Shown: positions 1-45,452 of the stretch, piece by piece
How positions within the stretch are numbered: the first letter of the stretch is position 1
Layout of the letters: the number at the start of each line of letters is the position of its first letter
DNA from: Desulfovibrio sp.
Lineage (GTDB): Bacteria; Desulfobacterota; Desulfovibrionia; Desulfovibrionales; Desulfovibrionaceae
DNA: 45,452 nucleotides
Direction: 5' to 3'
NCBI GenBank assembly: GCA_031260965.1
Contig: JAISKK010000158.1
Span: 1-45,452 of the forward strand
The notes under the pieces: generated by a model
Told to the model about the DNA's origin: nothing
The model's input: the letters and a program-made list of their open reading frames with translations, nothing else
Database searches by the model: none
Position numbers and translations under genes: made by a program

Positions 1-890
1 TCAGCTATCTTCCTCTCATCGTGCTTCAGGAGCAGAAACTTATTGAGAAAAAAGCCCAGGAGGCCAAGCTGGGTCCTGTCGAGACATCCTGGGTAACCCT
101 GGGCGGAGGCGCGGCGGCCAACGATGCCTTGCTTTCCAACAGCGTGGATTTCATTGCCCTGGGGTTTGGCGCGTACTTGCGGCTATGGGACAAGACTAAC
201 GGGCAGGCCAGGGCCTTCTGGCCCCTCAGTGAGCACCCGGTCATGCTGAATACCAACAACCCCAAAGTACAAACGATCACGGACTTTACGGATCAGGACA
301 GAATCGCTCTGCCTGCGGCCAAAATTTCTTTGCAGTCACTGGTGCTGCAGATGGCCACGGCCAAGGCTCTCGGTATCGCCAATTATGATAAATTCGACAA
401 AATCCAGATCACGGCGAAACATCCGGACGCGCTCATAGCCCTGGTGTCGGGCAAATCCGAGTTCACCGCCCATTTCACCATGGAGCCGTTCAATTATCAT
501 GAACACCAGTACCCCGGCATCAGGACTATACTCAACGGTTTTGATGTGCTTGGCGGTCGGGGAACCTATCAGGTGCTGGCGACCAGCGAAAAATTCTACA
601 CGCAAAATCCTGAACTGGTGAAGGTTGTTTTTGCCGCCCTTCAGGAAGTGGTGGCCTGGATCGACGCCAACAAAGAGGAAGCGGCCAAAATCTATCTCGC
701 AGTGACCAAGGAAAAAATTCCTCTTGAAACGCTTGTCGGGATATTGAAAGACCCCAAGGCGGGTTTTTCGGATACTCCGCATAAAAGCACGCTCTTCAGC
801 GATTTTCTGTATGAGGTCAAAGCAATCAAAACGAAGCCGACCTGGAAAGACCTCTATTTCCCCTTGGTGCATGACAAAAACGGAGACTAG
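1..890 (+). CDS. ABC transporter substrate-binding protein, NitT/TauT (SsuA/NMT1) family, 5' truncated
   Basis: The reading frame is open to the left edge (first full codon at 3), so signal peptide and N-terminus lie outside the window; a GTG at 21 is in frame but is not the likely start. The visible 295 residues read as a periplasmic binding protein of the nitrate/sulfonate/taurine class: the opening SYLPLIVLQEQ matches the family's 'YlPliVAqekG' segment, followed by a GGGAAANDALLSNSVDF segment (the 'g.a..aLlsG.vDf' stretch) and a lobe with SGKSEFTAHFTMEPF. Such proteins capture small anions or sulfonates and hand them to an ABC permease; no permease or ATPase gene is visible here. Ligand cannot be assigned: taurine/sulfonate, nitrate-like and thiamine-precursor ligands all occur in this fold. 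Ends at TAG 888-890, 46 bp before a strong terminator, so it is the last gene of its operon. Confidence 0.85.
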   Translation, partial: SYLPLIVLQEQKLIEKKAQEAKLGPVETSWVTLGGGAAANDALLSNSVDFIALGFGAYLRLWDKTNGQARAFWPLSEHPVMLNTNNPKVQTITDFTDQDRIALPAAKISLQSLVLQMATAKALGIANYDKFDKIQITAKHPDALIALVSGKSEFTAHFTMEPFNYHEHQYPGIRTILNGFDVLGGRGTYQVLATSEKFYTQNPELVKVVFAALQEVVAWIDANKEEAAKIYLAVTKEKIPLETLVGILKDPKAGFSDTPHKSTLFSDFLYEVKAIKTKPTWKDLYFPLVHDKNGD

Positions 891-936
891 GGAAGAGTAT
901 CATTGAAAGCGGACCCACTCCGGGTTCTGACCACAA

Positions 937-979
937 AACAAAAGGCCGCCGCAGGATGTCAGAAAGGCGGCCTTTTGTT
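937..979 (+). terminator. Rho-independent terminator (bidirectional type) after the substrate-binding protein gene
   Basis: A perfect 14-bp inverted repeat (937-950 against 966-979) encloses a 15-nt loop. The GC core GGCCGCC is flanked by an A-run on the left and a T-run on the right, so it can terminate from either side. It closes the operon ending at 890. Confidence 0.85.
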
Positions 980-1006
980 ATTATCAAGTACAGAAAAATG
1001 CCCGCA

Positions 1007-1240
1007 ATCCGCATCTCCATGGATGGTCGTGGCCGCTGGCTGGACAATGTGTTTATTGAACGCCTATGGTGCTCGCTGAAGTACGAAAATGTCTACCTGA
1101 ACGCTTACGAAACCGGCTCCGAGGCCAAGGCAGGTATCGGCAAATGGATCGACTTTTACAATATAATCCGGCCTCACAGTGCCCTTGAGGGTAAAACCCC
1201 ATGGGGATGGTACCATGAAGGTCTTTTAAAGGCAGCCTGA
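1007..1240 (+). pseudogene. IS3-family transposase (OrfB), 3' remnant
   Basis: Only the last ~78 codons of an IS3-family integrase-type transposase survive. Recognisable pieces are SMDGRGRWLDNVFIERLW, the end of the DDE catalytic core with its final Glu, then the SLKYE segment and the C-terminal YNxxRPHSALxGKTP motif (here FYNIIRPHSALEGKTPWGWY). The frame runs on upstream to an ATG at 956, but those codons lie in the preceding terminator and have no transposase similarity, so that apparent start is accidental. The first two catalytic aspartates and OrfA are missing, so the element cannot encode transposition. Its 5' break lies within ~30 bp of the terminator, indicating a deletion that joined the two. 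Confidence 0.85.
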
Positions 1241-1274
1241 TAAGGAAAAAGGCAAGCTAAGAAACCGCTCGCGG

Positions 1275-1300
1275 TTGTCCAACCATTGGGGAGCACCTCT
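1275..1300 (+). mobile_element. Candidate right terminal inverted repeat of the IS3-family remnant
   Basis: About 35 bp after the transposase stop lies TTGTCCAACCATTGGGG followed by AGCACCTCT. Read on the minus strand this gives ...CCCCAATGGTTGGACAA, the style of terminus (CCCCAA...TTGGACA) seen in several IS3-family subgroups. No matching left terminus is visible upstream, consistent with a 5'-deleted copy. From memory of the family only; the exact element is not identified. The following 1301-1390 is AT-richer and holds no recognisable gene. Confidence 0.45.
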
Positions 1301-1390
1301 CCTTTTCTTTTATTGCGCCGTTTGCATAGTCGATTTTAAATTTATGATCCGGCAATGTCAATTTCGCGCATACCATGGGTCAACTTCACC

Positions 1391-2839
1391 TCAAAACTGG
1401 AAATAGATAAAGGGCAGCACCCCGTCCGGACCCATGCGCAGGATAAGCCCGGTGAGAAATGCTGTCAGCGCGACCTGCGCCGGCCAGGGCAGCGCGGCCT
1501 GAATGCGCAGAAAAAGCGACTGGATGGATGGTCCAGCCCACTGCAGGGCCAGACCTGCGGCTATGGCAGGCAGGGCGGCCAGGGGAAAGCCGATCCCCGG
1601 CTGTCCCCAGAAGACGAGACGTTTGAGGATCAGCAGGGCCGTATCCATATCATCCGCCCGGAAAAAAACCCAGGCCAGACAGACAAAATGAAAGGTCAGA
1701 AACCAGGAACAAAAACGGGCCGGGGTCAGCGCCCCCGGTGCTTCTTCCCTTCTCTCGCCCTCGCGTGAGAAATGGATCGGCAAAGCCCGCCAGATATGCA
1801 GAGATATAAGGGCCAGACCATGCAACAGGCCCCAGACCAGAAAACGCAGATGCGCCCCGTGCCAGAGACCGCCAAGCAACATGGTGACAAGCAGATTGCG
1901 GCAAAGCGCAGATCCGCCTCCCTTGTTCCCGCCCAAGGGGATGTAGAGATAATCGCGCAACCAGAAGGACAGGGAGATATGCCAGCGCCGCCAGAAATCC
2001 TGAATATTGAGACAAAGATAAGGCGCCTTGAAGTTTTGCGGCAAAGTAAAACCCATCAACCTGCCCAGACCCAGGGCCAGGTCCGTGTATCCGGAAAAAT
2101 CGCAGTAAATCTGCAGGGCATAGCCATAAACGGCGATCAGCGTCGCCCAGGACGAATAGCAGTCAGGGGCCTGAAAGACCCCCCGCGCCACCTCCTCGGA
2201 TAAAAAAGAGGCCAGAACAACCTTTTTAAAAAGACCGCTCAAAATCAAAGCCGCCCCTTCCGAAGTATTCCTTTCTCCTCCTGGGGCTTTGTCCAGTTGC
2301 GGAAAAAACTCGCCCGGACGCAGGATAGGCCCGGCCAGAACAGTAGGGAAAAAAGACAGATAGGTCAAAATACGCAGATAAGAACAGGCTTCCCTGTCCG
2401 GGTTCCGGTACTGTTCAATAATATAAGCTATGCCCTGGAAAGAATAAAAGGAGATGCCGATGGGAAAGGGCAAATCCGCAAGGCCCACCGGCGAAATCGG
2501 CCCCCATTCGGCTTCGGCCAGCAGATCATTCACAAGCTGCAGGAAAAATTCATAATATTTAAACAGCGCGAGCAAAGCAAGACAGACGCCAACGCCAACA
2601 CTCAGGACTGTTTTACGGTCGATGGGGGGGCTATCTTTGGCCAGCAGCCGTCCCGTCCCCCAAACCACAAAACTCACAGCCGGCAGCAAAGGCAGGAAAT
2701 ATAGACCGCCCGCGGCATAAAAAGCCAGATTGGCAAAGAGCAGAAAAAAACGACAGAGGGACGCTCGACCCTGCAATAGCCAGCCGCCGCCAAGCACAAC
2801 AAGAAAAAAGGCGGCGAACTCAAGGGTTACAAAATTCAT
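1391..2839 (-). CDS. MBOAT-family O-acyltransferase (AlgI/PatA-like)
   Basis: 482-residue polytopic membrane protein of the MBOAT family, which moves acyl groups (usually acetyl) across the cytoplasmic membrane to a periplasmic acceptor. Family signatures: PIGISFYSFQGIAYIIEQYR (~residues 126-145), the CDFSGYTDLALGLGRLMGF block (~246-264), DFWRRWHISLSFWLRDYLYIPLGG (~281-304, His287) and the catalytic segment GGLWHGAH (His327). The ATG at 2839 overlaps the stop of the upstream SGNH gene by 4 bp (ATGA), so the two are translationally coupled. MBOAT plus SGNH is the architecture of alginate (AlgI/AlgJ-X) and peptidoglycan (PatA/PatB) O-acetylation. No alginate genes are present and a lytic transglycosylase lies in the same gene string, so peptidoglycan or another envelope glycan is the more likely acceptor (inference). 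Last gene of the minus-strand run; no clear terminator seen before the IS remnant. Confidence 0.85.
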   Translation of the reverse strand: MNFVTLEFAAFFLVVLGGGWLLQGRASLCRFFLLFANLAFYAAGGLYFLPLLPAVSFVVWGTGRLLAKDSPPIDRKTVLSVGVGVCLALLALFKYYEFFLQLVNDLLAEAEWGPISPVGLADLPFPIGISFYSFQGIAYIIEQYRNPDREACSYLRILTYLSFFPTVLAGPILRPGEFFPQLDKAPGGERNTSEGAALILSGLFKKVVLASFLSEEVARGVFQAPDCYSSWATLIAVYGYALQIYCDFSGYTDLALGLGRLMGFTLPQNFKAPYLCLNIQDFWRRWHISLSFWLRDYLYIPLGGNKGGGSALCRNLLVTMLLGGLWHGAHLRFLVWGLLHGLALISLHIWRALPIHFSREGERREEAPGALTPARFCSWFLTFHFVCLAWVFFRADDMDTALLILKRLVFWGQPGIGFPLAALPAIAAGLALQWAGPSIQSLFLRIQAALPWPAQVALTAFLTGLILRMGPDGVLPFIYFQF

Positions 2840-3591
2840 GGCCGGCGGCCATCCGCCTTGAGCAGGGGTGAGCGGGCAAAGAGCAGGGACTCCCAGCGCG
2901 CATAACCGGATTTGCTCAGGTGGACGCCGTCAAAGGTGAAATCCGCCGGAAGCATCCCTGAACCGTCAGCCAGTTTCTGGTGCGAATCAATCACGGCATA
3001 GCCGCCCTCGGCGGCGATGCGCTTAATCCCGGCGTTCATGTTCCGGATCATGGCCGGGTTCACGCGGTTGCCGAACTGAACGCGCTTACCCTTGCCCCTG
3101 CGCACAGGCAAAATGGTTGACACCGCCAGTTTCGGGGTGTCGGCGCTTAAAATGCGGCAAAGCTCGGCATAGGACTGAAAAAATTCCGGAAGCTTGTCCG
3201 GGCGGATACGGGAGTCATTCACCCCCAGGGCCACTATGATGCGTTCCGGTTTCAGAAGCTCAAGCAACAGGGGGGCCCGGGGCAGCCAGTCGTTAACCCC
3301 GGCGCCCTGCACTCCTGCGGCAAAAATATCCGCGTCATGATATTTCTTGTACATTCCCTCCACGATACTGTCCCCGATGACCAGGACAGCGCAGTTTCCC
3401 ACCCTCTCCGCCTGCTCAAGAAGGGCCGCGAAGCGCTCGTTTTTCGGGCCTGAAAGCTCTACGGGCATATCGGGGGCAGGGGACGGTACTTCGAGGGGCA
3501 GGGTGGAATGGGAGCAGGAAAACGACAGGGCGCAGATCAGGATCGACAGGCCGGCAAGGGCCGGCAATTTTTTGAAAAGCGGGAAGGTCAC
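2836..3591 (-). CDS. SGNH/GDSL hydrolase-fold protein, exported; probable partner of the MBOAT protein
   Basis: 251 residues with a GTG start (3591). The N-terminus is a hydrophobic export signal ending in a Cys-containing stretch (ALSFSC, Cys26); it is not a textbook lipobox, so lipoprotein processing is possible but unproven. SGNH blocks are complete: GDS with nucleophile Ser75, a Gly in the block II region (GVQGAG), GxND as ALGVND (Asn125), and the catalytic pair in DGVHL (Asp221, His224). In PatB and AlgX such domains accept acetyl from an MBOAT partner and place it on a glycan; related proteins remove acetyl groups. The 4-bp ATGA overlap with the MBOAT gene argues for work on the same acyl group. 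Direction of reaction and acceptor cannot be read from sequence. Confidence 0.8.
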   Translation of the reverse strand: MTFPLFKKLPALAGLSILICALSFSCSHSTLPLEVPSPAPDMPVELSGPKNERFAALLEQAERVGNCAVLVIGDSIVEGMYKKYHDADIFAAGVQGAGVNDWLPRAPLLLELLKPERIIVALGVNDSRIRPDKLPEFFQSYAELCRILSADTPKLAVSTILPVRRGKGKRVQFGNRVNPAMIRNMNAGIKRIAAEGGYAVIDSHQKLADGSGMLPADFTFDGVHLSKSGYARWESLLFARSPLLKADGRRP

Positions 3592-3603
3592 AACGGGCCG
3601 CCT

Positions 3604-5148
3604 TTATTTGACGGACGCCAGAGGAAGCGGTGGATTTAAGGCCTTCAAGATAGTGGGCATGACAAAAGCGGCCAGAATATCGCCGCCTTCCATGGTGATG
3701 TGAATTTTATCCTTGGCCCGGACACGGACGGGTTTGTTGTCCCGGCCATTCAAAAAGGTGGTGTAGCGCCCCTCGCTGTCAGCCAAGGTAAGATAATTGT
3801 CAATAAACAATGCCGAGCCATTTTCCGCGCAGGCGGCCTGTTGCAGCAGAGATACAGTGCGCAGGATTCGCCCGGCCGGTTCAACCCCGGCAATGGGCAA
3901 ACCGAGCCAGATTACTTTGGCGCCTCGGGACTGGGCCACACGCAAAAAATCCGTAGCGCGGCGCTGGTAAGCCGCCTCCCAGGATGCTGTCCCGACTATA
4001 TAGCGCTTTTTCGTCTGATCCACGATATTGTTGCCGTCATTGGCCCCGATGCAGATGACGACCAAATCCGGGCTATGCTGCGTGATCAGTTCATCCAGAT
4101 GTTTCTGCCAGTTAAAGGTGTTTATGCTGCAAAGTCCGGTGGAGGGGCGGGTATCACGCACTGTCCTGACGCCGGACCGGCGGCTTAAAGATCGCTCCAG
4201 AACATTTCCCAGTCCCCAGCCCATCATGGAATCGCCGACCAGAAGCACTACCTTATCCTTCTCCGCCCCGGATTTTCCAAGCGAACCGGATCGCGCGGCA
4301 AGGGCCGGAGACTGCGGCAAAGCATTCGCCGGCAAAGCCGGGGACGCTTCCCCTGTTTCCGGAATCCGCCCGGAGGAGGCGCGGGCATTGGCAAAGGAAG
4401 GGGCGGCTGCCTGCGCCCTGTCTAAAATCCGCCCGGCGGAAAACGCGTCCAGGGGCGAAGAGACGGGGGGGATTTCCGCGCTTTCGGCTTGCGCCGGGTC
4501 TTGAAGCGCAGGTTCCGGGGTCAGAAGCGCAGGTTCCGGGCTTTGCGCAAGTTTTACGGAAGGTTCTGAAGAAATGCTTGAGGGAGAAGCGGGCAGAGAG
4601 TCCGAGGGAGAAGCGGAAGAATCCTCCCTCAAATAGCGGGAGGAAGAAGCGAAAGCCGGGTCTGAAAGGGGAACGGCGCTTTTTGCGCCGATCAGGCTTT
4701 TATCGACCAGACTCAGCACCAGTTCGTTCTCCCGCTCCGTCAAGGCTGCCAGACCACTGGCCTCGCCTGCCGCACGCACAAGACTTATGCCCTTTTCCAG
4801 CAGCGGGTTCGGCAAAAAGTCGTCAAGAAAGAGGGTGAAGCGCCCGGATTCCAGGAGCAGAACCAGGGCAAAGACTGAGGCGAAGACGGCAAAAGCCCGG
4901 CCCGGGCTTTGCTTCTGAGGAGGACGAATGGTCCCGGAAAATCCGGCGGCTTTTGGGCCGGCGCCCTGACGGGAAAGAAGGGACTGTGCGCGTTCCGGAA
5001 TGGATAATATTTCCGCCCGCGCGGAAGGAGCGGATGCCGGACGGACAGCGTTTTGCCCCCGCGCCTTGCGGCGCAGGACTTCTTTAGTGCGGCGGCGACA
5101 GGCTTTATCGGTTTTCTGGGCGGCGGATTTCTGTTTCCTCTTGGACAT
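3604..5148 (-). CDS. Membrane-anchored SGNH protein of the DUF459 type with long Pro/Ser/Ala linker
   Basis: With the ATG at 5148 the protein has 514 residues. This start has a GGGA 6 nt upstream; an in-frame ATG at 5154 lies directly against that GGGA and the longest frame (start 5235) has no better site. Order: Arg/Lys-rich cytoplasmic segment (~1-80), one transmembrane helix (~85-101), a ~180-residue low-complexity Pro/Ser/Ala/Glu linker with short internal duplications (for example a repeated ~18-21 bp unit at about 4502-4541 encoding PEPAL twice), then a C-terminal SGNH domain. The domain shows LLVGDSMMGWG (nucleophile Ser ~307), a CIGANDG block and a KDKIHITMEG segment as the D-x-x-H pair. 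DUF459 proteins are otherwise little characterised. It ends 12 bp before the small SGNH gene. The cytoplasmic tail, single helix and flexible linker suggest a hydrolase held near the cell wall (inference). Confidence 0.75.
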   Translation of the reverse strand: MSKRKQKSAAQKTDKACRRRTKEVLRRKARGQNAVRPASAPSARAEILSIPERAQSLLSRQGAGPKAAGFSGTIRPPQKQSPGRAFAVFASVFALVLLLESGRFTLFLDDFLPNPLLEKGISLVRAAGEASGLAALTERENELVLSLVDKSLIGAKSAVPLSDPAFASSSRYLREDSSASPSDSLPASPSSISSEPSVKLAQSPEPALLTPEPALQDPAQAESAEIPPVSSPLDAFSAGRILDRAQAAAPSFANARASSGRIPETGEASPALPANALPQSPALAARSGSLGKSGAEKDKVVLLVGDSMMGWGLGNVLERSLSRRSGVRTVRDTRPSTGLCSINTFNWQKHLDELITQHSPDLVVICIGANDGNNIVDQTKKRYIVGTASWEAAYQRRATDFLRVAQSRGAKVIWLGLPIAGVEPAGRILRTVSLLQQAACAENGSALFIDNYLTLADSEGRYTTFLNGRDNKPVRVRAKDKIHITMEGGDILAAFVMPTILKALNPPLPLASVK

Positions 5149-5264
5149 GGACATTCCCAAGCTCTGTTTCAAAGGCTTTTTGCAAAGCCGGCAAGCAATT
5201 CGGTAAATTATGCGGCAGATCAGCGGGGCGGTCAAGTAATGTTTTTAGATTATTTTTAGAATAA

Positions 5265-6416
5265 TTATTTCAGCAATTCCACATAGCTGCCTAATTCAGC
5301 CACTCTGCCCCGTCTGGGCACAGGACCGAGACGGCGCAGGCTGGGGTCCAGACGGGCCGAAGGGCCGGCCATTCCGGCCAGGGCTGCGCTGTGCGGGGAA
5401 ATTTTACCGGCCAGAGCCCTCTCCATACGTTTGGCCGCGCCCAAGACATAGGCCGCATAGAGTCTGTCGTCATTATAGGCCATAAGCACCCGCAGACGTT
5501 GCGCGTCCGTTTTTGCGCCGCGCCAGCCATGCGCCTCAAGGTAATTGGCGGCGCTGAACATGGCGTCAAGGGGCGAAAAAAGATTGATCACTCCATCTTT
5601 GTCCCCGTCCACTCCATAGGACTCGATATTGGAAGGCATAAACTGGCAGAGCCCTACCGCCCCGTAGATGGAGCCGGGCAGCCGGGCGGCGTCAAGACCG
5701 CTCCCGGCACTCCAGCGCAGCAGGGCTTTAAGCTCTGTGTAGGCGCGATCCGATCTCTGACGCAGGGTTGCGCCAAGTTTGGCGGACCGGATCCGGCTCG
5801 GCTGTCGGGAGTTGCCGATACTGGACAGTTTGGCGGGATTGTCCGTCACGGCCATACCGGCCAGGGACCGCAAGGCTATATCCCGGCCCAGATCCTGCCC
5901 CAGGGCCGTTTCTACGAGCAGCAGACCAAGGATGACGTGACGCCCCACCCCGTGCCGCTTTTCCATTTCTTGAAGTTGTTCCGCGTGTCCGGCGGCAAAT
6001 TCCCGGCAGGCCCCAACGGTGAATTCAGCCAGAGGAGGCGTAAAACCCGGCGGCGCTTCCGGTTCCGGAGACTGCGCGCGATTGACGCCTATACCGGGAA
6101 CCCCGTAAAGCTCCAGAATTTTCAAGGCTGTATAGGCCGGTGTATAAGCATGCTCTCCCAAACGGGCAAAAAGCGCGCTCGTCTCCTCAAAGGGGAAACC
6201 GTCCCTATGCAGCCGCTCAAGCAGGGGCAGGAAGGCCAGGTCCAGTCCGGCCGGGGTCCCCTCGGCCTTGACTTCCTGCCTGACGGCACCGGCAAAGGCC
6301 CGCGCGCCGGAAAGAGCGCAAACAAGAGCTGCGCAGAGCATAAGCGCGGCAAATAGAGGCCAATAGGGGCAGCGGGGCGGCGTCACGGCAGGGAAACGTC
6401 CCGCTCTCTCCGGCAC
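5265..6416 (-). CDS. Lytic murein transglycosylase, MltB/SLT_2 type (GH103-like)
   Basis: 383 residues with a signal-anchor (~20-43). The catalytic domain carries LLLVETALGQ (catalytic Glu ~169) and the family block GSIYGAVGLCQFMPSNIESYGVDGDKDG with the later AANYLEAHGW. These enzymes cut the glycan strand of peptidoglycan and leave 1,6-anhydroMurNAc ends, a reaction blocked by 6-O-acetylation of MurNAc. That makes linkage to the downstream MBOAT/SGNH genes functionally meaningful. The frame opens at a GTG (6416) inside dsrN, giving a 34-bp overlap but a poor ribosome-binding site; an internal ATG near 6341 just before the hydrophobic segment is a possible alternative start. A ~116-bp spacer separates its stop from the DUF459 gene. 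Confidence 0.82.
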   Translation of the reverse strand: MPERAGRFPAVTPPRCPYWPLFAALMLCAALVCALSGARAFAGAVRQEVKAEGTPAGLDLAFLPLLERLHRDGFPFEETSALFARLGEHAYTPAYTALKILELYGVPGIGVNRAQSPEPEAPPGFTPPLAEFTVGACREFAAGHAEQLQEMEKRHGVGRHVILGLLLVETALGQDLGRDIALRSLAGMAVTDNPAKLSSIGNSRQPSRIRSAKLGATLRQRSDRAYTELKALLRWSAGSGLDAARLPGSIYGAVGLCQFMPSNIESYGVDGDKDGVINLFSPLDAMFSAANYLEAHGWRGAKTDAQRLRVLMAYNDDRLYAAYVLGAAKRMERALAGKISPHSAALAGMAGPSARLDPSLRRLGPVPRRGRVAELGSYVELLK

Positions 6417-7855
6417 AGATCGACAAAGGTCGGCGCCCAGTGCGGCAGAGCCGGGGCATAGATGTGCATATAAGCGGCAAAGGTATTATTAAAAAGCAGT
6501 CCGTCAGGGGGCTGTATCTGCCCTTCTTCACCCATGCCCCGGCCTTTGTTCAGACGCAGCACCGCTTTGCGGTCCGGGTCGACCCCGGCTTGCGGGTCCG
6601 GAGGCAGGCAACGGGAAAAATGAAATTCGTGCCCGCGCAGCAAAGCTCCTTTGGGATGATAGGGATTATCGCCAATCACTTCCGCCTCAACATAGCCAAG
6701 ACCCTGGGGCCGGTCGCAAAACTCAACGCAAAAGGGAAAAACCCCGGCCATCGGATAGGAAAGACCCTCCAGGACAAGACTTCGCGCCAGATACATAAAA
6801 CCCCCGCACTCGGCATAAATGGGCAGACCGGCGCGGGCAAGCCCGGCCACATACGCAGGCATGGGGCTTGCGGACAATCTGGCCGCGTGCAGTTCCGGCA
6901 GTCCGCCGCCCAGATAGAGGCCGTCCAGTCGCCCTTTGGGAGGAGGCGCGAAAAGCGACAACTGCACAAGCTGCGCTCCCGCCTTTTCCAAAGCTTCGAG
7001 GTTTTCCTGGTAATAAAACCAGATCGCCGCGTCAAAGGCATAGCCGATGCGCGGCCGTTCTTTTTTGGCCCTGCTCCTGTCCCGTTCCGGTACAGGGAGC
7101 GACCGCCTCAGGTTCTCCGGGTCCGGGTGAGGCGGAGCGGCGGCGCGTTTTCTGGCCGGTAGGGGCGGTGCGGCAGAGGCGACGCGTCTTATGGCCGGCA
7201 GATCCAGATGTTCCTCCATCAGATCCGCGAGTTCGTCCAGAACAGAATCCGCCTGGGCCAGCTCGTCAATGCCGGCCAGGCCCATATGCCGCTCCAGAAT
7301 TATGGGCCGGAGAAGGCGCGGCAAGATACCCAGAACGGGAACTCCGGCCAGGTCTTCCACCGCCCTTTTCGTCATTTCCCCATGACGTTTGTTGCCTATG
7401 CGGTTCAAAACGACCCCGGCGATATTGACGTCAGGCTCGAAATTCAGGCACCCCCTAACCAGGGCGGCGACGGTGCGCGTCATCTTTGTGCAGTCCAAAA
7501 CAAGCAGCACCGGCGCTTTGAGGATACGCGCCACTTCGGCGCTGGAGCAGGATCCGTTTGCATCCAGTCCGTCAAAAAGCCCCCGGTTGCCTTCAATCAG
7601 AGCCAGATCGCAAGCAATGCAGCGCTCCCGGAACAGGTCCAGCAGCACATCCGCGGGCGTAAAAAAAGGATCCAGGTTGGCTCTGGGCGCGCGCGCGGCC
7701 AAAGCCAGCCAAGCGGCGTCTATATAGTCCGGACCCTTTTTGAAGGCGCGGACCGCAAGCCCGGAACGACGGAAGGCCCTGGCCAGCCCGAGGCTGAACA
7801 TCGTCTTGCCCGCCCCGCCCGCCAGACCGGAAACAAGCAGGCGCGGGATCAGCAT
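6383..7855 (-). CDS. dsrN: DsrN/CbiA-type glutamine amidotransferase (siroheme amidase; cobyrinate a,c-diamide synthase family)
   Basis: 490 residues with the CbiA/CobB architecture: an ATP-binding N-terminal domain (P-loop GLAGGAGKT, ~10-18; GPDYIDAAW, ~41-49), a charged variable linker (~225-268), and a class I glutamine amidotransferase domain (nucleophile Cys350 in YAECGGF; late His in AAYMHIY). In cobalamin synthesis this family amidates the a and c side chains of cobyrinate. In dsr loci the paralogue DsrN amidates siroheme to the siroamide found in DsrAB, and a cobB/cbiA-like gene follows dsrABD in Desulfovibrio. Its place directly after dsrD, with no other cobalamin gene in view, favours the DsrN role; sequence alone does not exclude cobyrinate as substrate. 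The ATG at 7855 has a strong GGAGGGG site that partly lies in a hairpin (7867-7882). Confidence 0.85.
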   Translation of the reverse strand: MLIPRLLVSGLAGGAGKTMFSLGLARAFRRSGLAVRAFKKGPDYIDAAWLALAARAPRANLDPFFTPADVLLDLFRERCIACDLALIEGNRGLFDGLDANGSCSSAEVARILKAPVLLVLDCTKMTRTVAALVRGCLNFEPDVNIAGVVLNRIGNKRHGEMTKRAVEDLAGVPVLGILPRLLRPIILERHMGLAGIDELAQADSVLDELADLMEEHLDLPAIRRVASAAPPLPARKRAAAPPHPDPENLRRSLPVPERDRSRAKKERPRIGYAFDAAIWFYYQENLEALEKAGAQLVQLSLFAPPPKGRLDGLYLGGGLPELHAARLSASPMPAYVAGLARAGLPIYAECGGFMYLARSLVLEGLSYPMAGVFPFCVEFCDRPQGLGYVEAEVIGDNPYHPKGALLRGHEFHFSRCLPPDPQAGVDPDRKAVLRLNKGRGMGEEGQIQPPDGLLFNNTFAAYMHIYAPALPHWAPTFVDLCRRERDVSLP

Positions 7856-7866
7856 GGGTTATTCCC

Positions 7867-7882
7867 CTCCCGTGCGCGGGAG
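7867..7882 (-). promoter_or_regulatory. Hairpin overlapping the dsrN ribosome-binding site
   Basis: On the mRNA (minus strand) CTCCCG pairs with CGGGAG across a 4-nt loop. The right arm contains the beginning of the GGGAGGGG Shine-Dalgarno run of dsrN, whose ATG is at 7855. No U-run follows, so it is not a terminator. Likely effect is reduced dsrN translation relative to dsrABD (inference). Confidence 0.5.
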
Positions 7883-7935
7883 AGGAAGACGTGGAGCACC
7901 GGATTCGGCTGTGTCAACAAACAGGTCATCAGGGC

Positions 7936-8166
7936 CTAGGCTTCGCCTTCGGCCTGACCTTGTTTGCCGGAACCTTTCAATCCGTACAGGGTGGTGCTGC
8001 CGGAGGACCAGAATTCCATGATCTCCTCCTGCACCATGGCCGTCAGGACTTTCTTCACTTCTCGCGGGCCGCGATCCGGAAAAACTGCAAGGAAGTCATT
8101 GAAGTAAAACTTGGTTTTGTTTTTGCCGGCAATAAAATCCACAATTTTCTGTTGATCTTCTGTCAT
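7936..8166 (-). CDS. dsrD: DsrD, dissimilatory sulfite reductase accessory protein
   Basis: 76 residues, the normal size of DsrD, a small winged-helix protein conserved next to dsrAB in sulfate and sulfite reducers. Recognised by the KTKFYFNDFL, REVKKVLTAMV and LEFWSSGSTTLYGL-like (here IMEFWSSGSTTLYGL) segments and by position 23 bp after dsrB. DsrD has been reported to act as an allosteric activator of DsrAB rather than a DNA-binding regulator. The ATG at 8166 has a CGAGGA site 5 nt upstream. dsrD presence points to reductive-type sulfite metabolism, since oxidative-type dsr loci typically lack it. The tail (GSGKQGQAEGEA) is hydrophilic and probably unstructured. Confidence 0.95.
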   Translation of the reverse strand: MTEDQQKIVDFIAGKNKTKFYFNDFLAVFPDRGPREVKKVLTAMVQEEIMEFWSSGSTTLYGLKGSGKQGQAEGEA

Positions 8167-8189
8167 CGAAATCCTCGTTGCGACCCTGC

Positions 8190-9335
8190 TTAAAATTTAA
8201 ATTGCGTCGTCTGTCGCCAAGTGTAATAGGCCGGGTCCCGAAAATCATCAATAAGGTGGTGAGTAAACTCAAGTCCGGCCAGGGAGAAAAACCTCTCCCA
8301 GCCGATGCGTTCAACCCATTCGCCCAGACGCTCGTATTTGCGCGCCCCGGCAGCATAAATTTCCACTATATTCTTCACCACCGCTGTAACTTTGGGCCAG
8401 CGCGGGGGCTCATTGGGGATATAGGCCACCACCACCTTGGAAAACTTGGGCGCGGTGATGCGGTTGGAGACCTTGCCGCCGACCATCACGGCGATGCCGT
8501 CCCCGAAGCCGTCGGAAATAGGCAGGGCCGGACACATGGTGTAACAATTGCCGCAGTACATGCAACGGTCCTTGTTGATAGCCAGGGATTTGACCTCCTC
8601 GCCATTGCGCTCGACCTTGACCTGACGTACGGCCCCCGTGGGACAGGAGGCGACAGCCAGGGGCATTTCGCAGAGTCGCCCCGTCCATTCATGGTCCACC
8701 ATGGGCGGTTTTCTATGCACGCCTACCAGACCGATGTCCGAACAATGCACGGCGCCGCACATATTTATGCAGCAGGCCAGGGAAATGCGCAGATGAGCGG
8801 GCAGACGCATGGCCCCGAACTCGGCGAAAAGCTCGTCCATGACGGCCTTCACCGGCCCGGAGGCGTCCGTGGCCGGGGTGTGGCAATGCACCCATCCCTG
8901 GGTGTGGACAATGTTGCTGATGCCGGCCCCGGTTCCACCCACAGGAAATTTTTGCGAGCCGCCGGGGAATGCGCGCGTGGACAGATCCGCTTTGAGGGCC
9001 TGCAGATCTTCCGGGTTATCAGTCATGAACTCGATATTGTTGCGGGTAGTGAAACGCACAAAGCCTTTACAGTATTTATCCGCTATTGCGCAGATTTCCC
9101 TCAGGTGGGTGACGCTCATAAGGCGGGAGGCCCCGCAGCGCAGGGTGTAAACCTTCTCGCCGCTCTCGGCCGTATGCACAAGTACGCCGGGGGCAAGAAA
9201 TTCATGGTAGAGCCATTTTCCCTTGTTTCTGGCGATCACGGGCGGATAAAATTCGTCATAACGGCGCGGCCCGATGTCGCTGACCCGGTTTTCCATGGGC
9301 TTTTCCGGATTATATCCCGAAGATGTGACAGTCAT
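8190..9335 (-). CDS. dsrB: Dissimilatory sulfite reductase beta subunit
   Basis: 381 residues, full length. DsrB carries the functional siroheme-[4Fe-4S] centre that reduces sulfite by six electrons with DsrC. Centre ligands are Cys151, Cys188, Cys189 and Cys193 (in WVHCHTP and LACCINMC), the same positions known from Desulfovibrio vulgaris DsrB. The inserted ferredoxin domain shows CPTG (Cys231) and [12 protein letters not shown] (Cys258, 261, 264, 268). The ATG at 9335 has a GGGGAGGG site; the gene lies 17 bp after dsrA and 23 bp before dsrD, so all are cotranscribed. Nothing is degenerate or missing. Confidence 0.98.
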
Positions 9336-9352
9336 ATGTCTTCCCTCCCCGC

Positions 9353-10666
9353 CTATCTTTTATGGCGCTTGCGGTGCGCCTCAAGGTCACGTTCAAAGCC
9401 GCCCGGCACCTCGTCCTCCTTGAAGAACATATAGGGATTATGGCGGGGTTCCTGGACATGCGCGGCCTGAGGCTTGATGCCGGTAACATCAAGCAGACGC
9501 TGGAAGGAAAGACGGCGGATGGTTTCACCCAAACGTTCCCGGTTCTTGCCTTCGCTCATCCACCAGTCCCAGATTTTCTCAATAATATCTTTGACTTCAG
9601 TGTATGGAGGAGTCACCTCGACAAAGGGCAGGAGCAAGGAACCCATCTGCGCGCCGTCCAGCACAGGGGCTTTGGCGCCCACAAAAATGCTGGCCCCGCG
9701 CTCGGACCCAATGCGCAAGGCGCGCGGCATGGCGTTTATGCAGTGCATGCAACGGGTGCATTCCCTGTTGTTTATACGCAATTTAGACCCGTCCCAGGAC
9801 ATGCAGCCGGTCGGACAACGTTCGACAACTTCCTTTTGGATGTCGAATTTGCCCCAGTTCCGTCCGGAATGCGCTCCCGCGTTAGGGGCAAACTCCCCGC
9901 CAACATAGGCTGCCACGGCGGAATGGTCCATCTTTATGTCGTCCTTCCAGGTTCCGATGAGGGAGAAGTCCGCGCGGGCAATGGCCGCTACACAACCGTT
10001 GGGGCAACCGTCAAATTTGAACTTGAACTTGTAGGGGAAGGCCGGGCGGTGCAATTCGTCCTGATAGGACAAGGTCAAATCATGGCAAATATCCTGGGTG
10101 TCAAAACAGGCGAACTCGCAACGGGACGGTCCCAGGCAGCATTCCGGAGTGCGCAGGTTGGACCCGGAACCGCCCAGGTCCGAATCCAGATCGTGGGTGA
10201 GTTCGAAGAAAATCTCCTCAAGTTGCGGCGTCTGGGTTCCGAGCAGCACAATGTCCCCGGTCGAGCCGTGCATATTGGTGAGCCCGGAACCGCGCCGCTC
10301 CCAGAGATCGCAGACGGCGCGCAGATATTTGGTGTCATAGTACTTGGCGGAGGGCTGGTTCACGCGCAAGGTGTGAAACTGGGCCACACTCGGAAATTGT
10401 TCCGGCTGGTCACAATAGCGGCCAATCACTCCGCCGCCGTAACCGAACACTCCGACAATCCCGCCGTGCTTCCAGTGCGTTTCCCCGTCATTATAGGACA
10501 GTTCCAGCACGCCAAGCAGGTCTTCCGGACAATCAGCGGGGATCTGGTGTTCAACTTTGTTCGGATTCTCAATCCGGTTGACCGCTTCCTGTTTGATGTC
10601 GGAAACGAAGCTGGGCCAGGGACCGGACTCCAGCTCGTCCAGCTTGGGGGTTGGATGTTTAGGCAT
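9353..10666 (-). CDS. dsrA: Dissimilatory sulfite reductase alpha subunit
   Basis: 437 residues, full length. Siroheme-site cysteines are Cys177, Cys183, Cys221 and Cys225 (in ECCLGPSRC and FDGCPNGC), in exact register with D. vulgaris DsrA. The ferredoxin domain has CPTGC (Cys284, 288) and CTRCMHC (Cys303, 306, 309). [12 protein letters not shown] is the usual substrate-domain block. DsrA and DsrB form the alpha2beta2 enzyme in the cytoplasm that reduces sulfite and yields the DsrC trisulfide. First gene of the operon: ATG at 10666 with AAGGAG 6 nt upstream and a good promoter at 10709-10738. The sequence is of the reductive bacterial type (dsrD present). Confidence 0.98.
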
Positions 10667-10708
10667 CGGGGTCTCCTTGGTTTGCCGTTGAGCGACGTTG
10701 ACAGTCTG

Positions 10709-10738
10709 ATGATAAAATTTGTGAGCCTGCTTTGTAAA
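10709..10738 (-). promoter_or_regulatory. Sigma-70-type promoter for dsrABD-dsrN
   Basis: On the minus strand TTTACA (10738-10733) and TATCAT (10714-10709), each one mismatch from consensus, are separated by 18 bp. The -10 box is about 43 nt upstream of the dsrA ATG. Confidence 0.6.
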
Positions 10739-10744
10739 GGCAGG
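10726..10744. promoter_or_regulatory. Inverted repeat over the dsrA -35 box (possible operator)
   Basis: CCTGC (10726-10730) and GCAGG (10740-10744) flank a 9-bp centre that contains the -35 hexamer of the dsrA promoter. Its placement is what a repressor or activator site would need; no known regulator consensus was recognised. Confidence 0.35.
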
Positions 10745-10811
10745 ACCGTAAAATCTTTGTCTTTCTCCGCCCTTTGCGATATTGGCAATTCATAATAAAA
10801 AAGGCGGAAAG

Positions 10812-11633
10812 ATGACAGAAAAAAAAATCCTGATCCTCGGAGTCGGCAACATCCTGTATGGAGACGAGGGGCTGGGGGTCCATGCCCTGCGCCTTCTGGA
10901 AGAACAATACTCTTTTCCGAAAAATGTCGCCCTTGTGGACGGTGGGGTCATGGGCAAACTCCTCATGGCGGAGCTGATGGATCATGATTTTGTCATCATC
11001 CTGGACGCCGTGCTCGGCGGCGAAACTCCGGGGACTCTATACCGCCTGGAGGACGAAGCTTTACGCAAGAGCCTGGGCTTTCGCGATTCCCAGCATCAGG
11101 TGGATCTGGTTGACACCCTGATCAGTTGCGAGATGCTGGGAAAACGGCCGAAAGCCGTGGTCATGGGTATGGAACCCCTGCAATACACGCAGATCTCGGA
11201 TCATCTGAGTGAGCTTTGCGCATCCGCCCTGCCCGGTCTTGTCCGCCACGCCCTTGCGGAACTGGAGGCGGCTGGAATCAGGGATGTGGTACGCAAAAAA
11301 AACATTCTCGCCCTTCCCGGCACGAATCTTCCGGCAGAGGGCGGAGAATTTTTTGAAACCCTGCTGGAGCGGGGCGAAAAGGTGAGCCTGCAACGCATCG
11401 TCTCCAGGGGACATCGCTCCGGACAGGATTTCTGGTATGAGCAGGACGAGGATGAATGGGCGCTTGTCCTTGAAGGAGAAGCAGGCATCGGCTGCGCGGA
11501 CGGGCGCGAAATATTCCTGTCCAAAGGGGACAGTCTCTTTCTGCCCGCAAAGCTGCGGCATCGGGTTCTTTACACCAGCGACCCCTGCGTCTGGCTCACG
11601 CTGCATGGACACTTCGGCAAGTTTATTTCATAA
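10812..11633 (+). CDS. Hydrogenase maturation protease (HyaD/HybD family) fused to a C-terminal cupin domain
   Basis: 273 residues from the ATG at 10812, chosen for the AAGGCGGAAAG site just upstream (an upstream in-frame ATG at 10782 has none). Residues ~4-160 are a [NiFe]-hydrogenase maturation endopeptidase: GVGNILYGDEG (Glu19), ILDAVLGG (Asp65) and RDSQHQVDL (His95) correspond to the three nickel-probing residues of HybD (Glu16, Asp62, His93). Such proteases remove the large-subunit C-terminal peptide after nickel insertion. Residues ~165-273 form a separate cupin of the 'GQDFWYEQDEDEWALVLEGEA...GDSLFLPAKLRHRV' type; the first cupin motif lacks the usual HxH, while His250 is present in the second. 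No hydrogenase subunit lies nearby. Divergent from dsrA with 145 bp between starts; convergent with the thioesterase 10 bp downstream. The cupin's role is unknown; metal handling or sensing is a guess. Confidence 0.85.
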   Translation: MTEKKILILGVGNILYGDEGLGVHALRLLEEQYSFPKNVALVDGGVMGKLLMAELMDHDFVIILDAVLGGETPGTLYRLEDEALRKSLGFRDSQHQVDLVDTLISCEMLGKRPKAVVMGMEPLQYTQISDHLSELCASALPGLVRHALAELEAAGIRDVVRKKNILALPGTNLPAEGGEFFETLLERGEKVSLQRIVSRGHRSGQDFWYEQDEDEWALVLEGEAGIGCADGREIFLSKGDSLFLPAKLRHRVLYTSDPCVWLTLHGHFGKFIS

Positions 11634-11643
11634 ATCCTGGAAA

Positions 11644-12087
11644 TTACTTAGAATAATTGTTATCATGCTTTTGCACAATGTAAAAAGTCGCTCCGGCCCT
11701 TGCCAAAAGACGGCTATGCTCATCCAGGACATCCGCCTCAGCCGTGCATAAAGCGGAGCCGCTCTTGATTACCCGGCCCACCGCGGTCAACAGACCATCG
11801 CGTTCCGGTCCTCCGGAACGCAGATAGCGGATGTTCATCTCCGCTGTGACTGTGGGATGTTCGTTGTCGGGCATGGACATCACGGCATGGGCCATGGCTT
11901 CATCGGCCAGAGTGGCCAGAATGCCGCCGGCCACCACCCCCCCGCCCTGAATCAGTCCGGGGGAAACAGGCAGGGTAATGCAGGCCTGTCCAGGAGCCGG
12001 AATACTGAGACGTGCATTAAGAAAAGTAAACAGAGCGTTTACTTTTTGATCTTCTTTGCACGCTTCCGTTAAATATGTGGAATCCAT
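11644..12087 (-). CDS. Hotdog-fold thioesterase, PaaI/YigI-like
   Basis: 147 residues from the ATG at 12087 (GAGG 5 nt upstream; a GTG at 12093 is less well placed). The hotdog core is seen in LIQGGGVVAGGILATLADEAMAHAV, the family's 'qGGvlatLaD.a...A' helix with its catalytic-type Asp, followed by TAEMNIRYLRS and the ALCTAEADVLDEHSRLLARAGATF strands. These enzymes hydrolyse acyl-CoA thioesters and are often attached to catabolic operons as housekeeping CoA-recycling enzymes. The gene follows the ComC-like gene by 53 bp on the same strand, so it may be the last gene of the transport/dehydrogenase operon. Substrate unknown. Confidence 0.78.
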   Translation of the reverse strand: MDSTYLTEACKEDQKVNALFTFLNARLSIPAPGQACITLPVSPGLIQGGGVVAGGILATLADEAMAHAVMSMPDNEHPTVTAEMNIRYLRSGGPERDGLLTAVGRVIKSGSALCTAEADVLDEHSRLLARAGATFYIVQKHDNNYSK

Positions 12088-12140
12088 TTTCACCTCAATC
12101 TCAAGCTGTATTCATTTGTTGCTGTGTTTGATGTACATTT

Positions 12141-13145
12141 TCAATATTCACCTGCTCTGGTCCGCAGATCGGTCAGTAAATCCTCCGGCAGGCTTATGCC
12201 CGCGCGCAGGCGCTTTTCTCGCTCCGCCCGCCGCCGGTCGCCGGGCAGACGCGTGTTGCCCTGCTCCAAAATTTCGGCGCAAAGCGCTTCAAGCCGGGAC
12301 AGGAAATCCGGATTGAAGGGACCGGGATCGATAAGCAGGAAGAATTGCCCCACCCCCGGCGCCGGACCCGTGGCATCAAAGAAGGAAGAAGCTTCGGAGG
12401 CGTGATTGGAACCGGTAAGCGTGGCAGCCAGAATCTCCACCATCAGGGCCAGGGCAGCTCCCTTGGCCCCGCCCAGGGGCAACATGGTGCCGCGCAGGGC
12501 GGCTTGCGGGTCAGTGGTTTCCCGGCCTTCGGCATCCAGCGCCCAGTCGGCCGGTATGGACTCCCCGCGCTGGCCGGCCAGCATTACCTTGCCGCGTGCC
12601 GCTTTGCTCAGGGACAAGTCGATGATCAGCGCTTCGCCGCGCGCGCGCGGGCAGCCAAAGGCCAGGGGGTTGGTGCCGAATACGGCCTTTTTTCCTCCCC
12701 AGGGGGCCATAGCCGCCGGGGAATTGGTGCAGGCCAGGCCAATCAGTCCGCCTGCGGCTATTTTTTCCATAAAGAAACCGAGTACTCCGCAGTGGTGCGA
12801 GCGTCTGACCCCAAGGGCGCAAAGACCCTGCTCCCGCGCCCGGACCATGGCGGCCTCAATCCCCTTTGCAATGGCCGGAAAAGCAAAGCCGTTACCGGCA
12901 TCGACCATAAGCACGGAAGGGGCCTGGACAGTAAGCCGGACTTCGGCCCCGGCCTTGACTTTGCCGGATCTCGCCTGATCCGCGTAAGCGGGCAGACGGG
13001 AGAACCCGTGCGAGGAGATGCCCTCAAGTTCGGCTGCAAGCAAAGCGTCGACAACGGCGGATGCGGCAAAGGCCGGCGTCCCGGCCGCGCCGAGAACGGC
13101 AAGGCCGAGGGCGCGCAGATCGGATGCGGAAATTAGCACACTCAT
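12141..13145 (-). CDS. comC: LDH2/MDH2-family dehydrogenase, ComC-like; candidate (R)-sulfolactate dehydrogenase
   Basis: 334 residues of the malate/L-lactate dehydrogenase (YlbC/ComC) family, NAD(P)-dependent with a fold distinct from classical LDH. Signatures: EGISSHGFSRLPAYADQ (~40-56), RRSHHCGVLGFFMEKIA (~114-130) and CTNSPAAMAPWGGKKAVFGTNPLAFGCPR (~139-167). ATG at 13145 with AGGAG 5 nt upstream. In methanogens and in Chromohalobacter salexigens ComC interconverts sulfopyruvate and (R)-sulfolactate. The specific call here rests on context: an SlcC-like dehydrogenase 54 bp upstream and a TTT transporter beyond it, the combination described for sulfolactate racemisation. Malate, ureidoglycolate or other 2-hydroxyacid activity cannot be excluded from sequence. 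Confidence 0.65.
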   Translation of the reverse strand: MSVLISASDLRALGLAVLGAAGTPAFAASAVVDALLAAELEGISSHGFSRLPAYADQARSGKVKAGAEVRLTVQAPSVLMVDAGNGFAFPAIAKGIEAAMVRAREQGLCALGVRRSHHCGVLGFFMEKIAAGGLIGLACTNSPAAMAPWGGKKAVFGTNPLAFGCPRARGEALIIDLSLSKAARGKVMLAGQRGESIPADWALDAEGRETTDPQAALRGTMLPLGGAKGAALALMVEILAATLTGSNHASEASSFFDATGPAPGVGQFFLLIDPGPFNPDFLSRLEALCAEILEQGNTRLPGDRRRAEREKRLRAGISLPEDLLTDLRTRAGEY

Positions 13146-13199
13146 TACAACTCCTGCGCTTTTAATAAAATTGCCGCAATAAACGGCCCCCTGAAATCA

Positions 13200-14123
13200 T
13201 CAAAGTAAAGCTGCCCGCACTTTTTCCGCGATCAGGGCGCTGACCCGGACATTGGATTCTCGCGTCACCCCGGCGATATGCGCTGTAAGGATGCAATTCG
13301 GGGCGTCCGCCAAAGCCGTCCCGGCCTTTAAAGGTTCCTGCGCGTAAACATCAATGAGCGCCCCGCCCAGGCGTTTTTCCCGCAGAGCGGCGGCCAGGGC
13401 CGCCTCATCCACAATGCCCCCCCGCGCTGAATTGATGAAAAAGGCCCCCGGACGCAGGCGGGCGATGCGTTCAGCATCAAACAAAGAACGCGTGTCCTTT
13501 GTAAAAGGCAGGTGCAGACTCACGGCCTCGGACCGGGCGAGAAGATCATCAAGCTCCAGACGCTCAACTCCGCAGATCTGCCAGCAAGGGTCCTGAGCCG
13601 GGATAAGCGGATCATGGGCCAGAATACGCAGACCGAAGACCCTGGCCCGCTCGGCCACAGCGCGCGCTATGCCGCCGAAACCGACCAGACCCAGGCTTTT
13701 GCCGTACAATTCACCCCCAATCTGTCTTTGCCGGGGCCAATTCCCGGCGGCCACAGAGGCGGAATCCCAAAAACAGCCCCGGAAGAGCAAAAGCAGACCG
13801 GCCATGACATATTCGGCCACCGCGATATTGTTGGCCCCGGTGGCAGGGAAGACCTTGATCCCCTTCAGACGGCAATAGTCCAGATCAATATTGTCCAGGC
13901 CGACGCCCAGACGCCCCACAACCTTGACGCCGCCCGCCCCGGCAAGCAGGTTCTCCCCCACCCGGGTGCGGTTGCGGACAATCAAAGCCCGGCAATCGGC
14001 AAGCAATTCGGTCAGACGCTGCGGGGAATCAACGAGAGCTTCGTCATAAATAACGCTGAAATCACGGCGCAACATAGCCACCGCCGCCTCATCCATAAAT
14101 TCGCTGATTACTATATCACTCAT
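13200..14123 (-). CDS. slcC: D-isomer-specific 2-hydroxyacid dehydrogenase, SlcC-like; candidate (S)-sulfolactate dehydrogenase
   Basis: 307 residues, SerA/D-hydroxyacid dehydrogenase superfamily without an ACT regulatory domain, so not a typical phosphoglycerate dehydrogenase. Seen: VVGRLGVGLDNID, the NAD fold GLVGFGGIA with following basic/acidic switch, the catalytic Arg region NSARGGIVDE and catalytic His in LTAHIAG, plus AEYVMAGLLLL. Strong ribosome-binding site (AAGGAGG) before the ATG at 14123. Known SlcC enzymes are ~310 residues, oxidise (S)-sulfolactate to sulfopyruvate with NAD+, and are encoded beside the SlcHFG TTT transporter and ComC. The gene lies between a TTT transporter and a ComC homologue in one minus-strand unit, which supports that role; it remains an inference. 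Confidence 0.65.
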   Translation of the reverse strand: MSDIVISEFMDEAAVAMLRRDFSVIYDEALVDSPQRLTELLADCRALIVRNRTRVGENLLAGAGGVKVVGRLGVGLDNIDLDYCRLKGIKVFPATGANNIAVAEYVMAGLLLLFRGCFWDSASVAAGNWPRQRQIGGELYGKSLGLVGFGGIARAVAERARVFGLRILAHDPLIPAQDPCWQICGVERLELDDLLARSEAVSLHLPFTKDTRSLFDAERIARLRPGAFFINSARGGIVDEAALAAALREKRLGGALIDVYAQEPLKAGTALADAPNCILTAHIAGVTRESNVRVSALIAEKVRAALL

Positions 14124-14159
14124 GTGCCTCCTTCTGCAAGCGCATGTAAGACAAGGATC

Positions 14160-14618
14160 TCAGTAAAAAAGGCCTTCCGGGGTCGGTACGCCGAGCAGTT
14201 TGGCGAAAGCGGCCCACACCGCCAGACACATGATCGCCGTAAGCAGGCAGGCCGCCTTCAGACGGCGGACTTTGGATTCGTTGAGAACCATGGCCGCGCC
14301 GAAGAGAAAGAGGGCGCTGGCCGCATAAAAGCCCAGGATGGGGATGAAAATCGCATAAAGCAGGGAAGCCGCGGATATGATCAGCACCCTTTTGACGGCC
14401 ACGGGTTCGGCGTCAATCCGCGCCTCCCCGTCTTCCGCGCGTTGCCGGGCGCGCAGACCGGAAAAGATCAGGGCCAGGACGCATAAAACCATAAAGGCCA
14501 GAATCAGCAGGGGATAGTTCAGTCCCGTGCCTTCCAGATCCCCGGTGTTAAGGAAAAAAAGGCCGGACAGGGCCAGGGCGAAGACGGCGGCGACCAGATC
14601 AGAGGTGCTTTTGCGCAT
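14160..14618 (-). CDS. TTT transporter small membrane subunit (TctB family)
   Basis: 152 residues with about four hydrophobic helices (residues ~8-24, ~34-54, ~80-105, ~115-140), the size and topology of TctB. It is the poorly conserved small permease subunit that pairs with TctA for sodium- or proton-driven uptake of carboxylates. The ATG at 14618 lies inside the end of the TctA gene (20-bp overlap), indicating coupled translation. The stop at 14160 is 36 bp before the SlcC-like gene. By position it corresponds to one of the two membrane proteins of the SlcHFG sulfolactate transporter. Confidence 0.8.
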   Translation of the reverse strand: MRKSTSDLVAAVFALALSGLFFLNTGDLEGTGLNYPLLILAFMVLCVLALIFSGLRARQRAEDGEARIDAEPVAVKRVLIISAASLLYAIFIPILGFYAASALFLFGAAMVLNESKVRRLKAACLLTAIMCLAVWAAFAKLLGVPTPEGLFY

Positions 14619-16107
14619 GACGGCGTTTCCTGTTCAGTATGAAGGGGGTGCACAGGGAAAGCAGGGTAAGGAAAATAAGCAGCATGGCGATGGAGCTGTC
14701 CATAAACACGCGCAGTATGGAGCCGTCCACGGCTTTGGACAGGCTCACGCATTTGCCGAAATTCTCCTCAATCATCGGTCCCAGGATGATCCCCAGGGCC
14801 ATGGCGCCGGAATCCAGCTTGATCCGGTTGCAGATATAGCCGATCAGCCCGAACACCAGAACAATCCAGATGTCCAGCACACTGTTGCGGATGGAATAGG
14901 AGCCGATTACGGACAGCATGACGATGGCGATGGCCACGAAGGTCAGGCGTATGCTGAGCAGGCGCACCATAAGCCGGATCAGCAGCAGACCGATGGGGAT
15001 CATCAGCAAATTCACGGCGAACTGCGAAAAAATAAAGGTATAGGCCAGATCCCCGGTAGCCGTGAAGACCTTGAAGCCCGGCTGAATGCCTTTGGCCAGC
15101 AGCGCGCCCAGCATAACTGCGGCCACGGCGCTGCCGGGTATGCCCAGGGTGAGCATGGGGATGAGCGCGCCTCCGATTACCGCGTTATTGGCGCATTCGC
15201 TGGAGGCCACCCCCTCGATTATACCCGTGCCGTAACGGTCCGGATTCTTGTCCCAGCGCTTGCTCTCGTTATAGGCGATTATGGCGGCTATTTCCCCGCC
15301 CGCGCCGGGCAGCATGCCCACCAGAGTGCCGATGAGCGAGGAACGCAGCAGCACGATTTTGCATTTGCCGGCCAGCTCGCGCACTACTTGCCCGAAAGCC
15401 CCCGGCGTGGGATTATACTGAGCTATATAGGGCTTATAGCTGCCGATCAGATAAAGCACCTGGGAGAAGGAAAAGAGACCGATCATGGCCGGGATGACCT
15501 CTACGCCCTGGATCAGCGGATAATAGCCGAAGGTAAAGCGGGGGGCGGCGCCGTGCGGGTCAAGGCCCACGGTGGCCACCAGCATCCCTATGGCCCCGGA
15601 CACAAGCCCCTTGAGCATGTTGCCGGAAGACATGACGGCTATGGTGGACAAGCCGAAGAGGCAGAGCCAGAAGCTCTCCGGCCCGCCGAACTTGACGGCG
15701 AAGCGCGCCAGCGGAGCGGCCAGGCAGAGCAGAAAAGCCACGCCCACCATCCCTCCGAAAGCCGAGGTCAGAAGCGAGGCGATCAGGGCCTTGTCGGCCT
15801 TTCCGGCCTGACACATGGGCCAGCCGTCAAAGGTGGTGGCCACGGAGGAGGGGGTGCCGGGGGTGCAAATCAGACAGGCCGAATTGGACCCGCCGTAAAT
15901 TGCGCCGGCATAAATCGCCCCGAGCATGATCAGTCCACTGGTGGTGTCCATGGCGAAAGTGACGGGAACCATAAGGGCCACGCCCATGGTGGCGGTAAGA
16001 CCGGGCAGGGCGCCGATTATTATCCCTCCGGTCAGTCCGGCGATCATCAGAAAAATATTCAGCGGATCGCAAAGATTCAGAAGGGCCGGCATAAAAAATT
16101 CGTTCAC
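14599..16107 (-). CDS. TTT transporter large membrane subunit (TctA family)
   Basis: 502 residues, about a dozen transmembrane segments. The two family glycine/proline motifs are present in the two halves: IGALPGLTATMGVAL near residue 32 and VGMLPGAGGEIAAIIAY near residue 260; GGALIPMLTLGIPGSAVAAVMLGAL is also typical. TctA forms the transport pathway and receives substrate from the TctC binding protein. Start is a GTG at 16107 with GGAG 8 nt upstream; ATG codon 6 has no better site. Follows the binding-protein gene after a 171-bp spacer that contains a perfect hairpin. Substrates of the family range over citrate, tartrate, aromatic acids and sulfolactate; context suggests the last. Confidence 0.92.
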   Translation of the reverse strand: MNEFFMPALLNLCDPLNIFLMIAGLTGGIIIGALPGLTATMGVALMVPVTFAMDTTSGLIMLGAIYAGAIYGGSNSACLICTPGTPSSVATTFDGWPMCQAGKADKALIASLLTSAFGGMVGVAFLLCLAAPLARFAVKFGGPESFWLCLFGLSTIAVMSSGNMLKGLVSGAIGMLVATVGLDPHGAAPRFTFGYYPLIQGVEVIPAMIGLFSFSQVLYLIGSYKPYIAQYNPTPGAFGQVVRELAGKCKIVLLRSSLIGTLVGMLPGAGGEIAAIIAYNESKRWDKNPDRYGTGIIEGVASSECANNAVIGGALIPMLTLGIPGSAVAAVMLGALLAKGIQPGFKVFTATGDLAYTFIFSQFAVNLLMIPIGLLLIRLMVRLLSIRLTFVAIAIVMLSVIGSYSIRNSVLDIWIVLVFGLIGYICNRIKLDSGAMALGIILGPMIEENFGKCVSLSKAVDGSILRVFMDSSIAMLLIFLTLLSLCTPFILNRKRRHAQKHL

Positions 16108-16167
16108 GCTGCTTTCTCCGTTGCCTTTTGCGGGGTCAAAGAATGTCGCGGGGTGACGATGCGAAGG

Positions 16168-16197
16168 GCGCCGGGGAAAAACGGCTTTCCCCGGCGC
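16168..16197 (-). other. Perfect 12-bp intergenic hairpin between binding-protein and permease genes
   Basis: GCGCCGGGGAAA (16168-16179) pairs perfectly with TTTCCCCGGCGC (16186-16197) over a 6-nt loop. No U-run follows on the transcribed (minus) strand, so it is more likely an mRNA-stabilising or partially terminating element that raises binding-protein levels over the permease, as in other binding-protein operons. Confidence 0.6.
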
Positions 16198-16226
16198 AGC
16201 TGGAACATTTTGCGCATGAGATCGTC

Positions 16227-16254
16227 GCTTGCGGCAGGCAAAAGCCCGCCTGCT
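16227..16254. repeat. REP-like intergenic palindrome, copy 1
   Basis: The 28-bp sequence from GCTTGCGGCAGGC to GCCCGCCTGCT contains the arms GCAGGC and GCCTGC (16234-16239, 16248-16253). About 25 of its positions match 39343-39369, an unrelated intergenic site, and the likeness extends ~15 bp to the left. Confidence 0.45.
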
Positions 16255-16278
16255 CCAGCGTCCGGACTTTATCCCCGC

Positions 16279-17226
16279 CTATTTCTGCGGGAAAGCGGCC
16301 TTGACGACGGCATCCAGGGAAATCATGTATTTCAGCAGATCCGGACCGTCCAGATATTCAGACGGCTGCCCGGCGACCCTCATATCCTTCAGGTATTCCG
16401 GGTCCAGACAGATCTTTTTAAAAACGTCGCGCAAAAAGGCCAGATGCTCGGCCGCTATGCCTTTGGGAGCGGCAAAGCCGCGCCGGATATCGGAGAGCAC
16501 GTCAAAACCCGCCTCGCGCAGGGTCGGCACATCGGGCAGAAAATCATTGCGCTTTTCAGCCGCCACTCCGACTATGCGCATTTCCTCAAGGCTGCGCATC
16601 ACGTCGTTCAGGTTGCCGAACATGACGTCTATTTCCCCGCCCAGAAGGGCCGCGTTCTGGTCCGCCGCACCCTTATAGAAGACCTCGGTCACGGGGAAGT
16701 CAAATTTTTTCTTCACGTCCACAAACATGAGGTGGTGGCCGCTGTTCGGCCCGACCAGCCCCAGCTTCAGCTTGCCGGGATTGGCCTTGGCGTGGTCGAA
16801 AATTTCCTTCACGCTCTTGAACCGGCTGTCCTTGCGCACAGCCACGGTTTGGGGATCGTTGACCACCTGACAGATATAGTCAAAATCCTCAAGTTTGAAC
16901 TGCGCCTTCTGGGTCACTGCCTGAATCACGATATGGGGAATGTTTATGCCCCCGATGCTGTAGCCGTCTTTTTTGGACATGGCGATTTCGCCAAAGCCGA
17001 TGGCTCCGCCCGCTCCGGTCTTGTAGATAAAGGTCCAGGCCTGATTGACGTGTTTGTCCCAATACTTCTGCATGATCCGGGCCTGCACGTCGCTGGAGCC
17101 GCCGGCCGTAAAAGCGATGATCATGTTGACGGGTTTTTCCGGATACTTGGCATAAGATACGCCACCCGCCGCCAGAAACAGTGCCGCGGTAACAAGTAAC
17201 ATCTTTGCGAGGAAACGCGCTTTCAT
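16279..17226 (-). CDS. TTT transporter periplasmic binding protein (TctC/Bug family)
   Basis: 315 residues with a clear Sec signal peptide (hydrophobic ~9-24, cleavage near SYA-K). The mature start KYPEKPVNMIIAFTAGGSSDVQAR is the hallmark of Bug/TctC proteins ('yPskPvrlivpf.aGGs.D..aR'), and further family segments (KTGAGGAIGFGEI, GLVGPNSGHH, GEIDVMFGNLNDV, DVPTLREAGFD) are intact. It binds a carboxylate ligand in the periplasm through water-mediated contacts and delivers it to TctAB. First gene of the unit; ATG at 17226 with GGAGG 4 nt upstream. By homology of arrangement it is the SlcH-type component of a sulfolactate transporter (inference). Ligand choice cannot be read from the sequence. 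Confidence 0.92.
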   Translation of the reverse strand: MKARFLAKMLLVTAALFLAAGGVSYAKYPEKPVNMIIAFTAGGSSDVQARIMQKYWDKHVNQAWTFIYKTGAGGAIGFGEIAMSKKDGYSIGGINIPHIVIQAVTQKAQFKLEDFDYICQVVNDPQTVAVRKDSRFKSVKEIFDHAKANPGKLKLGLVGPNSGHHLMFVDVKKKFDFPVTEVFYKGAADQNAALLGGEIDVMFGNLNDVMRSLEEMRIVGVAAEKRNDFLPDVPTLREAGFDVLSDIRRGFAAPKGIAAEHLAFLRDVFKKICLDPEYLKDMRVAGQPSEYLDGPDLLKYMISLDAVVKAAFPQK

Positions 17227-17340
17227 GGAACCTCCGTTTTCGGGTTTGTTTTTTTTACCGTATCACTTGGAGCAATCTACGCTTGCGTCTGTGCTTCAGT
17301 CCCTATGCCCGCCGGACCCGGTTTTCACCTTTTCAATAGC

Positions 17341-17355
17341 GCAAAGCACTGCCCG
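17341..17355 (-). promoter_or_regulatory. Weak sigma-54-like -24/-12 element upstream of the TTT operon
   Basis: On the minus strand GG (17354-17353) and GC (17342-17341) are exactly 10 bp apart, with TTT before the GC, as in -24/-12 promoters. The inner -24 bases differ from TGGCAC and no enhancer site was recognised, so this is only a candidate. It lies ~115 nt before the TctC-type gene. Confidence 0.2.
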
Positions 17356-17394
17356 CGTCAGTAAAAAAAGCCCGCACAAAACGCAATTTTTACC

Positions 17395-17423
17395 TTGACA
17401 CAAGGCCTTTAATAGTTGATTAG
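17395..17423 (+). promoter_or_regulatory. Candidate mraZ (dcw) promoter
   Basis: A perfect TTGACA (17395-17400) is followed after 16-18 bp by weak -10 candidates in TGATTAGT (17417-17424), which run into the first MraZ box. The -10 is poor, so the start point is uncertain, but the overlap with the operator fits autorepression. Confidence 0.5.
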
Positions 17424-17447
17424 TGGGAAAAAGTGGTAAATAGTGGG
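17423..17447 (+). promoter_or_regulatory. MraZ operator: three GTGGK boxes at 10-bp spacing
   Basis: GTGGG (17423), GTGGT (17433) and GTGGG (17443) recur exactly one helical turn apart with A/T-rich 5-bp spacers. This is the known arrangement of MraZ binding repeats upstream of mraZ. MraZ, encoded 38 bp further on, would repress the dcw cluster from here. Confidence 0.85.
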
Positions 17448-17484
17448 AAAAACTTCCCGCATTTTCCGCCGGAGCGCCGGGTCT

Positions 17485-17934
17485 ATGAATTTTCGCGGCA
17501 GCATACAGCGCAATCTCGACCTCAAGGGTCGCATCATGCTCCCTCCGGAACTCAGGGAAATTCTATTCTCCCGCAGTCCTGACGGCTCTCTGGTGCTCAC
17601 CACTTACGACAATTGCATAGTTGCCTTCCCCAAGCCGGAGTGGGAGGCTTTTGAAGAGAGGATCCACAGTGTGAGCGGCGGTTCCGAAGTTTTCCGGGCC
17701 TTCAGGCGTCGGGCGGTCGGGGGTGCCGAGGATCAGCGGCTGGACGCCCAGGGCCGTATCCGCCTTTCCCATGAACTTTTGAAATACGCGGGCATAGAAA
17801 ACGGGGCTATCCTGGTCGGGCAGGGCAAACGCTTTGAAATATGGGAGCCCGCCCGTCTCGACGCGCATCTGAACCGCGATTTTTCCGGCGTGGCTGAGGA
17901 AATAGCGGAAAAAGGCATTGATTTCGTATTCTGA
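17485..17934 (+). CDS. mraZ: Transcriptional regulator MraZ
   Basis: 149 residues from the ATG at 17485 (MNFRGS...), which fits the family's usual N-terminus and has GGAG 10 nt upstream; a start further left at 17443 would lie inside the operator. Two AbrB-like half-repeats carry the DxxGR signature: LDLKGRIMLP (~residue 11) and LDAQGRIRLS (~residue 86). MraZ is a ring-forming DNA-binding repressor of the division/cell-wall cluster and binds the GTGG repeats found just upstream (17423-17447). First gene of the dcw cluster; separated from rsmH by a 175-bp spacer with hairpins. Confidence 0.96.
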   Translation: MNFRGSIQRNLDLKGRIMLPPELREILFSRSPDGSLVLTTYDNCIVAFPKPEWEAFEERIHSVSGGSEVFRAFRRRAVGGAEDQRLDAQGRIRLSHELLKYAGIENGAILVGQGKRFEIWEPARLDAHLNRDFSGVAEEIAEKGIDFVF

Positions 17935-17965
17935 CGCGGCATTGGAGCAGATTTACATCTTCTCT

Positions 17966-17992
17966 GCGGGGGGTTTGCGGGCAAACCCCCGC
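17966..17992 (+). other. Hairpin(s) in the mraZ-rsmH spacer
   Basis: GCGGGGGGTTTGC pairs with GCAAACCCCCGC around a 2-4 nt turn, with one G bulged. A second, smaller stem GCGAA/TTCGC lies at 18010-18024. No T-run follows either, so an intrinsic terminator is unlikely; RNA processing or a weak attenuator is possible. The 175-bp spacer contains no gene. Confidence 0.5.
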
Positions 17993-18109
17993 CGCGAGAT
18001 TGTCGCAAGGCGAATTCACTTCGCAGCCAGGCAACAATATCAAGCGCAAAATGCCCTTGAGACTTGCGGATGAAAAATAATTCAGGGACGGAAAGATCCG
18101 GGAGCGGAT

Positions 18110-19117
18110 ATGGCGGCGGAAAACATGACGGACGAGAAAGAATCCGCCCCGGCGTGTCTGGCCGCTATGCATCTGCCCGTGCTGCGCAGAGAGGTTCTGA
18201 ATTTTTTTGAGCCGAGACCCGGTCTGCGCTGCCTGGATGCCACTCTGGGTCTGGGCGGACACGCCGAAGGGCTGCTTGAAAAAGCTTGGGCCGCGGGCAT
18301 TAAAGATACTGAGCTTCTGGGTCTTGATCGCGATGGCGCGGCCCTGGCTCTGGCCACACAACGCCTGTCTCCCTTCAAGGAACAGGTACATACGCAGCGC
18401 CGCCCTTTTTCGGAATGCGATCAGGCTTTGCGGGAGATCGGCTGGGAAAACCTGGATTTCGTTCTGGCGGATCTGGGATTGTCCTCCCTGCAGCTTGACA
18501 GTCCGGAGCGCGGCTTCAGTTTTTCGGCGGACGGCCCCCTGGATATGCGCATGGACCAGAGGCAGGAGAAGAGCGCCGCAGACCTGGTAAACGGGGCTTC
18601 GGTCCGGGAACTGCAAAACATCATTCTCGCTCTGGGCGAAGAACCTCTGGCCGGGCGCATAGCTTCGGCCATTGTGGAGCGCAGAAGCAAGGCCGCTATA
18701 AAAGACACAGAGGATTTGGCGCGCATAGTGGAAAGCGCCTACCCGGCGGCACGCCGGGCCAAAGCGCGCAATCATCCGGCCACCCGCACCTTTCAGGCCT
18801 TGCGTATGGCCGTGAATAACGAAGAGGGAGAACTCGAAGCTTTTCTTAATAAAATCATCGGCCTGCTGCGGCCGGGAGGGCGCGTGCTCGCCATAGCCTT
18901 TCATTCCCTGGAGGACCGCGCGGTCAAAAAGCTTTTCCGCGCGCAAGCCAAAGATTGTCTTTGCCCCGCGCACACGCCGCGTTGCATATGCGGGCACAAG
19001 GCGCAGGTCCGTTTGCTGACGGCAAAGCCAATCCGGCCGGGGGAACAGGAGCTTGAAGCCAATCCCAGAGCAAGGAGCGCCAGACTACGGGCGGCGGAGA
19101 GGCTGGAACGTGAATGA
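18110..19117 (+). CDS. rsmH: 16S rRNA (cytosine(1402)-N(4))-methyltransferase RsmH (MraW)
   Basis: 335 residues; ATG at 18110 with GGAG 5 nt upstream. RsmH N4-methylates C1402 in the ribosomal P site using S-adenosylmethionine. Seen: LHLPVL-like start (MHLPVLRREVL), SAM motif DATLGLGGHAEGLL (~44-57), DLGLSSLQLDSPERGFSF, the NHPATRTFQALRMAVNNE block and RVLAIAFHSLEDRAVK. The C-terminal Cys-rich stretch CLCPAHTPRCICG is typical. Ends inside the start of ftsL (8-bp overlap). Confidence 0.96.
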   Translation: MAAENMTDEKESAPACLAAMHLPVLRREVLNFFEPRPGLRCLDATLGLGGHAEGLLEKAWAAGIKDTELLGLDRDGAALALATQRLSPFKEQVHTQRRPFSECDQALREIGWENLDFVLADLGLSSLQLDSPERGFSFSADGPLDMRMDQRQEKSAADLVNGASVRELQNIILALGEEPLAGRIASAIVERRSKAAIKDTEDLARIVESAYPAARRAKARNHPATRTFQALRMAVNNEEGELEAFLNKIIGLLRPGGRVLAIAFHSLEDRAVKKLFRAQAKDCLCPAHTPRCICGHKAQVRLLTAKPIRPGEQELEANPRARSARLRAAERLERE

Positions 19118-19439
19118 GGGCCGCGGGCGCGCGGGACAAGAGGAGGAAGGGTCCCTTCGGGCCTTGGTGCTGCCCATGGTGCTTTCGGCGGCTTTTCTGG
19201 CCGCTCTGGCCCTTTCCCTGGTCTGGATGAACATAGAACGCACCAAACTGTCCTACCGTCTGCGCAATTTGCAGAATGAAATGGAGCAGGCCATAGATTT
19301 GAACGCCAAGCTGAATGTGGAGCGCGAACACCTTCTTTCTCCGCATGAACTCGGCAAAAAGGCGGAAACCCTGGGTCTGGGAGCTGCCAAGCCCGGGCAA
19401 ATCCGCAGGATTGAGGGCAAACCCCGGACCGACCCTTAA
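19110..19439 (+). CDS. ftsL: Cell division protein FtsL
   Basis: 109 residues. The GTG at 19110 overlaps the rsmH stop and has GAGAGG 6 nt upstream; an in-frame codon at 19053 would put 57 bp inside rsmH with no site. Topology is that of FtsL: short basic/acidic cytoplasmic tail, one transmembrane helix (~19-41), then a heptad-type coiled coil (KLSYRLRNLQNEMEQAIDLNAKL) and a short periplasmic tail ending in a Leu-Gly-Leu-type segment (AETLGLGAAKPGQIR). FtsL joins FtsQ and FtsB in the divisome and activates FtsWI. Identified by topology and position more than by sequence, as usual for this family. Confidence 0.88.
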   Translation: MNEGRGRAGQEEEGSLRALVLPMVLSAAFLAALALSLVWMNIERTKLSYRLRNLQNEMEQAIDLNAKLNVEREHLLSPHELGKKAETLGLGAAKPGQIRRIEGKPRTDP

Positions 19440-19464
19440 AAACCGGCCCTGATGAGGAAACAAA

Positions 19465-21657
19465 TTGTTCGGACGCCGAAAGGAAACCAACTCCCGCCGC
19501 GGGAAAAGCGTGGCCCGCCCGGCACGCGCGGGAATGCTCACCCGTTGCTCCGCCGGGCGTAAACCGCCTGCGGCCTCCGCCCATCGTCAGGAGCCTGCCG
19601 CCAAAAAGAAATGGTTTCCGGATCTGGACTGGGGCCGTATCCGGATTTGGATTCTGGCCTTTGCCTTTACCCTGATCTGGGGTGGCCTGTGGTGCCGGGC
19701 CTATTACCTGCAGATCATAATGGGCCCCGAATACGCGGCCATGGCCAAAAGACAGCACACGGCCCGCGAGGTCGTGCAGGGAACGCGTGGCAACATAACG
19801 GATCGTAACGGCAATGTGATGGCCATGAGTCTGGATTGCGACTCCGTCTGGGTTAACCCTGCCCAACTGCGCGACCGGGACGAAGCCGTCCTGAAACTGT
19901 CCGAAGCTCTGGGCATGAAAAGCGAAAAAATCCGGCAACTGCTCAACACCGACCGGCACTTTGTCTGGATCAAACGCAAGGCAGACTTTCAGAACGCGGA
20001 AAAAGTCAGGGCGCTCAAACTCCCCGGCGTATATCTGGACGCGGAATCGGAGAGAATTTATCCCTACAAACAACTGGCCGGACAGCTTCTCGGCTATGTG
20101 AGCATTGACGACAAGGGCATCGAAGGTCTGGAAAAATCCCTGGAAAATGACCTGGCCGGACGGACGATCACGCGTGTGGTCGAGCGCGACGCCTCGGGCA
20201 GACGTCTCATGCCCCCCGGTTCCGGCACCTTTGTGGACCTGCGCGGCAAAGACGTACGCTTGAGCATAGACACCCATATCCAGTTTTTCGCCGAAGAAGC
20301 CCTCGCGGAAAATGTAGAAAAATTCGGAGCGCGCTGGGGCGGCTGCATTGTCGTTGACGTGCCGACGGGTGAGATCCTGGCCTGGGCGCAATATCCCTTT
20401 TTTGACCCCAACAATGTGAACTCCACTCCGGCGGCGGACCGGCGCAATCGTCTGGCCGTGGACATGCTGGAACAGGGTTCGACCATAAAGAGCTTTCTGA
20501 TCGCAGCCGCACTTGAAGAAAATGTTGTCAAATCCTCGACGGTCATAAACTGCGAAAAAGGACAGTGGAAACTCGGTCAGTTCACCCTGCACGACACTCA
20601 TCCCTACGCAAACTTAAGCGTTGACAAAATTCTGCACGTCTCAAGCAACATCGGCGCGGCCAAAATCGGCCTCAAACTGGGTGCGGAAAAATATCATTCC
20701 TACCTGAAACGACTCGGCTTCGGAGAACGCACCGGCCTGCCCCTGGCCGGCGAAGCCAGAGGCATTCTGCGCGCCGCCGGCCGCTGGGCGCCCATCGACA
20801 TCGCCACCGCTTCCTTCGGACAGAGTTTCTCCGCCACACTGGCCCAGATGGCTCAGGCCTACCTCACCCTGGCCGGGGGAGGCGCAAAAAAACCTCTGCA
20901 TCTGACCCTTGACGATAAATCTGAAGCCCGTCCGGCGCAAAACCAGCCCGTGGACACTATCTTCTCCCCCTCCACCATGAACGAGATACGCAACATGCTG
21001 CGCGAGGTGGTGGAAGAAGAAGGCGGCACCGGCAAACAGGCCCGCATTCCCGGTCTGGTGGTCGGCGGCAAGACCGGAACCTCCCAGAAAGCGGACTCCA
21101 CCGGCAAATACGGCAAAGGCCGGGTAGGTTCCTTTGTGGGCATGTTGCCCATAGAAAATCCGCGCTATCTCATCTGCGCTCTTCTGGATGAGCCGGCCAA
21201 ATCCCCGTACGGAGGCGTTATAGCAGCGCCGATCTTCCGCCATGTGGCCTTGAACTCCATGGCCTACCACGGCTTTTTGCCGGATACCGACGACCCTCTG
21301 GTGCTGGCCATAGCCCGCAAAGCGGAAGAACGGCGACTGGCGCAGGAGAAGAAAAACGGCGGGCGCGCGCAGGCGACGGCAAAAAGCGCCTCTAAAAAAC
21401 CGAATCCTGAACAACTGAAAATACCAAAAGCGGAAGAAGTCCCCAAAGCGGCCCAAGCCAAAATCCGGGCGGATCTGGTCCCGGAGGTCATCGGCATGGG
21501 TCTGCGCGGGGCAGTGGAAGTTTTCGCCAGCCGGGGCATAGTGCCGACGATCAATGGACGGGGCGGTTTTGTAGTACGCCAGTTTCCGGAAGCCGGGAGC
21601 CCCTGGCCGGAAGAACGGGGCGACTGCGCGATCTGGCTGGAGGAGAAAAGCTCATGA
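19465..21657 (+). CDS. ftsI: Peptidoglycan D,D-transpeptidase FtsI (PBP3) with C-terminal PASTA domain
   Basis: 730 residues from a TTG start at 19465, supported by GAGG 7 nt upstream and no in-frame ATG before it. Basic cytoplasmic tail (~1-58), one transmembrane helix (~60-78), the dimerisation/pedestal domain with RGNITDRNG, then the transpeptidase with all three active-site motifs: Ser339-Thr-Ile-Lys342, Ser393-Ser-Asn395 and Lys536-Thr-Gly-Thr539. The residue before Gly-Ser339 is Gln where most homologues have Pro (EPGS). An Ala/Lys-rich linker (~610-660) leads to a single PASTA domain (~665-726). FtsI makes septal cross-links with FtsW. Overlaps murE by 4 bp (ATGA). Confidence 0.95.
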   Translation: MFGRRKETNSRRGKSVARPARAGMLTRCSAGRKPPAASAHRQEPAAKKKWFPDLDWGRIRIWILAFAFTLIWGGLWCRAYYLQIIMGPEYAAMAKRQHTAREVVQGTRGNITDRNGNVMAMSLDCDSVWVNPAQLRDRDEAVLKLSEALGMKSEKIRQLLNTDRHFVWIKRKADFQNAEKVRALKLPGVYLDAESERIYPYKQLAGQLLGYVSIDDKGIEGLEKSLENDLAGRTITRVVERDASGRRLMPPGSGTFVDLRGKDVRLSIDTHIQFFAEEALAENVEKFGARWGGCIVVDVPTGEILAWAQYPFFDPNNVNSTPAADRRNRLAVDMLEQGSTIKSFLIAAALEENVVKSSTVINCEKGQWKLGQFTLHDTHPYANLSVDKILHVSSNIGAAKIGLKLGAEKYHSYLKRLGFGERTGLPLAGEARGILRAAGRWAPIDIATASFGQSFSATLAQMAQAYLTLAGGGAKKPLHLTLDDKSEARPAQNQPVDTIFSPSTMNEIRNMLREVVEEEGGTGKQARIPGLVVGGKTGTSQKADSTGKYGKGRVGSFVGMLPIENPRYLICALLDEPAKSPYGGVIAAPIFRHVALNSMAYHGFLPDTDDPLVLAIARKAEERRLAQEKKNGGRAQATAKSASKKPNPEQLKIPKAEEVPKAAQAKIRADLVPEVIGMGLRGAVEVFASRGIVPTINGRGGFVVRQFPEAGSPWPEERGDCAIWLEEKSS

Positions 21658-23150
21658 TCCGGCGTATTTCTCTGGACGAACTGCGCGCGCGTCTGGCCGC
21701 CGCCCCCATTCCTCTGGTCGCCCACTCCGGGGAAGTCAGCAAAGGCGCTGTCTTCGCCCTGCTTCCTCCCGCAGTGGCGAATGGCCAGGACGAGGACGAT
21801 GTGAAGGCCGGGGCCTTTCTGCGCGAGGCCCTGCGGGCCGAGCCCTCGGTTCTGGTCTGCTCCGCGCGCCAGATCCCTTTGCTGGACTCTTCCGCTTTGG
21901 ACTGCGAAGTCGTTATTGAGGAAAACATGCGTTCCACTCTCGGTCTGCTGGCCAGATCCCGCTATGGCACGGGAGCGGAAAAGCCGAAGCTCGCGGGTAT
22001 AACCGGGACCAACGGCAAAACCAGCACCACCTATATGCTGGAGAAAATTTTCAGCGCCCTGGGCTGCAAGACCGGGGTCATAGGAACCATAAGCAGGCGC
22101 TGGCCCGGACATGAGGAAGAATCCTCTCTGACCACCCCCGGCTGTCTGGCTTTGCATTCCATGCTCGCGGACATGCGCGCGGCAGGGGTTGATTACGCCT
22201 TTATGGAGGTTTCCTCCCACGCTCTGGATCAGGACCGCGTAGCAGGTCTGGATTTTTCCGCCGCTCTGCTCACCAATGTTACCCAGGACCATCTGGATTA
22301 TCACCGGGACATGGAAGACTACTTCAATGCCAAAGCCAGACTTTTTCTGCCCCCGGAGCAAGGCGGCCCGCCCCCGGCTCATAAAAAGGCCGCGATCAAC
22401 GCCGATGACCCTTATGGGCGCAGACTGCTGACCGCCCTTCCCCAGGCCATCGCTTTCGGGCTCTGTGAAGGGGACAAGGCTGCAAATAACAGGCTTCACG
22501 GGCGCATCCTGAACATGGGCCGCGAGGGTTTGCGCCTGTCCATGCATTTTGCCGGACAAAGCTGGGAATTGTCCTCCCCCCTGACCGGAACTTTCAACGC
22601 CATGAATTTGCTCGGCGCACAGGCCCTGGGTCTGACCCTCGGCCTTGAGCCCGCCGACTTCGCCGTTCTGTCCGCTTTTGCCGGAGCGCCCGGCCGACTG
22701 GAGCGCATTGCCAACCCGAAGGGACTCAATATCTTCGTAGATTACGCCCACACCCCGGACGCCCTGACAAAGGCCTTGACCGCCCTGCGCGCGGCCGGCT
22801 TTGCCCGCATCGTCACTGTTTTCGGATGCGGAGGCAACCGGGACCGCGCCAAACGCCCGCTCATGGGCGAGGCTGTGGCGGGGCTTTCCGATGTGGCCGT
22901 GCTCACCTCGGACAATCCCCGCGACGAGGAGCCTCTGTCCATTATGAACGACGTGCTGCCGGGACTGAGCAAATGCCCGCGAGTGATAAGCGAACCCGAC
23001 CGGCGCGCGGCTCTGGCCCTGGCTCTGGAACTGCTGCGCGGGGACGATGCCCTGCTGGTCGCGGGCAAGGGACATGAATCCTACCAGTTAATCAGAGGTG
23101 TTAAATATCCATTTCAGGATCAGGCTGTGCTGCGGGAGCTGACGCGATGA
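21654..23150 (+). CDS. murE: UDP-MurNAc-tripeptide synthetase MurE (meso-diaminopimelate adding)
   Basis: 498 residues; the ATG shares 4 bp with the ftsI stop. Adds the third stem-peptide residue to UDP-MurNAc-L-Ala-D-Glu. ATP loop GITGTNGKTSTTY (~residue 114), the carbamylated-Lys region YFNAKARLF, central NVTQDHLDYH, VDYAHTPDAL and GCGGNRDRAKRP are intact. The DNPR motif (TSDNPRDEEP) specifies meso-diaminopimelate rather than lysine, as expected for a Gram-negative. The C-terminal VAGKGHESYQ is also conserved. Overlaps murF by 4 bp. Confidence 0.97.
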   Translation: MIRRISLDELRARLAAAPIPLVAHSGEVSKGAVFALLPPAVANGQDEDDVKAGAFLREALRAEPSVLVCSARQIPLLDSSALDCEVVIEENMRSTLGLLARSRYGTGAEKPKLAGITGTNGKTSTTYMLEKIFSALGCKTGVIGTISRRWPGHEEESSLTTPGCLALHSMLADMRAAGVDYAFMEVSSHALDQDRVAGLDFSAALLTNVTQDHLDYHRDMEDYFNAKARLFLPPEQGGPPPAHKKAAINADDPYGRRLLTALPQAIAFGLCEGDKAANNRLHGRILNMGREGLRLSMHFAGQSWELSSPLTGTFNAMNLLGAQALGLTLGLEPADFAVLSAFAGAPGRLERIANPKGLNIFVDYAHTPDALTKALTALRAAGFARIVTVFGCGGNRDRAKRPLMGEAVAGLSDVAVLTSDNPRDEEPLSIMNDVLPGLSKCPRVISEPDRRAALALALELLRGDDALLVAGKGHESYQLIRGVKYPFQDQAVLRELTR

Positions 23151-24619
23151 AACTCAACCTCGGAGAAATCGCCCTCGGCCTCGGCTGCTCTCCGGATTTT
23201 GCGGAGATCTCCCGGACGCGCATCGTCCCCAGGGGGGCGCAAGTGGACAGCCGCCTGCTCCGGCCGGGAGACATCTTCTTCTGCCTTGAAGGCAAAAATG
23301 CGGACGGCCACGATTTTGCCATGGCTGCGGCCCAGGCAGGGGCAGCGGCTGTTGTCGCCGGACGCGATCCCTTTTTGTCCGCAACCCAAAAAAACGCCGG
23401 AGAAGAAGCGGCGCTACCGCCGCTTCTTCTGGTCCCGAATGTGCAAGCCGCCCTGCTCCGTCTCGCTTCCTGCCATCGCGGAACCTGCACGGCCCGGGTG
23501 GTCGGCGTAACGGGCACGGCGGGCAAGACTTCCGTAAAAGACGCCCTCTTCACTACCCTGGAAAGGCAAAAAGCGACCGAGCGCAGTCTCAAGAATTTCA
23601 ACAATCAGATCGGTCTGCCCCTGAGCATGCTCGATGCTTCGGAGGATGCGGCCTTCTGGGTGATGGAGGCCGGCATAAGCAGACGCGGGGATATGGAGGA
23701 ACTGGCCGCCGTCCTGCGTCCGGATCTGGCCCTGCTGCTGAATGTGGGCGACGGACATCTGGAGGGTCTGGGTGAAGACGGGGTCGCGGCCCAGAAGGCT
23801 CTGCTTCTGGATTATATCCAGCCCGGCGGACTGGCTCTGCTCAGCGCCGACTATCCGGAACTGGACCGGGAATGCGCGGCGCGCGCCGCAACTTTTGCGG
23901 ACAAAAACATAAAATGCCTGCGCTTTTCCATCAAAAACCCCCAAGCCTTCTGTTTCGCCGAATACCTGGGCAAAGCAGGCGAGCGCGGCTCACGCTACCG
24001 GGTACGGATCGGCGACGCGCAGACAGAGCTTACGGCCCCCTTCCTGGGCGCATACGGCGCGGAGAACGTGGCCGCCGTCACAGCCGCCGCCTTCTGCCTG
24101 GGTTTAAGCCTCGCGGACATCACAGCCGGTCTCGGCTCGGCCGCGCTTCCCCAGGGGCGCTTCAAGCCTGAACAGTGCGGCGGCTATATAATAATTGACG
24201 ACAGCTACAACTCCAATCCCCTGTCCGCAGAGCGCATGTTGCAAAGCGCTGCGGCCATGGCGCGCGAGGCGGGCCTGCCCCTGCTCCTGGTTCTGGGAGA
24301 GATGCTGGAGTTGGGCGAAAAAAGCGCCGCCGCTCATACCCGATTGGGTGAGGCCGCGGCTGCGGCCGGGCCGGAGATCATTTTCTGGAAAGGCGGCAGG
24401 GAAGACAGCCTGCGCACGGGTCTGCAAAAAGGCGGTTATAAAGGCGCAACGCGCCGCTTCGACACGGCCGCGCGTTTTGCCGATCTGATGCGGGAAAACG
24501 CACCCGGTAAAGCCCTGCTTCTCTTCAAGGGCTCGCGCGCCAATCATCTGGATGAGGCGGCGCAAAGTCTGCGTCAGGCTTTTGCCGCTTCGGATCACGC
24601 AAAAAGCACAACCGGATAA
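23147..24619 (+). CDS. murF: UDP-MurNAc-tripeptide:D-Ala-D-Ala ligase MurF
   Basis: 490 residues; start coupled to the murE stop through ATGA. Joins D-Ala-D-Ala to the UDP-MurNAc-tripeptide, completing the soluble precursor. Seen: N-terminal substrate domain with DSRLLRPGDIFFCLEG, ATP loop GVTGTAGKTSVKD (~residue 121, Ala in place of the commoner Asn/Ser), NFNNQIGLPLSML, and DDSYNSNPLSAERML in the C-terminal half. Ligase for making D-Ala-D-Ala (ddl) is not encoded in this cluster. Followed by mraY after 12 bp. Confidence 0.96.
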   Translation: MKLNLGEIALGLGCSPDFAEISRTRIVPRGAQVDSRLLRPGDIFFCLEGKNADGHDFAMAAAQAGAAAVVAGRDPFLSATQKNAGEEAALPPLLLVPNVQAALLRLASCHRGTCTARVVGVTGTAGKTSVKDALFTTLERQKATERSLKNFNNQIGLPLSMLDASEDAAFWVMEAGISRRGDMEELAAVLRPDLALLLNVGDGHLEGLGEDGVAAQKALLLDYIQPGGLALLSADYPELDRECAARAATFADKNIKCLRFSIKNPQAFCFAEYLGKAGERGSRYRVRIGDAQTELTAPFLGAYGAENVAAVTAAAFCLGLSLADITAGLGSAALPQGRFKPEQCGGYIIIDDSYNSNPLSAERMLQSAAAMAREAGLPLLLVLGEMLELGEKSAAAHTRLGEAAAAAGPEIIFWKGGREDSLRTGLQKGGYKGATRRFDTAARFADLMRENAPGKALLLFKGSRANHLDEAAQSLRQAFAASDHAKSTTG

Positions 24620-24631
24620 AGGAAAAGCTCC

Positions 24632-25708
24632 ATGTTTTATCATCTGCTTTATCCGTTAAGTTCGGAAGTCAGCGTCCTCAATGTCTTCCGCTATATAACC
24701 TTCCGTTCGGTATGGGCTCTGCTGACGGCCCTGATCATCACCATCCTGATCGGTCCCTGGTGCATTGAACAGTTGCGAAAACTGAAATGCGGGCAGTATA
24801 TTCTGGAGGAGGTACACGCGCACCGGGACAAGGCCGGCACCCCCACCATGGGAGGATTGCTGATCGCCTTCTCCCTCTTGCTCAGCGTGCTGCTCTGGGG
24901 CGATTTGACCAACCCCTATGTCTGGCTCTGCCTTTTTGTTTTCTTCGGCTTCGGGGCCGTGGGTTTTGTCGACGACTATCGGAAAATCCGCTGCAAGAAC
25001 AACAAGGGCATCAGCGCCCGCGCCAAACTGGCCGGTCAGGCTCTGGTCGCGGCCCTGGCCATGGCCGGGCTGGTTACCCTGCCTGCCTATTCCACGGAAA
25101 TGATAGTGCCCTTCTTCAAAAATTTTACGCCCGACCTCGGCTTCTTTTATCTGCCCTTCGCCATATTTATCATGATAGGGGCATCCAACGGGGTGAACCT
25201 GACGGACGGACTGGACGGACTGGCCATCGGGCCGACCATTGTCGCCGGCATGTGTTTCGCCGTTTTGATTTATGTGGCCGGCAACGTGACCATGGCCGGC
25301 TATCTGCAGGTCGCGCATGTTCCCGGAGTGGGCGAGGTCACGGTCTTCTGCGGGGCCTTTGTAGGCGCCAGCATCGGTTTTTTGTGGTTCAACGCCTACC
25401 CGGCCCAGATTTTCATGGGCGATGTGGGATCTTTGTCTCTGGGCGGGGTGCTGGGCTTTCTTTCTGTGCTTTGCAAGCAGGAGCTGCTTTTGCTGGTTGT
25501 GGGCGGACTTTTTGTCATTGAAACCCTGTCGGTAATCCTGCAGGTCGGCTGGTTCAAATTTACGGGCGGCAAACGCATCCTGCGCATGGCCCCCCTGCAC
25601 CATCATTTTGAACTCACCGGCACCCCGGAATCAAAAATCATCATCCGTTTCTGGATCACCTCGGCACTGTTGGCCCTGGCCGCCCTCTCCGTGCTTAAAC
25701 TGCGTTGA
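24632..25708 (+). CDS. mraY: Phospho-N-acetylmuramoyl-pentapeptide transferase MraY
   Basis: 358 residues, ten-helix integral membrane enzyme that links phospho-MurNAc-pentapeptide to undecaprenyl phosphate, giving lipid I. Diagnostic motifs: [12 protein letters not shown] (~46-57), FVDDYRKI (the DD pair), [13 protein letters not shown] (~186-198), [12 protein letters not shown] and the [10 protein letters not shown] histidine triplet near the C-terminus. ATG at 24632 with GGAAAAG upstream. A 61-bp gap separates it from murD. Confidence 0.97.
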
Positions 25709-25769
25709 AGACAAAAAAAAGACAAAGGCGAGGACAAACAAAGGTTATGGATCCGCAAAGGCTGGATAT

Positions 25770-27104
25770 ATGGGCAAGGAGCTGAAAACGGCAAATGGCG
25801 CGATAGCGCGCGTCAAGACCGGGGACAGGGCGGCGGTGGTCGGGGCCGGACTCTCCGGACTGGCGGCGGCGCGTCTTTTGCGTGCCCTGGGGGTAAAAAC
25901 CCGCCTGCTGGACCGCAAGCCCTCCCTGTCCGAAGAAAGCCTCACCCAAATCCGCGCCATCGGAGCGGACCTCATTTGCGGCGAACATAAGCCCGAATAT
26001 TTCAAGGACGCGGATCTTGTAGTGATCAGCCCGGGCGTACCATACGGCCCTCTGGCCGAGCTGCTCGCCCAGGCAGGAAATCCGCCTCTGATCGGGGAAA
26101 CGGAACTGGCCCTGCCCTATGTGCAGGCCCCGATCCTGGCCTTTACCGGCACCAGCGGCAAGACGACAACGGTCAGTCTGGCCGCCGCCATGCTGGAACA
26201 GGCCGGCCGCAAGGTCTTTCTGGGCGGCAATATAGGCACGCCCCTGAGCGACTATGTCCTGGCGCCGGAACAGGCGAATGTTCTGGTTCTTGAGCTGTCC
26301 AGCTTCCAGCTGCAGGGAATCGACAGTCTGCGTCCGGCGGTGGCCTGCATCCTGAATCTGGCCGCCAACCATCTGGATCAGCACCGGGACATGGAGGAAT
26401 ACCGGGCAGCCAAATTCAGCATCTTTACCGGTCAGACGGAAAAAGACCTGGCCCTTCTGCCCCCGGACCTCGTTCCGGAATACAGGAAAGACGGATTCCG
26501 GGCCCGGCTTGAAATCCTCCGTCCCACGCGGCGTTTTCCCAAAACCAGGCTGATCGGCCTGCATAACGCCGCCAATGCCGAAGCCGCCTTTCTGGCCGTA
26601 CAAAGCCAGGGAGTAAGCGAGGCGGACGCGGCGCGCGCCGTTGCCGCCTTCCGGCCTCTGCCGCACCGCTTGGAAAACCTGGGCGAAAAAGACGGCATCC
26701 TCTATGTCAATGACTCCAAAAGCACCACGGTTGACGCCTTGCGCGCGGCTCTGGAAAGTTTTGACGCCCCTCTGCTGCTGCTGGCCGGAGGCAGGTTCAA
26801 GGGCGGGGACCTGCAATCCCTGCGCCCCCTGATCCAGGAAAAAGTCAAGGCCGTGGCTCTTTTCGGGGCGGGACGGGAAGTGTTCAGCGAAGCCTTCGCC
26901 GGGATCGTTCCCTTAAGCTGGGACCCGGAACTGCCCCCGGCACTGCGACGGCTTGAGGCCATGGCCCGGGCCGGAGAGGTGATCCTGCTTTCCCCGGCAA
27001 CGGCCAGTTTTGATCTTTACCGGAATTACAAGGAACGCGGCGATCATTTCCGCCGACTGGCGCAAGGAGAATATAAGGAGAACGAGAATGGGCCTCGCGG
27101 TTGA
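25770..27104 (+). CDS. murD: UDP-MurNAc-L-Ala:D-glutamate ligase MurD
   Basis: 444 residues from the ATG at 25770 (AAGG 8 nt upstream); the longer open frame back to 25608 overlaps mraY and is not used. Rossmann-like N-terminal uracil-binding domain (AAVVGAGLSGLAAARLL), ATP loop FTGTSGKTTT with Ser in place of the usual Asn, LELSSFQLQGI, NHLDQHRDMEEY, PHRLE and NDSKSTTVDAL are all present. Adds D-Glu as second stem residue in the cytoplasm. Its last 17 bp overlap ftsW. Confidence 0.96.
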   Translation: MGKELKTANGAIARVKTGDRAAVVGAGLSGLAAARLLRALGVKTRLLDRKPSLSEESLTQIRAIGADLICGEHKPEYFKDADLVVISPGVPYGPLAELLAQAGNPPLIGETELALPYVQAPILAFTGTSGKTTTVSLAAAMLEQAGRKVFLGGNIGTPLSDYVLAPEQANVLVLELSSFQLQGIDSLRPAVACILNLAANHLDQHRDMEEYRAAKFSIFTGQTEKDLALLPPDLVPEYRKDGFRARLEILRPTRRFPKTRLIGLHNAANAEAAFLAVQSQGVSEADAARAVAAFRPLPHRLENLGEKDGILYVNDSKSTTVDALRAALESFDAPLLLLAGGRFKGGDLQSLRPLIQEKVKAVALFGAGREVFSEAFAGIVPLSWDPELPPALRRLEAMARAGEVILLSPATASFDLYRNYKERGDHFRRLAQGEYKENENGPRG

Positions 27105-28248
27105 CGATGCGGTATTCCCGGCCCTTATGCAGGCACAGGAAAGGACGTCAGACCGGAACTCAGGACGGCCGGACTGGTGGCTTTTGGCTATTACCATGGT
27201 CCTGGCCTTTATCGGTCTGATGATGGTCTTTTCCGCCAGCGGCATTTCCGCGGAGCGCATTCAGGCCGATACCTACTATTTCTTCAAACGCCAGATGCTC
27301 TTTCTCCTGATCGGCTCTCTGCTCATGGTCATCGCCTCCTTTATACCTCGCTCCCTGCTCTCACATATCCACTATCCGGCCCTGCTCATAAGCTTTATCC
27401 TTCTGGGCCTCTGCTTAACCCCTCTCGGGGCGGCGGCCAAAGGCGCGCACCGCTGGCTGGCTCTTGGCCCCCTGCGTCTTCAGCCCATGGAATTCGCCAA
27501 AATAGCCCTGGTGCTTTATCTGTCCTGGTTTATGGGCAGCAAACAGGCCATCGTGCGTACCTTCAGCAAGGGGGTCATCCCGCCTTTTCTGATCACCGCC
27601 GCCATGGGCGGATTGCTGCTTATGCAGCCGGATTTCGGCGGAGCTTCTTTTTGCGCCATTCTGCTTTTTTTCATGTGTTTCGCCGGAGGCACCCGTCTCA
27701 TCTATCTGATCGGCTCCGGGATTATCGCCTGCGGGGGGGGCTGGCTCCTGATGGTAGCCGAACCCTACCGCCTGCGCCGTCTTCTCGCCTTCCTCGACCC
27801 CTTTGCCGACGCCTCGAACACCGGCTACCATCTGGTGCAGTCCTTTTACGCCTTCGGAGCGGGCGGCCTTTACGGAGCCGGGCTCGGCGCCGGAAAACAG
27901 AAACTTTTCTATCTGCCCGAGGCGCACAATGACTTTATAATGGCGGTCATGGGCGAAGAAGCGGGCTTTGTGGGAATCTCCCTGATTTTTATGCTCCTGG
28001 CCTGTTTTTTCTGGCGCGGACTGCTCATCGCCCTCGGTCAGCCGGATATGCGTGACCGCTTGACCGCTTTTGGCCTGCTCCTTGTCCCGGCCCTGTCCTG
28101 CATGCTCAACCTGGCCGTGGTCATGGGCCTGGTCCCGCCCAAAGGCGTGCCCATGCCCTTTATCAGTTATGGCGGCAGCAGTCTGGTATCGTCTTTTCTC
28201 TGCGTCGGTCTGCTTCTGAACCTTTCGCGCTCCATGGAGAAAACATGA
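27088..28248 (+). CDS. ftsW: Septal peptidoglycan polymerase FtsW (SEDS family)
   Basis: 386 residues from the ATG at 27088 with AAGGAG 7 nt upstream, overlapping murD by 17 bp. About ten transmembrane helices; FtsW polymerises lipid II into glycan at the septum with FtsI. SEDS markers: GAAAKGAHRWLALGPLRLQPMEFAKIALVLYLSW, QPDFGGASF, YHLVQSFYAFGAGGLYGAGLGAGKQK, EAHNDFIMAVMGEE and the C-terminal PKGVPMPFISYGGSSL. Overlaps murG by 4 bp. Its place between murD and murG marks it as FtsW, not RodA. Confidence 0.96.
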   Translation: MGLAVDDAVFPALMQAQERTSDRNSGRPDWWLLAITMVLAFIGLMMVFSASGISAERIQADTYYFFKRQMLFLLIGSLLMVIASFIPRSLLSHIHYPALLISFILLGLCLTPLGAAAKGAHRWLALGPLRLQPMEFAKIALVLYLSWFMGSKQAIVRTFSKGVIPPFLITAAMGGLLLMQPDFGGASFCAILLFFMCFAGGTRLIYLIGSGIIACGGGWLLMVAEPYRLRRLLAFLDPFADASNTGYHLVQSFYAFGAGGLYGAGLGAGKQKLFYLPEAHNDFIMAVMGEEAGFVGISLIFMLLACFFWRGLLIALGQPDMRDRLTAFGLLLVPALSCMLNLAVVMGLVPPKGVPMPFISYGGSSLVSSFLCVGLLLNLSRSMEKT

Positions 28249-29402
28249 GCGGACTTGAGCGCGTAATCCTTACCACAGGCGGCACGGGCGGGCATATTTT
28301 CCCGGCCCTGGCCCTGGCCGGGGAACTGCAAAAAGTCCGCCCCGACATAGACATTCTGTTCATGGGCGGCGGACGCGGCCCGGAAGGGGAACTGGCCCGC
28401 AAGGCCGGTCTGGAATTTGTAGCCCTGCCGGCGCGTGGTTTCAGCCGGAATCTTGCCTGTATGCCCGCTCTCCGGGACATGTTGCGCTCTCTTGTCCAGG
28501 CCCTCGGGCATATAAAAAAATTTCAGCCCCAGGTTGTGATCGGCTTCGGCGGCTATGCGGGATTCGCCGGGGTTCTGGCCGCCCGCCTGAAGGGACTGCC
28601 TACGGCCATCCACGAACAGAACGTCATGCCGGGCATGAGTAACCGTATCCTCGCCCGTCTGGCGCGACGCGTCTTTTTGTCCCTTCCGGACGCCGGCGCT
28701 TTTTTTGACGCGCGCAAGACGGAACTCACCGGCAACCCGGTCCGCGCGGAAATCGCCGCTCTCCATGAAAGAGCGAAACAGAAACTGGCCGCGCCCGCCG
28801 CCCCGGCGCCTGGCAAAGACGCCGGACATATCCTTGTCCTCGGAGGCAGCCAGGGAGCGCGCGCCCTGAACAATGCCTTGATCGCCATGTCCGGAAAACT
28901 TCTCGACGCCGGCTTGACCCTCACCCTGCAAACGGGGCGGGACGATTACGAACGCGTTCTTGCGGCCTGCCGGGAACTGGATGCGGACAGGCTCGAAATC
29001 AGACCCTTCATTTCCGACATGGCCGACGCTTATGCGCGGGCGGATCTGATTTTATGCCGGGCCGGGGCCTCAACCCTGGCCGAGGTCTGCGCGGCTGGCC
29101 TGCCTTCCCTGCTTGTGCCCTACCCTCACGCCGCCCATGACCACCAGCGCCTTAACGCATCCGCCTTGGCCGCTGCCGGCGCGGCCCGCATTCTGGAACA
29201 GGAGTCCTTCGCCACCGCTCCGGACTTTCTCGCCCAAAGCCTGCTTGATATGCTGCAAGATCGGGAAAGTCTGCGGACCATGAGCGGGGGGGCTCTGGCC
29301 CTGGCCAGACCGGAGGCCGCAAAATCCCTGGCCGGGGCCGTGCTGCGCCTTTATGAAGAAGACGGGTCTTCGCCGACCTTTGAAGGAGCGCCTGATGCGT
29401 AA
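28245..29402 (+). CDS. murG: UDP-GlcNAc:lipid I N-acetylglucosaminyltransferase MurG
   Basis: 385 residues; ATGA overlap with ftsW. Adds GlcNAc to lipid I at the inner face of the membrane to make lipid II. GT-B fold motifs: [16 protein letters not shown] (~residue 10), [41 protein letters not shown] and the donor-binding [31 protein letters not shown]. An Ala/Pro-rich insertion ([13 protein letters not shown]) separates the two domains. Overlaps murC by 8 bp. Confidence 0.97.
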
Positions 29403-30777
29403 TATAAAAAGCGTACATATGGTGGGTATCGGCGGGGCCGGAATGAGCGGCATCGCCGAAGTGCTGCTTAACCTGGGTTATGACGTGCAGGGTTCGGATC
29501 TGTCGGAAAGCGCGACTGTGCAACGTCTGCGCGGACTCGGAGCCGGCATCGGCATCGGACATGCAGTGGAAAACCTGAAAAATCCGCATGTTCTCGTAAA
29601 ATCCACAGCCGTGGGCGAGGATAACCCGGAGGTAGTCGCGGCGCGGGAGCGCGGCATCCCGATCATCCCACGCGCGGAAATGCTGGCGGAACTGATGCGT
29701 CTGCGCACAGGCATCGCCATAGCCGGCACGCACGGCAAGACCACTACCACATCTTTCGCGGCCGCGATATTTGAGGAGGCCGGACTGGACCCGACCGTAA
29801 TCATAGGCGGACGGCTGAACGCTTACGGCGCCAATGCCCGCCTGGGAGAAGGAGAATTTCTCATAGCCGAGGCAGATGAATCCGACGGCTCCTTTCTTTG
29901 CCTTTTGCCGATTATGAATGTGGTGACCAATGTGGATCTGGATCACCTGGATTTCTATCCGGACAAAGCCGGAATTGACGAGGCCTTTACGCGTTTTATG
30001 AACAATGTTCCCTTTTACGGCCTGAATGTGGTCTGCGGCGACGACCCCGGAGTGCGACGCATCCTGCCGCGCGTAAACCGTCCGATAATCACATACGGTT
30101 TCAATGCCCGCAACGATCTCACCGCGGAAATCAGCTCCTGCGGCAGGTGCAGTGAATTCACCGTCCGGCTGACGGGCATGCGTATGGGCCGGGTGCGCCT
30201 CGCCCAGCCCGGACGGCATAATGTCCTGAATGCCCTGGCCGCCATAGGAGTAGCCTTGCAGGCGGAAATAGACTTTTCCGTCTGCGTCGCCGCCCTGGAC
30301 AAATTCCGGGGCGTGGGCCGGCGTTTTGAATGGAAAGGCGAAAGACGCGGCGTCACCGTGGTCGACGACTACGGTCATCACCCGGCGGAAATCGCCGCCA
30401 CTCTCGCCGCCGCGCGCGACTGCCTGCCCGGTCGCCGTCTGGTAGTGGCCTTTCAGCCGCACCGCTTCACACGCACCAAGGCCCTCTTCGGCGATTTCTG
30501 CAAGGTCTTCGCCCCGGCAGACAAACTTTTTCTGACAGAGATTTACGCGGCTTCGGAGACCCCCCTGCCCGGCATTTCCGGAGAGGGTCTGGCCCGGGGC
30601 ATAGTGCAGGCCACAGGAGCTGAAGTCTGTTACTGCCCCGATTTTGATGAACTTGTACAAAAACTTGATGCCGAGTTACGCGCGGGCGACGTGCTGCTTA
30701 CCCTCGGAGCAGGCAGCATAACCGGGATCGGGCCGCGCTGGCTGGCTCTGGAACAGGACAAACAAACGGGGAACTGA
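29395..30777 (+). CDS. murC: UDP-MurNAc:L-alanine ligase MurC
   Basis: 460 residues from the ATG at 29395 (AAGGAG 7 nt upstream, 8-bp overlap with murG); an earlier in-frame codon at 29353 would extend 42 bp further into murG and has no site. First ligase of the stem peptide. [28 protein letters not shown] (~residue 109), [38 protein letters not shown] and [10 protein letters not shown] are all present. Followed by murB after 18 bp. Confidence 0.97.
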
Positions 30778-30795
30778 GGCGGAGTCTGCAATAAC

Positions 30796-31731
30796 ATGCC
30801 CGGAATAGAGATCATAGCCGATCCGAAACTTTCGGACCGCACCAGCATCCGCCTGGGAGGGACGGCTATTGCCGAGCTTTGTCTGAAGGACATAAAATTC
30901 TGCGAAAAAGTGCCCGGTCTGCTCGCTTCCCTGGGCGGGCGTCCGGCCCTGATCGGGGCAGGCAGCAACATCATAGCCGCAGACGGTCCCTTGCCCCTGG
31001 TTCTTATCCGTTTTGCCGGTCTGGACAAAAATCCCTCCTTTGCCCGCAACGCGGACAAGACGCTGGTCACAGCCCCGGCCTTTCTGCCCCTGCCGGCCCT
31101 TCTGCGCTCGGCAGCCGCGCGCGGGCTCAGCGGTCTTGAGGGTCTGACCGGCATTCCGGGCAGTGTGGGCGGCGCCGTAGCCATGAACGCCGGATCTTTC
31201 GGCGCGGAAACAGGAGCGCTTCTACACAGCCTGACCTTTTTTTCGCCGCGCTTCGGTCTTAAAGAAATTCCGGCGGGGGAGGCCGCCTTTTACTACCGCC
31301 GGGCCGACTATATGGGTCTGCCTTTCGGCGGCGCGGCGGAGGCGCTCACGCAAATGACCGGGCCGGACCAATGGATTTTGCTCCTGAGCGCTGTCTTCGC
31401 TCTTAAAGAGAGTGCTGAAAACGAAGTGCTGGGACGTATGCGCGCTTTTTACGCACGCAAAAAACTGAGCCAGCCCCTGACGGGGAAAAGCGCCGGTTGC
31501 GTATTCAAAAATCCCGCCCCCCAGATCCCGGCGGGACGCCTGCTGGAAGAGGCGGGGCTGAAAGGCAGGGGCGCGGGAGGCATGCGTTTTTCTCCCCTGC
31601 ACGCCAATTTTCTGATCAATGAAGGTCAAGGCTCATACGCGGCGGCTGCGGATCTGATGGAAGAAGCCGTCGCGCTTGTTAAAAAGAACAGCGGACTGCT
31701 TCTGGAAAAGGAAGTGCGCGTATGGTCCTGA
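30796..31731 (+). CDS. murB: UDP-N-acetylenolpyruvoylglucosamine reductase MurB
   Basis: 311 residues, FAD enzyme that reduces enolpyruvyl-UDP-GlcNAc to UDP-MurNAc with NADPH. Seen: RTSIRLGGTA at the N-terminus, the FAD segment LIGAGSNIIA, GLTGIPGSVGGAVAMNAG, YYRRADY, and GKSAGCVFKNP whose Ser is the proton donor; the late Glu is in LLEKEVRVW. Unlike many dcw clusters no ddl gene follows: ftsQ begins 10 bp before the murB stop. The ribosome-binding site GGAG is 11 nt from the ATG, longer than for its neighbours. Confidence 0.94.
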   Translation: MPGIEIIADPKLSDRTSIRLGGTAIAELCLKDIKFCEKVPGLLASLGGRPALIGAGSNIIAADGPLPLVLIRFAGLDKNPSFARNADKTLVTAPAFLPLPALLRSAAARGLSGLEGLTGIPGSVGGAVAMNAGSFGAETGALLHSLTFFSPRFGLKEIPAGEAAFYYRRADYMGLPFGGAAEALTQMTGPDQWILLLSAVFALKESAENEVLGRMRAFYARKKLSQPLTGKSAGCVFKNPAPQIPAGRLLEEAGLKGRGAGGMRFSPLHANFLINEGQGSYAAAADLMEEAVALVKKNSGLLLEKEVRVWS

Positions 31732-32618
31732 AAGGCAGAATGCCCGCGCGGGGCGGACGGCACATCGTTCTCAACCGGGGAGGAACCAAAGGGCGTCCGC
31801 GCGAGAACAGCCGCCGCCCCCTTAAAAAAGAGAGCCGCCCTTTTCATCCGCGCCTGCCCTGGTCCGGGATAAAGACTACTTTCTCCATTTTGGGTTTTTC
31901 TTTCATAATGCTTGTTTTGCTTGGCGGAGTAAGTCTTGCCCTGATTTACGGCTACCGGAGCACAACTCTGGGCGAATATTTCGCTTTAAAAACTCTGGAA
32001 ATTCATGGAAATTCACGTTTAAGCTCTAGAGAAATTCTAAAGACTGCCGATCTATTGGAAGGAGCTAATACACTTGCCCTGTCCATAGATACAGTGGAGA
32101 CGGCCCTGACCGGGCATCCCTGGGTTGAGGAGGTATCGGTAAAGCGGGTGCTCCCGGGCACACTGATCATAAACGTCAAGGAAAAGCTTCCGGCATTCTG
32201 GGTCTTGCATGAAGGAAACCTGTATTATGCGGATGCTGCGGGACGGATAATAGCGCCGGTTATCCCCGGCAAATTTGCCTCGCTTCCGACCCTTGAAGTG
32301 GAAGCCGGCGCCGGGTCCGTAGCGGGACTTTTGCCGGACTTGACGCACGCTTTGCAGGAAACACAGGTTTTACGCGGACTTGGAGAGATATCTCTGCTTC
32401 GTCTGTCCGCAGCGCGCTGGCTGGATATTTTTACGGAAGGATCGGATCTGCGCTTTTCCATCGGCCTTGAAGATTGGCCCGCCAATTTACAAAGACTGGG
32501 ACTGGTTCTTGCCGATTTGCAACGCCGGAGTGAATTGTCCAAAGTGCGGGAAATCCGCGCGCAGGGCACGAATGTCTGGGTAGAAAAGCGTCCTGGAGCC
32601 GCGAATGCGGCTATCTGA
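31722..32618 (+). CDS. ftsQ: Cell division protein FtsQ (POTRA domain)
   Basis: 298 residues; ATG overlaps the murB end by 10 bp. Long basic cytoplasmic tail (~1-45), one transmembrane helix (~48-72), then a POTRA domain (LKTLEIHGNSRLSSREILKTADL, ~85-107, through the HPWVEEVSVKRVLPGTLIINVKEKLPAFWV block) and the beta domain. FtsQ scaffolds FtsL/FtsB in the divisome. The stretch around 31970-32060, encoding the start of the POTRA domain, is visibly richer in A/T than the rest of the cluster; the protein remains in register. Confidence 0.93.
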   Translation: MVLKGRMPARGGRHIVLNRGGTKGRPRENSRRPLKKESRPFHPRLPWSGIKTTFSILGFSFIMLVLLGGVSLALIYGYRSTTLGEYFALKTLEIHGNSRLSSREILKTADLLEGANTLALSIDTVETALTGHPWVEEVSVKRVLPGTLIINVKEKLPAFWVLHEGNLYYADAAGRIIAPVIPGKFASLPTLEVEAGAGSVAGLLPDLTHALQETQVLRGLGEISLLRLSAARWLDIFTEGSDLRFSIGLEDWPANLQRLGLVLADLQRRSELSKVREIRAQGTNVWVEKRPGAANAAI

Positions 32619-32636
32619 CATGTGAGGAGTGATTTT

Positions 32637-33875
32637 ATGGCAAAGGCGAGCAACCTGGTCATAGGGCTGGATATAGGAACCACCAAAGTTTGCGCGGTGG
32701 TTGGAGAGGTGACCGAAAGCGGCGTAGACGTCATCGGCGTCGGGGCCTGCCTTTCCACCGGCCTGCGCGACGGTGTGGTTGTCAACATCGACAGCACGGC
32801 CAAATCCATAAAAAAAGCTGTGGAAGAAGCCGAACTCATGGCCGGATGCTCCATCCGCTCCGTATATGCGGGTATAGCCGGAAGTCATATCAAGAGTTTC
32901 AACAGCGACGGCGTGGTGGCCATCGGCGTAAAAGGCGGCGAGGTCAACCAGAGCGATGTGGACCGGGTTCTGGAACATGCGGGCGCGGTAGCTATCCCGG
33001 CGGACAGGGAAGTGCTTCACACCCTGCCCCAGGAATTTTGCGTGGACAATCAGGAAGGCATTCGCGACCCCCTGGGTATGACCGGGGTGCGTCTGGCCGT
33101 CAAAGTGCATATTGTGACCGGGTCGGTGTCCAGCGCTCAGAATGTGGTTACCGCCTGTCACCGCAGTTCTCTGGACGTGGTGGAAATCGTCCTGGAATCT
33201 TTGGCCTCGGCCAAGGCCACCCTCACGGAAGAGGAACGCGAGCTTGGCGTCGCCCTTGTGGATATCGGCGGCGGGACTACGGACATAGCAATTTTTACCA
33301 ATGACACGATCAAGCATACCGAGGTTGTCGGCATCGGCGGGCAGAAACTGACCAACGACATTTATGTGGGTCTGCGCACGCCCATGAACAGCGCGGAAGA
33401 AATCAAAACCAGATTCGGCTGTGGCATGGTCGATCTGGTGAGCGCGGATGAGATAATCGCCGTTCCCAGCGTGGGCGGACGCGAACCGCGCCGTCTCTCC
33501 CGCCGTCTGCTGGCGGAGATCTGCCAGCCGCGCATGGAAGACATTCTGGAAAAGGTGGAGCAGGGGCTGGTCCGCTCCGGTTGCAAACATCTGATCGGCG
33601 CCGGTGTTGTGCTTACCGGAGGCACGGCCCTGCTGGACGGCTGCCAGGAACTGGCCGAACAGATTTTCAATCTGCCGACGCGCATAGGTTATCCGCGCAA
33701 TATCGGAGGTCTGCGGGATGTGGTTAATGACCCGCGCTACGCAACGGCAGTAGGACTTTTGTGCTACGGAGCGGACAAGGAAAGGATCGTCGGCGGCGGC
33801 AGCGGCGGACAGAGCGGAGGCTTTTCCGGCGGCATGTTTAAATGGCTCAAAGGCTTTTTTAAGGACATAACCTAG
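32637..33875 (+). CDS. ftsA: Cell division protein FtsA
   Basis: 412 residues from the ATG at 32637 (GAGGAG 7 nt upstream); an in-frame GTG at 32622 precedes that site. Actin-like ATPase that tethers FtsZ to the membrane. Phosphate 1 motif VIGLDIGTTKVCAVVGE (~8-24), phosphate 2 VDIGGGTTDIAIF, the adenosine motif GVVLTGGTALLDG, and an amphipathic C-terminal helix after a Gly/Ser spacer (FKWLKGFFKDIT) that is the membrane-targeting sequence. 67 bp before ftsZ. Confidence 0.97.
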   Translation: MAKASNLVIGLDIGTTKVCAVVGEVTESGVDVIGVGACLSTGLRDGVVVNIDSTAKSIKKAVEEAELMAGCSIRSVYAGIAGSHIKSFNSDGVVAIGVKGGEVNQSDVDRVLEHAGAVAIPADREVLHTLPQEFCVDNQEGIRDPLGMTGVRLAVKVHIVTGSVSSAQNVVTACHRSSLDVVEIVLESLASAKATLTEEERELGVALVDIGGGTTDIAIFTNDTIKHTEVVGIGGQKLTNDIYVGLRTPMNSAEEIKTRFGCGMVDLVSADEIIAVPSVGGREPRRLSRRLLAEICQPRMEDILEKVEQGLVRSGCKHLIGAGVVLTGGTALLDGCQELAEQIFNLPTRIGYPRNIGGLRDVVNDPRYATAVGLLCYGADKERIVGGGSGGQSGGFSGGMFKWLKGFFKDIT

Positions 33876-33942
33876 ACAAGACGCGGGGATTCACCCTGTA
33901 TCATGCGCCGGCCAGGCCGGTTCAAGGGCAAGGAGAGGCAAA

Positions 33943-35286
33943 ATGGAACTTACAGATTTGGTCATCGACAAAGCGGAATCTTCAGATCTTGGCTTGCCCA
34001 GAACTGACCTGGCAAAAATCAAGGTCATAGGGGTAGGCGGCGGCGGCGGCAACGCCATCAACAACATGATCGCCTCCGGGCTTTCCGGAGTGAGCTTCAT
34101 AGCGGCAAACACGGAAGCCCAGGACCTCGGTCTGTCCCTGGCCAAGCACAAGGTGCAGCTTGGGGCCAAACTGACCAGAGGACTGGGGGCCGGCGGCAAT
34201 CCCAGAGTTGGGTGCGAGGCGGCCATGGAAAGCGAGGAGCAGTTGCGTCAGGTCATCGAAGGGGCGAACATGGTCTTTGTCACCGCCGGCATGGGCGGCG
34301 GCACCGGTACCGGGGCCGCCCCGGTCATCGCCCGTATAGCCAAGGAACTGGGCATACTGACGGTCGGCGTGGTCACCAAACCCTTTTTCTGGGAAGGGCC
34401 GAGGCGCAGAGACGCGGCCCAGAACGGCATTGAGGAGTTCAGCCAGCATGTGGACAGCCTGATCACCATCCCCAATGACCGTCTGGTTGCCATCGCCCCC
34501 AGAAATGCTCCTATCGTCGATATGCTGAAAAAAGCTGATGACGTTCTGCTCTATGCGGTCAAGGGCATCTCCGAACTGATTACCAATCCGGGATACATCA
34601 GCCTGGATTTTGCCGATGTGAAAACGGCCATGGGCGACGCCGGACTGGCCATGATGGGCACGGGCAGCGCCAAAGGCGAATCCAGAGCCAGGGAAGCCGC
34701 CATGCAGGCCATTTCCAGCCCTCTGCTGGAGGACGTTTCCATTGAAGGCGCCCGCCATGTGCTGATGAACGTGACCGCGAACAGGACCCTGCAACTCGAC
34801 GAGGTGACCGAGGCCGCGACCATCGTGACCGAAGGCACGCATCACGATCAGGCCTATGTCTTTTTCGGCATGGTCATTGACGAAAACATGGACGACGAAC
34901 TGCGTATAACGGTTATCGCCACCGGCATTGAACGGGCGCAGGACAGGCTTCTGAACCCGATAGTCCAGGGCGGCAAAAACACCGTACTCAGAGGCGGACA
35001 AAGCGCCCTGCCGCCCAAACCGATACTGGGCAATACCGCCCAGCCGCGCTTTCCCGTAGGATTTGACGAAGTCTCCCCGGAACTGCAGGATCGCGTAAGA
35101 AGACGCCTGGGGGAATCCGCGCCCGAGGACAACTCCTTCCAGCCTGCCAAAGCCAAATGGCACAATCAGGGTTCCACTCAGGTGCAGCGTCAGGCCCCAC
35201 ACAGCCCGGGTGAGGACTCCTTCATCTTTGACGAGGATGAAGAGATGATAGATGTGCCCTCTTTTATTCGCCGTCAGGCAAATTAG
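33943..35286 (+). CDS. ftsZ: Cell division GTPase FtsZ
   Basis: 447 residues; ATG at 33943 with GGAGAGG 6 nt upstream. Tubulin-like GTPase that forms the division ring. Core: VIGVGGGGGNAINNMI (~29-44), tubulin signature GMGGGTGTGAAPVIA (~118-132), NPGYISLDFADVKTAMGDAG T7-loop region, and GTGSAKGESRAREAA. A ~90-residue variable linker leads to the conserved C-terminal peptide DVPSFIRRQ that binds FtsA. A lone oddity is GLGAGGNPRVG where most have GAGANPxxG. Last gene of the dcw run, followed by a strong terminator. Confidence 0.98.
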   Translation: MELTDLVIDKAESSDLGLPRTDLAKIKVIGVGGGGGNAINNMIASGLSGVSFIAANTEAQDLGLSLAKHKVQLGAKLTRGLGAGGNPRVGCEAAMESEEQLRQVIEGANMVFVTAGMGGGTGTGAAPVIARIAKELGILTVGVVTKPFFWEGPRRRDAAQNGIEEFSQHVDSLITIPNDRLVAIAPRNAPIVDMLKKADDVLLYAVKGISELITNPGYISLDFADVKTAMGDAGLAMMGTGSAKGESRAREAAMQAISSPLLEDVSIEGARHVLMNVTANRTLQLDEVTEAATIVTEGTHHDQAYVFFGMVIDENMDDELRITVIATGIERAQDRLLNPIVQGGKNTVLRGGQSALPPKPILGNTAQPRFPVGFDEVSPELQDRVRRRLGESAPEDNSFQPAKAKWHNQGSTQVQRQAPHSPGEDSFIFDEDEEMIDVPSFIRRQAN

Positions 35287-35366
35287 AGCAGGGGTAAAAT
35301 GCTGTAGACGGACACAGGAGAAAAGACTTGAATTCGGGTTTTGCGCGATTCGCGCATAACTCCGCA

Positions 35367-35407
35367 AAAGCCCCGTCTCCCACGCCTCTCCGGGAAGACG
35401 GGGCTTT
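35367..35407 (+). terminator. Rho-independent terminator after ftsZ
   Basis: AAAGCCCCGTCT (35367-35378) pairs perfectly with AGACGGGGCTTT (35396-35407) around a 17-nt loop, giving a 12-bp stem with A-run and T-run flanks. It ends the dcw transcript 80 bp after the ftsZ stop. Confidence 0.88.
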
Positions 35408-35488
35408 ACTTTGTCCGCATTAATCCGTGCTGGTTCCTATAGTGACAGCTCGGACATTTTAGTTTATAAAGACAAACCAGTAATGAAA

Positions 35489-35517
35489 TTGAGGACTTTG
35501 TAACCCCATTATATTAT
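35489..35517 (+). promoter_or_regulatory. Sigma-70-type promoter of the hybrid histidine kinase gene
   Basis: TTGAGG (35489-35494), 17-bp spacer, TATTAT (35512-35517), about 48 nt before the kinase ATG and downstream of the ftsZ terminator. The surrounding ~100 bp is AT-rich. Confidence 0.65.
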
Positions 35518-35564
35518 AAACCCGTTAAAACCCGCTCTTTGCGCCTGTTTTAATGAGGTGCCTT

Positions 35565-38500
35565 ATGTCTTTTACCACAAATTTCCGTATGCGCCTGGAG
35601 CTTATCTTTGCCCGCCTGGGCATGGGTATGCGGGCCAAGCTCATCTCCCTGTTCATAATCATCAAGGTTGTTCCTTTGGTTCTCATCGCTCTGGTGGCCT
35701 GGCAACAAGCCTGGAAACTGGGCGAGCTTCTCAAAATCACGACCGGAGAAATTTCCAGCAAAGCCGTCACTTCCCTCACGGAAACCGGCGCCATCGCCGT
35801 AAGCGACGCCACCAAGGCCCTGGACGCGCGCGCCACGGATGAAATTGAGCGCATGAGTACGGACATCGCCCGTCAGGTGGCGAATTTCCTGTACGCGCGC
35901 GACAGCGATATCTTTTTGGCCGCGTCATTTGAGCCGAGTGAGGCGCAATACCGGGACTTTGTCCAACGTATGACCAAGCGCGTGATCCAGCAGCAGAAAT
36001 GGGCGCTGAGCAAGGACGGCAAGTCCTGGGTACCCCTTGAGAGACCCGAACAGACTACAGCGACCTCAAGCATCAAGGAAAACGACGTCAGTTTCCACTA
36101 CCGCCCGCCCGAAGCCTTCAAATATGAACGGCGGCCCCTGTATCTGGAAATGACTTTTGTGGATACGAGCGGGCAGGAGAAAATCAAGGTAGTGACCTCC
36201 GACCTCATGTCCAGAGAACTGAAAGACGTTTCGGACCGGCGCAACACCTATGTTCACGCGGAAAGCTATTTCGAGGATCTGAAAAAATTGAAGCCCGGCG
36301 AGATCTATGTTTCGGACGTGATCGGCGAGTATGTGGGCACCAATCTGATCGGCATGTATACGCCGGAGAACTGCGCCACAAGGGGCGTGCCTTACGAGCC
36401 GGAAAAGCAGGCCTTCTCCGGTCAGGAAAACCCGGTGGGACAGCGTTTCAAGGGTTTGGTGCGCTGGGCTGCTCCGGTTGAACGCAACGGCAAAATAGCC
36501 GGCTATGTGACCCTGGCCCTGGACCATGACCACATCATGGAATTCACGGACCATGTAATCCCCACGAGCGAACGCTATGTAGAAATTTCCGACGCCTACG
36601 AAGGCAATTACGCCTTCATCTGGGATTACAAGGGCCGCAGCATCGTACACCCCCGGCATCATTCCATCACCGGCTTTGACCCCGAAACAGGCGACCCCCA
36701 GGTCCCCTGGCTTGAGGATCGGATTTATGACGAATGGCAGGCCTCCGGTCTTCCCTATAAGGAATTCATCAAAGATGTCCCGACTTTCGTTGAACAGTCC
36801 AACAACAAAAAGCCCGCGCCCGCGCTCACTAAAAAAGGTCTTGTCGGTCTTGACTGCCGTTATCTGAATTTCGCTCCCCAATGCACAGGCTGGTTTGATC
36901 TGGCGGGAAAGGGGGGTTCCGGTTCCTTTCTTATCCTCTGGAGCGGCCTCTGGAAACTGAATACCGCCGCCGCCATCCCCTATTACACGGGTCACTACGG
37001 CAAATCCCTGTGCGGCTTCGGCTTTGTGGCTATCGGCGCGGGTCTTAACGATTTCCATCGCCAGGCCACGGAGACCAAGGAGGTTCTGCAATCGCGCATC
37101 CATGAGACGAACAAGGAATTGGCGGACATATCGGCCGCGACTCACCAGGCCATCACGGCGAATCTTTCCTCCACGGCCTGGAGCCTTATCATATCCACGA
37201 CCCTGATGGCCGCTCTGGTGGTGGTGATCGCCATTCTGCTCGCCTCGGCCTTCACCGGCAGCATCAAGACCATGATCCGCGGCATTTCGCGCTTCCGCTC
37301 CGGTGAACGGCAATTTCGCTTCCAGGCCCCCATCAAGGACGAAATGGGCGAGCTTGCGGATTCCTTTGACGACATGGCGAACAGCATTGTGGGGAGCGTC
37401 CACACCCCGATGACCATTATCGATATGAAGGGAAAGATCAAATACGCCAATGAACAGGCCCTCACCCTGCTCAATCGCAGCCTGGATGATGTCGTAGGCA
37501 ATCCCTATACCGATATGACCGTCTTCCCTCAGGACAGCCCATACTGCCCCCTGAGGGCTCTGCGCGAAGGCCGGAAGGAAGCAGAAGTGCTGTACCTCAA
37601 GGACTCCGGCGTTTATCTGCGCGGCAAAGCATCCTATCTCCTGGACAAGGATGACCAGCAAATCGGCATTATGGTGACGATCGCCGACGTCACCAGCTTC
37701 ATTAACGAACAGAAACGCATCGAACAGCAACGCATCCTGCTTGCCACCATTTTTCGCTCTTCGCCGGACATCATGTGGTACCAGGACGAGAAGGGACGTT
37801 TTCTGGCGGTCAACCCGCCCTTTGCCGCCGCCTTCAATATGGACGCCGGAGACTTCGCCGGACATACGCCCGGGGAAATTATGCCGGAAGCCCTGGCCTC
37901 GGCCATCATGGAAACCGACCATATGGTCTATACCCAGGCCACTCCGATTTACACCGAGGAACACCTGACTTTTTCCGATGGGCACACCCGGACTCTGGAT
38001 GTGGTCCGCACTCCGATCTTCAGCGCTTCCAATGATACGGTTATTGGTCTGCTGGGCGTTGGCCGCGATGTCTCCCGACGCGTGATTGTGGAGAATGAGT
38101 TGCGCAGCACCCAGGTGGAACTGGAGAAAGCGGCCGCGGCCGCCAACCGGGCCAGCGAATCCAAAAGCGCCTTTCTGGCCCGCATGAGCCATGAAATCCG
38201 CACACCCATGAACGCCATCATCGGCATGGCCAATATTACCAAACGCAAACTTCAGGACGACAAGACCGGGAAAGAAGAACTGCTCGCGAATATCCGCCAG
38301 ATCGAAATCTCCTCCGCGCATCTGCTGGGCCTGCTTAACGACATCCTGGACATTTCCAAGATCGAAGCCGGAAAGATTGAACTGAGCGCAGAACCCTTCA
38401 ATCTGCCCAAGCTGGTTTCCAGTGTGGACGGTATTATCCGCCCGCGCTGCCTGGAAAAAAACATCAGCTTCACTGTAAACGCAGACGGCTTAAGCGCGAG

Positions 38501-39308
38501 CAGCTTCATCTCCGACCCCCTGCGTCTGCGCCAGGTGCTGATCAATCTGCTCGGCAACGCCGTGAAATTTACCCCGGAATGCGGAGAAATAACCTTCGAT
38601 CTTCGCCAGACTGACCACGTAGAAGGTCGCAACAAGATTTTCTTTTCCGTAAAGGACACGGGCATCGGCATCCCCCCCTCGCAGATGGATATGCTTTTCA
38701 AGCCCTTTGAACAGTTGGGCGGGCATATTACCAGACAGTTTGGCGGTTCCGGCCTCGGTCTGTCCATAAGCCAGAGCATTGTGCAACTCCTGGGTGGAGA
38801 GATAAAGGCGGATAGCGCGGAGGGCAAGGGCAGCACTTTCTCCTTCGAGATTTGGCTTGAAGAAGACAGTTCCTACCATGAAACTGAACAACACTTCCGC
38901 AACGACTTCACCGCCTTCTCCGGAAAACGCGCGCTACTGGTTGACGATGTGGAGATCAACCGCATCATAGTGATAGAGCAGTTGTCGGAAACCGGCATGA
39001 TCATTGATGAAGCCGGCGACGGCGTAATCGCCGTGGAAAAATTCAGATCCTCGCCTACAGGATTTTACGACATGATCTTCATGGATGTGCAGATGCCGAA
39101 CCTGAACGGCTATGACGCGGCCAGAGCCATACGCGCCATGGACCGTCCCGACGCGACTTCCGTGCCGATTATCGCCATGACCGCCAATGCCTTCAAGGAA
39201 GACGTGGACCAAGCGCTGGCCTCCGGCATGAACGGACACATAGCCAAGCCCCTGGACGCGGAAAAGCTCATGGAACTGCTCTTTTCCTTCTTCAGCGTCC
39301 ATTACTAA
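35565..39308 (+). CDS. Hybrid sensor histidine kinase with large periplasmic sensor, HAMP, two PAS domains and one receiver
   Basis: 1247 residues from the ATG at 35565 (GAGGTG upstream; the ATG at 35553 precedes that site). Order: transmembrane helix 1 (~24-46); a ~480-residue extracytoplasmic sensor with Cache-like features (~50-535); transmembrane helix 2 (~538-565); HAMP; PAS 1 (~606-710); PAS 2 (~727-840, SSPDIMWYQDEKGRFLAVNPPF); HisKA with phospho-acceptor His876 in MSHEIRTPMNAIIGM; HATPase with N-box LINLLGNAVKF and GSGLGLSIS; C-terminal receiver with Asp1174 in MDVQMPNLNGYDAA and the Lys of HIAKPLD. Expected to autophosphorylate and pass phosphate to its receiver, then probably to a phosphotransfer protein or response regulator elsewhere. 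The ligand is unknown; no partner regulator lies alongside, so it is an orphan. Own promoter; not part of the dcw transcript. Confidence 0.9.
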   Translation: MSFTTNFRMRLELIFARLGMGMRAKLISLFIIIKVVPLVLIALVAWQQAWKLGELLKITTGEISSKAVTSLTETGAIAVSDATKALDARATDEIERMSTDIARQVANFLYARDSDIFLAASFEPSEAQYRDFVQRMTKRVIQQQKWALSKDGKSWVPLERPEQTTATSSIKENDVSFHYRPPEAFKYERRPLYLEMTFVDTSGQEKIKVVTSDLMSRELKDVSDRRNTYVHAESYFEDLKKLKPGEIYVSDVIGEYVGTNLIGMYTPENCATRGVPYEPEKQAFSGQENPVGQRFKGLVRWAAPVERNGKIAGYVTLALDHDHIMEFTDHVIPTSERYVEISDAYEGNYAFIWDYKGRSIVHPRHHSITGFDPETGDPQVPWLEDRIYDEWQASGLPYKEFIKDVPTFVEQSNNKKPAPALTKKGLVGLDCRYLNFAPQCTGWFDLAGKGGSGSFLILWSGLWKLNTAAAIPYYTGHYGKSLCGFGFVAIGAGLNDFHRQATETKEVLQSRIHETNKELADISAATHQAITANLSSTAWSLIISTTLMAALVVVIAILLASAFTGSIKTMIRGISRFRSGERQFRFQAPIKDEMGELADSFDDMANSIVGSVHTPMTIIDMKGKIKYANEQALTLLNRSLDDVVGNPYTDMTVFPQDSPYCPLRALREGRKEAEVLYLKDSGVYLRGKASYLLDKDDQQIGIMVTIADVTSFINEQKRIEQQRILLATIFRSSPDIMWYQDEKGRFLAVNPPFAAAFNMDAGDFAGHTPGEIMPEALASAIMETDHMVYTQATPIYTEEHLTFSDGHTRTLDVVRTPIFSASNDTVIGLLGVGRDVSRRVIVENELRSTQVELEKAAAAANRASESKSAFLARMSHEIRTPMNAIIGMANITKRKLQDDKTGKEELLANIRQIEISSAHLLGLLNDILDISKIEAGKIELSAEPFNLPKLVSSVDGIIRPRCLEKNISFTVNADGLSASSFISDPLRLRQVLINLLGNAVKFTPECGEITFDLRQTDHVEGRNKIFFSVKDTGIGIPPSQMDMLFKPFEQLGGHITRQFGGSGLGLSISQSIVQLLGGEIKADSAEGKGSTFSFEIWLEEDSSYHETEQHFRNDFTAFSGKRALLVDDVEINRIIVIEQLSETGMIIDEAGDGVIAVEKFRSSPTGFYDMIFMDVQMPNLNGYDAARAIRAMDRPDATSVPIIAMTANAFKEDVDQALASGMNGHIAKPLDAEKLMELLFSFFSVHY

Positions 39309-39342
39309 ACACACATCAGAGCGTTTTTCGCCTGCGATTGCC

Positions 39343-39369
39343 GCTTACGGCCGGCAAAGCCCGCCTGCT
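39343..39369. repeat. REP-like intergenic palindrome, copy 2
   Basis: GCTTACGGCCGGC...GCCCGCCTGCT, 27 bp, matches 16227-16254 except for two substitutions and one missing A. It lies in the 70-bp gap between the convergent kinase and M99 peptidase genes, a usual place for REP-type elements. Confidence 0.45.
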
Positions 39370-39378
39370 AATCCTGCT

Positions 39379-41067
39379 CTAAAACCCCAAATCGGATTCC
39401 GGACCCTGGTCCGCTGTAAGCGGTCTCTCGCGCAAAACCGGCGAGGGTCCGAAACGCACCAGAAGCATACCGGCAAAGGCTTTGCCTTTGTATACCTCTA
39501 CGCGGTAGATGGAGGCATTCCTGTCCACGGAGAAGCGGGGCATAAAGTCCTTGCGCTTAAGCAACACCCCGGCCTCGCTGCCATTGACTTCCTTTTGCGC
39601 CCCGATGGCGTTGACGCGAAAACCCTCCGGAACATTCACGCGAAAGGCTTCCCGCACCTGGACAATTTCTCCTGGTCTTACGCTGTGGGCCTGCCCGTCC
39701 AGAATCAGATCTATCTTGTGCAAAGATTCGTCAAAATCGAAAAATTCCGGATTGATGCGGGTCAGGGTATGGTTGCCGTAAGCAACGCGCCAGCCCTGCT
39801 TGTCCTGCACCAGGGCCAGGAGCGGCTTTGATCCCCGGATCGCGGGACAGGGATCATTTTTTCTGAAAGGGACACGCCAAAGCTGCGGGCGCACATCGTC
39901 CAGATGCAGGATGACCCGGTCATTAAAGGCGGAGAGCAGAATATTGGAATTGAGAGCGCCGAGCACGCCTTTGGGGTCCAGGGGAAAGCCGCGCTCAAAC
40001 TCGATGCCGAGGAAATCCATGAAAGCCTCTATTACCCGCAAATGGTAATAGCTTCTATATTCCGTGCCGAATTCCTTGCTGGCCTCAATGCCGAAGGCCG
40101 GCTTGCCGTTGCGCACGGCGAACCAGCTCAGGGTTTTGGCCATCTCTTCATTACCCTGCGCGGTCAGAGTATTATTAATGTGATAGCGGTGTCCGGGGTC
40201 CATGAGGGCGCGGTTGACCTCCGTCTCCACCCGACCGGCGGTTTTTTCCAGCAAGAAGGGCGGTCTGGTCATTTCCTCCTGGTCTATGATCAAAGCCTGC
40301 CCCCAGCGCTTGGGGTTACGCAGCTTGTCCTCCCAGGTCGGACGGTAAAAGCCGCTGCCGTCGTGCAGATTGAGGATCAGATCCACTTCCTCGTCGAGCA
40401 AAATGCCCTTAATGCGGGAAATGATGTCGTATTCCGGGTCCGAGGCGTCCAGGGAGGCGAATTTGCGGTTCATGTCGCCGAAGATCCCGCGATGGCGCTG
40501 CAGAATGCTCGGGAAATTGAGATCCGGCACGACCCAGACCCGTCCTTTACGGATACGGTAAGCGCTGGCCAGAAGAGCGGCGGCGGAAAATCCGCCCGGC
40601 TCGTCGCCCTGTATGCCTCCGATAACCAAAAGTGTGGAACCTTCCCGCCCCATTTTTAAAAGATTGAAATGGGCTGCAGAAGAGCTGAAGGGCAAAGCGC
40701 CGGCTCGATCTTTATGCGGCAGAACTTCGCCTTTCTCCTGCCCGGCTGCGGACGCGACGGGCGGCAACGCCACCGCCTGCGTGGCTTCGTCTTGCGCGGC
40801 GGGTGAAAAAGAAGCGGATGCGGCCTGCGGGGGAGCATCCGCGCTTTGCGCGCTTGAGGACAAAGGCGCCCCGGCCGGAGCGGGAAGATCCGGATTCCCC
40901 GGCCCGACGAAAGTGGCCAAAGCCGTCTGGCTCTGCTCTTTTGTCTCTGTTTCAGAGGAAAAAATCAGAGATGTCGCGGCGCAATAAAGGATCAGGGCAA
41001 AGGCCACGCAAGCCGCGCCTGTCCGCATCCTGCGATTTTCAAAAATATTTATCCACTTCGCGCCCAT
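39379..41067 (-). CDS. M99/Csd4-like peptidoglycan D,L-carboxypeptidase (cell-shape type)
   Basis: 562 residues from the ATG at 41067 (a TTG at 41091 has no ribosome-binding site; the site here is weak too). N-terminal signal-anchor (~15-36), a ~70-residue Ala/Ser/Pro linker, then an M14-like zinc carboxypeptidase domain followed by beta-rich C-terminal domains. The first zinc motif is IGGIQGDEPGG: Gln153 and Glu156 replace the usual HxxE, and the third ligand is His235 in NLHDGSGFYRP. The same Gln-Glu-His set is known from Helicobacter pylori Csd4 and the Campylobacter jejuni homologue Pgp1 (family M99), which trim muropeptide tripeptides to dipeptides and set cell curvature. A catalytic-type Glu lies in FGIEASKE. 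In a vibrioid desulfovibrio a shape role is plausible (inference). Convergent with the kinase gene; divergent from the SprA-related gene. Confidence 0.8.
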   Translation of the reverse strand: MGAKWINIFENRRMRTGAACVAFALILYCAATSLIFSSETETKEQSQTALATFVGPGNPDLPAPAGAPLSSSAQSADAPPQAASASFSPAAQDEATQAVALPPVASAAGQEKGEVLPHKDRAGALPFSSSAAHFNLLKMGREGSTLLVIGGIQGDEPGGFSAAALLASAYRIRKGRVWVVPDLNFPSILQRHRGIFGDMNRKFASLDASDPEYDIISRIKGILLDEEVDLILNLHDGSGFYRPTWEDKLRNPKRWGQALIIDQEEMTRPPFLLEKTAGRVETEVNRALMDPGHRYHINNTLTAQGNEEMAKTLSWFAVRNGKPAFGIEASKEFGTEYRSYYHLRVIEAFMDFLGIEFERGFPLDPKGVLGALNSNILLSAFNDRVILHLDDVRPQLWRVPFRKNDPCPAIRGSKPLLALVQDKQGWRVAYGNHTLTRINPEFFDFDESLHKIDLILDGQAHSVRPGEIVQVREAFRVNVPEGFRVNAIGAQKEVNGSEAGVLLKRKDFMPRFSVDRNASIYRVEVYKGKAFAGMLLVRFGPSPVLRERPLTADQGPESDLGF

Positions 41068-41177
41068 AGCTTTGCTCGTACAGGAAAGCAATTACGGCAC
41101 TTTGTTGCGGATTTCAAGGGCTTTGTCACCCCAGGCGATGTCGGGTCCAAAAAAAGAAAATAATTTCATCTTTGCCC

Positions 41178-41204
41178 TAAAGTATTTTTCGCATTTGCCG
41201 AAAA
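41178..41204 (+). promoter_or_regulatory. Sigma-28 (FliA) promoter upstream of the SprA-related gene
   Basis: TAAAGTAT (41178-41185), 11 bp, GCCGAAAA (41197-41204) matches the flagellar consensus TAAAGTTT-N11-GCCGATAA at 14 of 16 positions with exact spacing. It ends 61 bp before the ATG at 41266. Confidence 0.75.
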
Positions 41205-41265
41205 GAGCAACGATAGCCTGTTCAGGAAATTGCGCGAGATCTCACCTTTTGCGCCGGAGAAAGCC

Positions 41266-42306
41266 ATGTTCAGCATATTGATTGAAAACCCGGTCATCCG
41301 TTTCGCAGGTTCGGGTTTTGCGGAGCAAAATCCCTTCGGGGGACGCTCGCGCGGCCAAATCTTTCCGGAAAACGCCAAGGCCGATGGTCCCCGCGATTAT
41401 TTCACGCGCACCGGGGAAAGTGAACTCTTCGCCTTGGGCGACCCGGCGACCCGACAGGAAAGCGCCTATGCCGCCGCCGGGCGCAACGCGCGCCGGGCCG
41501 CAGGCGGAGGCGCGGAAGGACGCGGCCCGGAACGCGCCTTCATGGGCGCTTTGGCGCAGTCCGGGCTTGATCCGGAAAAAGCTCCCTCTGCCCGCGGGGC
41601 CCGCGGTTCTGCCGCAAAGACAGAAGCAGACGAAACTGAGGCGAATGAAGATAGCCTGACCGAAACAAAAAGCATGGGTAACCAGGCTGTCTCCAAAAAA
41701 GACGATGACGAGGAAAAAAGCGGCAATCCGCAAAATTTAAGCGAGGAAGACAAGCGGCAGGTTGAGGAGCTGAAATCCCGCGACCGTGAAGTGCGCGCCC
41801 ATGAACAGGCGCACGCCGCCGCCGGGGCGGGTTTCGCGGGCAGACCAAGTTATGAGATGCAGACCGGGCCGGACGGACGGCGTTATGCCGTTGGCGGTGA
41901 AGTGCCCATCGACGTTTCTCCCGCCTCTACGCCGGAAGCCACTATTGCCAAAGCGCGCAAAATTCGCGCGGCCGCTCTGGCCCCCGCCGAACCTTCCGGA
42001 CCGGACCGGGCCATAGCCGCCAAGGCCGCGAGCATGGAAGCCGAGGCCAGACAGGAAAAAATTTCGGGGAAAGATGAAGAAGAGAACCCCGGCGGCAATG
42101 CCGCTGCATCAGAACCCGGCGGTATAAGAGAAGCGGTTCGGAGCGCGACTGCCAAGGACGACAGCCTGACCGCGCCGGAAACTGACGGGGACGACTCCAA
42201 AGAGTACGGCAAAATCGCCAGGGCCGCGCAGGCTTACGCCCGTGTTTCCGGAGCGCTTGCGCCTGTGAAGTTGGAGTATGGACGCGGCTTGTCCCTGGCT
42301 GTATAG
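41266..42306 (+). CDS. SprA-related putative metalloprotease domain protein
   Basis: 346 residues from the ATG at 41266 (GGAG 7 nt upstream); the frame is open to 41230 but without a site. No signal peptide. Most of the chain is hydrophilic and Ala/Glu/Lys/Asp-rich, likely disordered (~60-150 and ~240-320). The central block (~160-245) reads LSEEDKRQVEELKSRDREVRAHEQAHAAAG: a zincin-type HExxH motif (His179, Glu180, His183), followed by a YEMQTGPDGRRYAVGGEVPIDVS segment. This is the SprA-related family, widespread in proteobacteria and without established function. A near-consensus FliA promoter upstream suggests late-flagellar-class expression. Convergent with nfnB, whose stop is 10 bp away. 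Confidence 0.75.
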   Translation: MFSILIENPVIRFAGSGFAEQNPFGGRSRGQIFPENAKADGPRDYFTRTGESELFALGDPATRQESAYAAAGRNARRAAGGGAEGRGPERAFMGALAQSGLDPEKAPSARGARGSAAKTEADETEANEDSLTETKSMGNQAVSKKDDDEEKSGNPQNLSEEDKRQVEELKSRDREVRAHEQAHAAAGAGFAGRPSYEMQTGPDGRRYAVGGEVPIDVSPASTPEATIAKARKIRAAALAPAEPSGPDRAIAAKAASMEAEARQEKISGKDEEENPGGNAAASEPGGIREAVRSATAKDDSLTAPETDGDDSKEYGKIARAAQAYARVSGALAPVKLEYGRGLSLAV

Positions 42307-42315
42307 GGATTTCCT

Positions 42316-43734
42316 TTAATCCCCGCCGAGTCCGAGATTCCGGGCTATCTGCTTTGCCGCCGAGCGTCCCGCGCCCATGGCCAGAATAACCGTGGCCGCG
42401 CCGGTCACTATGTCGCCGCCGGCAAAGACGCCGGGAATCGCGGTTTCATATTGCTCATTCACCTCAATATAGCCGCGCCGGTTCAATTTGAGTTCCGGGG
42501 TCTCTTCCAGGAGAATGCGGTTGGCTTCCGTGCCCAGGGCGATCACAGCCAGATCCGTTTCCAGGATGCGCTCGGCGCCCTTTTTCGGCGCCGGGCTGCG
42601 GCGTCCCGAGGCATCGGGTTCGCCCAGTTCCATCTCCTGCAGTCGGACGGAAACCAGCCGCCCCTGCTCGTCACCCTGAAAAGACAGAGGCGCGGCGAGT
42701 TCCTCAAGGATCACTCCCTCTTCTTCGGCGTGTTCAAGTTCTTCAGCCCGGGCCGGCATTTCCGCCCTTGTGCGGCGATAGACAATGCGCACACTTTCCG
42801 CGCCCATGCGCAGAGCGCAACGGGCGGCATCCATAGCCACATTGCCCGCCCCGTAAACCGTGACCCGACGGCCCTGGTAAACCGGCGTGTCCTGCCTCGG
42901 AAAATCATAAGCCCGGCCAAGATTCAGGCGGGTCAGGTATTCATTGGCCGAGAGCACGCCGATGAGGTTCTCTCCCTCGATCCCGAAAAATTTCGGCAGT
43001 CCGGCCCCGATGCCGACAAACACGGCCTTGTAACCTTCGGCAAACAGGGATTTTACGCTGAAGGTCTTGCCTCCCACCCAGTTGAGACGAAATTCCACGC
43101 CCAGATCGCCAAGCGCGGAGAGTTCTTTGCGTACCACTGCCGTTTTGGGCAGACGAAATTCCGGAATACCGTAAACCAGCACCCCCCCCGGCTCGTGCAG
43201 GGCCTCGAAGACCGTGACCCTGGCCCCACGCGCGGCCAGATATCCGGCCGTGGTGATTGAGGCCGGACCAGAACCGATGCAGGCCACTTTGGGCGCATCC
43301 GGTCCTGAATGGGGCGCGGGCGCTGTGTTCTTTGCGGTCTTGTCCTCCCGGGCCAGGAAAAAGTCGGCAACATAGCGTTCCAGACGGCCTATGGCCACCG
43401 GATTTTTGGCGGCGTTCAGCACGCAGCGGCCTTCACACTGGTTTTCCTGCGGACAGACGCGCCCGCAGATTGCCGGCAGACTGTTGGTGGACTTTATGAC
43501 CCGGATGGCCGTGTCCGGATCGTCCCCGGCAACGGCCCGGATAAAGTCCGGGATAGGCACTTCCACCGGACAGCCGGAGATACAGTGCGGCTTCTTGCAC
43601 TGCAAACAGCGTCCGGCTTCGGCAACGGCCTCTTCATGGCTGTAGCCCAGAGCAACTTCATTATAATTTCCGATACGCGCTTTCGCGTCCTGACAGCGCA
43701 TCGGGACCCGTGTTTTTTTGACTTTTTCGCTCAT
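42316..43734 (-). CDS. nfnB: NADH-dependent reduced ferredoxin:NADP+ oxidoreductase subunit B (NfnB; GltD-like)
   Basis: 472 residues taking the ATG at 43734, which shares ATGA with the nfnA stop; an upstream in-frame ATG at 43749 has no site. N-terminal iron-sulfur part with CLQCKKPHCISGCP and ICGRVCPQENQCEGRC, the pattern of glutamate synthase small subunits and NfnB, binding two [4Fe-4S] clusters. Then two Rossmann folds: FAD site CIGSGPASITTAGYL and NADPH site VYGAGNVAMDAARCA, with the FAD tail GVFAGGDIVTGAATVILAMGAGR. With NfnA it bifurcates electrons between NADPH, NAD+ and ferredoxin in the cytoplasm. The adjoining NfnA rules out a plain glutamate synthase small chain. Confidence 0.92.
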   Translation of the reverse strand: MSEKVKKTRVPMRCQDAKARIGNYNEVALGYSHEEAVAEAGRCLQCKKPHCISGCPVEVPIPDFIRAVAGDDPDTAIRVIKSTNSLPAICGRVCPQENQCEGRCVLNAAKNPVAIGRLERYVADFFLAREDKTAKNTAPAPHSGPDAPKVACIGSGPASITTAGYLAARGARVTVFEALHEPGGVLVYGIPEFRLPKTAVVRKELSALGDLGVEFRLNWVGGKTFSVKSLFAEGYKAVFVGIGAGLPKFFGIEGENLIGVLSANEYLTRLNLGRAYDFPRQDTPVYQGRRVTVYGAGNVAMDAARCALRMGAESVRIVYRRTRAEMPARAEELEHAEEEGVILEELAAPLSFQGDEQGRLVSVRLQEMELGEPDASGRRSPAPKKGAERILETDLAVIALGTEANRILLEETPELKLNRRGYIEVNEQYETAIPGVFAGGDIVTGAATVILAMGAGRSAAKQIARNLGLGGD

Positions 43735-44579
43735 GACCGGCACCCGCATTGCTGTTCACGATAGAGATCGTGAGAAATTTTTTCCTGGTCCTTGAAAGAA
43801 GCCAGCCTTTTCTGCAACTCGTCAAAATCGACCAGATTGCCGTCAAATTCCGGCCCGTCCACACAGGTGAAACGGGTTTGCCCGCCCACACTCACCCGGC
43901 AGGCCCCGCACATGCCCATCCCATCCACCATCATGGCGTTCAGGCTGACAGTGACCGGCCTGTTGAATGGTTTCACGGTCCCGACCACGGCCCGCATCAT
44001 GGGGACCGGTCCGACCGCCACCACTTCGCGCACGGAAGAGTCGGCGCGCAGGCGTTCTTCCAGGGCCTCCGTGACCAGACCCTTGCGACCGGCGCTGCCG
44101 TCGTCCGTGGCTATCAGAACCTCCGGACAAAAAGATTCCAGTTCCTTGCGGAAGAGCAGGAGATTTTCACTGCGCGCGCCGATTACCGCCACCACATGGT
44201 TGCCGGCCCGGTGGTGACCCTTGGCGATATGATGCATGGCGGCTATGCCCGTGCCGCCGCCGGAGCAGATCACCGTGCCCACCTTTTCAATGTGCGTGGG
44301 CCGCCCCAGCGGGCCGCAGACATCGGCTATGCTGTCCCCGTCGCCCATGTGGTTCAGGGCGTCCGTGCTCTTGCCCATGACCAGAAACACTATGCTGATG
44401 ACGCCGGCTTCGGCGTCCGCATCGGCAATGGTCAGGGGGAAGCGTTCTCCATTCTCGCTCACGCGCAGCATGACAAAATTACCGGGTCGGGCGGCTGCGG
44501 CGATGCGCGGCGCGTCAAGCAGCATCAGACTGGTGCGGCCCGGTATGAGTTCCTCTTTGCGGATGATCTTTGTCGGCAT
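43731..44579 (-). CDS. nfnA: NADH-dependent reduced ferredoxin:NADP+ oxidoreductase subunit A (NfnA)
   Basis: 282 residues. Ferredoxin-NADP reductase fold: FAD segment PGNFVMLRVSENGERFPLTIAD (~32-53), NAD site CSGGGTGIAAMHHIAKGH, and a C-terminal cysteine cluster MVDGMGMCGACRVSVGGQTRFTCVDGPEFDG that binds the [2Fe-2S] centre near the FAD. NfnA carries the NAD(H) site of the complex. It is related to dihydroorotate dehydrogenase electron-transfer subunit PyrK, but the linked nfnB and the length decide the call. First gene of the pair; a TATAAT hexamer lies ~69 nt upstream of the ATG. Confidence 0.92.
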   Translation of the reverse strand: MPTKIIRKEELIPGRTSLMLLDAPRIAAAARPGNFVMLRVSENGERFPLTIADADAEAGVISIVFLVMGKSTDALNHMGDGDSIADVCGPLGRPTHIEKVGTVICSGGGTGIAAMHHIAKGHHRAGNHVVAVIGARSENLLLFRKELESFCPEVLIATDDGSAGRKGLVTEALEERLRADSSVREVVAVGPVPMMRAVVGTVKPFNRPVTVSLNAMMVDGMGMCGACRVSVGGQTRFTCVDGPEFDGNLVDFDELQKRLASFKDQEKISHDLYREQQCGCRS

Positions 44580-44647
44580 AGGACTTTCTGACCTTTACAA
44601 ATACCGGGTTTATGCGAAGAGCCCAGCTCTTGGGCGATGCGGGGAAA

Positions 44648-44653
44648 ATTATA
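44648..44653 (-). promoter_or_regulatory. Candidate -10 box of nfnAB
   Basis: A perfect TATAAT on the minus strand, with no convincing -35 partner 16-18 bp upstream (TGGCTT at best). The whole 44580-44841 intergenic stretch is AT-rich near the promoter and otherwise shows no gene, RNA or repeat I can name. Confidence 0.35.
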
Positions 44654-44841
44654 GGAAATTTGTCTTTTTAAAGCCACCCGTTTTTGAGGGATATTGACAA
44701 AAATAATTTTTTTCCGGACAGGTGGATTTTGAAACGGCTAGGGAGAGGGTACATGCTGCTCCCTGACGTCGAAAGAGCCACGAGATCGGGATGGCTTCCG
44801 TTTTGTTCTTTCTCGGCATGACGGACCGTTTTGTGCGCTGG

Positions 44842-45264
44842 CTAACGTGATTCCCAAGGATTGACAAGCGGTACGCCGGATGTTTGGAAATCTGCCGCAT
44901 TCCGCGTTACCAGCGTCATTTTGTGAACAAGCGCAGTTGCCGCAATCAAGCTGTCCCTGAAAGGTCCCGGGTTCGGCACATGCAGAGCCGCGCTGCGTTT
45001 TGCGACCGTAGCATCAACCGGCAGAATCCGTCCGGCGAAGGCAGGCAGAACCTGGACTTCAAGCCAGGTCCGAAAAACAGCGCCTTGCAACGGGTCGCGG
45101 CGCTCGGCCAGCAACACGCCGATTTCAAGCTCCTGCACAGTGATGACCGACAAATACAGGTCTGTCGGATCTACACCATCTGCCCACTGCGCCACGTTTT
45201 TGTCAGCTCGCCCAATGCGAATTTTTCGCAACTCGGAAACTACGTTGGTATCAAGAACAAACAT
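44842..45264 (-). CDS. vapC: VapC-type PIN-domain ribonuclease toxin
   Basis: 140 residues, full length. PIN-domain acidic residues are all visible: Asp5 in FVLDTNVVSE, Glu45/Glu47 in VQELEIGV, Asp104 in FRDSLIAATAL and Asp125 in RNAADF. The sequence belongs to the FitB/VapC group common in proteobacteria (LYLSVIT...ELEIGV...AGRILPVD...VPLVNPW). Such toxins are Mg-dependent RNases held inactive by a coexpressed antitoxin. Its ATG overlaps the stop of the antitoxin frame (TGATG, 45266-45262), the classic coupling. The toxin shows no damage although the antitoxin reading frame appears broken. Confidence 0.88.
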   Translation of the reverse strand: MFVLDTNVVSELRKIRIGRADKNVAQWADGVDPTDLYLSVITVQELEIGVLLAERRDPLQGAVFRTWLEVQVLPAFAGRILPVDATVAKRSAALHVPNPGPFRDSLIAATALVHKMTLVTRNAADFQTSGVPLVNPWESR

Positions 45265-45452
45265 CAGGAAAAGTCCGCAGGTTGTGCAAGTTCATGCGAA
45301 AGCGGAATCTCAAAATCAATATCGGCGAGGTCCGGCATTGCCAGCCAATCGGCAATATTCTTCCGAGTTCCTGTAACACTCCCGATAAAGCTCAATGCTC
45401 ATCAGCACATGAGCCAGGCGACCTCGATCTGTGATAAAACCGGTCCATTGTT
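45264..45452 (-). pseudogene. Phd/YefM-type antitoxin gene, frameshifted and truncated by the window edge
   Basis: Two minus-strand frames each hold half of one antitoxin. From the window edge, one frame gives GFITDRGRLAHVLMSIELYRE, the usual 'vITdrGrp..VLlSie.Yr.l' end of a Phd-type DNA-binding domain. After a shift near 45375-45379 the next frame gives VTGTRKNIADWLAMPDLADIDFEIP...LAQPADFS and stops at 45264, the usual toxin-neutralising tail. Removing one base (T on the minus strand, ~45378) would join them as ...YREVTGTRKN... The first frame alone runs on to a stop at about 45321. Either a real +1 mutation or a sequence error; the 5' end is outside the window. Confidence 0.65.

Follow-up and report, generated by a model that had tools for sequence, protein, structure and literature searches.

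A five-gene cluster for predicted sulfolactate uptake and racemisation

The window, a 45,452-nucleotide stretch of a Desulfovibrio sp. draft genome, harbors five closely spaced genes on its minus strand (17226-12141). The first encodes a TctC-type, SlcH-like substrate-binding protein of 315 residues (16279..17226; PF03401, E 8e-32) and is followed by genes for the TctA-type large membrane subunit (502 residues, 14599..16107; PF01970, E 4e-138) and the TctB-type small membrane subunit (152 residues, 14160..14618; PF07331, E 2e-18) of a TTT transporter. The last two genes encode the predicted (S)-sulfolactate dehydrogenase SlcC (307 residues, 13200..14123), assigned from its Pfam domains, clade and sequence motif, and the predicted (R)-sulfolactate oxidoreductase ComC (334 residues, 12141..13145; Ldh_2, PF02615, E 7e-105), assigned from domain and clade. 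In transcript order, TctC and TctA are separated by 171 nt, TctA and TctB overlap by 20 nt, and gaps of 36 nt and 54 nt precede SlcC and ComC, respectively. The open reading frames and Pfam matches thus agree with the preliminary description of a complete TTT transporter encoded with two dehydrogenases on one strand, and the finding of PF00389 and PF02826 as the only Pfam domains in the 307-residue protein agrees with its reading as a D-2-hydroxyacid dehydrogenase that lacks an ACT domain.

Sulfolactate racemisation in Chromohalobacter salexigens was reportedly described by Denger and Cook in 2010 (cited in PMC10507020 and PMC6018796) and is said to employ SlcHFG, SlcC, ComC and the lyase SuyAB. 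Judged by its predicted products, the region examined here is an slcHFG-slcC-comC cluster, and the TTT transporter, SlcC, ComC and SuyAB are common to both organisms, a likeness in gene set. By contrast, the present genome also encodes DsrAB, while we take Chromohalobacter to be an aerobe without sulfite respiration.

Phylogenetic placement of the two dehydrogenases

Halomonadaceae loci and the genome G039, which we infer to be Taurinivorans muris or a very near relative, served as stand-ins for the characterised Chromohalobacter SlcC and ComC. The window SlcC lies inside a clade of 52 rows of ComC-linked SlcC proteins (UFBoot/SH-aLRT 100/100, stem 1.03), which is separate from the phosphoglycerate dehydrogenases (PGDHs) and from the 2HADH paralogues of its own genome and of relatives. 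The catalytic residues R234, E263 and H282 are conserved in 53 of 53 relatives, and the motif V-R-N-(R/K)-T is found throughout the clade, where PGDHs carry V-R-S. Tree and motif together rule out a phosphoglycerate dehydrogenase identity for SlcC.

The ComC tree places the window protein in a 16-row Desulfovibrionaceae set that includes the G039 protein (support 97). The ComC group comprises 109 rows (support 86), with members linked to suyAB, and a branch with support of 99 splits this group and the Pip2C enzyme from the remaining PDB outgroups. The group itself stands apart from the PDB malate, ureidoglycolate and Pip2C enzymes, and the tree rules out a malate or ureidoglycolate dehydrogenase identity for ComC. 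The top NCBIfam match of ComC is L-sulfolactate dehydrogenase (NF040650), at 217 bits against a cut-off of 500 bits. This cut-off appears not to discriminate here, because 13 suyAB-linked or close bacterial ComC members also match the model with an E value of 3e-69 at best; the NF040650 model appears to be narrower than the bacterial ComC clade.

These placements bear on whether the cluster might serve another hydroxy acid, such as tartronate, malate, glycerate or a ureidoglycolate-like compound. Carboxylates are the usual cargo of TTT transporters, neither dehydrogenase family is narrow, the Pfam assignments are generic and, among PDB entries, malate/lactate and phosphoglycerate dehydrogenases match best. 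However, neither dehydrogenase clusters with malate, glycerate or ureidoglycolate enzymes in the trees, their relatives occur in the same genomes and loci as suyAB, and SuyAB is present in the genome, which makes such a role very unlikely.

SuyAB and the predicted route from sulfolactate to sulfide

The preliminary description had noted that suyAB was missing from the window and would have to lie elsewhere, and a genome search located both genes on another contig (G000:C103, about 52042-53492). The reading frames of SuyA (94 aa) and SuyB (390 aa) adjoin, overlapping by a few bases, and stand alone, without hpsN or dctPQM. SuyB is 66-87% identical to members of a discrete Desulfovibrionaceae group, including 73-87% to the SuyB of Desulfovibrionaceae loci with SlcC and ComC, while other UxaA-type proteins reach at most 41%. 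A genome search for the SAF domain (PF08666) picked up just two longer proteins and not SuyA; the latter was recognised by reading the open reading frame preceding SuyB. NCBIfam yields only distant galactarate dehydratase matches for SuyA and SuyB and cannot name them. The racemisation half of the pathway can evidently be carried separately from the lyase.

With SuyAB in the genome and both dehydrogenases in suyAB-linked clades, the previously proposed route, in which imported sulfolactate undergoes S-to-R conversion and feeds SuyAB and then DsrAB, is strongly supported. We consider it highly probable from the gene complement that the five genes import sulfolactate and convert its enantiomer, that SuyAB frees sulfite and that Dsr respires this sulfite to hydrogen sulfide. 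In this route, the tripartite tricarboxylate-type transporter SlcHFG would import 3-sulfolactate, SlcC would oxidize (S)-sulfolactate to 3-sulfopyruvate with NAD+ and ComC would reduce sulfopyruvate to (R)-sulfolactate. The (R)-sulfolactate so formed would feed SuyAB, and the released sulfite would pass to DsrAB and be reduced to sulfide as the terminal electron acceptor, with pyruvate as the source of carbon and electrons. The sequences themselves show which genes are present and in what order, that SuyAB and DsrAB are encoded, where both dehydrogenases fall in the trees and that the transporter's context is conserved. We infer the substrate and stereochemistry of each step; the genes would be co-expressed and the route used for growth.

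The genome was also searched for other sources of sulfite. Neither Sat nor a clear isethionate lyase was found in it, its matches to Xsc and CuyA were all below cut-off, and its single glycyl radical enzyme is closer to hydroxyproline dehydratase than to isethionate lyase. SuyAB is therefore the only sulfite-releasing sulfonate enzyme recognised. Tentatively, the organism could be a near-obligate sulfolactate respirer, for which SuyAB is the sole recognised sulfite source and the racemisation genes open both enantiomers as acceptor, a possibility that we regard as rather doubtful. Plant sulfosugars, cysteate and bacterial spores are sources of sulfolactate, and hydrogen sulfide is released when it is respired. 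The genes described here would equip one more Desulfovibrionaceae lineage for both sulfolactate enantiomers; the locus helps annotation and the prediction of hydrogen sulfide sources and involves no new biochemistry.

The dsrAB neighbourhood and the distribution of the cluster

The dissimilatory sulfite reductase genes lie beyond ComC on the same minus strand, with dsrA (alpha subunit) at 9353..10666 and dsrB (beta subunit) at 8190..9335. Both products are bona fide, exceeding the cut-offs of TIGR02064 (613 bits, cut-off 393) and TIGR02066 (478 bits, cut-off 341). The ComC stop and the dsrA start are about 1475 nt apart, a gap of 1.47 kb that bears out the reported distance of 1.5 kb. Two genes occupy this interval. 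One, on the minus strand, encodes a 149-residue hotdog-fold thioesterase (11644..12093; PF03061 / TIGR00369) that probably lies outside the pathway, judging from its sequence relatives, none of which was found in any sulfolactate locus examined. The other, on the plus strand, encodes a 283-residue HycI/HupD-type hydrogenase maturation protease with a C-terminal cupin (10782..11633; PF01750, PF07883 and TIGR00140 over cut-off), and its orientation makes a single transcript running from the cluster into dsrAB implausible.

The short distance and shared strand could suggest that the racemisation genes are regulated together with dsrAB as one locus for organosulfonate respiration, as was first proposed. 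This is highly improbable: across 30 further genomes of the family that carry this ComC, dsrA is never near it, and dsrA is in the flank of none of the 80 best named ComC loci. In addition, the available sequence upstream of dsrA lacks an slc cluster in G150, G173, G095 and G019, and G056 instead has TRAP-transporter-like genes adjoining mraZ. A dsr-slc operon was rejected on the strand of the intervening gene and the lack of conservation. Because of the absence from those 30 genomes and the opposite-strand gene, the closeness to dsrAB looks incidental; it is most likely a chance arrangement, and having an slc cluster beside dsrAB seems to be a peculiarity of this genome.

An arrangement not found in relatives might also reflect a misassembly in this draft, metagenome-like genome, in which the slc cluster was wrongly linked to dsrAB and the dcw cluster, and the contigs of several relatives do stop just upstream of dsrA (G056, G095, G019, G158 and G180), as might happen where a sequence is repeated or variable. 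Nevertheless, the G+C content is continuous across the region (0.55-0.62), both dehydrogenases are Desulfovibrionaceae-type proteins in the trees and contamination of the genome is given as 0.29%, so that we judge a false join very unlikely.

ComC (at least 47% identity) is encoded in 31 of 199 family genomes, 29 of which also encode SuyB (Fisher p = 4e-21, uncorrected for kinship); in a 30th, G073, SuyB adjoins ComC and is cut by the contig start. This ComC is absent from every other examined member of the genus. Among the best 80 named ComC relatives in genome_contigs, SuyB is in the available flank of 52 and SlcC in that of 39, and Halomonadaceae loci among them show the order suyAB-TctC-TctA-SlcC-ComC. 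Members of both dehydrogenase clades are found beside suyAB across many Proteobacteria. The transporter shares this context: relatives of TctC (60-74%) and TctA (68-82%) adjoin suyAB in other Desulfovibrionaceae (G056, G068, G176, G183, G102, G066 and others), and in G056, which is of the same genus, the relatives of TctC (70%) and TctA (82% identical) directly follow suyAB.

The closest published system is that of T. muris, a mouse gut bacterium described in 2023 with slcHFG-slcC-comC and Dsr respiration (PMC10507020). Racemic sulfolactate induces its slc and suy genes and, serving as electron acceptor, sustains its growth (PMC10507020). The combination of such a cluster with Dsr respiration had therefore already been published. 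The G039 layout (TctC-TctA-TctB-SlcC-ComC, GntR, HpsN-type, DctP, fused DctQM, SuyAB) matches that published for T. muris (PMC10507020). T. muris and the present organism belong to the same family and share the five genes in identical order and SuyAB and DsrAB in the genome. They differ in that here SlcC and ComC share only about 46-50% identity with their G039 counterparts, suyAB is on another contig, lacking the hpsN and dctPQM neighbours, and the cluster is 1.5 kb from dsrAB.

Two further organisms invite comparison. The acidobacterial MAG SbA5 (2018) likewise encodes suyAB, slcC and comC together with dsr genes that would allow sulfite reduction only, but it belongs to a different phylum and no SlcHFG importer was found in it (PMC6018796). 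Bilophila wadsworthia is, like the present organism, a sulfite-reducing family member with SuyAB, which in Bilophila is induced when 3-sulfolactate serves as electron acceptor (PMC8667426); Bilophila also respires taurine/isethionate via IslA, whereas no clear IslA counterpart was found here. On these sequence comparisons, the cluster is real, its predicted function is supported and the system is of an already known type. A DNA-level search of plasmids gave no match, and a protein-level search identified named suyAB-slcC-comC loci in Paracoccus and Methylobacterium.

Identity of the predicted sulfolactate cluster

The window constitutes the entire contig C37 of the Desulfovibrio sp. draft genome G000 (2.46 Mb, 164 contigs, 95.7% complete). 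ORF and Pfam analyses recovered all five genes of the preliminary description at 12141–17226 on a single (-) strand: TctC, TctA, TctB, a 2-hydroxyacid dehydrogenase and an Ldh_2 dehydrogenase. Pfam and NCBIfam alone were insufficient to name the two dehydrogenases SlcC and ComC. The best NCBIfam model for the window ComC, L-sulfolactate dehydrogenase, gave 217 bits against a 500-bit cut-off. Since 13 suyAB-linked and close ComC relatives reached E 3e-69 at best with this model, it seems to derive from sequences of narrower, possibly archaeal, range.

Phylogenies bore out both proposed assignments. The window SlcC falls inside 52 ComC-linked proteins in its tree (support 100/100), and a long stem separates this clade from both the phosphoglycerate dehydrogenases and the 2-hydroxyacid dehydrogenase paralogues found in G000 and its relatives. 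All 53 of 53 SlcC-clade relatives carry V-R-N where two phosphoglycerate dehydrogenases carry V-R-S. In SERA enzymes, the arginine of the Arg-Ser motif in that loop binds the substrate phosphate, and the Chromohalobacter SlcC is reported to lie in or beside the SERA clade and not to accept 3-phosphoglycerate (PMC6303947). The window ComC groups within a 16-row Desulfovibrionaceae set (support 97) in a quick tree run, in which the longest outgroup branches are unreliable and the ingroup placement is independent of them.

SuyAB and its association with SlcC and ComC

The prediction that SuyAB lies elsewhere in the genome held: a PF04295 profile search of G000 led to one place only, contig G000:C103, where a free-standing 94-residue protein precedes a 390-residue protein with a few bases of overlap. 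Such separate small and large ORFs are the SuyA-SuyB form; in galactarate and altronate dehydratases, both parts are usually fused. SuyB matches in the 199 family genomes split into two sets, of 66–87% versus at most 41% identity. The upper set takes in the SlcC and ComC loci and has SuyA immediately in front in nearly all loci read, the exceptions being loci with cut or partial SuyB matches. By-eye ORF inspection of G000:C103 placed suyAB between a phosphatidylserine-decarboxylase-like gene and a sensor kinase gene that has an upstream gene of its own, and revealed no pathway transporter or dehydrogenase beside suyAB.

ComC of at least 47% identity occurs in 31 of the 199 family genomes, 29 of which also carry SuyB (Fisher p = 4e-21, uncorrected for shared descent), and coordinates place the two genes at most about 15 kb apart in 16 of the 31. 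The best 80 named ComC relatives in genome_contigs belong mostly to Alpha- and Gammaproteobacteria, with some Desulfobacterota and Acidobacteriota and one actinobacterial bin. Many of their flanks stop at contig ends; 52 flanks contain SuyB, 39 contain SlcC and 61 contain at least one of the two. In Desulfovibrio desulfuricans SIG61, suyAB-TctC-TctA-TctB-SlcC-ComC form a single run, Litchfieldella and Vreelandella have suyAB-TctC-TctA-SlcC-ComC, and plasmids of Paracoccus versutus and Methylobacterium radiotolerans carry both dehydrogenases near suyAB. Relatives of the window TctC (60–74%) and TctA (68–82%) adjoin suyAB in several Desulfovibrionaceae, including the same-genus genome G056. Independent lines of sequence evidence thus support, with high confidence, a predicted function of the cluster in sulfolactate import and racemisation for SuyAB.

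The G056 locus (L090, G056:C103, 7444–12244) reads suyA-suyB-TctC-TctA-TctB, with no SlcC or ComC there; this organism probably uses (R)-sulfolactate only or handles the other isomer in another way. Genomes of genus g40 (loci L025–L032) encode a separate ComC-like branch, 47–52% identical to the window protein, with no adjacent SlcC and with SuyB far away; this enzyme may act in the other direction or with another partner. Among 15 genomes of the window's genus, dsrA was not found in 7, close suyB occurs in 5, G000 among them, and this ComC in G000 only. Sulfite respiration and sulfolactate use hence look patchy inside the genus.

Placement beside dsrAB

The window dsrA (9353–10666) and dsrB (8190–9335), both on the (-) strand, are bona fide by NCBIfam. 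Between ComC and dsrA lie a same-strand thioesterase and, adjoining dsrA, an opposite-strand HupD-type hydrogenase maturation protease with a C-terminal cupin domain (10782–11633, +). Because this opposite-strand gene intervenes, a single transcript from the slc cluster into dsrAB is not plausible.

The special role proposed for this neighbourhood found no support, as the arrangement was seen in no other sampled genome. No dsrA lies near ComC in the other ComC genomes of the 31, among the matches listed, and none appears in the flanks of the 80 best named ComC loci (0/80, genome_contigs). CobB remains adjacent to dsrAB within the genus, and the available sequence upstream of dsrA in G150, G173, G095 and G019 lacks the slc cluster. 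G056 has TRAP-transporter-like genes beside mraZ at the position of the window's slc genes. (The MraW matches at L212 of G131 and L214 of G141, both drafts from this genus, each contain one in-frame TGA, which may mark a pseudogene, a sequencing error or recoding.) The slc-dsrAB arrangement is therefore private to G000, as far as sampled, and chance, or a misassembled join of the slc and dsr regions in this contig, is as good an explanation as selection. Base composition runs without a break across the region, which is weak evidence against a join if the regions came from related genomes.

Published counterparts and possible other sulfite sources

The family genome G039, a single 2.17 Mb contig, has the order TctC-TctA-TctB-SlcC-ComC, a GntR regulator, a histidinol-dehydrogenase family gene (HpsN type), DctP, fused DctQM and SuyA-SuyB. 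This layout is the one printed for Taurinivorans muris LT0009, in which slcHFG-slcC-comC adjoins hpsN-dctPQM2-suyAB with DctQM fused (PMC10507020); we infer that G039 is T. muris or a very close species. Racemic sulfolactate upregulates both clusters in T. muris and serves it as an electron acceptor for growth, the sulfite being reduced by DsrAB-DsrC (PMC10507020). A 2018 study described an acidobacterial bin carrying dsr, suyAB, slcC and comC (PMC6018796), and in 2021 Bilophila was reported to respire sulfolactate and to induce SuyAB (PMC8667426). The idea of sulfolactate respiration was therefore already in the literature, and the system is not novel: G000 is a further lineage with the known pathway, in a split arrangement.

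Sat was not found in the 95.7% complete G000 draft, and Xsc and CuyA gave matches only far under cut-off. The sole PFL-like glycyl radical enzyme in G000 (838 residues; L081, G000:C55, 1078–3594, -) is flanked by an activase (103–1008) and a TauB/SsuB-like ABC ATPase (3633–4535). It clears none of the specific NCBIfam cut-offs, with a higher score as a hydroxyproline dehydratase than as an isethionate sulfite-lyase. Two residues after its apparent active-site Cys (NMSCVGTGI) it has Gly, versus the Glu usual in dehydratases. The adjoining transporter gene hints at a sulfonate or similar compound as substrate. Thus, of the sulfite-releasing sulfonate enzymes sought in this draft, only SuyAB was recognised. 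An AprA-family protein (L078, G000:C58, 601–2406, -), under the TIGR02061 cut-off and over that of NF005331, is encoded beside a small ferredoxin-like protein (303–689) and an ABC ATPase of a sulfate/molybdate-type transporter (2318–3418); T. muris, too, lacks Sat and encodes AprAB homologues (PMC10507020). Thiosulfate and free sulfite are possible other inputs to DsrAB. At the contig end, window positions 21–890 encode a substrate-binding protein of the SsuA family (TIGR01728 matched weakly, no permease in view), possibly part of a second sulfonate uptake system.
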